Of a stretch of 64,000 nt of DNA, positions 1 to 64,000 are shown one piece after another. The translations under genes and the position numbers were made by a program. Positions within the stretch are counted from its first letter, which is position 1. Each line of letters opens with the position of its first letter. The stretch comes from Stachybotrys elegans. Its lineage: Eukaryota > Ascomycota > Sordariomycetes > Hypocreales > Stachybotryaceae. The stretch lies in NCBI GenBank assembly GCA_020746835.1, contig JAGPNK010000009.1, positions 558,001-622,000 on the forward strand, written 5' to 3'. The notes beneath the pieces were generated by a model. The model was not told where the DNA came from. It was given only the letters and a program-made list of their open reading frames with translations, and did no database searches.

Positions 1-1236
1 CCGGGGGGTGATGATTCAAGCGCTGGCTCACCGCTTCTTCCATTTTCCACAGGCCTGTTTATTTTCTCATGTGCTGCAGTCATCTTCACGTACAGCAGCG
101 CCTTGTCCTGAAGCGTTGCTGACGAGGGCTGAGAGATATGGTGTGTTTGAATGGAAGACACTGGGCGTTAGATTCGCAGCATCTCACCACTTGATATAAA
201 TATTCTTGACAAAACGAAGACCTCTCGGAACGAATAGACTCACTTCTGTCTGGCCGTTTCCAGCCTCGGGCTCGGCAGGCTGCTGTTCAAGGGGGGATTG
301 AGACGCCCCCAGCGTCTTCGTTTACGCTGGTATTCATTGAGGGTATAGAGTTTCTCAAGGATCAGTAGGTAAGCGCTGGCAAATGTGCCTTGGTGGCGGT
401 GTAGTTGAAAGGAAGAGAAAGAGAAAGAGAAAGGCAACGGAGAGGGCGAAGGCCTTCTTATGCGCATCTATCAAGCTCTTTTCTAGGGCTAGGCCTCACA
501 ATCACGCCTTTCTGGTCCAGCACAGCCATGGTACCATCCACGGCTATACCCATCATATGGCAAGTCGGGTTCTTCGTCATGAGCCCACACAGTCTAAAGA
601 CTTCCGCTGGCATCGCGGTACATGCAATATCCCGAACTCAGCGCATCGCTTTTACCATTTCATCGAACAATCATCATTGCGCGTACATAGTCAATAATTG
701 GTTCCAGACAACAGCACCTTCACCTCATAAGAAAATATACCAACAAATAGTACACACATACATCAAAGTCTACTAACCGCAAGCCCCCCTGACCATATAC
801 ACTTTTACTCTCGCTACTGCTGTTGCAGTCCCCTTATTGTTCTCTGGCTCTGGTCAACGGGTAGTGTCAATTGTATGCTGTAGGCTAATAATCCCTTTAT
901 TGTTTAAAGTTAACTCTACTCTTTAGTTCTGTAGGTAGTGGGTAACTATCATTGTTTGTATACATTATTGTTCTTTTATCCTCAGTCCACGTACCTACTC
1001 TAACATAAATATTCTTCAATATTGAATTATGGAGGAGCAAGTCCGAATCCTTTCTTCAAAATTTCCCCAGGCCTAATTTGTTGTTGTCGCCGAATGGGCT
1101 CGTTTGAGGTGAGACCGTTTGCTTATCACGTGACACGAGTCATACTTTGAGGCTATCCATAATCCGTGCAGTCTATGTTTCTGCCTGAAGCTGGTCATGC
1201 CAGATACCATTTGCAGCTGCGCAGCTTGCCCGAACA
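1..1236. other. Left-edge intergenic region, no confident gene
   Basis: I see no convincing gene here. Positions about 700-1030 are AT-rich and look like ordinary fungal intergenic DNA leading into the Cactin promoter. On the minus strand a short open frame (458-637) reads in a protein-like way but has no recognisable family and no clear upstream exon; it is discussed among the findings. The first 470 bases could hold the end of a neighbouring gene outside the window, but I cannot place it. Confidence 0.5.
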
Positions 1237-2990
1237 ATGGACTACAACCGCAGAGCAAAAGACTCGGCTCGCGCATCTCCGGGTGCACGCGATATCGCCT
1301 CGCCGAGATACGACCCTCACAACCGGATCTCCAAGCCCTCCCGCCCATCCGAGACCAAAGCCACCAGCAACCGAGCCAAGTACTTGACGCAGGACGAGCA
1401 GTCACGCCAGTTCGTAGCCGACGAGGACAAGTTCGTGCTGAAGCAGGCGAAGAAGAAGGCCGACATTCGGGTTCGCGAGGGCAGAGCGAAGCCCATCGAC
1501 TTTCTAGCCTTCAACCTTCGATATGTGGATTCCGACCGAGATGTCTTTGACGAAAGCGAGACGGACCTCACCATTGAGCTTTCCGATCCCACGAAATTGA
1601 TATCCGAACTGTCTCTCGATCAGTTGAAGGAGCTCGGGTCCGACATCGACTCATATCTGGTCCTTGAGACGGATTCTATGAACCTACGATACTGGAAGGC
1701 ACTCCACGCACTCTGCAAAGACCGAAAGGCCAAACTCGATCCCAGAGGCCACGAAGGCAGAGTTGTCAGCAGCGTCTCGGATGACATCGACCGTATCCTT
1801 GCGCCCAAGTCCTACACCCAGCTCGAGGCATTGGAGAAGCAGATCAAGGCCAAGCTTCGATCGGACGAGGACATCGACGCGGACTATTGGGAACAACTGC
1901 TGAGCAGCCTTCTAGTATGGAAGGCCAAGGCCAATATCCAAGAGATCTACAAGCAGATTGCGAGCCGGCGGGACGAGGAGTTGGCGAAACAGGGGCCAGT
2001 AGCTGGAGGGGCATCGAAGCAACAAGCCTCTGTCGGCCAGTCTTCGGGGGCGGCAGGCAAGACTTCGAGCATGGATACGCCGGCAGGCCCTCGCGCCGGC
2101 TTGTCCGATGCAGACAACGACGCGTCGCAGGAACCCAGCGCCATGTATGATCGCGAGGCGGCTCGCGGTATCTCTGAGAACGAGGAGATCTTCACGGCCG
2201 AGGAGGAGTGCGTCAACCACAAGCCGCAATGGGTCGACAAGTGGAAGCCTCGAAAGCCCAAGTACTTCAACCGCGTCCAGATGGGATACGAGTGGAACAA
2301 GTACAACCAGACGCACTACGATCACGACAACCCGCCTCCCAAAGTGGTGCAGGGATACAAGTTCAACATCTTTTACCCCGAGCTCGTTGACAAGACCAAG
2401 GCTCCCACCTACAAGATCTTCCGCGAGCACGGGAGAAAGCGCGGCGAGTCGTTTGCTGCGGCGGGCGAGGAGGATACATGCCTCATTCGCTTCATGGCCG
2501 GCGCGCCCTATGAGGACATTGCTTTCCGCATTGTCGATCGTGAGTGGGATTACAGCGCGAAGAGAGAACGAGGCTTCCGCAGTTCATTCGACAAGGTACG
2601 ATGGCTTTCCCTCGCCCCTCTCCCCTCTCCCCTCCCCCCCTCCATTCTCCATGTCCAGCTCGTCTAGCTATGCATGGCCTATATTCAGACGCATGTCGCT
2701 ACGTCCGACATCCAACCTTGCATACCACGGCAAGGGAGGATTTCCCAGTGCGGGCAATGATTTACGCGTTGCGTCAGGGATCATGGGCAACCACTCATGG
2801 CCAAGTGCCGAAGCACTCAAGCCACCCTTTCGCTATCTCCGTGAATATGACGCTAATCAAAGTTGACGTTGACAGGGTATCCTACAGCTACATTTCCAGT
2901 TCAAAAAGGTGGGTAGCAAAGCTACAGCAAGGCGCGATAATATTGTTTCACATTTCAACTAACGTGCTGCAGGTCTTTTACAGGAAGTAA
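1237..2990 (+). CDS. cactin: Cactin-family spliceosome-associated protein
   Basis: Nuclear protein of the Cactin family, which associates with the spliceosome and is needed for efficient splicing of a subset of introns. Three exons: 1237-2595, 2876-2908 and 2973-2990, giving 469 residues. Both introns are GT-AG; the second contains a CTAAC branch site. The C-terminal domain is very clear: it contains PKYFNRVQMGYEWNKYNQTH (about residue 346 on), then GYKFNIFYPELVDKTKAP, FMAGAPYEDIAFRIVDREW and, across the two small exons, GILQLHFQFKK plus VFYRK, the usual Cactin ending. The middle region (residues about 55-260) is the charged helical Cactin_mid segment starting near FVADEDKFVLKQAKKKADIR. The protein is shorter than animal Cactins because it lacks the long Arg/Ser-rich N-terminus, as expected in fungi. 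The ATG at 1237 is the first in this frame; an upstream coding exon cannot be excluded. Confidence 0.93.
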
Positions 2991-4428
2991 TGCTACTCCC
3001 ACGCCTCCTCGGGGCCCTCTTTGCCATGTTCCCTGATCCCGGCCAGCCTGCCAGCTGTACACGACAGCCGCGCAGTAGCTGTGCAGCTAATCGGTCAGCC
3101 CATCAGCGCCCCCCCCCGCGTCTTGTGTCCAGCTACCCGGTTTTCCATGTACTAGAACGCGCCGTCCACTCTGGGCGAGACTGTGGGCAGGTCTCACCCT
3201 TTTCGGGAAGAACGAGGAAGACGGACGGATGGACGGCCCTTGCATTGGAGGGGAGGTGGAACATATCTCTCAGTCACCGATGGATAGACGGTCAGGCCAG
3301 CCTTTGACAGACGGACCATGGCTGTTACAAGTGCCACGGAGGCTCCACTGCCACGATCATCTGCGGGATGCTCCAATCAATTTCCTTCTGCTTCGCAGCT
3401 GTACAACCACCCCACCACCTGTATACCATCATCAGCCATAGCGGGAGCCTTGTTCACGTTCAGTCAGACAGGTAGTACCATGCAGGACAGTAGGTATAGC
3501 TACTGCACGCTTGAGACAACACGACGATCCTAAAACGTTTTCGACTTTCTTCTCTCCTCTCCCCCTCCTTCTCGTGGCAGTTGACACTAGGCCCATCAGG
3601 CCATCCATTCGAGAGTCCCCCCCCCTACCTAGATCTGCTAACGCACAGCGGCAGGGAAGCACGACGGCGCCCGGATTATTATCATTATTTATTTGTTTAT
3701 TTCATTTTCATTTCGCTCTAGCCGAATATCTGTGCTCTCTCTCATACTCGGCCCTTCAGAGATTGCCCAAGAATGTACAGAGTACTGTACCGTACATTCG
3801 ACGGCCGGCCAAAGTACCCGGCCACGGGCAGGACATGGGTAGCTTAGTAGGTCTCTTCCATCAGCCCGCCCGGCAAGCCATGCTGCTAGCGCGTGGAAGG
3901 AGGAAGAAGGGGAGAAAAGGCACGGGCTCCTGGTTGCTTCCGCACGTCAACCATTGGGCGTACAAAGGGTGCGATGCGGGATGCCGTGCCGGCGCCAGGC
4001 CACCCGCGGCCACCCTGCCTCCGTAGTGGCAAACGATCCCTGGCTCAGATCTCTTTTTTCTCAGCCTCGATGTAGACTTCTCTCGACAAGCAGTAATCAC
4101 GGCCATGGCGATCGACACCCCTGGCCGGTATTTGTCTCTGCCTCTTACTTGCTCCCCTCACCCCCTTCTCCGCCTGCCCGCGACCTGTATCTGTCTCGCT
4201 GGCTCGCGCTCTCCCAGCTATGATCAAAAGCAACATGGCCGGGCTGTTTTAACGTCCGGCTCCGCGTCCCCTCCTCGCATATCGGACATGACCGTGCCAT
4301 CAAACGCCGAGCGCTCACCCATGGAAGGGGGAGGGGTCTCTCCTCTTCCACGCACCCTGGACGTGTCCAGGCCTGACGCCAGCTGACGAGTAACGACTAC
4401 AGCTGGCAGATGGGCAGAGTGAGACCGA

Positions 4429-4483
4429 TAGAGAGAGAGAGAGGGAGAAGGAGAGAGTAGCAGAGCGAGAGAGAGAAAGAGGA
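4429..4483. repeat. GA-rich simple repeat
   Basis: Imperfect purine microsatellite made of GAGAGA units interrupted by GGGAGAAGG and AGCAGAGC. It lies in noncoding DNA between Cactin and the forkhead gene. Confidence 0.8.
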
Positions 4484-5487
4484 TCTCTTCCCTCATGTCA
4501 CACAGAAATCGCGTGCATCTGTTCTTTGTCTCCCTCCAAGTTATACCGAACCCACCCAGCTTCTTTCCCCCTTCTACATCATGGGATCTCCCCTAAGTTT
4601 GGCGTGTTACTTGGGATAACCACTTGACACGTCTGGAGAAGAGTGGAGGGGCCATGGAAAAGGGCCGAGCTGTGTGTGCGTACGTGACGGGTGCACCAGA
4701 GTCGCACACCGAGCCCATCGCGGGTTGGTGCCTCGTTGGCAGGCAGGATGGCATGTAAACTGACATGTCCATTGTAGCAGGGATCTTTGTTCGTTTGTAC
4801 CCAGCACCTTTTGCTTTCCCTCATGCTTTTGTCTATCTCTCTCTCACTCTCCGCCTCCTGTCCCTACGTGAGAGACGTATCCTATCATGTTTTGTGTCCA
4901 TCCTACGTTTCCTTTCTCCACTCCATCTGCCTCTCCCTCCTTCTACGTCCTTCTCTCTCTTCCGTATCAAAGCAGTTATACACACACACCCTCCCTCCAT
5001 CCTACCTACTGCACGACGAAGCCCTGATGTTCCCTTCTTCCCTGCTGGGACGTGCAGCAAGATACTACTACTACACACGCCCACGTAGCCTTTACATGTG
5101 AGGGAAGAGATAAGTCGGCCAGGCCGTAGTCGATACAAGCACGCAAGGCACGCCACACCTACGGTGACATGGCTACGTGCCTCCCTCTCCATCCCCCCAA
5201 TGGACGCACGCACGTTACAAGCGTACACAAGGCCGTGCCTGTGCTCAGCATTACGCACCAGCCATGTTCGGGGAAGCTAGACGACATACGCACCTGTTCA
5301 TCTCCGTGTATCTGAAAGGGAGGACTACGAGGATGAGAGGGAAGGACTATGGGGGGAGGTGGAGGTGGATGATGATGAGGGAGATCCACCATGTCTCTCG
5401 TCTATGCTTGCTCTCACACCCTCCTCCTCCTTCTCATCGTCCTCGTCTTTAGCCTGCTTCTGCATGTCCTCCACCACTACCTCATGT

Positions 5488-5508
5488 TCCTCCTCCTCCT
5501 CCTCCTCA
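5488..5508. repeat. TCC trinucleotide repeat
   Basis: Seven consecutive TCC triplets in the noncoding region upstream of the forkhead gene. No coding frame here is supportable. Confidence 0.8.
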
Positions 5509-6089
5509 TCCACATCATCTCACCCCCCTTGAGGGGGCCCAATGTAGTTGCTTTTTTGTATCAGGGATCTGCTGGTCTGGACAAGAGGTATCCCAGGCTT
5601 GGCCTGGATGCGTCAAGCCACCTACTACTTCGTCTATGTCGTCTTCGCCGTCTCCTCCACCCTCTTTGATAAGAAGATCCAGGATGGCGGCCTCAATGGC
5701 TGGCCGATCCTCCTATGACATCTGTGGGGGTTCTGATCGATGGACAGTCCCTCCCTCCCCCGTCTCTCGCTCGCCTCCTCTCTCTCTTTCTCTCGCTTCT
5801 CTCGCTTCTCCCGTTTCTCTCCTGCCTGTCTCCTGAATCTATTAAATAGCGGCCATCTCCCCGTCTTCTTTCCAGTTGTGCTCGCTCTTCACAGACACCC
5901 CAAGCTTCCCTCTTCAGTTCAACCTCATCTTGTTTGAGCAACACAGCTTTCCCATATCATCTTTGAATTGTCCTACATCAACCCACATCACCTCCACTCC
6001 TTGTCCCTCTCGCTGCCATACAAGCAGCCGCCGGACCATATAAACACACCCGCTTTCCTTGTAGACGCTGCTCGTCTCCCCTTTTCAAA

Positions 6090-8316
6090 ATGGTGTTTCT
6101 ACGTCTCCCGTTGATGGATCCACAGATCCTTGACCTTGGCCCTGCTGAAAGCTACACAAGCTCTCTGCAGCCCGCGTCCAGGCACGGTCAATCTGCCCGG
6201 GCTCCGGAATTGGCCGAGAGCAGGTCCGTTTCCACGCTCTCGTCGGTCCTTTCAGAGGAAACCGGCCATCGGACCGAGACGGCAGTGGCTCTCATGACGA
6301 CTGAGCACGCCGAGCTTCCTCCCCTGCGCGCTGGGATTGCCTCTGATTCCATGCACATGTCTGGCTCGTCTGCCGCTGCAGACAACCATCAGGGCCCTCG
6401 GTATCCGCCTACAGCTGGCGTGGTTGATTGCAACTGCCCATGCAGCTGCAACGCCGCGTCGTCGACTGTTGACACTCCGTCCTCTTCCTCTGCCTCTTCC
6501 GACTCTTGGACTTCTCTGGATCAGAACCTTCACTCTCCTGCTGCCAGCTTCACTCCACTGCTTGAGGTCTTGCGCGCAGCCGGCACACCTAGTTCTGCCT
6601 CTGTTGTCGGTACCAACATCTGTACCTGTGGCGCTGACTCCCGTCTCAACATCGCAAACGCTCTCGACGCCGTCACGGCTGGCCAGGGAGAAGCTTCCGG
6701 CACAGGCCTTGGTATCTGCACCTGTGGTGCAGACTCCCGCATCAACGCAGCAAACGCCCGCAACACTATCGCGACTGGCAGCTATACAGCCTTCAGCAGC
6801 ACTCTCCGTCTTGCCTCTGCCATCGGCCTCGGCATCTGTACCTGTGGTGCAGACTCCCGCATCGCCGCAAACGCTCGCAACGCTGCTGCCACAACTGCCA
6901 GTCAAGAAGCTCCCGTCCCAGCCCTTAATATCTGTACCTGCGGCGCAGACTCCCGCATCAACGCAGCAAACGCTACCAGAGGAGAAGCTCCCGCCGCGAA
7001 TCTTGATATTTGTACCTGCGGTGCAGAGTCTCGCGCCAACGCAGCAAACGCTAGCAATTCTGTCACAACTGTTAGAGAAGAAGTTTCCATCACAATCGTT
7101 GATATCTGTACCTGTGGCGCGGCAAGCTCTCGCATCACCGTCACGGTTGACAGAGAAGAATCCTTCGGCTACTGCCCCCAGTGCATCGAGTGCTGCCGAT
7201 ACCTCTCAGAGTATCATTCCGACTCTTCTGATTCCGACTCTTCTGGTCCCGACTCTCCACCTGGTTCTGATACATCCGCCACCGATACCATGCCTGGCGA
7301 AGATCATGACGCCATGGACATGACAGGCTCTGATGCCATGGGGTCCAACCAAGCTTCTGGTGCTGGGGAGAGAGAGCACCAGGTCAGAGGCTCCTGCCAG
7401 CAGCTCGAAGGGCCCTACGCCACTCTGATTCACCGTGCCCTCATCAGTCAGCCAAACCACTCGATGACTCTTCAGGAGATATACAAGTGGTTCCGCGAGA
7501 ACACCACCAAGGCCAAGAAGAGCTACAAGGGCTGGCAGAACAGCATCAGGCACAACCTTAGCATGAACGCAGTAAGTCATCCAAACCCCTGACCCCTAGC
7601 CGCGGTCGAATGAATTTCTTTGCCCAGAGCGGCCAAGTACGCGAGCTCGAGTCCACGTGCTGACAGTTTCTTTCTCTCTCTCGCCATAGGCCTTCACCAA
7701 CCGGGATCTCTCAGGAAAGGAGAATGCCAAACGCTCAGCCGAGTGGGTTCTCGAGGACTGGGCTGTCTCGGGTGTCCAGAGCACCACCAGATATCGCAAG
7801 GGGGGACCTTCTCGCCGTTCGACGCGCAGGTCTCGCCAGCGCCCCTACCGCAGCTCCAAGGAGCGTACGCCTCGATGGATTACCGATACTAGCGTGATGC
7901 CTCCCTCTGCACAGGCTCCCGTCATGACAACACCATACCACATGACGCAGCCGTCTCTGCCTGTCATGTACTCGATGGATCACCAGGGATCTGCCAGGAG
8001 CGAGCTAGAGAGCATCCCGCACACGCCAGACCAGGCCATGCCTGCGTCAGTGCACCACTCGATGATTCTGCCCTCCAACGGACCTGCGGCTTGCAGCAGT
8101 GACTTTGCTGGCATCATGGCCATGTCTGCCTGTGGCGAGCCCGCCCAGGTGCCCATGGGTACTCTGTCGACATGCTTCCCCTATCCTGCGGGCGATATGC
8201 ATATGCAATATATCAACAGCCAGCAGGCGCAGGCGCAAGAAGGCGGGCTCATCGGCTCCATGTTTCTTAACATCCCTGACGGTGTATCTGGCTGGGAGGA
8301 GAACTCGCGGATGTAG
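6090..8316 (+). CDS. Forkhead (FOX) transcription factor with Cys-rich tandem repeats
   Basis: DNA-binding regulator. Exons 6090-7571 and 7690-8316 are joined over a 118-nt intron (GTAAGT...CATAG), giving 702 residues. The forkhead domain starts near residue 440 (GPYATLIHRALI), continues through QEIYKWFRENTTKAKKSYKG and reaches the recognition helix WQNSIRHNLSMN at about 483-494; the intron falls immediately after that helix. The wing region is basic (TTRYRKGGPSRRSTRRSRQR). Residues about 176-350 hold six copies of an ICTCG(A)xSR unit, with further CxC clusters just before (CNCPCSC) and after (CPQCIECC). A Ser/Asp-rich acidic stretch follows at about 375-400. The C-terminus is Met/Gln/Pro-rich, as in activation domains. 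The start at 6090 has a good context (CAAAATGG); an in-frame ATG at 6114 is a possible alternative. I do not recognise a named orthologue, and the repeat is not part of any forkhead architecture I know. Confidence 0.9.
6615..7142 (+). repeat. Coding tandem repeat, six ICTCG units
   Basis: Six units begin at about 6615, 6711, 6831, 6927, 7005 and 7101, spaced 96, 120, 96, 78 and 96 nt (32, 40, 32, 26 and 32 codons). The core reads [N/G/D]-I-C-T-C-G-A-[D/E/A]-S-R followed by an Asn/Ala-rich linker such as INAANA. Spacing is always a multiple of three, so repeat-number changes keep the reading frame. The Cys-Thr-Cys core is retained in every copy while the linkers vary. Confidence 0.92.
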
Positions 8317-11300
8317 GGACACCGCGGCTTCGAGGAGCGTGCGAGCCACTTTTTATGACAGGTCACGAAGGATTTTCCTGTCCTGCCTGGGATGGCTGAG
8401 TACTCTGTACATGGTGCTCGTATCGTGACCGGCAGTCATGTATACTTGATACCTGGCGAGGGGGATAAAAGAAGCAAAGCCATGGCCGGAGTGAGACCAT
8501 GGAAGAAGACCTTGGACCTATGCAGCTGGGGTATCATCCGTTCCGTCATTGCTGTCGCCAAAAAATCAAAAAGATTGGACTGCCGAGGCTCGCGTCGTCA
8601 CTGGAACCTCGACAACAACAGCCAGTGCGCAATTCAGCAGACCAGCCTTTTGGATGGGAGGGGAAAGCTGGAGATTCTATCCGCCTTTCCCTTCTACATC
8701 CTCTGCAAACAAACTGGGTATATATCTAGCTCAGCAATCTACACTTTCTTTATGTACTTTCCTACTTGATATTTTTGTTGTCCAGTTATTTATGTCTTGG
8801 AGGCGATGAGAAGAAACGAGGAAGAAGAAAAGAAAAAAAGAAGAAAAAAAAGAGGAGGGAAAAAGGTGGGAAAAGGTGGACGGTGGCTTGTTGCTTCGTG
8901 CTCAGTTACAGGATTCTGGCTGTCTCACTTGCCATTTGAGAGACAACAGCAGCCGAGCATCAAGTCACCATGCAAGAATGTACCAGGGAGGGACATGGCC
9001 AGGTTGGGATGTTATGGCAAGGCGCTTGCAGAAGATGGAGGGGGGGGGGGACGGACCGATGGCGTGGAGTGAGCAGAGCTGTGGGTTGAAGCCACAACAC
9101 CATCTTGGCACCCCCAGAGTCAGTGCAACACTGCTGCCCCATTGCTTACCATGTTTTAACGTGGCTGGGTGTCTGGTTTTTTTTTCCTCTGTGGATTTTT
9201 GTCAAGTTTTGTCTATTAGTTGTCGTTATCTTTGTTGTTGTTTTGTCTAGTGTTGTGAGGATAATCTTTGATTCTTTCGTATACATGATTCGCCTATCTC
9301 ATGCCGCCCACCCTTTGCCTTTAGAGTTTGGTGACAAGCATCGTTATTCCATGGCGCTCATCGACCCTGGGTGACATCGCATCACGCAAGCTGCAGTCGC
9401 ATTTGCCGCCAGCTATCTCGCATCTCATCTCCCAGGCCAAGAGGAGGGGAGGGAGGGGGATCTGGCGCCAGATCAATCTTGCGGGAAGGCCCGAGATTGA
9501 GGTGGGTAAGAATGGAATCCTCGATTCATGGATCTGCCAGGCCCTGCGTGAGATCGGCAAGGTGGGAAGAGTCGGTCAGGCTACACTGTACATGACTTGC
9601 ATGTCCCCAGTACATCATGGCCCAGGTATAGCCATGTCATTAGCAGACATGCACATTTCACACTAGCATGAGAAGCCATGGCAAAGTCTGCCAATGGAAA
9701 GGCCAGCATTACCCGAAACGTGCATCCGAGGGGGATCAAACCGCGTACGACGCCACCAGGAGCCTCGATACGCCTGCCTGCGTCCATCTCAATACTCCCC
9801 ACCCTCGTCTAACTCAGCCCTGCCTACAGCGTCCCCAAGGCGGTGTGGTTGAGAAATGCTAAGAGGTGCTCGAGGTATGTCTGAGGTCTGTTGGACATCA
9901 TGGGGTCAGAGAAGAAGCAAAACCATACCAAGGATTCATGATGAAGGCCACTGCCATTGGAGAAAACGTGCTCAATGACTGCAGTGGCTGCAGAGAGAAT
10001 GGATACTGGTCAGTCTGGGCATAAGCAACCATGGTCGATCCATGATGATACAGGATGTGGCTGCATGTCACAGAGGCCGTGGGGACATAAACCTGTTTCC
10101 GCAGGCCATCTGGCCCAATAATAGTTGCAGAAGACAAGACGGGTGTCGTCGTGGAGGCCTACCAGGAACTTCCATACAAGCCCTGATAGCAACCAGGCGC
10201 GAGCGCAGGGGGGAAAGGGGGGGGGGGGGGGGGTTGAAGACCGGGCTTTTGCGGCTGAAGCAGTAGTGATAGACCATCGAGAATTTGCAAGGGGAGCTGC
10301 ACGAAGCAAAGTAGGGGCGTGTCTGTCTTCCTTGTGGTATTGCGGGTCAGCCACGTCTCGGAATGAGACGAGACACATCCCATAACCCGCCCATTCTTGT
10401 TTCTCGTTTCTTGTTCCTCTCTCTCGGCCGATGACGGATGATTCACAGCGTGGCGACGCCCGTGCGTGCGGAGACTGGCTCCCTCGCACAAGTCGTATAG
10501 CATTTTGAGAAATTGGGCGCTCATTTCCCAGCCAGGATGTAATTACTTGATTGAGTAAATGGAATGACCGAGTGTCGTCAAAACCGGGGAAGTCATTCCG
10601 GGGAGTCTCGGGGACGTAGCCGGTCTCTCCGACCTCAGGACAACGCCTCCACTGGCTAGACTCTACATGCCTGTCCTTAAAGCTAAAGTCTCTCGGGGGA
10701 TCTGCTCAAGGGAGCCGGTGCATGTTGTCTGGGGCAGCCAAGATACGTCCCTTGTTGCCGAAAGAAGAAACGTCATTGGCCATCAGGGATGCCGCGTCTT
10801 GGGTTGATTAGCACATGTACTGTGTACTGTGTACATACAAGTACATACACACGCGCCGTCTTCACCCCTGCCGTCGCCCTGGCTTTATGCGCATCCCGCC
10901 CATGTTTCCCACGGCACGATGGCGCGATAGGGAGGAGCGCAAGCCAGACAACGGCAGGGATATGGTAGGGCAGCCGGTTCAGTTGCTGCTAACAGGAGGA
11001 GCTCATCCTATCCTGTAGGGAGAAAACCCTCCGTCAAGGTTACATTCTTGGGTGGCAGATAATATTGCCCGCCTGTTCTCGAGTGTAGTAGACACACACC
11101 CTCCTGCAGATGTGCTAGCCGACGGCAATGGCCTGGACAGGTGATCAGCAGATGGATTCCCTGTCATGTCTCAGTTTCATCTCTGCGATATCATTCAATT
11201 CACTGGCAGACAGCCCAGCTGCAACAAGGGTGTGGAAAGTAGGATAAGTATGTACATCTGTCACCACCACTTTTTCTGAGAAACATAAGGGTGGGGAGGG

Positions 11301-14300
11301 AGAGAGAGAGAATATCAGTCGTAGAAAAGGAGGGTGTGCGACAAAAAGGGGGAGCGGGGAGCGGGAGGGGATGAGGCTCAGGCTCTGTGTAACAACAATG
11401 GCAGCAAAACAGCAGCAAAAACAGCGGCAATAAGAACACAGAGCAAGAGAGGCGGGATGTGGATACGTACGGATACTGTTCAAGACATTGGAGGCAACCA
11501 ACATCCAAAACTCCGCAATCTATGCTTGAATCGGACATGCTACGACGGAGATCGGACCTGGAGACACAGCAAAAAACAACCAGGTACTTGGGAAGAGGGA
11601 CAACATTCAGCTCGGAGGAGTCGAAGCGCCCGGTCCTGTCTGTGCAATCCAGTGGACACCCGCTGGTAACTCATCACTTGGTCTGCTCTTCTCGGACAGA
11701 GCTGCATAGACACAAGGCCGCGTGTCTTTTCCCTATTGGTCTTGAGTGAGTGAGGATATCTCTTGCGGCAACTTGGTAGGTGAAATGACTCTTTGTCCGT
11801 CGCAGGGTTACCCCTGCTATATCGAGATAGCGACGGGCTTTGTGCCTTCGAGGTCACTTACACACACAGTAGGTTCCTTTCGTTTCCGAAACACGCTCTG
11901 CGGGCGAGGGAGGGGGGTGGGAGGGCGGCCTTGCAAACCGACGGGAGTTGACTGAGAGAAAAGAGGGCTTTTTCTGTCCAAAAACCGAGACCCGTCTGAC
12001 GTCCCTCGTCCCTCCTTTCACGATCTCTTTTTTCTTTCTAATTTTTTTTTTTCTTTTCTTTTCTTCCTCGTGATTGCCTCGCCCTAGACTCCCGCATGTG
12101 CACGGTAATCCTTGTAAATAAAAGCAATGAGCCGGACTCATTGTCCTCCCACTTCCGCTTTGCCGGCGTGTGGGCGGTGATTTGGCCGCCCAGCGAAAAG
12201 CTGTGGCGCTCCCCCAGCCCTTCTGGGCCAGCCGGTGTGATGATCGACCAGGTATACATGCGCCCTCCAGAAGTCTTTTCTCAAAGGGGAAATTAGTATT
12301 TGATTGGAGCGTGCGGCTTACTTTCAGCTCTGATGATGCCGGGCTCGAATGGCTTGCGGGTGGCTCTGGGCGTGGCGGGTAGGTGAGCCATGGAGGGAGA
12401 GAAAGCAAAGGAGAACAATTAAACTTAACAAAAGCAATGTGAGACATGCATGCGGCATCAGTCTCTCCGGCAGCCAAGACCATAACAGAGCAGGGAATAT
12501 CGAGGGCGTGTGGCGGCGCGACGAGCGATGCAGTCAGAAGCGCGCGGCATGACGAGCAAGACCATGGACTACGGAAGGTGCGGCCCTGCGACAGGCTGGA
12601 GGCAGGACGCAGGACGCAGGACGGAAAGTCCGGCGTAATCCTCCGTCTTCCTTCCGACTCACCTTTTCCTTATCTTTGGCCTCCCTGGTAGCATTCACCT
12701 ATTCACCTCTTGCAGGTGATATATCACTTTCTCTTCATTTTGCGATGCCCTCATCCAGACTGCCAGCGCGCGCGCGCACACACACACACGACAGGCCTCG
12801 CCCAATCCGCCTGCCCCCTACACTCACTCCCCCTCCATCTCAGCCAAGGCAGCCAGGTTGAGTACGCGGTCTGGAGCGGCCAGCGCCGGCAAAGCAGAAT
12901 GGGGCGCAGAGAAAGTCTCAGAAGGGAGAAGGAGGCCTTGCCCTCGTCGCCCTCGCCGAGGGGCCAAGTTTACGAGCAATCTTCCTGGCCCTCCCCCCAT
13001 GACCTTGTCTCATGCAGCCTCTCTCTGATTCTTATGATGTCGGGGTATAAGAGGAGGAAGTCACGTGGTTCTCCTGGGAAACTCCGTGATGCCTTCTTTT
13101 CCCTCCTTCAACATCGGAAGGGCTTTGATGGGAAATGGGGTTGCTTAAAGATTGCAGAGTATTGTGGATAGAAGTTTGGGATTCTTTTCTGCTTAGGCTA
13201 GTCAGACTGTAATTCGTCCGCCGCCGGCTTTGCATCCGAGACGGCAGCTCGCGGCCAGCAGAGCTCAGACCTGCCGTGAACAGCTCTATCCATGAACTGC
13301 AAACACCACAAGCCAGTCCCATTGAGTGCAGTTTAGTTCATCCTCGCTTGACTGCATGCCTCTCGTTGTGAAGTCGTTAGTTAGTTGAAGATGCAATAGT
13401 TCAAAGTGGCTGAACTCAATTCCGGCCGCAACTATGCAAATGCCATAGGATCGTGGTGGCGTGGCGGCAGACTGTAGCAACCTGCAGCGACACAATCGCA
13501 AGTATTCTCTCCTCGACTTGCGAGCAAGATACCCAGCATCGCCAAGGCTACCGACACTCGCCAATCGCATACCCTCTGTACCTCGAGGTGATTCAAGCAT
13601 TGACAGGTAGTTGTAGTCTCCCAGCCCAGCTGCAAGTCCACCAAAGAGGGACATGGTGGCATTCTGCAGAACATCCTTCAGTCACGCTCGCAGCATGGCC
13701 AGGCTACGCCATCGGGCGGCAGCGTTTGTGTGACACGACCGCAAACGGCCTGCTGCAGAGACGCGCTCAACCTCCAGGGCCGCCATGTGCCAGCGTACCA
13801 GCCGCTGCCTGTCATATCCGCATCATGAAACGCCGTGCAACTCCCCCAGCAAAGCACAGCATAAAAAGACTGCAGCAGTGCGGAAGGGCATCCGACCCCC
13901 ATCCATCGCATGCCCACGCCCTGGCCGCGCCCTGGCCACGCCCTACCCACCCGCCGTGAACCCTTGAGGTTGAGAAAACAGACACCCGCCAACGGTTTGC
14001 CGAAATGAGCGACGCGGGGAGACCGGGAGTCGCCGCCGCCGCCGCCCTCTCCTGAGTTCAGTGTCGTAGATCTACCCCAAGACAAGGTAATATCACACAA
14101 GACACTGGCATCTTTTGATACGAAACCGGTCCGGGCCCTATCCCGGTTCAAGACTTTCACGGCTCACGAGGAGTTGAGGGACGTGTGAGGAATGTGCTGA
14201 ATACTGTGCTCAACCAGCCTGGCAATATCATCATGGCACGGAAGGGGCCGTAGGAATTCAAAGCAACGTAGCATTCGCGCGGGCACACTATGCTGCGCGT

Positions 14301-14409
14301 CAATGTGGCACAAGTCTTTCGAGGTAGGGTAACCTCGGCATGTTGGGGATTGGAGAATCATGAGATCAAACGTTCTTTATATTCCAAGCCATGATATCAG
14401 AATTTCGTC
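8317..14409. other. 6.1-kb gene-poor intergenic region
   Basis: No gene is supportable. The sequence holds homopolymer runs (11 G at 9040-9050, 17 G at 10217-10233, 11 T at 12042-12052), A/G-rich tracts near 8810-8880 and many short overlapping open frames on both strands with Arg/Pro/Ser-rich, non-family translations. The first few hundred bases are presumably the 3' UTR of the forkhead gene. It could contain a long noncoding RNA, but I see no direct sign of one. Confidence 0.5.
10217..10233. repeat. Poly-G tract (17 G)
   Basis: Uninterrupted run of 17 G following a GGGGGGAAA lead-in, in noncoding DNA. Such runs are prone to length error in assemblies and can form G-quadruplexes. Confidence 0.85.
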
Positions 14410-16029
14410 CTAGAATTTCCGCTTCTTCTTCGCCGGTCCTGCGGCAGCCTTCTTCTCCAACTCCCGCTTCAGCTCGTCTCGTTTGCGGTCAGCACGCTCT
14501 TGTGATGTCTCCCTCTGCTTCTGCTGTGTAATATCGGGCTCCAGAGGTCGATCTCGTTGACGTCCTCGATCCACGTCTGCTAAAGAGGCATTAGACTCCC
14601 CCCCTGCTTGCTTTCCAATCACACCGAGCTTCTTCGGTGTAGGCAAGGAACTCTTGGTCACATCTCTCTCTGTCGGGGGTTCCGGGGTCTTCGATTTCTG
14701 TCGGGGCGCCGGCGCTGGCTTTCTTCCACCTATCTGGCCAAGACCCCCCTTGCGTTGGGCAGGCTTTGGTATTGGTGGCGGCGAAGAATCGACTGGTATG
14801 GCAGCGGCAATATCGTCGTCTGCTTCAGAAGCCGTTTCAGAATCATTTCCTAAGCCTTGAGTCTTGTCCTTGGGTCGCGAAGCAACCGGCGGCGATGGCT
14901 CCTTAGGCTTCGCAGTTGGTTTCTTGCCAATAGCTCCGAGCCTTGAGGCGGACGTTTTTGATTCAGGCCTTGGCTCAGATGTAGCTGCGATTTTCGTCTT
15001 CAGACTGTCGAGTACGACTGGATCGTCTTCGTCTTCGGTCGAGGCGTCGTCTGGCAGAACAGGCTGCTTCCCTATAGTATGTTTCCGCTTAGAAGAAAGG
15101 TGGGGAGGTGTCGCTTGTACTTGAAAGTCGTCGTCCTCGTCCATTCGCTCCGACTTGTCCTGGGACGGTTCCGGCCTCTTCTCTTCCTCTACCACTTTTG
15201 GTTGCGTCCGGATAGGTACGTGCGAGAGGGTTTTGAAATCGCGCCACCATTCGTCCAACTCGAGAGAGCTTTGAATCTTCATGGTCGTTTGGGCCGGCAC
15301 GCCGCAGCCTCCAAAGATGTCGTGGATGAGATGCGTCACACTGGCCGGCTCGGAATGCTCAGCGTCAACATGGTCCCGCCATCGTCTTTGGTTAAATGGA
15401 GCCAAGCCGGCTATCTTGTCCTCGGCAAGCGACCTTGTGACCTTCTTACCAGAGAGCGCATTAAAGACATGATCTAGCCCTACTCCCACGGCCTCGAGTT
15501 TGTCCAGCAGCTTTGAAAGAACAGCATCCTTCTGCGCCAAAGCCTGAACTAGAGACTCGACCTCCAGGTTTCGAGAGTAATGCGCTTGCGCAAGAGGTAA
15601 TATGAGAGCTGTGGCGATGGCTGATGGGGAGGCTTTCCTCAGGTGAAATGGCCATTTCAAAGGTTCGAGACCTACGAGATGACAGGATACTCGTAAGGTA
15701 AGTCCATCTTCTCCGGCATCCTTAGGCTCTGCAGGGGAAAGGGCGAGGCTGGTTGAATCATGGCCTGGTTGCGAGGGGTCAAGAGCCGAGTGAATGCTGG
15801 TGAGAAATTTGGCCATGTTTTCAGGGGTATCGCTCGGGTCGATGCTTGTGTTTTCGCTCCAGCCACGCATACAGATCCCTTTGCGATCCATAGTCTCTGA
15901 CCAGATGTTGGCCATATCTGTAAGGTTGATAGTGTATGATGCCCCTCGGATATCAATGGACACAAGGAGCACAGGCGTGCCGGGAGAAGAATCTACTGGC
16001 AAGGGATGCCATCGCGGACTGGATGTCAT
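14410..16029 (-). CDS. nej1: XLF/Nej1-like non-homologous end-joining factor
   Basis: Predicted partner of the ligase IV-Lif1 complex in non-homologous end joining in the nucleus. Single exon, 539 residues. The N-terminal head domain (about 1-140) shows the fungal XLF pattern, with LLVSIDIRGASYTINLTDMA and NIWSE near residues 21-45. A helical stalk follows (about 145-200). The remaining 340 residues are polar, charged and probably disordered, as in other filamentous-fungal XLFs, which are much longer than yeast Nej1 or human XLF. The last residues are KKKRKF: a basic cluster ending in Phe, resembling the Ku-binding motif at the XLF C-terminus. The tail also holds a repeated LGxIG(K/G) motif. 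The gene diverges from the photolyase gene across 1.4 kb. I judge family membership from the head domain and the ending; the gene name follows the yeast factor. Confidence 0.82.
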   Translation of the reverse strand: MTSSPRWHPLPVDSSPGTPVLLVSIDIRGASYTINLTDMANIWSETMDRKGICMRGWSENTSIDPSDTPENMAKFLTSIHSALDPSQPGHDSTSLALSPAEPKDAGEDGLTLRVSCHLVGLEPLKWPFHLRKASPSAIATALILPLAQAHYSRNLEVESLVQALAQKDAVLSKLLDKLEAVGVGLDHVFNALSGKKVTRSLAEDKIAGLAPFNQRRWRDHVDAEHSEPASVTHLIHDIFGGCGVPAQTTMKIQSSLELDEWWRDFKTLSHVPIRTQPKVVEEEKRPEPSQDKSERMDEDDDFQVQATPPHLSSKRKHTIGKQPVLPDDASTEDEDDPVVLDSLKTKIAATSEPRPESKTSASRLGAIGKKPTAKPKEPSPPVASRPKDKTQGLGNDSETASEADDDIAAAIPVDSSPPPIPKPAQRKGGLGQIGGRKPAPAPRQKSKTPEPPTERDVTKSSLPTPKKLGVIGKQAGGESNASLADVDRGRQRDRPLEPDITQQKQRETSQERADRKRDELKRELEKKAAAGPAKKKRKF

Positions 16030-17454
16030 TATGGACGCGGTGCTGGGAGAGCAAGCAGCACTTGGGTGCTATATGAAAATAGCAACGCACTTCCGCTCTC
16101 TGTAGCGGTCGGGATAAGAAATTTTCCTCCTTTTCGCGAAAAGCTGATGCCTGTGGTGTACCAGCGCCGTTAGATGTCGTGGAAAGGCAGGGGGCAATCC
16201 GCTTCAGACTATGCCAGAATGTGTTGCCAAGCGCCCAGACAGGATATCTGAATGAGTTGGCTGTAATCTAGTACAATGAAGAGCGCAGAAATTGGCACAG
16301 GGTTCACTCATTCCTCCTTCTTCGTCGAGGAAAATGCGATGGCATGGCTGAACAGTGCCGCCCAACGGTCGCCCAAGCTGAGAGATGAGCCGTATGAGAC
16401 AAGAAAGATACTGCCTGAACAGTGGGATGGTCGGAAGTCTCTCTTTTATGCTTGGATAACGGGAAGAGCTTGCGAGCGTGAGCGGAAGAGGGGGATCGAG
16501 TGAATGAAGTCGCGGTAATGATGATATGATGAGATGGAATTGATTGCTGGAAACGCGTCGCGCAGCTTGATCGCAAACCGGGGCTAGTACTTCGTTCTAC
16601 CTTCAAACACTAATAAGCTCAGGCTACCACAAGGTACCTTGTGGGTTCTTGCAGCTGACTGTGGTGGCCTGAGGTAAGAAGACTTTGTTTGCCTAACAGG
16701 GCTGGAACTGCAGGTGCTTTCTTGCAAGAAATGGTCCTTGCCGATGCAATCAATACCCTGGCATGGTAATTTACAATCAATTGATCACACCACATGAGAC
16801 GGCCTGTGTTCCGCAATCTTGCATGATTCCATACTTTGCAGCTTGAACTTAAATCTCAGCTAAGGTTGCTGGTGGACTGAAGCGCAGGTGTGTACGTCAT
16901 AAGATGTACATCAGTACTACAGTCTGTAGATTAGAGGTATGGAGGTCATTGGAGCTAGGCCTGATATCCCAGGAAGAAAATGAAGCTGAACATACAACTA
17001 CCTAGGTACCTTCCGGATACAAGGTGCCTACTAGGTACAGGTATTACTGCCCGGCAGCTTAGTTGACAGAAAGCAACACAAGGTCTCATAATCCCGTCTC
17101 TCCATTGGGCGCTTCCCTCCCGCCCTGTTCCTGACTGCGACGGCAGCACTGTGTTCCGTCCAAGCCACCAAATCGCAGGATCTGCCCTTTAGCGCCTATT
17201 CTCCGATCTCCATTGTGGCCATGATGCCCGCTGGATCGGCACCTTCGTCGCCCTTGACACCAGCTTGTTCGGTATTGCTGGCAGAGGCTAAGCTGCCACC
17301 CGCGCTGGCGTTAGCCATGCCTTTTTGCGTCCGGCTGTCCGGCGCATGGCCTGTCGCACGTCAGGGCCTAGGAGGTACCTACGAGCTCTTGCCTGGGTGA
17401 GGCCTTCGCACCTGTTCTCACCTGTCCTTCCACCCACTTCACATATGTGATTCC
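16030..17454. other. Divergent intergenic region between XLF and photolyase
   Basis: About 1.4 kb with no supportable gene. It must contain both 5' leaders and promoters. Pieces such as CTAGGTACC recur (for example near 17001 and 17030), but I cannot assign a regulatory site with confidence. Confidence 0.5.
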
Positions 17455-19406
17455 ATGATTGTCGCGCACCAAATATTGAGACGCGCACCATCAATCTCCC
17501 CACGAATTGCTCATCCTAGCTTCTTCTTGTCCAACACTCGAGCCCCCTACGCTATCGTCCTATCTGCAAGATTCCACGTCATGCCTGCCAAGAGAACCAA
17601 GCGCAAGTCCCCGGCATCCCCAGAGACAAGCAATGGCAAGAAACCGAAGATACAGAGCGATTCCGGCGGCCTTCGCCAACCGCACCCTCTCGCCCACGAG
17701 GCTGAGGAAAACGGCATCGTCCTCCGCAAGTACTACCCGCCAGAGATGAGCAACGCTCGCGCTCGCGCCTACAATACCAACGAGCTTCCCCGACCTATGC
17801 AGGACCTGGACTCTGCATTGGATGACACAAAAGAAGCTCGGCGCAAAGTGAAGCCACGAAATGCCGTCGTTCACTGGTTCAAGATGGACCTCCGGACCGA
17901 GGACAACACGGCCCTCTCCAAGGCCAGCGATATGGCCAAGGAGGCTGGTGTTCCTCTCATCTGTCTGTACATCATCAGTCCTCAAGACTTTGAGGCTCAC
18001 CTGACAGCGCCCGTCCGAGTCGACTTCATGCTTAGGACGCTTCGCGTCTTGAAGGATGATCTGGCCAAGCTCGATATTCCGCTCTACGTCGAAACCGTAG
18101 AGAAGCGAAAGAAGATCCCAGATAGGATCCTGGAGCTTATGGAGGAGTGGGGTGCCAATCATCTCTTCGCCAACATTGAGTACGAGGTCGACGAGCTTCG
18201 TCGCGAGGCTCAGATGGTGCGAGATTTGTCAGAAAACGGCAAGTCGTTCCAGGTCTTCCACGACACCTGCGTCGTCCCTCCAGGAGAGCTTCAAAGTGGC
18301 TCTGGCAAGCAGTACGCCGTCTACACCCCCTGGTTCAGAACTTGGGTGGCTCATCTTCACGGGAATGAGCATCTCCTTGACCTCTATCCAGCCCCCAGCA
18401 AGAATCCAGGCACCGCCAAGAAGAATTTCAAGGAGCTCTTCGACTCTGATATCCCAGATACTCCCAAGAATAAGTACCTGACCGACCAAGAAAAAAAGCG
18501 ATACCGTCCGTACTGGCCATGCGGTGAGCATGAAGCAAAAGCCAGGCTCGCCAAATTTTGCGAAGAAAGGATCGGAAAATATCACAGTAACCGAAACATA
18601 CCATCGAATAGCGGAACGTCTTCACTCTCCGTTCATCTCGCAAGTGGTACCATCAGTGCTAGGACATGCGTGCGGACAGCCAGAGACAGGAACAAGACGA
18701 AGAAGCTAGATGGCGGCAACGAGGGTATTCGGGTCTGGATCAGTGAAGTCGCTTGGCGGGACTTCTACAAGCATGTCCTCGTCAACTGGCCCTACGTCTG
18801 GTATGTCACTTACAATGCGTGCCCGCAAACTTGAAAGGTAACTAACGCTATAACCCCAGCATGAACAAGCCATTCAAACCCGAATACTCAAACATCAGTT
18901 GGTCGTACGACAAAGAGCATTTCGCCGCTTGGTGCGAAGGCCGGACAGGCTTCCCCATTGTCGACGCCGCAATACGCCAAATGAACCAGATGGGGTATAT
19001 GCATAATCGCTGCAGAATGATTGTCGCCTCGTTCCTGTCCAAGGATCTCCTCATTGACTGGAGGATGGGTGAGCGATACTTCATGGAGCACCTGATTGAC
19101 GGTGACTTTGCCAGCAACAACGGAGGTTGGGGCTTCAGCGCCAGCGTAGGAGTTGATCCGCAGCCCTACTTTCGCATCTTCAACCCCCTCCTCCAGAGCG
19201 AGAAGTTCGATCCTGACGGCGAGTACATCCGCAAGTGGGTGCCGGAGCTGAAGGACATCGAGGGCAAGGCCATCCACGAACCATACAGCCGAGGCGCTGG
19301 GAGTAAGGCCAAGAAGAACGGATATCCGGAGCCTATCGTAGAGCACAAGGAGTGCAGGGAGCGAGCGTTGAGCGCCTACAAGCAGGGCATCGAAATCGGC
19401 ATGTAG
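17455..19406 (+). CDS. phr1: Class I CPD DNA photolyase
   Basis: Flavoenzyme that uses blue or near-UV light to split cyclobutane pyrimidine dimers. Exons 17455-18800 and 18860-19406 are joined over a 59-nt intron with CTAAC near its 3' end, giving 630 residues. The N-terminal alpha/beta antenna-chromophore domain begins near residue 133 (NAVVHWFKMDLRTEDNTAL), and the FAD-binding helical domain fills the C-terminal half, with GIRVWISEVAWRDFYKHVL, TGFPIVDAAIRQMNQMGYMH, NNGGWGFSASVGVDPQPYF and FNPLLQSEKFDPDGEYIR. The first 42 residues are Arg/Ser-rich without acidic residues and look like a mitochondrial presequence. An in-frame ATG at 17581 (MPAKRTKRKSP) opens a basic, nuclear-localisation-like segment. 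Dual nuclear and mitochondrial targeting is therefore plausible, as known for yeast Phr1. Family assignment is firm; which start is used is inference. Confidence 0.95.
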
Positions 19407-19995
19407 GCCACCGGAAGGGACAATGTGGTATTTATCGGTCATGGTATGTATTATTAGAATAGTCGAAATAGTATCCTTGGTAATAAGATCTCTTGGAAGC
19501 ATGTCTGACCCGTATCTGTACCATGGCAAGCAACTTGACAACCACGGCTTTTTAAAAGGCCATCTCAATCTGCGGCACGGGGACTATCGAGGTAGCCCCA
19601 GAATCCTCGGTTACAGAGCAGTCCGAAGAGGTGGAACCGAGAATCCTTTACCAGCCGGGAAGGGGAGGGAGGGCAGTGTATATGTACGTCACAGGTCACA
19701 GTATCACGTCGAGATGGCTCGGGGATGTTGGGAAATCGTTTTGCGTCGAAAACGAGCCGAACGCCACGAATTGGATTTGCTAGATGCAGCCAACTCTAGA
19801 TTCCACCCATGCCTTCATGCCCGAAACCACAACCCCTGAACCATGGTTGCATATCGCTCCGGGTTTTTCGTTCGTCTTTTTCCTTCAAAAAAAGAAATCT
19901 CGCGAAGTGGCCGAGGAAAGCGCCTCGCCTCGTGAGAGCGTTTCGTGTCGTGATATCCCTTCTACCTCCGCTGCCGCGCCATCCGAATATAATAT
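19407..19995. other. Convergent 3' region between photolyase and RPS21
   Basis: Holds the 3' UTRs of two convergent genes. I see no open frame resembling a protein family and no RNA gene. Confidence 0.55.
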
Positions 19996-20327
19996 TTATC
20001 GCTGGCCGGTCCAGACGTTCTTGAGGAGGCCGTCGCGCTGGGTCAGGCGGTTCATGGCGTCGTCGCTCTCGCCCATGGCGCGGACGAAGCCGCACAGAGC
20101 GTAGACGTGGTTCTCGCCGGGGATGGCGCGGCCGTTCTCGTCGACCTTGGCGATGGAGATCTGGACAGAGCCGTGGTCCTTGGCCTTGATGATGCGGTTG
20201 GTGGCGCTGCACTTGCGGGGGACGTAACTGCAGGAGATCTCGGGTTACTATGGCTCGCGGAGAAAGAAGTGGTGTCGTCAATTAGCAAGACTTACAGGTC
20301 GACGATCTCGCCACGGTCGTTCTCCAT
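19996..20327 (-). CDS. rps21: 40S ribosomal protein S21 (eS21)
   Basis: Small-subunit ribosomal protein of the 40S head/platform region. Two exons on the minus strand: 20327-20296 (32 nt) and 20227-19996, separated by a 68-nt intron (GTAAG...TGCAG); the product is 87 residues, the normal fungal length. It begins [20 protein letters not shown] across the junction, continues [20 protein letters not shown], includes [20 protein letters not shown] and ends NVWTGQR. The pattern of a tiny first coding exon interrupted after about ten codons is common for fungal ribosomal protein genes. It shares a 388-bp promoter region with SLX4. Very confident. Confidence 0.96.
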
Positions 20328-20715
20328 TTTGGCGGTGTTAGGAGGATGTTCTTGACGTGGTCTGGGTGGGTTGTTGAACGTGGTTTGAAGTCGTCGCAGC
20401 GCTTGGTGGGATACAGAAAAGTTCCCTCTAGAATTTGGTGTGGTTCAATAATTTCGTGGGGCGGGGAGGGCTTCTGTAAATCATGTGACATATCACGTGA
20501 CAGCGTGTCCTTCTCGTGGCGCGGGCAGTGGCGTTTTGGATGCTGGCTTATCGAGCGCCTGCTTATCATGTTGAACACGCCCTTGAACCTGTCGGACGGT
20601 GATGAGACCAGGTCTGGCAGTCGCTGCCCTGAGAAAGCTCTCTACACAGGTCTTCCGTCATGAAGCTGCTTTCTTGCAATGCAAATATACCGCCAGCGGC
20701 CGCACAAGTGCCACC
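20328..20715. promoter_or_regulatory. Compact divergent promoter region of RPS21 and SLX4
   Basis: 388 bp separate the two start codons. It contains the near-palindrome CATGTGACATATCACGTGAC (about 20481-20500), with a CACGTG E-box core at 20494-20499. E-box-like elements often occur at fungal housekeeping promoters; which gene it serves is unknown. Part of this stretch is also an open frame continuous with SLX4 (from 20599). Confidence 0.5.
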
Positions 20716-23379
20716 ATGGCACTACCTGAGATCATACAGTCATCGCCCCTGGGCATTGCTCCACGCGACGTATTTTCGATCGAGTCCTCCTCGCCCGGTC
20801 TGCCCTGTGTAGATGACATAGTATCGAGAACAACTGCAGGCGGTGCGAAAGGATCGGCGGGCGTCGGTAATACGGAGAACAATTCGGAAACAAGAAGCCC
20901 GTCGGGCCCTCGTTTTATTCAGAATCACGGAGAGGACGGGTCGCGCAACATAGTCTTGCAAAATACTGCAGCCGATGGGGAGGAACCATCTGTTTTGATC
21001 GTGGAGCGATCATCCAAGCTGAAGTCGAAAGCACGGAAACCAAAGAAGGAAAAAGCAGCACCGAAGAAACCGAAAGCCCCGACGAAGAAGGCCACCCAGG
21101 CTGCGGAATCTGCAGACACAACGAAAGAGCCAGTGCCCAAAAAGACAAGGGTGAGGAAGAAAGCCCGGAGCAAAACGGTCGGGGATGGAAAAGATGACGA
21201 AAAGCTGGCGGTGGCGGAAGCCTCTGATGCTGGCCAAGAGATGGATGCGACTAGCAAACACTTCGCCCGTGATATCGAAACTCCCGACAAAAAGGCAGAA
21301 AAGACGCCAATAGAGCCGCTTGGTCTTGAATTCGCTATGCCCAGAAGACTGGACTGGACACCTCCTACTGCTAAAGCGCCGATTGTCATAGATACGTCAT
21401 CACAGGCAGAAGAGCTACGGTCTCCAGGGCAGGATGCCAGCCGACAACACAGCTTTGGCGATCTCTTGAGTGCTTATGGGTGTGCGGAACACGCCCAGTT
21501 ATCAGGCGACAAGCCAGACGACGCTTCTGCGCAATCTGTGCTCAAGAAGCGCAAGCTCGTCGAGTTGGTCACAGTCAAGCAAGCTGGGGACAACTCGGGG
21601 CAGACTATCTTGGAGAAACCAGCCATCAAGAAGAAGGCTGTAAGGAAGAAACCACAGACAATCACAGCTCTTGCTACTGCAGCTTACAAGGTCACTACTC
21701 CGCCAGAAGCAGATGGCCCCTCCGCATCATTACTCGATTACTTTCCGCCCGCGGCCAATGACGATGATGGCTCAACAGCCACAAAGAAACCGAATGCTAA
21801 GCCTCGGAAACGGACAGCGAAGGCTTCAAAAAAGAAGCCCGAACCACCCAAGCCCATACTGTTATCTCCTACCACGGCACTTCGACAGGTTGCCAATCAG
21901 GATTATGTCTTTGGAACCTCAAGTCAGCTTGCGCGAGAGCAATCGCCTTCTATCCTACGGGACATCCAGGCGGCTATCAAGGCTTCCAACGAAATTAACA
22001 CGACCATGTTTGACGATTTACCCAACAGCGACGCCGTTGAGATAGCAGAATCGCGACCGAAGCTCTGGGGTGCCGGCGCTCGAGACGCAGAGGGCGATTT
22101 ACTTGATCTTGAGATCATCGACCTTGTGGATCAGTCACCACAATTACCACCCCAAAGAAGCGAACCTGACCCCTTCGGCTACTTTGGTAAGGAGGAGGGT
22201 TCTGTGGCTGGCGGTCTGCACAATGCAAATGCCTCGCGTGAAGGAGACGACTCGTCTCTCATTTTGTCCGATGTCCTACTTCCTCCCCCACGTTTCTTAT
22301 CAAGACGAGCTCTTGAAACTGCGACATCCCCCGTGATTCTGCCGCAAGCGGACTTGGGGAAACCAGACGTGCCAGCTGCAGCACCCGGAGAAGCTTTGGA
22401 TACGATACAGCATGGCGAGGTCGGCCCAGCAGCTCAGGCTCATAGTCATGCTCCTGACACTCACGACGAAGCGCCTCCACGTCCCGATTATGATCTTTAT
22501 ACAGATGCCCAGCTGTCGCGCGAGGTGACCAAATTCGGGTTCAAGCCTGTCAAGAGACGGAACGCCATGTCGGCTCTGCTGGATCAGTGCTGGCAGAGTA
22601 TGGCTCGCGCAGGCTCACGAGGTGGTGCCGCCGCAGCGACGTTTTCCACGTCTACACCCGCAGCCAAGGCAAGGGTTGCTGGCTTACCACGGGATCAAAG
22701 CGCGGTCAATCGCACAGAGCCTGTTTTTAGCGATGGTAGCGACATCGAAATCCAAGAGCCGCCGCCCTCTGCGCAGCCACCACCAGCCTCGCCGAAGCGG
22801 CCAAGAGGTCGGCCGAGAAAGGATGCCACCAGCCCGTCGAGCACTAAGCCGAAGAAAGCAGCAGCCACTAAGAAGAAGAAGGCCGCCTCCCCCCGAACGC
22901 CACCCAAAGCTGGACGAGCCAAGTCACCCAGGAAGTCGCCCGTGGTGGTGGTGGAGATTCCAGACTCGGCTTCAGACGATGGCTTCTCCTCTGACTCATC
23001 GCTGTCCTCGGTCGACGAGATCTTCTCCTCACCCAACGGCGTGGATGTGTCGATTTCCACGACAGAAGGCAGCGAGTTACCTTTGAACGCAATGGCGATA
23101 GACCAGTCCCAAGAGGCGCTCATGGCCTGCATCACCAAGGCCGTGACGTCAGCACCGCGCAGCACTGACACGTCCAACCCGTCCTGGCACGAGAAGATGC
23201 TTCTATACGATCCGATCGTGCTGGAGGATCTAACAGCATGGCTTAATTCAGGCCAATTGACGCTTGTGGGCTACGACGGAGAGGTTAGCCCCGGGGAGGT
23301 CAAGCAGTGGTGCGAGTCGAAGAGCATCTGCTGCCTCTGGCGCGTCAACCTGCGCGGCAAGGAAAGGAAGCGGTTTTGA
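20716..23379 (+). CDS. slx4: SLX4, scaffold subunit of the SLX1-SLX4 structure-specific endonuclease
   Basis: Nuclear scaffold that activates the SLX1 nuclease on branched DNA such as stalled forks and Holliday-like junctions. Single exon, 887 residues from the ATG at 20716, chosen for its strong context (CCACCATGG) and because fungal SLX4 proteins begin with a segment like IIQSSPLGIAPRDVFSIESS. The middle is basic, Lys/Pro-rich and disordered. Around residues 589-625 lies the conserved fungal helical block DAQLSREVTKFGFKPVKRRN followed by ALLDQCW. An AT-hook (PRGRPRK) is at about 696-702. The C-terminal SLX1-binding domain occupies roughly the last 60 residues (LYDPIVLEDLTAWLNSGQL, then VKQWCESKSICCLWRVNLRG). 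The frame is open for 117 nt further upstream to an ATG at 20599, so a longer form is possible. Confidence 0.93.
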   Translation: MALPEIIQSSPLGIAPRDVFSIESSSPGLPCVDDIVSRTTAGGAKGSAGVGNTENNSETRSPSGPRFIQNHGEDGSRNIVLQNTAADGEEPSVLIVERSSKLKSKARKPKKEKAAPKKPKAPTKKATQAAESADTTKEPVPKKTRVRKKARSKTVGDGKDDEKLAVAEASDAGQEMDATSKHFARDIETPDKKAEKTPIEPLGLEFAMPRRLDWTPPTAKAPIVIDTSSQAEELRSPGQDASRQHSFGDLLSAYGCAEHAQLSGDKPDDASAQSVLKKRKLVELVTVKQAGDNSGQTILEKPAIKKKAVRKKPQTITALATAAYKVTTPPEADGPSASLLDYFPPAANDDDGSTATKKPNAKPRKRTAKASKKKPEPPKPILLSPTTALRQVANQDYVFGTSSQLAREQSPSILRDIQAAIKASNEINTTMFDDLPNSDAVEIAESRPKLWGAGARDAEGDLLDLEIIDLVDQSPQLPPQRSEPDPFGYFGKEEGSVAGGLHNANASREGDDSSLILSDVLLPPPRFLSRRALETATSPVILPQADLGKPDVPAAAPGEALDTIQHGEVGPAAQAHSHAPDTHDEAPPRPDYDLYTDAQLSREVTKFGFKPVKRRNAMSALLDQCWQSMARAGSRGGAAAATFSTSTPAAKARVAGLPRDQSAVNRTEPVFSDGSDIEIQEPPPSAQPPPASPKRPRGRPRKDATSPSSTKPKKAAATKKKKAASPRTPPKAGRAKSPRKSPVVVVEIPDSASDDGFSSDSSLSSVDEIFSSPNGVDVSISTTEGSELPLNAMAIDQSQEALMACITKAVTSAPRSTDTSNPSWHEKMLLYDPIVLEDLTAWLNSGQLTLVGYDGEVSPGEVKQWCESKSICCLWRVNLRGKERKRF

Positions 23380-23827
23380 AAGCATGTACATGTCATGGGA
23401 CAAGGCCACGATGGTCGGATGAGTGTATGATTGGGAATGGGCGTTTATTGTGTGTTTAGATATAATACCCTCGCTGAGTCCTTTTGGAACATACATCGCA
23501 TATTCTATGATCCATAAAATCAATTGTCCGTCAATCACCCTGGCTTGATTCCCCGGTCTTCGCACCAAGGTAAGCAATTGCTGGCTACATACGTCAAGAA
23601 TGGACCTCGGCCCAACTAATTACAGCTACAATTGCTGGTCCCACCCCCACAATCCTCCGACTGCAACGTGCGTCCGGCCAGCACGCGGGCCGGGGAGACA
23701 GGCACTCACTCACTCACTCACAGCCGACAGCCCCTCCAATGGGATGGATGTGTGACAGGGCCATGCCAATCGTTAGCACACTCACCTGATATCTAGCAAA
23801 GCAAACAGCCTACCTTAGTAGGTTGCC
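23380..23827. other. Intergenic region between SLX4 and Nudix gene
   Basis: About 450 bp with no supportable gene. It contains a short CACT tandem (CACTCACTCACTCACTCAC at about 23703-23721) ahead of the Nudix gene. Confidence 0.5.
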
Positions 23828-25018
23828 ATGCCTCTCCGCAGCCGGCCCTTGCTCTCCCTCCTCTCCAGACGGCCCTCTTCCCAAGCCCACCATCGTCGCC
23901 TCTCATCACACCTTATACGCTCCTCCTCCTCCCCCTCAACCACCACCTACATGGATCCCCGCCCCAGCTCCTCCGTCATCCTCCTCTCCCCGGCCAACGA
24001 GGTCCTCCTCCTGCAGCGCGTCCATACCGCCTCGTCCTTTGCCTCGGCGCACGTCTTCCCCGGCGGCAACCTCGACGCCTTCCACGACGGGCCCATCCCC
24101 GCGCCCTCCAGCCCGGACCGCCATCGCGATGGGCCCGCCTACCGCCTCGCCGCCCTGAGGGAGTGCTTCGAGGAGACGGGCATCCTGCTCGCCTCCGCCT
24201 CGGCTGCCCCGGGCTCCGGGCTCCTCAACCTTCCCCAGGAGCTGCGCGATGTGGCCAGGCGCCAGATCCACGCCGGTCAGGTCAGCTTTGGCGACTGGCT
24301 GCGCTCGGTCGATGGCGTTGCTAATACGGGTCTGTTAACTCCTCACCACCTTCCTTTCACTTTCCCTCAAATACCCAGCTGACCAAGCACCGCAGATGCT
24401 CTCATCCCCTTCACGCGCTGGCTTACTCCCGCCAACGTCAAGAAGCGCTTCACCACCCAGATGTATCTCTACATGCTGCCCCTGTCCCGCAGCCCTGACG
24501 TGCCCTCCGAGATGCTCATCCCCACGCCCGACGACGGCGTCGAGCACACCAGCGCGCAGTTCGCCTCGCCGCAGTCCTTCCTCGCCCGCTCGGCCGCCGG
24601 CTCCATCGTCCTCATGCCTCCACAGGCCTACCTGCTCAGTCTTCTGACGCGCTTCATCACCGCCACCACTCGTGGCTTGTCCCCTGAGGAGCTCGCCGCC
24701 CAGCGGGAAAGGCTTCTCGCCTTTCTCGGAACCACACCTACTGCCGACACGGAGCGCGGCAAGGCCCACCCCACGGCCAGCATCCCCTGGGCCGACAAGC
24801 TCATAAGTCCGCACAACCTATTCGTGCGGCAGTCCGACAATCGCGTGGTTCTCGGCCTGGACAAGCCTGGGCCTGAACTAAAGGGCTCCGGCAGGGGCGG
24901 TGATTGGGAGCGCGTTGCTATTGTTAGATTTACCAAGGCTGGAGCCTCTGAAGTCGAGATCCGGAGACGCCAAGACGCACTGGAAGAGGAGAGAAGATTT
25001 GCTGCAAGTAAGATCTGA
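23828..25018 (+). CDS. NUDT19-like Nudix hydrolase (probable CoA diphosphatase)
   Basis: Exons 23828-24329 and 24396-25018 are joined over a 66-nt intron (GTCTGT...CGCAG), giving 374 residues. The Nudix fold starts after residue about 41 (SSVILLSPANEVLLLQRV). The Nudix box is the split type seen in the NUDT19/RP2 group: VFPGGNLDAFHD, an insertion of about 20 residues, then ALRECFEETGILL carrying the RExxEExG metal-binding signature. Exon 2 begins ALIPFTRWLTPANVKKRFTT, also typical of the group. NUDT19 enzymes cleave CoA and acyl-CoAs to 3',5'-ADP and (acyl-)phosphopantetheine. The C-terminus is ASKI: -SKI resembles a type 1 peroxisomal signal. The first 40 residues are Arg/Ser-rich with no acidic residues and resemble a mitochondrial presequence; an internal ATG at 23951 (MDPRPSSSV) would omit it. 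Family confident; substrate inferred. Confidence 0.88.
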
Positions 25019-25395
25019 TGGGCATACAACATTGTTGCTTACTACGAGCTCACTCCGCAATCTGACGGGAATGTCAGCCTGTATTTATTCAGATAGCCAT
25101 GATGATGATAGATATGATACATTGTAATAAATCGATATGCAGTTCATATAGCTGTCATGCCCAATTACCTAATTGAAGATACCATCCGTACGCCTGTTCT
25201 ATGCAAAGTACATCATGCGTTATACATGACGCAAATTATCAATGACTTCGTGGCCTGCCATCGGACCCTGAAGCGCTCATTTTCGACTCCGAAATTCCCA
25301 ATGCAAGACAATGTGCCAGGGTATCAATAGCCCGACCATGTTTCCCAAGCCATTACGGTCGTTCATGTATTTCTCCGAGGACCTACTGTCGACCC
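25019..25395. other. Convergent 3' region
   Basis: 377 bp between the ends of the Nudix hydrolase and Zn2Cys6 genes; AT-richer than its neighbours and without a supportable gene. Presumably both 3' UTRs and poly(A) sites. Confidence 0.55.
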
Positions 25396-28300
25396 TCACC
25401 AACCCCATTGGCCTTGATTTGTCCCCATCTCTAATCCCCGGATGCTCTGGCTCCAATCCTGCCAGTTGAATCCGTCACCCAGCATGTCGATATCCTCGGG
25501 AGCTATCTCCTCGTTATGTTCCGCTACTCCTGTATTGGTATACACTCCGCTCCATAGGTATGGCGGAGGGCAGTCATCCTTCTCTGGCGCACCGTGTAGC
25601 ATATATGCTTTTTGCCTCAGAATATCCTGGTCGCTCATCGAATGCTGCGGCGCAGCCATGGAGTGGCCTTGATGATATGCAGACGTAGGGTCAGATGCAC
25701 CGGTTATGCTGTAGCTCTGCGCCTTTGGGTCAGGTGCAGTAGCAGAGATTTGCCAAAAGTCGGCGATGACGGTAGCATTGGGCGGCTGCGCCATGAAGGC
25801 ATCCATGTACTGCATGCTAACACTGGGGAATTCCACCGGCGCAGGCAAGGAAGGATTGACGGCTACCTCGGGTCTTGTCGCCTGTTGCGACGATCGTCGC
25901 TTCTGCTGTGGCATCTGTGGCTGAAATACTGAGTGCTGCACCTGATTACCAGCCGGAGGAGCTGATTGGCGTTCTGTGGGGGCCCATGGTATTGCGCTGG
26001 CACCTTCAGGCTGCACTAGAGCTCGCCACTTCTCACGGACGCGTTCCATATTACTTTCAGATCCAGGTACCGCGTCGAAGCGACTGTGCTCAGGGTTGAT
26101 GCGCTCCGCATGATCCAGGCGGCGAGCTTCCTCGGGGTTGGCTTGGAGGCGAGCCAGCTCGGCCACGCGGTGCCTGCGAGCCCTGACGAATAGCTTGCGC
26201 AAGGGTAGAAAGGCAGATATGTGGTCTGAGCTCCGTGCCAATTCGCCGGGATCTCGGTCATAGCCGTTGACGACCTCCCATCCTCGCTCCACGAGCGGCG
26301 ACCAAGCACGCCTGCACGACTCGATGAGTACGTAGGCAATGGCAGGCCAGTTAGTGTAGCTTAAAAATAGCCAGCGATAATGCTTGCACCGCGGGTCAGT
26401 GTTGAGCTTGTGGTTGAACTCGATGATCTCCAAGGCGGCGATCAGGAGGCGCTCTCGTATGTCCTCTGTCAGCTCCTCAGTAGAGTTCGAGAAGAGCATC
26501 GGCTGGTAGATGATTAGGCACATCTTGGCCATGATGACTCGGGAAATAAGTGCGGCGACCCAATACAAGGGATCCGATACGTCGACAACATGCTTGAGGA
26601 ACTTGCTCTCGAGGCGCTGATATATGTCAACGAGCATCTTCTCCCTGTCGGCAATGCTGGCGCCGCCCAGTTGAGGGCTTTCCGATGCCATGGCCGAGGT
26701 CGAGGTATGGAAGCGTCTGGTCAGGAGAGTAATCTCATATCTTACATGGGCTACTGCGCAGTCTGAACGTCCCTCTCTCGGCTCGGGGAACACGGTGCTC
26801 TCCGGGCTGATGTCAGCGTCGTTGATATTCAAGGGTAACTGCGTGTCAAACGTTCTGTCGCCAATGGCAAGGTCAGTCCCCAGCTCTTCTGACGAGCGGA
26901 CATCGATGGTTACAATTGTCCACCATGTCCGCCTCCTCATCTCCGTCTCAAAGGGGGTGAGGTTGAAGTGGCGTCCGTCCCTGTGCAAGCCCATGCCTTG
27001 CGCGAGACGTACAAGGAGTCCCGTCAGGGCCCAGCAGAACCGGCTGTCGTCGTTGCGCCGTACTACCTTGAGGAAAAGTGCAAAAGCATTTATGACGGTA
27101 AGATCCGAGGTATTGAGGTAGTTTGCTTTGGCCAGCGACTGTTCTGAGGCAAACCGTAATTGCACCAGAAGGTCATCCCGAGACATGGCCATGCTTTCCA
27201 TGACCTAATGGAATAATCAGCAGCAGGTTCAGAAAGAAACAAGAGAGAGTTCAACAAGATGAGTGGAGAAAACTGGAAAGGGGGGATTCAGGGGCGCACA
27301 TCAGGCCACAACATACCTCGTCGGCTTCTAGAGAAATGATGGCACTGTAGTAGATGGCGAAGACCAGGGCTTCGGTCGCTGGTGGTAGAGACTCTGGGGC
27401 CGCCGTGGCATCGCGGATTATGGACTCTGTAGAAGGGATGTGTAGAATCTTGACCAGAGGGTCAACGTTCCTCTGGAATGCAGACCATAGGAAGGGCACG
27501 TGGGCGGGAGCCGGGTGACAATTTCTGAGGTTGACATCACTAGAACGGTAGCCAAGAATGAAGGCATGATGGTCCTGTTGAGGCCAAGCATTGGAGGCAG
27601 GGGATTGGTAAGGCGTCGGCTCATCGTCCGAATCCGACCCCTCGTCGGTGAGTTTATGGGTGTCCTCCCTAATCGAGTCGAGCTGTGCTCAAAACGTCAG
27701 TACTCCGAGTTGGCAGGCCCGGGACAATTGGCAAACCTCGTCGTTTAATTTGGACCAGAAACCGCTGCTGACGTAACGGGTGCTTCCCTTGTGGTCATTG
27801 AGCACAAGTCTGCCAATCTGCTGCTGGGCGTCTCTCCTCTTGACGGTGTCGCTGCTGTGGTCGCTTGTGGAATCCGTGTCCTTTGGGCTTGCTCCGGTGC
27901 CCTCCAAGGGCCCCGAGCCCTTTCTCCGAAGCACCGAGGGTAGAAGGGATGCATAGGATGGCTCGGGGGAACCACTGGCAGAATCGGCGGCCTTGCCCAC
28001 CGCCTCGACGTCAATCTGACCGCTCAGCTCCTCCACAATGCCCTCGAGCTTCTTGAGCCTCTTGACCAGCTCCATCTCTCGCTGGCTGGTCGTCTTGGGC
28101 GGCGCGTTGGGGTCCTTGGGTCGAGGTTGCCGAGGCGCACGACCTGGCGCTGGGAAGATGCAGGGAATCTGGGCTCGCCTGCAGTTGGAGCAGGGCATCT
28201 GCTTGTCGCAACGGACCTTGCGCCGGCGGCAGGTGACGCAGGAGCGAGGGTTCAGCGCTGGAAGCCCAGAGCCAGGGGCCAAGATGGGACCAGTGTGAGC

Positions 28301-28483
28301 ATCAGGCCCGGTTGTCTGGTAAACTGTGACGCCGCCAGTGTAGCGCATGGACTGCGGGTTGTCGTCGGTGTGGGGAGCATGGTGAAGATGCTGGTGAAGC
28401 TGCATGTGTTGGGGCTGCTGTCCCATCAAGACGCCAGCGTCCATCTGCGGTCCCAGCCGGTTGAAGTCGAAAGAGTCGGCCAT
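25396..28483 (-). CDS. Zn(II)2Cys6 transcription factor with Fungal_trans domain
   Basis: Nuclear regulator of the fungal binuclear-zinc-cluster class. Three exons on the minus strand: 28483-27737, 27682-27317 and 27204-25396, joined in phase 0; 973 residues. The zinc cluster uses Cys82, 85, 92, 98, 101 and 108 (CVTCRRRKVRCDKQMPCSNC, then CIF), followed by a basic linker and a helical segment (about 135-155, MELVKRLKKLEGIVEELSGQ) that may dimerise. The middle homology region starts in exon 3 and includes GLLVRLAQGMGLHRDGRHFN, EMRRRTWWTIVTIDVRSSEE and DLAIGDRTFDTQLPLNINDA. The N-terminus is His/Gln-rich and the last 200 residues are Gln/Pro/Met-rich, probably activating. The target pathway is unknown and no neighbouring gene suggests one. 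Confidence 0.92.
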
Positions 28484-30817
28484 AGTAGAACCCGGGGTTT
28501 AAGAAAGAAAGCTGGCGAGCAGGGAGTGGGAGGCCATGTGCGGGGAGGCTTTCACCAGGTCTTTTGTCGTTACCTAAGTCGCCAAGATTGGGAGGTGCGA
28601 CAGCCGTTGGTAACTTGGAGCAGGTGAGTGAAGCAGGCGCTGGTCGTTGGAGGTGGAAGAGTGACCTGTCTACTCTTGATGCCCGTGTTCGAATATGCTC
28701 GGGTGCCAGTACAAGAAGCTGATTAAGAAATACGACTGCGCTGCTGTTCGTAACGTCATCAATGAATAAGTAAGAGAAAACAGAAAAGATAGCTGGGGCA
28801 CAATGGTTTTCGCGGGGGAAGTGGGAGGTGAGAAGATGAAGAATAATAGGACGGACGGGATAGATGATGGATGGAAATGGAACACGACGGGACGGGACTT
28901 AGTTACTGCATCTAGAGGCTAGAGGGGGCCTACAGAGCACACACCCGCTGAACCCACCAAGTGCAGGGCTCTGCCCAGCGATCGGCGCCGGTGCCCCCAG
29001 AGAATGGCCCTAGCGCCCAGCCGCTTAAAGGTCACTGCCCCCCTCCCCCTCTCCATCTCAATTCCCTTTCCTGGTCGGCCCAAGTTCTCACGACAACAAG
29101 AATAAGAATCCCATCGACGTGGAAACCCCAGGGCGGGGACCGGGCCAAGGAGTCGTCTGTTTACAGAGTAAATTTAACTCTCTAGCTTCGTGGATCCGGG
29201 ACCCGGCGTCGAAACATGCTAGAGGGTAGCCGGCACGACTACATGTCGATGGATCATGGAGTGCCGTGAAGCGAAAAGCTGCATTGCATCCATCCATGCG
29301 CATCGGCACTTGGCTGCGAGGTGAGCTTTTCTCGGAACCAGGCTCGGAGACGGTGCCCTCTGCCATCCCTTCCCCCCGTTTCAAGAGGGGTGAAGATGGG
29401 TAGGTAGGCAGGTAGAACCTCAAATAGCCTTACTCGGGAGCGTGGGCAATGGGCACCTCATGAGGTAACGTTGACGTCGCAAATTCTCCGTGTGACAAGC
29501 TTGCCGTCGTGCCTCGCGCGAGGTGGCCCGTACGAGCTGATACTGTTCAAGCATGGCGATGATTCATTCGCTTTACTCACGCCCTCGCACAGAATCTGTA
29601 TATCATGGATCGTCGCCCTCGCATGGAGTGATGATGCTCGCACAGCATTTGTGAGCTGCAAGATGAGTTGATGATGTTGACCAGGCCTCAGGATGATAAG
29701 CACTTGAGCCGTCCAATCCTTCTATCCTCGTTATGAATATTTATTAGGCCGACATATAGTAGCGCAGGACTTCGGTTCAGTCATCGCCGCAAGAGCCCAT
29801 CGCGATGCTGAATCAGCGCTGTCTTGATCCATGGCGTTCCCCCGCAGGCACTCGTGATCCTCTACTGCCAAACAAACAGCCTACAGGTATCAATATGTGC
29901 TTGCTGCACAGAATAAACTCGGTGTTCGAGGGTACAGTTGTCGATCCTGCAGCGCATCAAACCGCCGGCGCCAGGCTGGGCCCTGCTAATTATACACCTC
30001 TACACCCTACGCTCCTAATTATAACCCGAACTCCGCGCTTCTTTTTGCCGCGCATGAGCAGGGGGGGCTCGAGGTCAAAGACAGCCCAAGGGCAACGGGC
30101 CCCACTGACGCTCTCAGCAATCCCAAAAAAACAACCGAATTTCACCACGTAACCCATCTGCCGTCCAACACGACCCGGGAAATTGCATGCTCTGCGAGAA
30201 TAGGAATTTGTCCGACCGGAACCAGCACTTGCTCTGGCCTATCTGGGACTCTTGGCAAGGGTGTTTCAAGCAACCGCATGCCTTCTGCCGGGATGAAATG
30301 ACGTTTGTGGCTTGCCAGAGGGAACCGACACGGTGGCCGCTACAAGTACAGATGAAACAGGCCATGCCAAGGGAAGAAAAGAGTACATATTTATGTAAGT
30401 ATGTACGGATAGAATCTTGGGTTTTCCAACGAGGACAATATCCTCAATCAGCTGCCTCCATGCAGGTCAATCTATGAGTACATGTGCCAATCAACAAGAA
30501 AAGTACACAACGCCATCAAAAGAATAAAGTAGTAGTTGACCCAGACTCGCATCCTCACACCCCAACTTCAACCAAAATGCCGATACAAAGCATCATACAG
30601 CCAAACCCTCCACCAAGTCAGCCGTCATATTAGAGCTCATCCCCCCTACGCCCATTGGCTGCGCATCCCTGCCCCCCAACCCAAGCCCCACCCCTAGTGT
30701 CCAGCCCCATCACACCAATATCGCGCACGCAATACCACCCTCCCACCACTTCAAAACGCCCGCAAAAATCGGCAAAAAATGGCAAAAAAAGATATTCAAT
30801 CGTAACGAAAGGATTTA
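28484..30817. other. Intergenic region upstream of the Zn2Cys6 gene
   Basis: About 2.3 kb without a supportable gene. The part nearest 28484 is the leader and promoter of the minus-strand regulator. Small open frames further right (for example on the plus strand around 30187-30477) match nothing. Poly-A runs near 30774-30790 act as T-runs for the minus-strand tRNA. Confidence 0.5.
30784..30790 (-). terminator. RNA polymerase III terminator for tRNA-Lys
   Basis: Seven A on the plus strand, read as TTTTTTT on the minus strand, 28 nt beyond the 3' end of the tRNA; a further T-run follows at about 30774-30779. Runs of four or more T terminate polymerase III. Confidence 0.7.
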
Positions 30818-30901
30818 AGCCCGATATGGGGGTCGAACCCATAACCTTGAGATGTGTGTACTCGTAAGAGTCTCACGCTCTACCGATTGAGCTAACCGGG
30901 C
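30818..30901 (-). tRNA. tRNA-Lys (anticodon CTT) with 11-nt intron
   Basis: 84-nt gene that folds into a full cloverleaf. The acceptor stem pairs GCCCGGT (30901-30895) with ATCGGGC, with discriminator T at 30818. The D arm reads TAGCTCAATCGGTAGAGC. The anticodon stem is TGAGA/TCTCA around loop CTCTTA...A with anticodon CTT. The T arm is ATGGG-TTCGACC-CCCAT. Eleven bases (CGAGTACACAC) lie between positions 37 and 38, the standard site of nuclear tRNA introns; without them the tRNA is 73 nt before CCA addition. Internal A and B box promoter elements are present in the D and T arms. Confidence 0.96.
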
Positions 30902-32267
30902 ACTGGATGTATCAGTGATCGGATACTGAGTTGGAGGCAGGCGCTGGTAGATTGGAATATCAAGGTAAGTCATTTTGGAAGCAGTTCCGCGTGATATTAG
31001 CCAGTGATGATCTTGCACGCTTTTTCCGTCTGCTGGCATTCCTCGCATGACCCTGGGCTCCTGGTGAAGGCGCAGGACTGGGAGATGAAGAGAAGGGAGA
31101 ATACAGGTGGGTTTTTTTTCTACCTTGCGATCGAAAAGGAACCGAGGAATGTGTGTGCAGAGCTATTGGATGCTTGAATGCCACGTCTTTACAGTACAGC
31201 ATGTAGGCAGGAGGCCCTGATGAACTGGACTTTACAAGATTAGGCCTGATGATTCCAGCTGCCCATCGCTCTCATAGGTTTTCTGGCCACCCAGCAATTG
31301 CAGAACGCGTTTGCCTTGGTCTCGTATCCCCTCATGGTAGAAAATATGGCTTGCAAATCTGGCTGCCCGGCTCGGTCTGTGGGGCCGCTCCGGACACGAT
31401 CCACATCTCCGTTAGAGCCCGGCAAATGTCAGAGCAAACCTTTGCCATGTGTTTTCATTTATGAATTACTGCTTCTCATCTCGATACCCTCACTAGCCTA
31501 AATATCGTTTTCGGCTACCCTTCTGTCTATAGCGGGTCGAACAATCGTCAGTCTGCTGGCCGTCTGCCAGTTGGTGCTGCTATTGCATGATGCATGACGC
31601 ATAATGCATCCAGTATCACGGGACGATTTTCAGCCTCCCCAAGCAGGGAACCGGCACAACCTACCTGCTGACTTGCTGCGCTACGACTGCATCATGTGAA
31701 GGGCCGGGACGTTGAGAAACCGGATCAACGCAGCAACGACAAGATATCAGTCGACCCGCAACCCTACAAGGGCGCAATTCTTATCAGAATACTCTGAGAC
31801 AAATTGCACAAAATAGGCATGACCATATCGGAATATTCCGTCTCGCCTCCTTGGAGAGTTCAGCCCGAGGGAACGTTACTATGTCACATGAGGCTCAAAT
31901 GGGCCTGATCAACATTGGCTCGCTAGTACTGTTATCAAGATCGTCCCATCCCGCGACATTGGTCCACAGCACCATTGCCTGGCTATCGCGGCTTCCTGCT
32001 CCCAAGTAATGACTAACCGGCCCATCATTGGCTGGCGGCCGGGACTCATGCAGAGCGATACACCTGATCAAGAACGCAGTGCTGCATCCCGAGTCAACCA
32101 TCGCGCATCATGCATCCAACTTGAGCGCCATGGAGGGTCAAGCATCCCAAAGTAGCTACTTGGCACCGCAGAGCCTCAACCAAAAGGTCCTCTACACAAA
32201 TCCTGTGTAACCACGTATGCTACAGTGTTATAGCGGTGGTGATGCCAAGGATCGATTGACTATTAAG
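30902..32267. other. Intergenic region
   Basis: About 1.4 kb with no supportable gene. It includes a cluster of ATGCAT-like words at about 31585-31610 (GCATGATGCATGACGCATAA). No family-like translation was seen on either strand. Confidence 0.5.
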
Positions 32268-32791
32268 ATGGCAGCCCCTTCAAGGATCAACTGGCAGAAA
32301 CGAGCGATTCTTGGAGTCTATCCCAAATTTCAGTTACCTTTGCTTGAGACGCCCAGTATGGCCAGTAAGGACAACAACGATGACAGCGTGTCGTAAGTTC
32401 AACGTCTGAACATGGCAATACTTCAACTTACACGCATAGTCCGATGAACAGATGGCTCGCAGAAAAGGAGTCGAATCCCACCCTCACGGGTTGGGCCAGA
32501 ACCGATGATTCCAGTGATGATTCTGGGAGCGAAAGTGAGGGGGATGAAACGGAATCGGAGAGCGAAGATGATGGGGGAACCCACGCGGGGGAGGATGGTC
32601 GAAGGGAATCTGTTGATGGGGGAGAAAACGAACCGCCAGTGGAGCACACAGACACACAACCACGCAACACCGAGGAAGAAACCTCGGCAGACAGCGACAA
32701 TGGAGCTTCACAAGAAGACAGCAAGACAAAAATGCCGTCGGAAGATGAAGCACAAGGCGACGGCATGGCCGGGGAGGGTACGGACAGCTGA
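32268..32791 (+). CDS. Small acidic, probably disordered hypothetical protein
   Basis: Not a family I recognise. A spliced gene model fits: exon 1 32268-32392, a 47-nt GT-AG intron (GTAAGT...GCATAG), exon 2 32440-32791, giving 158 residues. The first 42 residues are mixed or basic (MAAPSRINWQKRAILGVYPK). From about residue 43 the protein carries MNRWLAEKESNPTLTGWART and then becomes almost entirely Asp, Glu, Ser, Gly and Thr (DSSDDSGSESEGDETESESE). The splice joins the frame exactly and lengthens it upstream past a stop at 32394-32396, which supports the model. An internal ATG at 32358 is an alternative start. Acidic proteins of this kind are often histone or ribosomal protein chaperones or phosphoproteins, but that is only analogy. 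It lies 0.5 kb upstream of RPL23 on the same strand. Confidence 0.55.
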
Positions 32792-33327
32792 AAGCGCCTG
32801 CCTGTAGGGTAGGTAGCTCGATTGGACACTGCAATATTAAATGGGGCTTACCCCACATACACGTGCATCAACTGAACTGTTATTCCGTCCCTCCCGGTCT
32901 GGATGTAAAGTAATGCTTCAGATAACGCATTCTCAAAAATTCTCTGCTACCTTGAACGCATTCCAGGGACTTCCCAATGCATAGGGATAAGAGTAACAAG
33001 CCAGTGGGAAATGAATTTCTGAAGCAGGCATGATGCAATCCCAGGTTGAGGAGAAGGCCCAAGTACATGCATCCATTATCGCTGGGCGTTTTGTAGCGGG
33101 GCATTGGCAGTGAGGTCAGACCTTCCTCCAGTGAGCGAGTGGAGTGCGTCCAGTCGACCCCGATAGTCCTTATCATCACGTGCGCGCACCTCGTTTCTCG
33201 TAGGGTTTCCCACCCCACAAATGCTAGGGAATTTTCTATTCGAAAAGCCTCTCTATTCACGACGGCCTAACCACGACTCCGGCAGCACCCATCTCCCACA
33301 TCCAACACCACAAAACAAACCGATACA
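32792..33327. other. Promoter region of RPL23
   Basis: No gene seen. About 60-70 bp before the RPL23 start the sequence is CCTAACCACGACTCC; it then becomes CA-rich (CATCCAACACCACAAAACAAACC), a common leader composition for highly expressed fungal genes. Confidence 0.5.
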
Positions 33328-34310
33328 ATGGCCAAGATCTCGTAAGTTCCTCTGAGCCGCCCCCCCCAGCAGATCGCTCTCCAAGGGATCTCCGACGGCT
33401 CCGTCAGACGTTCAAGAGGAGGAATGCAATACCTGGTGCGCCCTTCGAGAATTCACCAACCGCGGGGGAAAATCGAAATATTCGACGAACAATTTTTTCC
33501 CCCCTCACGACACGATGGTGCCCGCGCTGTCGCTCGCACAATATTGCATTGTTGGACTCGCTGGTTGAACAAATGGCAACACGGAAGCACCACGACGTCT
33601 TGAAGAGCCCGAGGAGAGCAGGGGATTGATTCGGATCATGGACAGATGGACTGACGATTGTGCTCTACAGCCGTGGTGCCCCCGGTGGCAAGCTCAAGAT
33701 GACCCTGGGTCTCCCAGTGTACGTCGAACCCGCCCAACAAACACCCCCTCGAAACGACCCCCGGGACTCTCGAAGGCTAACACGTTCTGCAGCGGTGCCG
33801 TCATGAACTGCGCCGACAACTCTGGTGCCCGTAACCTGTACATTATCTCAGTCAAGGGTATCGGTGCTCGTCTGAACCGCCTGCCCGCCGGTGGTGTCGG
33901 CGACATGGTCATGGCCACCGTCAAGAAGGGCAAGCCTGAGCTCCGAAAGAAGGTCCACCCCGCCGTCATCGTCCGCCAGGCCAAGCCCTGGAAGCGCTTC
34001 GACGGTGTCTTCCTGTACTTCGAGGACAACGCTGGTGTCGTACGTCTCCCCCCTTCACCCCAGAGCATGGACGAGGCAGAAGTCGCAGTCCATCATGGTG
34101 GTATGTTTGCTGACTTGCAATTCGATAGATCGTCAACCCCAAGGGTGAGATGAAGGGCTCTGCCATCACTGGCCCCGTCGGCAAGGAGGCTGCTGAGCTG
34201 TGGCCTGTAAGTCGCTTCCCAACCCAACCCAACCCCCCCCGGATATACCGCGCTGATGCTAACCCGCGGCCCAACAGCGTATTGCCAGCAACTCCGGTGT
34301 CGTGATGTAA
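33328..34310 (+). CDS. rpl23: 60S ribosomal protein L23 (uL14)
   Basis: Large-subunit ribosomal protein at the subunit interface. Five exons: 33328-33341, 33671-33718, 33793-34039, 34129-34206 and 34278-34310, all with GT-AG introns, giving 139 residues, the expected length. The spliced protein begins [20 protein letters not shown] and includes [60 protein letters not shown] and ends [12 protein letters not shown]. The first exon is only 14 nt, followed by a 329-nt intron. A long first intron after a tiny exon is typical for fungal ribosomal protein genes and sometimes harbours regulatory or snoRNA sequences; I saw no clear snoRNA box set here. Confidence 0.97.
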
Positions 34311-35349
34311 GGTGCTTTTCCACGGTGCAAGGGAAAATTAGAGATTACGAGCAGAAAGGGACGACACGTGCCCCCCGCCTCCTGGCGAAAAGCGTTCACC
34401 AAGAAGAAAAAGAAGCGCTTGTGGCTTTGGGGTTTGCGGACACGAAACGTGGCGGAGGTTAAAGAACGCTGGTTTGGCAGGCTCTGCATTTTGGTTGCGG
34501 CGTGTAAGGATGATTCATACCAGGCATCAAGGACAATCAAAAATATTCCAAGCCCAATGAAGCAAATAAGTGCACGTACGCGCGCGCACGCGCATGTCGT
34601 TCCCAGGGGATGGGCGTGGGGTACGAAGGTTGGCTGTTCAGGAGCTGTGCATGTAGTCTTTACGCCTGATGAAATGAGAAGCGTTCGGCACCTGCCGTTG
34701 ATTGTTATACATGTTGTCCAAGTTGGCCAGAACAAATTACTGAGGGAGATGATGTGCGTGAATATTATGGCTGGCGCTGGACTCACCTCGCAACATCTTC
34801 TCCTGCACGGCGAACATTCTTGCATAGCAACTCCATGCTGATAGCCAAACAGAAGTATCATCTGAAGGGTCTGGTACCTTCATGATTATGAGCTTATCAT
34901 GCTCGCACAGAAGAACCATGCCTGTGTGCCGTGAATGGAGGTACTTGGTACAACTTCACTTACACGCAAGATTTCACAGCAGACCTCGAAAACTTCGAAA
35001 CGGGTGCTACACAAGCAACCACTCTTTTTGCTATACAACTATGCTTATGACCCATTGGCCAAACGTATTGCGATAAAAACAAAAGACCTCGCCCTCGCCG
35101 ATCGTCCACGAGAAAAAAAGCCCATGACGCGAGGTATGCGGCATCCCAACCTATGCTGGAAAGCCGCTCCTATAATGTTACATGTACACGAGTAAAATAT
35201 TTTTCTACCGCTGATATGGCAGTGTCGCTTGCGGTCTTGGGGGTATGTAGTGCTGAGACCAGCATGTTGTGTGAAGGAGGATGGCTCTAGTTGTATACTC
35301 GAGCATCGGGAAACAGTACCGCCATTGGTCATGATGCTGAAGACGATGC
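34311..35349. other. Convergent intergenic region
   Basis: About 1 kb between RPL23 and the end of the large minus-strand gene. No family-like frame and no RNA gene recognised; it includes an alternating purine/pyrimidine patch (ACGTACGCGCGCGCACGCGCATG near 34574-34596). Confidence 0.5.
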
Positions 35350-38300
35350 TTATTTGGAAGTAAACGGCATACCCATGCCGGTCATCGATGAGGAGAACTC
35401 GCTTGGCTGAGGCTGGCTCGTAACATCCTTCTTGGCTGGCTTCGTCTTGGGCCGTGGCGCGATAGGCCCAACTCGCTGTTCAGCTGCTACCTGCGCAGCC
35501 TTCTTCGCAGCAAGTGTCGCCTTTCGCTTTTCCACCGCGCCGGCCATGTTGCCATTCGCCCACCGGCCTGGGAGCATGTTAGCATTGCTATTATACTTGT
35601 AGGGAAAGGGGGACATGGGCGAAGCTCACTCTTCATCGAAGCCGACATTTTCTCCGACTTGGTCATGGATTTATAGTCCTTGCCCTCTTCGCCAGCCGGC
35701 TGAGAGCTGGGAGTGGCGTTGCGGCTCTCCCCGGCATGGTTGTTCAAGCTGTTGCGCACAACCTTGATCTTCTGTACCTTGCGTGCAGCTGGGTTCAGGG
35801 ACACCTCCGGAGTGGCATAGTCAGGCGGACCACCTGCGTCTTGCTGCGGTCCATTCCGCTTGCCGCGTTTCTTGGCAGGAGCCTGATCCTGCGCCTCAAG
35901 ATCGTCAGGATCATCGCGGAACCTCTTCTGGCGCTTGGGTCGGAACGAGTACGATGATTCTGCCGTATGAGAAGTCGAATCCGAAGCGGAGCTGGATGGC
36001 CGGGAATCGCCATTATCCGTGATGGCCGACGTGGGCTCGCTGAAGTTCTTGCCCTTGGGGATCTTTAGTGTCAACAGGTGACGGCGCGGCTGCTTGGGCT
36101 CTGGCGGGACCACGTCATCCTCCAGATGGAACATGTCGTCGTACTTGACGACCTGTTGCTTAGTCCGTGCTCGACGCCCCCGGGCAGACTCCTCCTCTGC
36201 CGGTTCACTGGTAGGAGCGAGGTCTTGGACGATGTCAGGGACGGCTGCCCTAGATCGAGGGATTCGCTTGCGCCTTCTGGGTGCGCCATCCTCCGCATCG
36301 GATTGCTGGTCAGCATTAAAGCTGGACGTAAGGTTGGGATACTCGTCGGCGTCAGCATTCATGTTGCGTCGTCTCCTCCCGCGGGTAGGGACAGGCGTGG
36401 AGCTTCGGCTCACATCCTGCGTCGCGGGGTCGAACAGCTGGACCGGCTTTCGCTGTCGCTTGCCCGTCACTTCATCTGCCTCGGTGGCCTTGGCTGTCTG
36501 GCGGGGCTGGTTACGCAGAGATCTGCCACGCGTCATGATGCCCGCTTGCTGCGTGGCAGGGTTCTGACGGCCAATCTTGGATGGGTGAGGGTCGTACTCG
36601 AAGCCGTAAGTAGCAGCCATGATTCGATCCTGACTCTGAAGATAGCGTGTCTCGCTCATGACCTCCCTCTCCTTCGCCTTGTAACCCTTCACCGCAAAAT
36701 CGGGCTCCTCATAGTTCACGCCGTGCTGGTGAAGGTTACGCGTGCGAGACTCGTACTTGCTGTCGGCTGCGCGGCGACGAAGCGAGTTTTCGTAGTCGTC
36801 CACGACCTTGTTCAGCCCGTTCCACTCCTGTTGCCACTGGACCATTGAGAGATTGATGGCCTCGAGCATGTCGTAAAGTTCCTTGGTCGACATGTCCTCG
36901 TAGTTTTCCAATGCGGAAATGTACTCTTCGGGGTCTCGAAGTTTGCGATACCGGAAATACCGTTTTCTACCTGGTGGCTCCTGGGACTCGGAAACTTCGA
37001 CTTCGTCAGGCTCATCTCCTACTGGCGCAGGGGAGTTGAAGGCGGTAGGATCAGTGGATTCGGGTACTGGCGACCCTCTGAGAGGGGTGTTGAGAGCTGG
37101 GGTAGGGGCCTCGGCGGCGAGTGCGTCGGGCATATCGTCATTGTCTTCCACAAGGGGCTCCATATCGGCCGCATCTTTGTCGACCTCCTTTTCATCTGGG
37201 GTTTGTTCCTCCGACGGAGCATCGTCCTCGGGGTGCACCGATTTCTCAGGGTATGTCGAGAACTCTCCCTCAACGTAGGGTGTTAGATGAGACCATCGAC
37301 CTTCTGGAACAGGCTGTGGCTTCGTCCACCTGGACTGCTGGATGACCGGATGCTGGGTTGCGCCTTCTGCTTCTGCGACAATGTCTTTGGCAACTTCAGC
37401 ATCCATACCTTTGGGTTGAACGGATGGCTCGCTCGGCAGATCCTCGACAGGGGGAATCATTGCAGCCGTCTTCTCTTCGGTTGCCACCTTCTCTTGAGAA
37501 ACGTCAGGCGAAACAGCTCTAACAGTCGGTGGAGATGGGGGGACTGGTTCGGTGTTGATATCAGCACCGTCATTCGCCTCCTCCTTGCCGGGCTGCTCTT
37601 CGTCGATGTCCATCGGATCAGCCTCGGCATCAACATTAACATGAACATCGGGTTGGGGTTCGATAGCTGGCTGGTCATCCGTGCTGGGAGCCACGTCACC
37701 CTTGGTGGCATCCGACGCTTCGGGAGCATCAGATACCGACTTCTCCTCTGGTTGCACGACGGGCACCTCTTCCTGCTTCTCCGCAGGAGCATCCGCCGGG
37801 GGAGCTTGAGGCTCGTTATTAGGCTCCTCCCGAGACTTGTCGAGATCATTCTGCGGCTCTTCCTGAGTCGAAGTGGTGGTCTCTTCTTGGATTGGATCCT
37901 GGCGAACTAACTCCTCTGCTTTGTTGTTTGCTTTGTCAGGCGCTGGGTCCTGGGCCACTTCGTCAACTGGACTCTTTGTTGCATCTGAGATAGGTTCCGG
38001 GACCTCAGTTTTAGGCACATCCAGTTCTTCCAATTGAGGTACAGGCTGTGCCACCTCTTGGAGCCCGTCTGTGGTGTTCTCTTGTGCAACCTCCTCTGAA
38101 GGTACCTCAACCTCCTCAGAGGGCGCTGCTGCCTCATCCTGGGACGCATTGAACTCCTCGGCCACTTTAGAGTCCTCAGCAGCCTTCTGGGCAATTTCCT
38201 CAGCGACTTCTTGGGCGACCTCTTGTGATGATTGCTGTGCCACTTCCATAGCCACTTCGCGAGCCTCTTCTTGAGCGTCCTTCAGCGCCAGTTCCTGAAT

Positions 38301-39803
38301 TTGCTGCTTGTCTAGGCCGTTCTGCTTCGTGACAACTTCCTCGGCAAGCACCTCCTCTTGCTTGGGAGCTTCGGGCTCGGTAGTAGTCTCTGTAGCGATT
38401 AACGGTTGAGGCTCTTCATTGGCTTCTTTCTTCATCATCCCCCTTGCAACTTCATTGACGAGCTCATTGACAACCTCTGTAGCGATGTCCTCTGGGATCT
38501 CGGTTGTTATCCCATTGATGACTGCTTCAACAGTCTCGGCAACGTCAAACGGCGGACTGGACATATTTTCCAAAACGTCTTGCACAGCTTCGTGGACCAG
38601 ATCCTTATCCCTCACATCAGCTACCACTTCGGCCTCCACAGGGGGTTGCGGATTGGCTGTCACGTCGGTTTCCTTATCGGTTTCCAACGGGGTTCGGTCG
38701 GCCACCAAAGGAGCCTTTTGAGCTTCATGAGTTTCCTGAGTTTCTTGTAGATTGCCTTGGGGGGCATTTGGGGCCTCTGAGATATCTTGCGTGTGAATCA
38801 GAGTGGTGTCTGGTTTGGGTAACTTTGAGTCAAAATCAGTGGCGGGAACTTCCGCGGCAACAGCCTTGTCAGACTCTGGCTTTTCAGTCGTGATAAGGTG
38901 TGAGTCTGAAGTGTCCTGGGGCGCCGGGGCTGTTTCTGCCTTGACATCTTGGGCGACATGGTTTTCGGAAGCAACCAGAGGGATGTTGGCAGGGGAATGC
39001 GCGATGTGATCAGACACTTGAGGCTCGCCAGATTCAACAGGCTGAGCAGGCTGGGGATGCTCGAGAGTGGTGGTTGGGGCGGGCACGACAGCTTCATATT
39101 TTGCATCCGTGGCAGTGGGTGTTGGTGATTGTGGAGCCGGGGGCGGCTTTTCCGGGGTAGGCGTGTCATTGGCTTTGCTGGCACCATCAATCTCAAGGTC
39201 GGAATATGAGACGCCAACCTCGATGGTATCCTGGACGTCGTTGTCGTCATCCTCGAGCTCTTCTCTATAGAGCCTGCTGGTTTCAACCGACTTCCGGGAG
39301 GGATTTCGACGCCTGCTGTTTTGCGTCTCCGCGCCGATAGAACTGCCTCTCCTCTTGGAGACGGAGCCGTAGAAATCTTCGCCGTCATAGACCTCGGACC
39401 TGCGTTTCTTTCGCGAGGCCGAGGTGGAGTTGGGGACGACGACCTCGTCGTCAATGTGCTCAAAGGTGTAATCGACACGGGCGCGCTTGCGAAGGGTGTG
39501 GCCGCCCTTCTTAGGGCCGTCGTCCTCTTCGTCATCGTCCATCACGTCGTAGTGATCCGTAGTCTTGGACCGCTTCTTCATCTTGAGACTGCTCTTGGGA
39601 ACCGGGGTGGAGAAGGTGTATGCGTGCTGCAGGACCTTGCTGCCACGACGGGCCTGATGAGCGGTCTGGGGAGTGTTTGCGGAATGCGACATGACGGGAC
39701 TCGTCGACGGCTGATGCTCAAACGACAGCTCCGACGTGGGCTGGGGGGAAGCAGGAGCGCCCTGTGGTTTGCGGCGCCCGACAGTCCGGCGAACGCGCTC
39801 CAT
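35350..39803 (-). CDS. Large acidic low-complexity, probably nuclear protein, function unknown
   Basis: I do not recognise a named family. Two exons on the minus strand: 39803-35630 and 35567-35350 (intron 62 nt, GTGAGC...CCCAG), giving 1463 residues. The N-terminal 180 residues are basic with nuclear-localisation-like clusters (KMKKRSK, SRKKRRSE, SRRRNPSRKS). The middle 700 residues are dominated by Glu, Ala, Pro, Val and Gln with many PEST-like stretches and a heptad-like run of EVAQEVAEEIAQ. After about residue 970 comes the only well-structured-looking part (EEYISALENYEDMSTKELYD, MVQWQQEWNGLNKVVDDYEN, GYKAKEREVMSETRYLQSQD), followed by Arg/Lys-rich segments and a short basic tail in exon 2. 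The layout suggests a chromatin-associated scaffold, which is inference. The ATG at 39803 (MERVRRTVGRRKPQ) is preferred. The frame stays open upstream to 40109, but that extension is hydrophobic and Leu/Pro-rich, unlike the rest, and is probably 5' UTR. Confidence 0.8.
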
Positions 39804-41361
39804 GATGGGCACGAGGGACGTCAGTGGTGAGGAGGGAGATGTAAGAGAGAGAAGGGGGACGGGCGAGGCTTCATCCGGAACAAGACAATGAATGAACCGC
39901 AGGCCAAAGGGGAAACAACAAGGTGCAGAGGTATGGGCAGTGGTAAAAGTGCGGAAGCAGCCGCGGCGCAAGGCGGCGAGGACAACGCTCAAGACACGAC
40001 GAATGGGGAGGATTATGTGTAAAGGTTTGCGTGGTGTGTCAAGGAAGCCAAAAGTGCGTGTATGTGGTGTGTGTGAGCGTGTCAGAAATGCGAAAGTTTT
40101 TTGAATCAAGGGGACAATAAAAGATCAACGGCAAAGAAGCAACCGAGTTTTGCACAGCGCCGACAACAAGGGAACCATCAGATTGAACAGCAGACACGTG
40201 GAGGCGGGGAGCAGAAGAGAGGGAGCCGTCAAGGAAAAAAAAAAGGTGAAAGGTTGTCTGGCAGCTGCGAGGCGGGATTAGAAGCCAGCCGATGAGGTTG
40301 AAGGCGAGGCGAAGAGAATGTGAGCCAGCGCTGAAGTCTCCTTTAGCCTCGCACCCTCAGCCAATTCAAGTCGCGAACCGACCCTGTCCTACGCCTGCGT
40401 CCTTGGGTGTGGATTTTTCGAGGTGTCGTGGTCCGAATAAGCCAGAGAGGCCCCCTTTGGGCCCCATCCTGCAGCGGCACAGGGCCCTGTAGAGGGGGAC
40501 TCTGCTCGTGGGTACCTCCAGTCCCCCGAGCTGGTGGCGCTGCCCCGGCGTCGCTTGCTGTCAGGTACCTCTGTCCCAGGTACCTGTTCCCCGGCCACGC
40601 CTCTCCGCCCCTGCCAGCCAGCCAATCAGCGGGGAGTCCATCGCCGCTAGACCTGCACTGGCAGCATGTATTGTGCTCCATCCAGTGGATAAGGTGAGAT
40701 AGTCCACAAGCATGACAATACCACTTGTACTTAGGTTGACGATGACCAGAAAATGAATTGTTGCCCTATTGACAAACCCATGAGCAGTCTGATTCATGCT
40801 TCTCAATGAGAAGCGCCGCTAGGGATGCTGCACCATGCATGCATGAATGCATGCATTTGATGGCCTTGCTTCAGCCGAGGGACGGCAAGAATGACAGCAC
40901 ATCTCTTGGATTCATGTAATAAGATTCATCATTTATATCGCAGCTAGAGGAAAGACATGTCCAAGCACACCATATTATATTGGCACTTCATCTCCTTCCA
41001 GTGTCTCCGAGCAACTTATTCTATCCATACTTACATCAATACGGATACGCTCATCTGCCATGGCGGTCCCGTCCTTTCTCTCTGCTGCATAAAATAATGA
41101 TGAACCCAATGCACCGTAGATGCACTTGTCCAACCTCCCCTCTAATAGCACTGCACCGCCTAATGTACCAAAACCCACCCCTTCCATGCTATCCCATTCC
41201 AGCAAGACCACCTGCAGCGCAACGCCTGGACCAAAGCTAGAGCAACCTTCCCCCACCAACCTCCCTCGTTCCATCTCGAACTCCATCCTGCATTTCTCTA
41301 CATTCCTCAACCAACCGGGCCCGATCTTCATCTTCTGAAGCTCAAGCTCCCTGCCTGCACC
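39804..41361. other. Divergent promoter region of the large acidic gene and MTC1
   Basis: About 1.6 kb with no supportable gene. It contains a palindromic ATGCATGCAT-GA-ATGCATGCAT element at 40835-40856 and repeats of the word GGTACCT/AGGTACC near 40510-40590. It should hold the leaders of both neighbouring genes. Confidence 0.5.
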
Positions 41362-42922
41362 ATGGCCACCAAAAAGACAAAGGCCCCCGCGGCCGACGAC
41401 ATCGACGAGCTCTTCTCGGGCATCGACGTCAAGCCCGCCGCCAGCAAGACCCCCAAGCCCACCTCGGCCGCCTCCAAGGCCATGGGCAACCAGGACATCC
41501 TCGCCGACCTCGAATCCCAGCTCGCCGCCCAGGAGATCTCCCGGCCGCACACCCCGCGCGTCAAGGACGCCGCCGGCAAGCGCTCGACCGCCACGCCCCC
41601 CATTCCCGATGCCGCCCGCAAGTCCACCGACAGCGCCCGGAGCCTAAAGGCCAGCTTCACCCCCAGCGCCACGAGCTCCGAGCCGCACGAGTCCGAGAAG
41701 AAGGGCCCCGTCGAGCAGAACCTGTCCCCAGCACAAGAGCCTCTGCAGGCCCAGCAGTCTGGCGGCGGATGGTGGGGAGGCATCCTGTCTACCGCCAATG
41801 CTGCCATGAAGCAGGCTGAGGCTGCATACAAGGAGATTCAGCACAACGAGGAAGCCAAGAAGTGGGCTGAGCAAGTCAAGGGTCTGCGCACCATTGACGT
41901 TGGCGCTTTGAAGAACTATGGTATGCTACTAATGCCAATGCCAATGCTACTGCCACATGTGAATGCATGTGCCAAGACTAACACCATCTACAGGCGATGA
42001 GCTCCGCCAGCGTGCTCTTCCAACCTTTACCAACATCCTCCACACCATCGCCCCTCCCATCAGCTCCCACGAACGCCTGCTGATTCATATTACCCACGAC
42101 CTCGTCGGCTACCCATCCCTCGACCCCTTGGTTCACGATGTATTCGCCCGCGTCATGTCCCAAGTGGAAGGCGGTGACCTCCTTGTCGTCCAGCGCGGCC
42201 ATGAGAGCGGCTCCCGCCGCTCGCACGACGTCTCTGCGGGCTGGCGTGATGGTCCTTGGTGGCGACAGTCGGACGCGCCTCGCCAACTGGGGCTGATTAA
42301 GGGCCTGACTGAGGGAACCAAGCTCTGCCGTGCCAACGCTGAAGCATACTCCCTGGAATACTTTGCGGCCAGCGGAGGCTTGGAGCAGGCTAAGATCAGG
42401 GCCACCGAGGCTGTCAGCGAGTCTAACCCCGTCCGCACCTCCGACATCTTCCTCGCTGTTCAGGCCATCAGCTACGAGACGGACAAGACGCTATTCGCGT
42501 CCACTGCAGCTGCCGAGAAGGACAAGGAGTCTACTTCCGTCAAGGAGCAGGACGCTGCCGAGGAGAACGTGCAGTTCGCCATCTTCATCCTCGACCCCGT
42601 TCACGAGATCGAGTTCTCTGCCCTTAGCCAGACCATCCCCGCCAAGTGGATTCGATGGCTCGACAGCTCCGACATCGAGGGAGAGGAGTCGACTGTCCCT
42701 GAGGAAATCCAGGATGTCCTTGAGACGGGCGGTGTCGACCCTAGGGAGTGGGTGGCTGAGTGGGTGGAGGAGACTCTGGGTCTTTCCATCGGCATCGTCG
42801 CCCAGCGATACGTCGCTCGCCGCATGGGTGTGGGCGAGGGCGGCCTGGGCAGGGGCAAGAGGCGCGTGGAGGATGTCATCCAGGATAACGCGGGGGAGGC
42901 GGCACGAGCTGGTCTCATGTAG
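41362..42922 (+). CDS. MTC1: Maintenance of telomere capping protein 1 (Mtc1)
   Basis: Exons 41362-41920 and 41994-42922 are joined over a 73-nt intron containing CTAAC; 495 residues. Mtc1 was found in yeast through genetic interaction with the telomere-capping mutant cdc13-1; its biochemical role is unclear. The N-terminal 130 residues are Ala/Pro/Ser-rich with DDIDELFSGIDV near the start, a pattern seen in fungal Mtc1. The conserved region begins with GGGWWGGILSTANAAMKQAE (about 134), then HNEEAKKWAEQVKGLRTIDV, and across the junction ALPTFTNILHTIAPPISSHE and HITHDLVGYPSLD. The C-terminal signature is WVAEWVEETLGLSIGIVAQR followed by YVARRMGVGEGG. It converges with the malic enzyme, 228 bp apart. 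Family confident. Confidence 0.88.
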
Positions 42923-43150
42923 CCGAACAGCATCGGCTAGCCACGTCCCTCCCCTTTCGTCTTTTGTTTAGCCAGGGTGGAGTTTTGCAGCTCAAGTGCT
43001 GTTTGTTGTAATCCTCGTTATCAATCATGTGCTTCAATATCCAAGATCCAGACGGATGACTCGAACCTGCATTATCCGATAGGGGACTAATGAACTTGAT
43101 TATCTTATGAAGAATAATGTCTCCCGAATACGCCAAAGATAGGCTTTCTC

Positions 43151-45157
43151 TCATTTGCTATCCTCTCGGTCTACCGTGCCAACCTGTCCAAGTTCTCCAC
43201 GCCCCTCTCGCGTGGCTTGCTCCGGCTTAACTAGCCTAAGAGGCCTATACCTAGGCTCCCACATCTGCTCGCGAATCCATTCCTCCAAGTCGGAATCCTC
43301 CTCGGGTATGTCCTTCTCCGTGGCCACTCCTTCGCTGACGGCCGCCCGGATCACGTCCCGGGCGACTCGGAGACTCACATCTCTCACTACCTCGACGTCT
43401 GGGAGCAAGGGCGCTGTCGGATTCTCCAGCGCGGGGCTGAGGGCGGCCGCGCTCTGGACGGCAGCCACGAGCATGCGATCGGTCAGGAGCCGCGCACGTG
43501 AAAGCACGCAGCCGAGCCCGATACCGGGAAAAACGACGGAGTTGTTGCATTCTGCAATCTCGACGGTGATTTCCTCGCCGTCTTTACCCCATGGACCAGT
43601 GACAGGATCAAAGGGTGAGCCGGTGGCGACTTGGGCTTTGCCATTAGTCCATTTTAAAAGGTCCGCTGGCTTCGCCTCATGGAGACGCGTGGGGTTGGAA
43701 AGAGGAAAGATGATGGGCCGTGGCGTGTGTTCAGCCATAGCTTTGACGATATCCTCGGTAAAGGCCCCGGGAACGGTCGAGGTTCCTATGAGGACATTGG
43801 GGCGAACGGCCTGGACTACGGACAGGAGGCTCAAGTCCTTGCCTTTCCATTCTGCAGTTTCTTTAAGATAGGCTTTGTATTGATGAGATAGGTCTTCTTT
43901 GGTTGTAAGAAGACCCGGCTTGTCAATGAGCCTAGTGAAGGTCAGAATGAGACAAGGACCCAAGGGGATGACTTACCATATCTGCTTGGCCGCTTCATCT
44001 TCACTGATGTTACGCTCCGTAGCAATAGCACTTCGTACCTGATCTGCTATGCCGAGCCCTGCGCTGCCGGCACCAAAGACAACCATACGGACATCGCTGA
44101 GCTTTTGCCCGGCAACATGCAGAGCTGCCATGATGGCAGCAAGAGTCACGCATCCCGTTCCTTGGACGTCGTCATTGAAGCAGGGAATCTTGGGGCGATA
44201 CATTTCGAGAAAGCGACGTGCTGCCACATGTTAATACCGCTGACAACGCTGCATATCAGAGTATACCTGCCATTTGCCAGCCCGAAATCCTCAAAATGAA
44301 TGTAAGCGCGAGGATAGAGCTTCCGGGCCGCCTGCACAAACGAGTCGACAAACTTGTCGTACTCCTCACCTCTGACTCGCTTCTGTCGCAGCCCCAGGTA
44401 AAGGTCATCTTCCAGAAGCTTTTCATTGTCCGTTCCGCAGTCGAGAACAACCGGCAGGCTGCGGTTGGGATGGATGCCGGCGCACAGGGTGGTTAGGACG
44501 AGTTTTGCGACGGAGATGAGAACCCCTCCCACACCTTGATCTCCGATGCCCAGGATCTCCTCGCCATCTGAGTCCTCTCTGATCAGCAGGTGCAGCCGGT
44601 GGATGGTTCATGTACTGACCCGTTACAACAATGTAGTCTATGTCTTCAGGCTGACCCCACTGAGCAAGATCATGGAGGATGCGGTCTTGATCGTTGATGT
44701 TGAGGAAGCAGCCTTCAGGCCGCCGGAATATTCTCGAGTAATTTTGTATGGCATCGCCTTCCGTAGGAGTGTATACGATGCTGAACATCTCCTTCATGTG
44801 CTCCTGCAGAAGCTAGACATGTCTTAGCACCGATGAATGGAACTGAACTTGGCCTAGACACACCTTGTAGTAGAGCACTTCATTCTGAACCTTGAGTGAT
44901 TCGAGGAATGTGTTCTTAGCCAAATCATCCGACCGCGTGGAGTACTGTTGATAGGCACGCTTGGTCTGCTGCTCTAGTGTCTGAACGCTCTGGGGGACAA
45001 GGCTGGTGAGGTTGAACTCGCGGCGTTCCTCCGGAGGGAAAGCAGACCCCTTATTGAGGTATGCAGTGTTGAGAAGAGCAGCGCCATGGATGGCACAGTC
45101 TATTGGGCTGCTGGTGCTGAGGGGAAGATGGGCGTATTTTGCCGACTTGGACGACAT
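43151..45157 (-). CDS. Malic enzyme (NAD(P)-dependent, decarboxylating)
   Basis: Converts L-malate to pyruvate and CO2 while reducing NAD(P). Five exons on the minus strand: 45157-44864, 44812-44620, 44567-44271, 44220-43977 and 43931-43151, giving 602 residues. Recognisable blocks: FSIVYTPTEGDAIQNYSRIF, the DGEEILGIGDQGVGG motif, VVLDCGTDNEKLLEDDLYLG, YIHFEDFGLANARRFLEMYR, IPCFNDDVQGTGCVTLAAIM and the dinucleotide-binding MVVFGAGSAGLGIADQV. The third intron (44270-44221) starts with GC instead of GT; only this choice restores GLANARRFLEMY, while using the nearby GT shifts the frame to an early stop. No clear mitochondrial presequence is visible from the ATG at 45157; an in-frame ATG at 45223 would add 22 residues. 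I cannot decide NAD versus NADP preference. Confidence 0.92.
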
Positions 45158-46147
45158 GGTTGCGAAGGCGGATGTTGTTTGCTGTTTCAACGGCCAAACC
45201 AAGCCAAGACAATGATCAGTCAATCATGCACGATCTATCAGATCCTAATAAAGAAGCAAGCGCTGTTTTATTACTAGTCTGGAGGGACTTCCCAACCTTG
45301 TTCTTGTTCTTGCCAGTTGTGGGATCTGGCTCACATGCCGATAGGTAGTGACGTAAAGATGCAGGATGGCCTGCACCACAGGCTGCGCTAAAGCCACACA
45401 ATAGAGGCAGCGGCCCAACACGAGAAAACATGGGAGGTCAGATGTGCTGCAATCTACGCCCGCAACGGACAACTTCGGCCGTGGCTACGCCATTCATGAT
45501 TCAAGGCCAAAAGGGGACAGAGAGACATGTCGGAGCTCTAGGAGCCACGCCCGTGTGGGAAGAATAGCTGCAGCCACCCTCAGAGAAGGCGCACGCAGAA
45601 AAAAAACAGGCGTGGACTATGATGGTCCTTTATCTTTTCTTGCAGGTTTTCAAAGCAGCGCAACCGGCTCCCGAAGAAGCCGAATGAGCTGCCCCCTCCA
45701 CGAACATCCCAAGCCAACTCCCAGAACACCGCACAAAACATGCGCTGCAAGGAAGCCCTTCCCTGAGGAAGACCCGTTGGTACCGCGGGTAGCTTGGGGT
45801 GAAGAAGCTGCGGGAAGTCATACACCGACTGATCCGTCGCGAGCGCGACCTACCTGGAATTTGCTGTGGCCTAATGAATATCCCGACCATGGGGGTACGG
45901 CGGCTGTGCATGGTGTCCCATCCACATGTCTTTTTTTTAAACTTGAAGTTGCTCCTTGTTGCGACGGTGACTGTTGAAAGAAAAGGGAAATTTTCAGACA
46001 GGCCAGGGAGGTGAAAGGCGCGCAAGTGGAGCACGGGAAATGTTGCATATAACCAGCACAGTCAGTTTAACGGGGCGGCACTTCAACACCACTTCTTCGT
46101 CTCATGATACCTGGAGCAATTCGGCTACGAATGGCCCGAGATTTAGT
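45158..46147. other. Intergenic region, malic enzyme leader side
   Basis: About 1 kb between the malic enzyme start and the beta-mannosidase end. A plus-strand open frame at 45444-45977 has a composition unlike real proteins here and matches nothing, so I call no gene. Confidence 0.5.
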
Positions 46148-48802
46148 CTAATTCAACATGCCCAAGTATCGCGTAGTCAGGACCGTTCCCCCGCTCGCCC
46201 CCTTGACGCCTATCCTCACCACCTCCCCAGGCACCACATCAATCAGATTATCCTCAAAGACCACCTCGTCCGCCTCGCACTCCACCGCCACGCCCTTGAC
46301 CGGCACCTCTGCGCTCAGCGCGACCGACTTGCCATCCGCAGACAGCTCCGCGACCAGATGCTTGGGCTTCTGCAGGTGCAGGTACTTGAGCGGCTCCGGC
46401 CAGTTGACGTACCGCGCGATCTGCTTGCCGTCCTGGTACAGGTACGCCGCGACGACGGTGCGCGCCTCTAAGCCCGCGTTGGGCTTGGCGACGGGCACCT
46501 CGAAGGCGGCGATTTCGGTCGAGGCGTCGGCTGCCAGAGTGATCTTGGAGGCGACGGTCTGCGAGTAGGTTTCCCGGCCCGTCTTCACGTCCCAGGCCTT
46601 GACGACGCAGTCTGCCTCGATGTCCTCGAGGGTAAGGTTGGAGCCCCAGATTTCAATCTTGGTCTCTACGTCGACATCGACGCGCGAGTGCTTGGTCTTG
46701 GTCGTCTTCTCCTCCCTGCGCGTCATGCCGACCGACACGGGTGCCATCTCCCGCTTGACCGTGTAGTAGGCGTGCTTGGGCCGCAGATAGTAGTCGCAGA
46801 TGGCCCACGACGTCACGGGCCAGCAGTCGTTGATCTGCCAAACGAGTGCGCCGCCGCAGTACTCGCGGCCGGGTCCGCGCCACTCGCGCTTCCACAGGCG
46901 GTACGCCGAGGCCAGACACTCAGCCTGCATGAGCTGAGTGCTGTAGACAAAGTGCTCCAGCGGATCGGGTGCGTATCGCATGTTCTCGACGAGGTACAGA
47001 GCGAGGCGCCGCTCATGTCCGTCGGCCTTGTTGTGGAAATCGACCGTCGAGGATTGCGGGTAGCGATCCGGATCGTCTTTACCCAGCGGCAGGTAGGCGT
47101 CGATGGTCTTGACGGACGGGAACGCCTCCATGCCAAACTCGGAGACGAAGCGACCCACGAGCTTGTCAAAGTTCTGGTACTTCTCCTGCGAGCCGTGCCA
47201 GACGTTCCACTGGTGAATATCACCAACTGTCGCATCCGAGGTGGGCTTGCCGGCTCCCCAGGGGCTGCCGGGGTGATAGTAAGTCTTGGGTATGAGCTTA
47301 GCGCATACGTCGGGCAGGATCTTCTCGTAGATGTACCGGGCAGGGAAGTCTGTGTTGAGCCAGCTGTCTGCGTCCTTGTTTTCGTAGTCATAGGTGAGGT
47401 TAATGCTCTCGGCCAGCGCATAGTCCTCGTTGTTGCCGGCCCAGATGGCCATGCAAGGGTGGTGCCTGAGCCTCTTGACATTCGCCTCGGCCTCGCGTTC
47501 AATTGACTTGAGCAACTCTGGCCAGCAGGGGTAATTTCCACAGCCAAACATAAAATCTTGCCACACGAGAATGCCGATTTCGTCGCATGCCTCGTAGAAG
47601 GCCTCTTCTTCGTAGATGCCACCTCCCCATACCCGGATCATGAACTGGTTCCCATCCGCTACTAGTTTCACCCAGTCGTGGTAGCGTTTCTTGGAGATAC
47701 GAGGGATGAAGTTGTCGGCAGGAATCCAGTTGCTTCCGCCGCAGAAGATTGGAATGTTGTTGACCTTGAAGAAGAAGCTCGTCCCCGGCTGGTCTTTGAG
47801 AGGCTCTTGAACGAGCTCGATCTTGCGCAAGCCGATCGACTTGGTCGCCTTGTCCACGGGGTCCTCTCCATCGAACAGCGTCGCGGTGAGGGTATAGAGC
47901 GGCTGTTCACCGTACCGGTGAGGGTACCAGAGCTTGGGATCGTCGATCGAAAAGGCGGCCTTTGCGTTGCTGGCGACGTCGACTGACTGGGAAGACACGG
48001 CTTCCCCCTTTATGGATAGCTCGAATTCAACTCGAGAAGCCCGGCCCTCGACATCGGCGTAGGCGACGACCTTGGCGTTGTCGAGCGAGTCGCTGATGCT
48101 GATGTCGGCAAAGAGGTCGGTGATGCGGGACTCGTACACTTCGAGACGAATTGGTCTCCAGGGACCGCATGTGAGGGTGACGGGACCCCAATCCCACCCC
48201 TACGACTGTTAGCTCTGCGGTGTGTATCGATATTGTCAAGGGTGTCTACCTACCCAGTGGTATTGTGCCTTTCTGACAGCAAGCCTGGAGTTGTCACCGT
48301 TCCAGCAAGCCCACTTGTGGTCTGTGTAGTTGTCCACCAGCTTCCAGCCTCGTAGGTAGGCGCTGTCAAAGGTAATGGCGAGCTCGTTGTCGCCGTCCTT
48401 GCTGAGGGTCTCGGTAACGTCCACTCTCTCTGGGGTAAACATGTTGTCCGTTTGGAGGATCGTCTTGCCATTCAGGACAACCGTGGCAAATGTATCCAAC
48501 CCATCAAAGGCTAGGATCGCCTTGCTCCTGTGGTTCACGCTGGGGCTCGGGAATGACGTCTTATAGACCCAGACGGCCTCGCCAACCCACTGGATATCGA
48601 GCTCATTCTTTCCGATGTAGGGGTCGGGGATGAGTTTGTGATGGAGAAGGTCGAGGTGGACGTTGGTAGGGAATTGAGCGACGGGGAGGAATGAGCTGTC
48701 CTCTTTGTCGGCCTGTTTGAACTGCCAGCCCTGGTCGATGGACGTCACATGCATGGCGACCATTGTCGCAGGATCCAGGTCAATTGCGGGTAAGGAGGAC
48801 AT
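46148..48802 (-). CDS. mndB: Beta-mannosidase, GH2 family, intracellular (type B)
   Basis: Glycoside hydrolase that removes non-reducing beta-mannose from mannan and N-glycan oligosaccharides. Exons 48802-48254 and 48199-46148 on the minus strand are joined over a 54-nt intron; 866 residues. The junction gives the typical KAQYHWGWDWGP. GH2 landmarks: an N-terminal sugar-binding domain (FPTNVHLDLLHHKLIPDPYI), PIFCGGSNWIPADNFIPR, IRVWGGGIYEEEAFYEACDE, WAGNNEDY holding the putative acid/base Glu, and GRFVSEFGMEAFPSVK with the nucleophile Glu in SEFG. There is no signal peptide, as in clade B enzymes, which act on imported or cytosolic oligosaccharides. The first 16 residues (before MHVTSIDQGWQFKQ) are not conserved in my experience, so translation may start at the Met14 or Met17 codon. 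Confidence 0.95.
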
Positions 48803-50101
48803 GGGCGGACAGAGAAACAGAGGGAGCGAGGAGAGGAGGCTGCGCAGGTACTTGTATGTCTGGGTTGAGACGGGGGATTCTGGTGGCTACTCTGATGCGC
48901 CAGAGACCGATGTATGCCGATGCGGAGATGCTCGCTCGGTCCATGGGGACCAGACCAGGATGCGCACATGCGGGGTGACGGTGAGGGGCAGATTGGATCG
49001 AGGTGGGGGAATGCGAGGAACGAAGAAGGGCCTGGTCGTGGAAACGCGTGCAGCTATCGGGGGAAAAGAATGCAGGTAAAGGTTGGCACTGGGCAGCCGA
49101 CCATGACAAGAGGTTGCTGCCATGAATATGGAGTCCCACAGATTTCTTCAAGCCATTGGCGGCCGCCCAAGCTCTTGTTTTAGAGCTCCAAGCACAAACA
49201 CCATCGGCTCTGAGCGGCCTCTAGTCGTTGAAGATCCTATCCCAAAGATGCTAGTTCAACGGCATGAGCTACGGCACGTGTCCAACATAGATACTTTGAG
49301 CTGAAAACAATAGAATATTCTATCTACAGCCGTAAGACCCGGCCGTGGCCCTGGATGCATGCAGCACCCAAGAAAATCGGCGTACTTCCAGGCCATTGAC
49401 AACCCGGCGTCCTGTTAGCACAGAGTCTATGTGAAGCCAGACGACTCTGGACCGGATCCGATCTTGTGTCCACGCCCGGGCGATGATCCCGGGCCCAGAT
49501 CCACCTTGTGTGGCGACCGAGTAGGAAAGCTTGTCGTCTCCGGAGCAAAGCCCTCCGCGACCACCACCGCGTGCTGAGCTCCTCGGTCGGTCCTCCAACA
49601 TCCGTGCTCGGCGGCTGGAACCCGTCCGACTTTCCCTCGTGGCCCTGGAGCCTCAAGCTTCCGTCCATCGACGGATGGACGACCAGCGAAGGAAGGTTCA
49701 CGGCAGTTGACATCGGCACAGACGCTTGACGGTAGGGGTGCAATGGCAGACAGGATTTGCTATCATCTCTTCCATTATCAACGAACCTCTTCGGCCCTTT
49801 GCCGGGTCTGCTGTACCTACAGGTTCTCCTTCACCGCACCAGCGGGAGAACCGAGTGAAAAAGAAACAAATGAAAACGCCCAAGACGCTTAATTCAGCGA
49901 ACTCATCAAAGGACATTCAACGACCTCGTTCTGCGGCCCTTGCCTTCAAGCCGACCTCTTCCCCCCTCTCGCAGAATGGTATATCCAAGACGCTCCAACA
50001 TCGCCATACCTAGAACAGAAAAGGATCAAGGCAAAAAGACAACACAAGGACCTTCCCTAAAGAAGAGAGAGAAAAAAAACCAACAGGTTAGGAAAATGAG
50101 G
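48803..50101. other. Intergenic region
   Basis: About 1.3 kb with no supportable gene. It contains the beta-mannosidase promoter and the 3' UTR of the Rab gene. Open frames on both strands (for example minus 49324-49743) overlap each other and resemble no family. Confidence 0.5.
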
Positions 50102-51380
50102 CTAGCAGCAGTTCCCGCCTCTTCGGCGGTTGCTCAGCGTAAACACCTCCTCCCACTCTCGCAACACACCCGTTGGCCCGCGGCTCTTGCCACGGCGCCG
50201 CCGGCGCGGGCCGCTGAACGGGTCGTCCACCGTCGCCCCCGTCATGGAGCTCTTGATGCTGCCGCCGTCGCTGGCCGTGTTCCAGCCCCCGCTGTCACCG
50301 TACTGGATGCCGCTCATGGGATCGTCGGGGTCAATCTCCCCGAGCTCGATCTTTGTGAGGATCATCCGCGCCAGCCGCTCAAAGATCTCGTCGACGCCCT
50401 CACCCGTGAAGGCGCTCGCCTCTGTCACTACCGAGATGCCCGACTGGCTGGCCCAGTGCGTGGCCTCGCTGCTCGATATCTCTCTGCCTTCGGGGGCGAT
50501 CGTGGCTCGCTGCTGGGACCCGGCGCCGACGGAGCCGAAGCGGTCGCGGACCGTGGACGTGCTCGCCATGGACATGGACATGGAGCCGGCCGAGGCACCG
50601 GCGGTGATGGTTGCGTCGGAGCCCACGCTGCTGGGCGTCGTAGAGGGCATGTCTTGGTAGGCGGGGTGATCCGAAGCCAAGTCCAGCTTGTTTCCCACCA
50701 GGAGGAGGCTCAGCCGCGGGGATGCCAGCGCGCGCGCATCGTTGAGAAACGGCTGCAACGCTCGAAAGGATCCGTGAGACGTAAGATCGTAGACGAGGAT
50801 GGCGCCGGCGGCTCCGCGGTAGTAGGAGCGCGAGACGGACCGGAATCTTTCTGTGCCCGCCGTATCCCAGAGCTATATTGTCACACCAGAGTTAGAGCCC
50901 ATGCGCCGCGCGTTTCCGAGACGGGAACTCGGTGTTGGTGTTGGTGCCGCCATACCTGAAGTTTTATCCGCTTCCGCCGGGATCCCGTGCCGACTTTGAT
51001 GATCTTTGTCGCGAACTCGACGCCGATGGTTTGCGACGACAGTATCCTCCACTCGTTCTTGACGAATCTATGCAATAGACAGGACCTGCGCAGCATAAGC
51101 TAGTGTCCCCCCTCACGTTTATCTGTTGTGTCTGCGCGCGCAGATAGGCCTGCAAGTTTCGAGGGAAATACGCACTTTCCTGTTCCGCTGGGCCCGAGCA
51201 GTATAATCTTGGCCAGATAGTCGTACATGCTCCCGAGTTCCTGCGCCCATCATCAGCGTTTGCCCGCGTGCCGGCGTACTTTCCAGCCGGCTGTCTCGTT
51301 CTCATGGGCGGCCGTACCTGCTCGCGGGAGCCCCCGATGCTGTCCTCGCTTGCGGCGGAGGTGCCTCGCGGCCTCGTCAT
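50102..51380 (-). CDS. Rab4-like small GTPase with long insertion
   Basis: Membrane-trafficking GTPase, probably acting in endosome recycling. Four exons on the minus strand: 51380-51318, 51240-51176, 51085-50956 and 50872-50102; 342 residues. The G1 loop (GPSGTGKS) is created across the second intron. Then come SCLLHRFVKNEW, switch I/effector TIGVEF, G3 WDTAGTERFRSVSRSYYRGA, G4 GNKLD and G5-like TEASAFTGEGVDEIFERLA. The C-terminus is GGNCC, a digeranylgeranylation signal. Between G4 and G5 there is an insertion of about 65 residues rich in Ser, Thr, Ala and Met (ASAGSMSMSMAST), and about 70 basic residues precede the CC tail, which explains the length compared with about 210 in animal Rab4. 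Subfamily is judged from the YDYLAKIILLGPSGTGK start and TKIIKVGTGSRRKRIKLQ. Confidence 0.93.
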
Positions 51381-52162
51381 GGTGGCGGCGTAACGTGCGT
51401 GGGAGGCAAGGCAATTCCTGTGCTGCTGGGAGACGTTTATCGCATGCTTTCCGGAGGGACGCGGGACGAGAATCGAAGCGGCGAGTCAGTTGACGGCGGG
51501 AGTATTTGCGGGAAAAGGATGAAAATGAGAATTTGTGCAGTAGTGGCTTATCGGCGGTGTAGGTGGTGGTTGGTGCTTGTAGGTGGGAGCTGTTGGCGGA
51601 CACTTGGACTGACTTGAGGGACGGGGACTGACTGAATCCATCGTGATGCGATAAGGGGATCGGGAGCTCCACAGGGCGGATTACCTAAGAATTTCCATGG
51701 TCGCTATGACTTACGGGTACGTACCTTGTTATCAGATTTGCACCAGGTACTTGAGACGCACGCGGCCCCAAGCAGGACGAGATGGATACTTTGAAACATT
51801 TCTGCATTCAGGGCATGTACATACATAGCGTTCATGCGGCAATGCGGTCACTAACTGTTTCGCATTAGACCCTGCAAGCAACAGTTGCATACGCATCTAC
51901 GTCACTCCCTTGTCATGGGTGTCGAGTGGACTAACCTCCAGAGGTACTAGGTACCCGAATACTTACTACTAGGTAGTACCCTGATGCTCTGATTATTACA
52001 GTGGCTTGCTTGGTGAGCTATCAGCCGTGCCGAGGTTCACTTGCCCGAAATGGCAATCCCGTGTACCTGTTACCTCCTCGTCGACCTGACATCCCAATAT
52101 CTGTCATTGCTCGTCTCATCACTCAGCGTATTTGTGTTTGAGTGCATGTGTGGTAGCAGAAA
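51381..52162. other. Divergent promoter region of Rab4-like and SDR genes
   Basis: No gene supportable. The Rab side is purine/pyrimidine-skewed leader sequence; the SDR side contains repeated CTAGGTA/GGTAC words near 51945-51980. Confidence 0.5.
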
Positions 52163-53068
52163 ATGAAAATCGAAGGACGGACATTTATCGTCTCTGGCGG
52201 GTAAGCTCTTCCCCTATCCCACACTATTCCGTGTAAATACGTAGTGACTGATCTCTGCCAGCGCATCCGGCTTGGGAAAAGCATGTGTCGAAGAGATATG
52301 CGCCAACGGTGGTAACGCCGCCGTTCTGGACATGAATGAAGAGCTGGGCCAGGAGCTAGCCAAGGAGCTGGGGGGTTCCGTTAGGGTATTCTCCTGCGAT
52401 GTGCTGGACACGCAGAGCATCTCCCGCGCCGTCGAGGGTGCCATCTCGTGGATATCCGAGACGGGCAAGACTCTGGGCGGCGTGATACCCGCTGCCGGTG
52501 TTTCCACGCCAGCAACAGTGCGTGTAGTCAATGCCATGAACGCTGCCGTGTTGCCAGCTCACAGCTTCTACAGATCCTCGACCGAGATGCCAAGGCCTTT
52601 AGCCTAGACGACTTTGACTTCGTCCTCAACGTCAATCTGCGAGGCACCATCGACCTCGTCCGCCAGACGCTCGAGCACCTCGCCAAGGTCGCGCCCGCAG
52701 AACCCGACGGCGAGCGCGGCATCGTCATCATGGTCGCCAGCTCGGCCGCCTTTGACGGCCAAAAGGGCCAGGTGTCGTACTCGGCCAGCAAGGGCGCCGT
52801 CACGGCCATGACGCTGCCCATGGCGCGCGACCTCGCCCGCTACGGCATTCGCGTCGTCACCATCGCGCCGAGCCTGTTCGAGAGCCGCATGACGAGTATG
52901 ATGTCGGGCAAGGTCCGCAAGAGCTTGGAGGGCGCCATGGAGTTCCCGCGGCGAGCTGGGCAGCCGCGCGAATTCGCGCAGTTGGCGAGGCAGGCCATTG
53001 AGAATGCCATGTTGAATGGTGTCGTTATCCGCCTGGATGGAGCCATGCGGATGCCAAGCAAGATGTAA
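52163..53068 (+). CDS. Short-chain dehydrogenase, HSD17B10 / 3-hydroxyacyl-CoA dehydrogenase type 2-like
   Basis: NAD-dependent oxidoreductase. Exons 52163-52200, 52262-52517 and 52574-53068 give 262 residues. The Rossmann glycine motif (SGGASGLGKA) is assembled across intron 1. The catalytic region is VASSAAFDGQKGQVSYSASK, containing the Ser and the YxxxK pair, followed by LPMARDLARYGIRVVTIAPS. The ending (FPRRAGQPREFAQLARQAIE, then MLNGVVIRLDGAMRM) is strikingly like mitochondrial HSD17B10, which oxidises 3-hydroxyacyl-CoAs and steroids. The last three residues are -SKM, a variant type 1 peroxisomal signal, and there is no mitochondrial presequence, so a peroxisomal beta-oxidation role is plausible. 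Substrate and location are inference; the family is firm. Confidence 0.92.
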
Positions 53069-53409
53069 TGTAGGCCATGGAATAGACCGTCTGCGATACC
53101 GGCGGTTACATCCGAGAATAGCCGATGCCCGCGGCTGTCATCGACCAGTGCTTTAGTATGTAGCTACAATACGCGTGTATGTATTGAAAATCCCATCAGT
53201 GTTCCTTCGTGCATGCTTGCTTCATTGCCGGCATATTTGGCAATGCTAGTGTATCATCGATCCAAGGTTAGTCGATAACCACTCAACCCCAACCGCTGGC
53301 GTGCCTATAAACTCATCAACCCCACCTCTTGCATCACCAGCTTCATCAGCTGTCCCGAATAGTAGTGAACTTCACCAATAAGCTTGCCCCCCCTCTGAAG
53401 ATTGGCGAC
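53069..53409. other. Intergenic region between SDR and hydroxyacid dehydrogenase
   Basis: About 340 bp with no gene. It serves as 3' UTR of the first gene and promoter of the second, both on the plus strand. Confidence 0.5.
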
Positions 53410-54541
53410 ATGGAAAGCATCAAGGTTGCTGTACTCGATGACTATCAAGGCTTGTCCAAGCCGCAGTTCGTCAAGCTCGACCCAGCCAAGTTTGACGTTA
53501 CCTATCTTGAAGACACTCTGCTGCCCTACAGCCACAAGGATACTCCGCAGACAGTACAGCATGAACTCGTCCAGAGACTGTCTCCCTACCAGGTGATCAG
53601 TATGTGGGAATCTCCACGAGAGACCTCGGGTTTAACCATGAGCCACAGGCACTATGCGAGAGCGCACACCATTCCCAGCAGACCTCGTCCAGCAGCTGCC
53701 GAACCTCAAGCTCCTGCTCACCACGGGTCTACGCAATGCCGCCCTCGACCTGGAGGCCTTCCGAAAGAGAGGCATTCCTGTCGCCGGGTCATCGGAGCGC
53801 TCTCCCAAGGCGTCCAAGAGCCTCGGCTTCGACAGCACCACGCAGCACTGCGTCGCCATGATCATGGCTCTCGCGCGGGGCATTGCCCAGGACGATCTAT
53901 CCGTCAAGACGGGAGGCTGGCAGCGCCGCACCGCTATGGGACTGGCCGGAAAGACCGTGGGAATCCTCGGGCTCGGTAGGCTGGGCGTCAACGTGGCTAA
54001 AATAATGAATGTCGCCTTCGGCATGAGGGTCATTGCTTGGAGCACGAATCTCACACAGGAGGCTGCCGATGAAAAGGCACAGGGCGCCGGTCTTCCCGTC
54101 GTAAACTCGGATGGCGAGAAGACGTTCAAAGCTGTCAGTCGAGACGAGTTCTTTAGAACGGCAGATGTCATCAGCCTTCACCTCGTGCTCTCCGATCGGA
54201 GCAGGGGCATCGTCAGCGCCAGCGATCTGTCCAAGATGAAACCTTCTGCCATGCTGGTCAACACATCAAGAGGGCCGCTCATTGTCGAGAAGGACCTGCT
54301 CGAGACCGTCAAGGCGGGCCATATTCGAGGCGTCGCGCTCGATGTGTTCGACCTCGAGCCCCTGCCTGCAAACAGCGAGTGGAGGAGCCAGGATTGGGGC
54401 AAGAATGGAACCAGCGAGGTGCTCCTCACTCCTCACATGGGCTACGTGGAGGGGGACCATCTGAGCGACTGGTATCAGCAGCAGGTCGAAAATCTGGAGC
54501 GATGGACCCAAGGACAGGAGCTGACGGATCGACTGGCCTGA
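53410..54541 (+). CDS. D-isomer-specific 2-hydroxyacid dehydrogenase
   Basis: NAD(P)-dependent oxidoreductase interconverting a D-2-hydroxyacid and its 2-oxoacid; the substrate cannot be read from sequence. Exons 53410-53599 and 53649-54541 (intron 49 nt), 360 residues. The N-terminal substrate domain starts VAVLDDYQGLSKPQFVKLDP. The nucleotide fold carries GKTVGILGLGRLGVNVAKIM (GxGxxG). Catalytic residues fit the family: Arg in NTSRGPLI, Glu in DVFDLEPLP and His in LLTPHMGYVEGD. An in-frame ATG at 53329 would add 27 residues without family support, so 53410 is preferred. It stands 341 bp downstream of the short-chain dehydrogenase on the same strand. Confidence 0.93.
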
Positions 54542-54913
54542 GTTGGTGCTGCTCAGCTTGTGATTGTCTACGATGTGACGGACTGCACTCTGTTGACGAG
54601 TCAAGAGTATCTTGCACATCGCCATCACACCTCGGCACCAACCACCACGTCATAGTCTTCAGCTCTCTGGAGGCTTTGTACTGCTATAAAAAAGCTAGCT
54701 CTTAGGCTCTCAGTATCCATCTTCAATTGTAGAATGAGCGTTGCCGTGATGTCCGCCTTCGCCAGCATTCCACTCTGTGGGCACAAGCTGATATCATGCC
54801 ACAATGATCAGCAGCAAATACTCTGGGGAACCCTTTCAGCTCTTGTTAGCCCATCATACCCGACTGTGTCAGGAAAATTTAACGCCATAGCGTTCCCTCA
54901 AGGAGCTCAACGG
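54542..54913. other. Intergenic region with TATA-like sequence
   Basis: 3' UTR of the hydroxyacid dehydrogenase. A TATAAA at 54685-54690 lies 44 nt before an ATG at 54734 that opens a 65-codon frame (54734-54931). The peptide (MSVAVMSAFASIPLCGHKL...) matches nothing I know, so I do not call it a gene. Confidence 0.4.
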
Positions 54914-55299
54914 CTACCTGTCGTCGGTTAGGGTCGCACTAGGAAATCTCGACACCACCTTGAGCCCTTGCGGAGGGCCGATAATAATTCTCCTTGGTCG
55001 AAACATTGAACCCTTGGGATGAAGCGGATGTATTAAAACAGATTGGTGAGCTAGATTGTCGAGTCCGTCACAATTCCAACCGCTGACATCGAAGGGATGA
55101 GGATAATGATGTAAGTCACAATCCTCATCGCTACAATCTCTGCCTTCACAAGCATGCAAATCGTGAATCACACAGAGCATTTCTGGATACTCGTATTTGC
55201 AGAAGCGAGACTGGGTCGCCTAAGGTTTGCCTTACCGTTTTCGTTCACATGGTAATTGCCCTCATCAGGCACGGCACCGAAGGCAATTGGAACAGGCAT
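54914..55299 (-). CDS. Possible small Cys/His/Asp-rich spliced gene (low confidence)
   Basis: Tentative. On the minus strand an ATG at 55299 opens MPVPIAFGAVPDEGNYHVNE. After a GTAAGG...CCAG intron of 53 nt (55235-55183) the frame continues to a stop at 54914, giving 110 residues in total. The second part has closely spaced Cys, His and Asp (HDLHACEGRDCSDEDCDLHH). There is no signal peptide and no family match. The splice joins the frames exactly, but the intron has no obvious branch site and the opposite strand carries a competing short frame. It may be a chance reading or a decayed gene. Confidence 0.25.
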
Positions 55300-55586
55300 G
55301 GCCGTGGGGGAGCAATGCTACCCCCTTCTCCGAACGTGCCGCGAGCCGCATAGGAGTAGACTCAAAGCATGTGAACAAAGAGCAGAGGCTGTGGCTGGCT
55401 TGGCGTAGTCAGTTCGATTCTTGAGGCCTCATCTGATCGACGGTATGACTGCAGTCATCGATAACGAACGCCGAGGGAACTCTGAATCATCCCGTGCTAC
55501 CTAGGCGTTCGGCGTTGCTGGTCCATCCACGGAAAGTGTAAATAGGGTCGCATCCCAAGACCGATGATTTTGTGGAACGGCCGCCT

Positions 55587-55594
55587 TATATATA
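55587..55594 (+). promoter_or_regulatory. TATA box of the aquaporin gene
   Basis: TATATATA lies 61 nt upstream of the aquaporin ATG, a good position for a core promoter. A strong TATA in a fungal promoter usually goes with regulated, stress- or nutrient-responsive expression; that part is inference. Confidence 0.6.
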
Positions 55595-55654
55595 GCCAGT
55601 TACCAAATCCTCATAACACCAGACTTTCCCATAACTACGGCCGGACTATTCACC

Positions 55655-56659
55655 ATGTTTATGCTGCACAGAGATAACCGGACCCTGGGCAACGCCCTGG
55701 GCAGGTCCCATAGGATTGGCGACAAAACGCGGAAAGCCATGGTGGCAGTGCTAGGCGAGTTCTGCGGCACGTTCATGTTCCTCTTGCTGGCCTTCATAGG
55801 AGCTCAGACGGCTATCAACAACAACGCAGCGAACTCCGAACCCACTCTCTTCCCGTACAGCCTCATGTACATTGCTGCTTCCTTCGGGTGTGCTTTGGCA
55901 GTCAATGTATGGGTCTTCTATCGTGTAACCGGTGGCATGTTCAACCCGGCGGTAAAGCACCACTGCCCATGGTTCCGACAAAGTAACGTGACGCTGATTT
56001 GTGGACAGGTTACACTGGGCTTGGTCCTGGTAGGCGCGGTCAAACCACTCCATGCTCTCCTCATTGTCCCAGCGCAGGTGGCCGCGGGAATCTCTGCCGC
56101 CGCCGTCACCAACTGGATTCTGCCCGGCTCGCTCGGTGTTGCTAATAGGCTGGCCAACGGAACAAACATCGCCCAGGGGCTCTTCCTGGAGATGTTTCTC
56201 ACAGCCCAGCTTGTCCTCACGGTATACTTTCTGGCAGTTGAAAAACATCGGGGAACATTTCTTGCTCCTGTAGGGATCGGCATCTCGGTCTTCAGCGCGC
56301 ATCTCGCGGGAACAAACTATACCGGGACGGGCATCAATCCCGCCAGATCATTTGGCCCGGCCGTGATCGTTGGATTCACCGGCTACCAGTGGATCTACTG
56401 GCTTGGGCCATGCATGGGTGCTGTCTTGTCCTTTAGCGTGTATAAGCTACTGAAGACCATGGAGTACGAGTCCGTGAACCCAGGACAAGACGCCGAAGAC
56501 GAGGAAAAGGCCTTGCAGGCGGTGACGGCGTTGACCAGCCAGTCATTCGCCACCTCCGACATCCAAAGCGATACCAATCAACGACGCGATAGCATTCCGA
56601 TCCAGAAGCACAGGCACGGCAGTACTGCTGACGAAGGTTCTTCCAGGCATATCGAATAG
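55655..56659 (+). CDS. Aquaporin (MIP family water channel)
   Basis: Membrane channel for water or small solutes. Exons 55655-55951 and 56009-56659 give 315 residues. The 57-nt intron contains no stop and is a multiple of three; removing it joins GGMFNPA to VTLGLVLVGAVKP, the canonical sequence around the first NPA box (Asn97-Pro-Ala). The second box is NPARSFGPAVI at about 209, the pattern of orthodox aquaporins rather than glycerol facilitators. Hydrophobic segments fit six membrane spans (for example GEFCGTFMFLLLAFIGA, LEMFLTAQLVLTVYFLAV, QWIYWLGPCMGAVLSFSVYK). The C-terminal 65 residues are hydrophilic, acidic then basic, and cytosolic. The start MFMLHRDNR is the first ATG after the TATA box. 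Confidence 0.93.
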   Translation: MFMLHRDNRTLGNALGRSHRIGDKTRKAMVAVLGEFCGTFMFLLLAFIGAQTAINNNAANSEPTLFPYSLMYIAASFGCALAVNVWVFYRVTGGMFNPAVKHHCPWFRQSNVTLICGQVTLGLVLVGAVKPLHALLIVPAQVAAGISAAAVTNWILPGSLGVANRLANGTNIAQGLFLEMFLTAQLVLTVYFLAVEKHRGTFLAPVGIGISVFSAHLAGTNYTGTGINPARSFGPAVIVGFTGYQWIYWLGPCMGAVLSFSVYKLLKTMEYESVNPGQDAEDEEKALQAVTALTSQSFATSDIQSDTNQRRDSIPIQKHRHGSTADEGSSRHIE

Positions 56660-57005
56660 TGTGTCTCGGTACTAGGTACTTTGTTGAGTTCGAGATTGAT
56701 TGTGATGCCGAGGAGGGAAGTTTGGCCCGTGGCGGTCGTCTGCAATATCGCTCTGCATACCAAAATTCTGAATTCAATCAACCCAGGAAAATTATCATGA
56801 ACTTTGCCATCAACCACGCTCTATTTCGACGCAAATAAATAGTATCATTTAAGGATTAGGTACGGACTAAGATAAAGCCCAGGCAAATACATCTCATCGT
56901 ATACCACCTTGTATGGGAAACGCCTCCCCCTGCTTCCTGAAGTCAGACGGACACAGTCTCCATGTATCCTATGCGTGCGCAAGGCACATCTTGCGACCCG
57001 CCGAC
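56660..57005. other. Convergent 3' region of aquaporin and sugar transporter
   Basis: About 350 bp with no supportable gene; presumably two 3' UTRs. Confidence 0.55.
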
Positions 57006-58833
57006 TTAGACGCTCTTGATGTCAACAACGTCGCCGCTCTGGTTAACGGCAAGGGCCTTCTTCTGGGTGGACATGCGAACGGGGTTCTCGGCAGTAAAGA
57101 TCTCGTCAAGTTCCTCGAGCTAAACACACAAGTTAGTGAAACTGGTCTCGAAGCATGTACTAGGGGTGGATCTTACAGTTCGGCCCTTGGTCTCGGGAAG
57201 GAACCAGAAGATGAGGAATGCTTGAACAGCATCCTGGATAGTGAAGATGATGTAGGTGCGCCAGCCGATCTGCTGCATGGACACGGGCCAGGCAAACTGG
57301 TTGAGGAGACCAGCTGCGTTGACAGCCAAGTTGGAGAAGGCCATACCCTTGGCACGCATCTCAAAGGAGAGAACCTCGACAGGGTACAGAGCCTGCAGGG
57401 GGGTGATACCGAAAGAGTAGATGGCACCAAAGATGAAGATCATGGCAAGAGAAGCCTGGGAAGCCGCCCTGTTGCTGTAGATGGGGTCGCCGTTCTCGTC
57501 ATCGCCGGCATACGAGGCCTCGAACTGGGACGAGGCAATGGTCATGCCAAGCCAGATGACGGTGCAACCGGTGAAAGAGAAGAGCAGAAGAGGTCGGCGA
57601 CCGAGCCTGTCAACAAGGAACGCACCAACAATAGCAAAGACAAACTGCTGGCAGTTGTTGATGAGGGTGATGTTGGCCTGCTCGATGGTGTGCACGTAGC
57701 CAGCAGTGTCGAGCACAGAGCCGAGGAAGTAACTGAGCACAGCGTTGCCAGCCCACTGTCCAAAGATGGACACGGCCAGGTTGCAGCAGAGACGGTAGAC
57801 AGCAGCGCGGTTGCGGAACAGAGCGCTATAGTCCCACCAGCGCTTGTCAGCACCGTCCATGTCGAGGAGCTCTTCGTATTCATGCAACTGTAGGTTGACC
57901 CAGGCAGAGTCAGGGTTACCACCGCCGTGGTACTTGGTGAGAACTTCCTTGGCCTGCTCCTTCTTGTTGTTGACGTACAGCCAACGAGGCGACTCCGGAA
58001 TGAGCATGCAGAACAGGACAATCATGCCAGAGAAGAGAGCCTGGAGCCAGGTAATCAGACGCCACGAGTAGTCGCCGCCAACGTTGAGACCACCGCGAGC
58101 GGCACCAGCGGCGAGGATGGCACCGCTGAACCAGAGAGTGTTGTACATGGCTGTGTGCAGCGAATTAGTACACGTCAGAGAGACCAGCGAGGATAAAACT
58201 TACCGCCGAGAACACCACGGTAGGCGGGGTGGTTGATCTCAACAACGTACATGGGACCAGCAGCAGCGGCAATGGAGACACCGAAGCCGAGGAGGAATCG
58301 GCCGCCCATGAACTGGCTGGGTCCGGGTGAGAGACCCTGGATAATGGTACCGACAATGATGATGACGGCGCCAATTCCCATGCCAATACGACGACCAAAG
58401 CCATCAATGGCAGGACCGACGAAGGGGAGAGCAACGACACCACCAATCTGATACATGGAAGCAACAATACCAGCCCAGATACCATCGTTCTCGACACCAT
58501 ATCGATCACGGAAGTCGGGGTTCTGGAGCAGGTTGTTGATGAGAGAGCCATCGTAACCATTCATGGTACTGCAGAAGAATCCAATGACGGAGAAGGCGTA
58601 GATGAAGAGCTGGCCACGGCTCCAAGTATTGGGGGGCTCCTTGATCATGGCCTCGTTGAAGGCTTCGTTACCGTGGACAACCTTGGTCTCGACATGCTTC
58701 TATGGGCAGGGCATGTTAGCAACGAGTCGACATACGATCGATCCACGTCGGATCTTCTTACCTCGGGGCTGGCATCCACATCATCGGCCAACTGGTGCGT
58801 GACCATGGCGTCTGCCTTCTCAATGGCAGCCAT
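57006..58833 (-). CDS. MFS sugar transporter (sugar porter family, lactose-permease-like)
   Basis: Plasma-membrane proton/sugar symporter of the major facilitator superfamily. Four exons on the minus strand: 58833-58762, 58699-58204, 58150-57177 and 57119-57006; 551 residues. Sugar-porter signatures: NGYDGSLINNLLQ in the first span, VGPAIDGFGRRIGMGIGAVI, GGRFLLGFGVSIAAAAGPMY ahead of VVEINHPAYRG, PESPRWLYVNNKKEQAKEVL at the central loop, VDRLGRRPLLLFSFTG, and WFLPETKGRT with EELDEIF completing the PETKG motif across the last intron. Sequence is consistent with twelve spans and cytosolic ends. General resemblance is to the fungal lactose/galactoside permease group, but the sugar is not determinable here. 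It converges with the aquaporin and diverges, over 4.2 kb, from a Zn2Cys6 regulator. Confidence 0.93.
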
Positions 58834-61800
58834 TGTTGAGAGCAATGCTGGCAAAGGAGTATCGTGTCGTTATTGAATAAACCTTAGGGATGGATGACCT
58901 GAGGGTGAAGGAGAGAGGTGTCAGCTGGGGGGGAGGAGGGAAGCATCGCATGGTAATATAGGAAATTTGCAACAGCGAGGGTCGAGCATGGGGATCATCA
59001 AATCCTTGGGCGAAAGAAACAACCCATGCTTCCTCGCCCCGGCTGTTGACAGACGAGGATGAGGGGTGTAAACCAAGATGGACAGGGGCATACCGGAAGT
59101 ACGGGACCTGTACCTCCATGAAAACGGCTCGAATCTTGCCGAAGCGAGGTCATCTGCAGCCAGCCCGCGGGGGAAAGATCGCTTGACAGGATCGTTGCCA
59201 ACACGCCTGTCCTCCGGGGCTATGGCCGGAGACAGACTCCTCTTGTACACAAGACCAGACGGAGGAAAGCATGCATGGGGTCCTAGATTGGTTTCGTGCT
59301 AAACCTGGGGCAGGACCTGGAGCGAGTGGTGATAACACCGGGGTCTATGGGCAAGGGTGTGTCCCAAAGGATTTCTCTCCTAACACCTGACTCCCTGATT
59401 CCCTATATCCCCAATCAGACTATGCTCTCACCTACCCCAACTTGTTCAAGACATATCCATAATAAGGGAGCTGTGGGGGAGGAGTAAGATCTGGACAGAG
59501 AAGGAAACTGACCAGTGGCACCCGTGGGGCTCGAGTGGGCATCGATCGAACCAGAATTCGAGCTTGACGCGGGTGATATGGCTCCGCGGGGTTAGCGGGT
59601 AAGGCAACGGGGTGGACCAGGAACAGGGAGGAGGAACAGGACAGGGCCAGCATAGTAGGTGACACAAGATACCGTAAATCCAAATCTTTGCCGTAGCCAA
59701 TCCAGGGCCGCTGACCCCAACTGCTCGAGCCAGGTCCAATGAGAAAGGGATGGTGTGTGTGTGTGAGTGAACAAACCCATACCTATACTTGGGCGTTATG
59801 CATTTTGTTTGTTTGACTGAGGCAGTGAGTTCTCGTGTATATGAGCCAGTCTGCAGGAATACGAGAAGGATAAAGCCCAGGCAATCAAGAATGAAACAAT
59901 GCAACCTCACGGCGCCGCCTGGATCTGGATGCCCCCCCAGAGTTTGGCAAAAGCTTAGCACACCCCCTTCTCTCGTCGCGTGGTAGTGAAGCCAAGAGCG
60001 CCACCATACTCGCTTGCCTCGATAGTCGCGCCATGTTGGCTCGCTTTATCGACTGTCGTTCAGCAGACTCTGCCGTAGGTAGGCCAGATACGTTTCGCGC
60101 CCGGCAACACGGCCCTTGGTTCCTGGAGCGTGGGAGCGGCACCGGTAGCCAGGTTGCCCAGCACATCATCTCGTTCCCGCACCTGGGGCTGAGAGGCTAG
60201 CCTTCGGTGACTTCTTCTTCTGTACCTATCCTGCGTGCGTCCACGGGCTGCATCTCTGAGAGGTGAGATGCCAGTCAGGCGTCTAGGATTGGGCATCCGC
60301 CGAGGCGTGTGCCGTTGAGTGCTGGCGGGCCGGACCCATTGGGCCAGGCCTCGTTCCGCGATCCCTTTTCCTGGCCAAGCGACGCGCATGCAGTAGTAGG
60401 GCCGATGGGGTTGATGGCATCTCGACTGCCCGGCTCCTTGAGAGGGATCCGGGAGCGAGAAAGTCTTGTACACCAAGGGCAATGGGGATCCCACGGGTGA
60501 GCAGACCGATGAGCCGACTGAGAGACGCAAGTCCCTTCTCTTCAGACTTGGCTCGTCCGAGAGAAACGCGAGATAGTGTGCAAAGGCATCGGGTCGAGCG
60601 GCAGCAGGATGCGCCCACAATGCGAACGCACAAGGATAGACGTAGAAGCCATTGCGTGTTGAACCCTGAGAAGCAATCAAGAAAACTCCATCGCCGAGAC
60701 AGACCAAGAGTGTAGATTCTCCCAACCAAGCTTCCGAGCAGAAAGCCCACCCATCTCCACCCAACTCCAGCTTTTTCCCTCTTTCTTTTGCTTTTTTCTG
60801 TGGAGGTGGATCTCACCTTTGGACGCACCCTCCCCCATATTCTTATCCAGCCTAGTAATAATATTTGTACGCGATCCGAATAATAGCTGGTGACTTGATT
60901 GGTATCGCGGCTCGATATTGCTGCACGTTTCACATTGATTCTCAGGGCTACATCGCGGGTGTGCTGCCAATATACTGCCAATATATGGGGGTACATGCAA
61001 AGTACAACAGGAATCAAGCACATAGGGTGGGTATGTTGCCGAGGCTCATGTACTGCGCAGGTAGAGGCACATGCGTTCCTGCATCGCGGCTTCCCCAATT
61101 TCCCATCAGGAGTTTTGCAGGTTGGCGGGAAAGCGCCAGTCACGATCCAGCGTGATGCAGCCTGTCTCCTTCATCTCAACCTCCTTTCCGCTCTTCTTGC
61201 ATTGAATTCACATCGAAATACGAGCTTGCATCGGCATTCGCGCCCACCGTGGCCTTGGTCGCCCTCATTGAGGCGTTTTTGCCTGTACTGCAATTGCTGG
61301 CCCGACCTCTCGCCCCGTCGCCATTAGCCTGCATGGCTGGGTAAGCCGTGTAAATCTGCCCTGAGGCTATTCGCACATCATGCCGTTCTACCAGGCAGAG
61401 GGACAGGCCAGGCACGGAACCGTAAGCGAAATCGGACCACGCCCTCCTCTTTCTCCCACAGACACGTGAAAAGATAAGTCATTCACGGCCCATGTCTGGA
61501 ATCGCCGTGCTCCGCCACCGAGTAAGGGTTGGCGGGAAGCCCATCCGATCACGCCAAGCACGTATCATGGGTTTTTTTTTGAGCTCATTTCGTGGCTGTT
61601 GGCATCCCCATCCAACAGTTCAACCTCGGTCGTCGGCTAACCAAAATCATGCTGGGCCCGATGAGCCAGGCCTTATAGATAGATGGATGGATGGATCAGG
61701 GTTTCTTTTGGCGCCAGAAACATATTATTCTTTGCTCTTGCTGCTCAGGCGGAATGAGCGCTTTTCTGTCCCGAATAGTCGCTGAAGGTCTGTATATAAC

Positions 61801-63058
61801 AGATCAGCAGCAAGATCAGCCAACAACCAACGATTCACTATGATCCAGTGCCTTTGCGGTGCGAGGGGAAGCACAGGTGGCAGATCGACCTCTGTCATCC
61901 CTTGATATCGATAGAGCACGCAGGGGCGTCCGGCCGGCCCGCCATACGGCAAACAAAGCAACCTCCTGAATGAGGCTCGTGGCGTGTATCCGGCGATCCA
62001 ACTGGTCCTCCTCGGCCGTCCAGTGCCCCTTGGCGAGCGGGCCGCCCCCGGAAATCCGTACCCATTTAGTGTCGGCTTGAATGGTCCCTGGCACAAGGGT
62101 AAGGGCCGCAAACGTCCCCGCTCCGTGATCTTTGGCTTATCAATCAGACCAGTCGGCCCGGAGCAAAGTCATGAAGCTTTAAAGGTTGTTTGGTGCCCGG
62201 CTCATGGTCAAGTTTAAGCCCTCCAAGCTCTCTTTGTGTTGGAATATCAAGCAACTCCGCGACCTCTCTCTGATGACCAATGAGAAACTTCTCCGCCATC
62301 TCTGCGGGGTGAAGAGCCGGAAGATCTCAGCACTACTTGTCGTTTCGGGGCATTCCGGAAACCTAAGTCCCATTTTTCGCAACCATTGGAGGTAGCCAAA
62401 CCATTCTGCTGCAGCGGAGGTACGCTTTCAGCATGGCCTCAGCAAATCACAGCCCAGCGCGACTCATGCTACATTCTTCTAGTCTGCTTCTAGTGGCTCG
62501 ACTTGATCCTTGGTTCGGCGAATCCCTCGGTCATGGCAAACGTCACTGAAAGGCAATTGTCTTCGTCGTCCAGCCCAGCCGCCCCCCCAAATCCACTCTC
62601 TCTGTCTGCAGTCAATTGCGCGGGTCTGCTCACGCGCTTGCATGCGTGCCTATCGCATCCACGCTATCGCCTCCACGCATGCCCCAGGGAATGGCAGTAT
62701 CTAGCGAAAGAGGAGAAACAAGAAAGAAGTCGCCAGCCGGACTGCGAGGCCCCTGGGTTTCGGGGCCGGATGCATACATATGTTGGTTGCTGCACAGCCC
62801 CCCTCTCTCATGCTCCCCACCGAGATATCCCGGGTGCTACCCGGTGAAACGACTCAAGCACTCCTCCAAGCTAGACCAAAGTCAAAATTACCCTGTCTGT
62901 GTGCTTGCTCGAGATGCCTGCTTGGTGGTATAGAATACCACGATGTGGGGCTTTGTCCGGTCTGTGGCAGCGGGAAATTTAGCTCAACCTTCTCTTCTCT
63001 GTAATCTTTTCTTTCTTTCCCATGACGGCTTTCTGCGAGGTTGTTTGAGTGAGCAGTC
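58834..63058. other. 4.2-kb divergent intergenic region
   Basis: Lies between the sugar transporter (minus) and the terminal Zn2Cys6 gene (plus). No gene is supportable. Long minus-strand frames (60283-61143 and 60060-60764) overlap one another in different frames and translate to Arg/Ser/Leu/Cys-rich sequence without domains. There is a (GT)n run near 59752-59766 and a GATG/GATA tetranucleotide run near 61677-61696. The length is more than usual for this window and suggests large promoters. Confidence 0.5.
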
Positions 63059-64000
63059 ATGTCCTCCTCCTCCTCCGCCAAGGCCACCAAGAAGAGTGCC
63101 TTCTCGTGTGAGCCATGCCGGAGGCGAAAAGTGAGTCTTGTCCAGCTTCCGGGCCTGCTGTCTGCTCTATCCCTCCCCCCCCCCCCCCCCCCCCCAGCAT
63201 CCCATCCATACCTCCCCTCTCCTCGTTCGCGTAGACAGCTGTCCTCATTTGCGCCATAGATTTCGTAACTGACCCATCGAAAAATTCAGGTCAAATGTGG
63301 GGGGGAACAGCCCATATGTAAACGATGTGCTGCTCGTAAGGACGAATGTGTCTATCGGCTGTGAGTTCAACAGTCCTGGAGTTCCAGGCTTCCTACCGCC
63401 CAAGGGTCGCGTAAGCTCTTGTCCCTGACATTGCACATAGAAACCCAACGTTGTCCTACACCCAGCGTCTAGAGGAGCGCATCAGGGAGCTCGAGGATCA
63501 GCTCGCCAATGCACCTGTCGCGGCCAGTTCCCACGCGGGCTCCTCTCACTCGAGCCCCGTGATCCTTGGTGCTAGTGATGCTCCGTCTGCCAGCAGAGCA
63601 TCGACGGAGGACAGGGTCATCAAAAAGGGCTTCAAGGGCATAAAAGTTGATGACAAGGGCGGCATCACGTACCACGGCGCCACGAGCTTCTTCCACCTCC
63701 CCAGCGACAGCAGCGCCACTGGAGACGGCCATCTGTCCTCTCAGGATTCCAACGTGCAGCGCAGAGAGCGTCTCGTCACAAACGCGTGGCAGCAAAGAGC
63801 GTTGGAAAATCTCTCGGCGATCCCCGTACGTGTCTCGTGTGCCAAACCCACAACACGGAACAAGCCGAAACTGACAGGCCAACCACCAGGAACCATTTCA
63901 TCATCTACTAGAACTTCATTGGTGCTGGATTCACCCATTGTTCAATTTCATATACAGGCCTGCCTTTACACGTAAGTCATTGATATTTATCGGACTTTTG
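63059..64000 (+). CDS. Zn(II)2Cys6 transcription factor, 5' part only
   Basis: Truncated by the right edge. Exons 63059-63130, 63290-63360, 63441-63825 and 63890-63971; the next intron begins GTAAGTC at 63972. The zinc cluster is split by intron 1 and uses Cys17, 20, 27, 33, 36 and 43 (SCEPCRRRKVKCGGEQPICK, then RCAARKDECVY). After intron 2 it continues LNPTLSYTQRLEERIRELED, the usual linker plus short coiled coil. A Ser/Ala-rich stretch follows, then about residue 150 QRRERLVTNAWQQRALENLS. Exon 4 gives EPFHHLLELHWCWIHPLFNF ahead of IYRPAFT, the typical start of the Fungal_trans region. Intron 1 holds a 21-C run. Target genes are unknown. Confidence 0.9.
63175..63195. repeat. Poly-C tract in intron 1 of the terminal Zn2Cys6 gene
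   Basis: Twenty-one consecutive C within the 159-nt first intron, between the two halves of the zinc cluster. On the coding strand it forms an unusually pure C-run upstream of the acceptor; its length is likely unstable in sequencing. Confidence 0.88.

Follow-up and report, generated by a model that had tools for sequence, protein, structure and literature searches.

A six-copy Cys-Thr-Cys repeat in the N-terminal arm of a FoxE2/FhpA-family forkhead protein of Stachybotrys elegans

The forkhead gene and its surroundings

The window analysed here is a 64,000-nucleotide stretch of contig JAGPNK010000009.1 of Stachybotrys elegans, a hypocrealean fungus of the Stachybotryaceae, within a genome of 43.4 Mb in 61 contigs. 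It contains a forkhead gene of two exons split by one GT-AG intron (7572-7689), and the two-exon translation is identical, letter for letter, to the 702-residue NCBI protein B0I35DRAFT_410424 (P0001), which is named a hypothetical protein of S. elegans and is known from one member sequence on one contig. The Pfam forkhead model scored 74.3 bits on this protein against a cut-off of 27, and a scan at E values up to 1 found no domain besides Forkhead. The forkhead domain and the repeat described below thus lie in the same protein, as the earlier note had proposed from the DNA alone. The closest solved forkhead structure covers residues 442-519, and in each of 45 solved-structure matches the best stretch lay at residue 416 or later, in the forkhead domain and its edge.

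Sequence comparison identifies the gene as the S. elegans representative of FoxE2/FhpA, a family of fungal forkhead proteins. SS1G_05834 (P0021) of S. sclerotiorum is entered in a review table as foxe2 and credited there with a function in apothecial development (PMC7168625). FoxE2 is described as the orthologue of Aspergillus FhpA, the loss of which abolishes cleistothecia in A. nidulans (PMC11875336), so that both accounts give relatives in this family a role in sexual fruiting (PMC7168625, PMC11875336). The S. elegans genome has five Pfam forkhead matches in four places, two of them adjacent pieces, and a one-way search with P0021 placed the present gene first among all genomic matches (E 4.5e-21; next match 7.6e-9), with 68% identity over P0021 residues 207-266 compared with 30% for the next forkhead. 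SS1G_05834 and the FhpA proteins of A. nidulans and A. flavus share with the S. elegans protein a forkhead domain followed by a GVQSTTRYRK-like stretch. The pattern GV[Q/E]S[T/S]T[R/K]YR, a family mark observed in the present comparison rather than a published definition, follows the forkhead domain in 147 of the 157 homologues listed and reads GVQSTTRYR in S. elegans.

The open frame of a cactin gene ends 3.4 kb upstream of the forkhead gene on the same strand, and cactin and forkhead domains are annotated within one protein in three homologues (P0025, P0076, P0084). This suggests a conserved cactin-forkhead gene pair, seen in other species as fused annotations only; the three gene models could be mistaken, or the two genes could be transcribed together. 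Elsewhere in the window, three DNA-repair genes (XLF, DNA photolyase and Slx4) lie close together between 14413 and 23376, and a 1545-codon open frame on the minus strand (35490-40124) has no Pfam match.

Table 1. Positions of the features discussed in the text, numbered from the first nucleotide of the window
Feature	Position	Strand	Basis
Cactin gene, open frame	1189..2664	+	Pfam Cactin_mid 2.7e-64, CactinC 7.7e-51
Forkhead gene, exon 1 (residues 1-494)	6090..7571	+	ATG at 6090, frame open to GTAAGT at 7572
Upstream cluster CNCPCSC (C114-C120)	6429..6449	+	Translation
Copy 1, 32 aa, core NICTCGADSR	6615..6710	+	Translation and repeat search
Copy 2, 40 aa, core GICTCGADSR	6711..6830	+	Translation and repeat search
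Copy 3, 32 aa, core GICTCGADSR	6831..6926	+	Translation and repeat search
Copy 4, 26 aa, core NICTCGADSR	6927..7004	+	Translation and repeat search
Copy 5, 32 aa, core DICTCGAESR	7005..7100	+	Translation and repeat search
Copy 6, core DICTCGAASSR, one residue inserted	7101..7133	+	Translation
Downstream cluster CPQCIECC (C362-C369)	7173..7196	+	Translation
Forkhead DNA-binding domain (residues 442-517)	7413..7758, intron inside	+	Pfam PF00250, E 8.8e-21
Forkhead gene, exon 2 (residues 495-702 and stop)	7690..8316	+	Acceptor CCATAG ends at 7689
XLF	14413-16068	minus	Pfam scan of neighbouring frames
DNA photolyase	17401-18831	plus	Pfam scan of neighbouring frames
Slx4	20587-23376	plus	Pfam scan of neighbouring frames

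The repeat array and constraint on its core

Upstream of the forkhead domain, the hexapeptide ICTCGA occurs six times, starting at nucleotides 6618, 6714, 6834, 6930, 7008 and 7104 (first residues 177, 209, 249, 281, 307 and 339). The copy-to-copy spacings of 96, 120, 96, 78 and 96 nt, every one divisible by three, and the cysteine clusters on either side of the array agree in the translation with what the earlier note had reported. Its core consensus, [N/G/D]ICTCGA[D/E/A]SR, describes copies 1-5 and fails at copy 6, where an extra residue gives ICTCGAASSR. A longer block, ICTCGA[D/E]SRxNxANA, is common to copies 1, 2, 4 and 5; it is one residue short in copy 3 (RIAANA) and missing from copy 6, the most divergent of the six. 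The array was detected by an ungapped repeat search; Tandem Repeats Finder, run with the default score threshold of 50, did not report it.

The region is unusual in composition as well as in pattern. Residues 108-375 (6411-7214) hold 20 cysteines, one histidine and no lysine in 268 residues. Nine CxC motifs occur within residues 1-441, compared with a mean of 0.94 and a maximum of 6 in 2000 shuffles of that segment, and in the same shuffles the most frequent 6-mer never exceeded four occurrences, against the six observed. Between the array and the forkhead domain, a separate 15-bp tandem repeat of 2.7 copies (7216-7256) encodes a Ser/Asp run, SDSSDSDSS.

Summed over the 15 pairs of copies, the ICTCGA codons show 36 differences at 65 synonymous sites (pS 0.55) and none at 205 non-synonymous sites, and the non-synonymous count stays at zero whichever single copy is dropped. 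All five variable nucleotide sites in the 18-nt core fall at third codon positions of the plus-strand frame, which, together with spacings in multiples of three, supports this frame as the translated one. A minimum of six changes is required, and the probability of all of them being synonymous lies between 2e-4 and 9e-4 for transition bias (kappa) of 1-8; as copy pairs are not independent, this minimum-change calculation is the sole test, and the pN/pS values that follow are descriptive. The nine-codon core ICTCGAxSR gave a pN/pS of 0.10 or 0.14 across the six copies, depending on which copy-6 residue is counted as the insertion, and the block after the core gave 0.65 in copies 1-5. For the linkers, values of 1.05 (hand alignment) and 1.09 (right-anchored) resemble the mean of 1.06 for shuffled registers, so that the linkers may be neutral or impossible to align; they show no detectable constraint.

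Since the core lacks amino-acid differences while the linkers show no constraint that could be detected, selection appears to hold the whole motif and not the cysteines alone. Protein-level selection on ICTCGA is well supported by these codon counts. The earlier note's picture of an invariant CxC with drifting linkers survives this analysis, and the core codons, compared between copies, show nothing like the dN/dS near 1 that it had named as contrary evidence for comparisons between species. Its further suggestion that selection acts on the cysteines in particular does not, as I, T, G and A vary no more across the six copies than the two cysteines do. Synonymous divergence between copies is about 0.8 per site (Jukes-Cantor, from a pS of 0.49), which speaks against a recent origin of the copies. 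Duplication or gene conversion in recent times is disfavoured as the source of the uniform core, because either would keep synonymous sites alike too.

The same pattern bears on whether the array is real. With a single known sequence, a gene-model or assembly artefact might be imagined, but the annotated protein equals the translation exactly, the frame is open throughout, the spacings are multiples of three and the core varies at third codon positions only. The copies also differ from each other and so are not plain assembly duplicates, and we regard an artefact as exceedingly improbable. A 317-codon stop-free frame runs antisense through the whole repeat on the minus strand (6252-7205); it is probably a by-product of composition, as the core varies only at plus-strand third positions.

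Distribution of the repeat among relatives

Homologues were collected with residues 100-620 of the S. elegans protein (120 listed of 417 matches) and with the S. chartarum protein (120 listed of 947), giving 157 distinct proteins in total. CTCG occurs in one of the 157, the S. elegans protein itself, and this absence from the 156 other homologues listed sets it apart from the FoxE2/FhpA relatives compared. Any CxC was found in 7 of the 157 and, within the N-terminal part, in 4 of 139 parsed proteins (18 of the 157 were unparsed or too short). A database search with residues 108-380 returned only this protein at E values up to 10 among 7992 candidates scored, all of them 0.55-1.75 times the query length, a range in which small or very large motif carriers could be missed. 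Within the S. elegans genome, an exact degenerate pattern search and a six-frame protein search found the motif nowhere but in this gene, and among the papers listed by searches of an open-access library none bore on a forkhead protein with such repeats.

The repeat therefore looks lineage-specific in these comparisons, and the FoxE2/FhpA family works without it, given its absence from all other homologues listed. The idea that it is a conserved module of forkhead proteins, for which the earlier note had named absence from all orthologues as decisive, is refuted by the sequences compared; a lineage-specific module under selection stands.

The nearest relative, P0002 of S. chartarum (a cluster of three member sequences, of which one was compared), lacks the repeat. 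It has two CxCxxC motifs, C50-D-C-R-I-C55 and C64-G-C-L-N-C69, just upstream of a tryptophan aligned with W140 of S. elegans. As this pair lies at about the position of CNCPCSC, a cysteine cluster appears to be common to both Stachybotrys species and the repeat does not. The two species pair in a tree of the forkhead region (55 rows, SH-aLRT 97), which was used for this pairing only, three own-genome paralogue rows being faulty and disregarded: all had extreme branches, and one had a nonsense reading that most likely came from the wrong strand. A CNC is present near the same place in Metarhizium P0120 and absent from its relatives P0121 and P0123, and this loss argues against strict constraint on the cluster near the tryptophan.

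A distribution limited to one species among the homologues listed, linkers free of detectable constraint and forkhead regions only 71% identical between S. elegans and S. chartarum (109 columns) are what would be expected if the repeat were a neutral or weakly constrained expansion in the disordered tail of a fast-evolving regulator, with no function of its own. Such an expansion does not fit the contrast within the core, where third positions vary and the ICTCGA amino acids are identical in six copies, and we consider it improbable.

Other hypocrealean FoxE2/FhpA orthologues (P0011, P0045, P0082, P0134, P0148 and others) carry SPxSPxxW, followed about 30 residues on by a motif that is mostly [IVF]CTPxS; the TP and SP of this pair suggest kinase sites. 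In the 27-sequence alignment, copy 1 stands opposite the CTPxS motif, and CTP precedes the forkhead domain in 13 of the 26 other rows, mostly as [IVF]CTPxS. Of 140 parsed proteins (17 of the 157 were unparsed), 25 carry CT[PC] N-terminally, the S. elegans protein among them. We built a profile from 22 relatives selected on this motif, CTP in 21 and STP in one, and checked it on the motif-less P0023 and P0097, which scored 45.0 and 29.5. On the S. elegans protein the profile placed the W140 region in register (residues 121-155) with a score of about -0.5, compared with up to 10.4 for shuffles, and the match stopped short of copy 1. A 13-residue matrix ranked copy 1 second within its own protein, and the top score there was reached by 426 of 1000 shuffles. 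A pattern defined post hoc, S...W with [ILVF]CT after 20-45 residues, occurred in 5 of 5000 shuffles, and [ILVF]CT anywhere in 546. With neither profile nor matrix supporting homology of copy 1, an origin of the repeat from an ancestral ICTPxS was set aside and is kept as a lead only.

Possible roles of the array

AlphaFold2 modelling with the 27-sequence alignment gave a well-folded forkhead domain alone, with pLDDT below 50 at nearly all of residues 10-436, and the N-terminal arm is accordingly predicted to be disordered. When the isolated array (206 residues) was modelled without relatives, beta strands were obtained that terminate at the CTC cores or continue into them, with a mean pLDDT of 62 and a pTM of 0.67, as if the units formed a folded beta-repeat with one strand-turn-strand hairpin per core. 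The alignment-based model has no strands in the array and a pLDDT below 50 almost throughout, and a PDB fold search with the isolated-array model found nothing at E up to 0.001 (best E 1.4, TM about 0.2). On these grounds the strands are a probable artefact and a folded beta-repeat is very improbable; the paper behind this judgement leaves open its extension to imperfect repeats, as here.

A repeated motif in a disordered arm could serve as a docking site. ICTCGA[D/E]SR would then bind one partner, such as a co-activator, kinase or import factor, with six copies supplying avidity and the cysteines contributing to the contact surface, free of metal. This is the main rival to the reading we prefer, and it accounts equally well for conservation across the motif, where all of ICTCGA is invariant, as are S and R once the extra copy-6 residue is set aside. 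The predicted disorder, spacers of no fixed length or sequence, which suit a beads-on-a-string arrangement, and the CTP motif at a comparable place in half of the other aligned relatives are also in its favour. It leaves unexplained the two flanking cysteine clusters and the S. chartarum CxCxxC pair, and its link to CTPxS runs up against the failure of profile and matrix to support copy 1 as a homologue. We take docking seriously as a possibility without expecting it to be correct.

We tentatively favour instead a multivalent cysteine module gained in one lineage, in which paired CxC units and the flanking clusters provide a metal, Fe-S or redox input that changes how the forkhead protein behaves. 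The constrained core (0/205 against 36/65), the excess of CxC (nine against 0.94), the S. chartarum CxCxxC pair and the disordered arm are all consistent with it. The disordered N-terminal arm would have gained ICTCGA[D/E]SR in the S. elegans lineage and multiplied it sixfold in the stretch between the two flanking clusters, where cysteines are denser, with selection keeping the motif and the spacers free to drift in both sequence and length. Paired CxC units, together with the flanking clusters, could bind Cu(I), zinc or an Fe-S cluster through their thiolates; by analogy with the regulators described below, a four-thiolate site could arise from two CxC units or from one unit combined with a flanking cluster. 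Since residues 108-375 contain a single histidine and no lysine, a bound metal would depend on thiolates almost entirely. Reversible disulfides are an alternative to metal sites. Occupancy or oxidation might compact the arm and so alter how the forkhead domain engages DNA, its partners or the nucleus. Binding of a ligand, a conformational switch and a link to fruiting-body development are each inferred here, and the metal or redox reading is plausible. Equal conservation of I, T, G and A counts against this reading and also fits a docking motif. Against metal binding, each unit has only two cysteines and units lie 26-40 residues apart, whereas known copper motifs are far tighter. Of the 34 open frames listed in the neighbourhood that reach 180 codons, 20 were scanned, and no copper-related Pfam name appeared among them. 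The genome has two Copper-fist matches at other sites, so the fungus probably has the usual copper regulators.

Metallothioneins are small proteins of very high cysteine content; the S. elegans protein differs from them in its length of 702 residues, its 20 cysteines among the 268 residues of the region and its lack of a Pfam match. In Hsp33, CxC and CxxC are spaced by 27-32 residues, and the pattern CxC-X27-32-CxxC is absent from the S. elegans protein. Copy 6 and the downstream cluster do provide one Hsp33-like pair (C340-T-C342 and C362-P-Q-C365), but with 19 residues between the CxC and the CxxC and no Hsp33 Pfam match. The two motifs are described in the Hsp33 redox switch (PMC7423844).

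Short cysteine motifs serve as inputs to the fungal metal-sensing regulators Ace1, Mac1 and Cuf1 (PMC4992176), and the S. elegans protein resembles Ace1/Amt1, Mac1 and Cuf1 in carrying CxC motifs on a DNA-binding protein (PMC4992176, PMC13343922). It differs from these copper regulators in having no Copper-fist domain (Pfam, E up to 1), and the REP patterns CXCX4CXCX2CX2H of Mac1 and CXCX3CXCX2CX2H of Cuf1 found no match in it. A parallel in layout comes from HapX, Yap5 and Php4, iron-responsive fungal regulators that, like the array, have several separate short cysteine regions in one protein; in HapX, four [2Fe-2S] regions are described as filling cumulatively, and in Php4 two cysteines are described as providing a site for a bridging cluster (PMC12390756). 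The HapX regions have four cysteines each, compared with two per S. elegans unit and four in each flanking cluster, and these proteins have another DNA-binding domain and differ from the six near-identical copies seen here. Redox cysteines in forkhead proteins are not new in principle, as FOXO4 is described as a thiol redox sensor with functional cysteines outside its DNA-binding domain (PMC13404206, a review). The review's account of FOXO4 differs from the S. elegans case in describing three single cysteines that form disulfides with partners, with no mention of a repeat (PMC13404206).

A bolder version, which we consider unlikely, is that the arm works as a six-unit thiolate counter, each ICTCGADSR being half of a metal or Fe-S site and occupancy, rising in steps with supply, tying fruiting-body development to metal or redox state. 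If true, no earlier example of a repeated metal- or thiol-sensing module on a forkhead protein would be known within the literature searched, and the module would have arisen in one fungal lineage from an arm that already held a few cysteines. Each copy serves as a control for the others, the amino acids of ICTCGA being identical throughout and synonymous sites of the core having changed.

Much functional change in transcription factors is thought to reside in their disordered arms, and we know of few cases in which a new motif is seen multiplying and coming under selection. If the array binds metal or responds to oxidation, this would be a case of one lineage equipping a conserved developmental regulator with a sensor.
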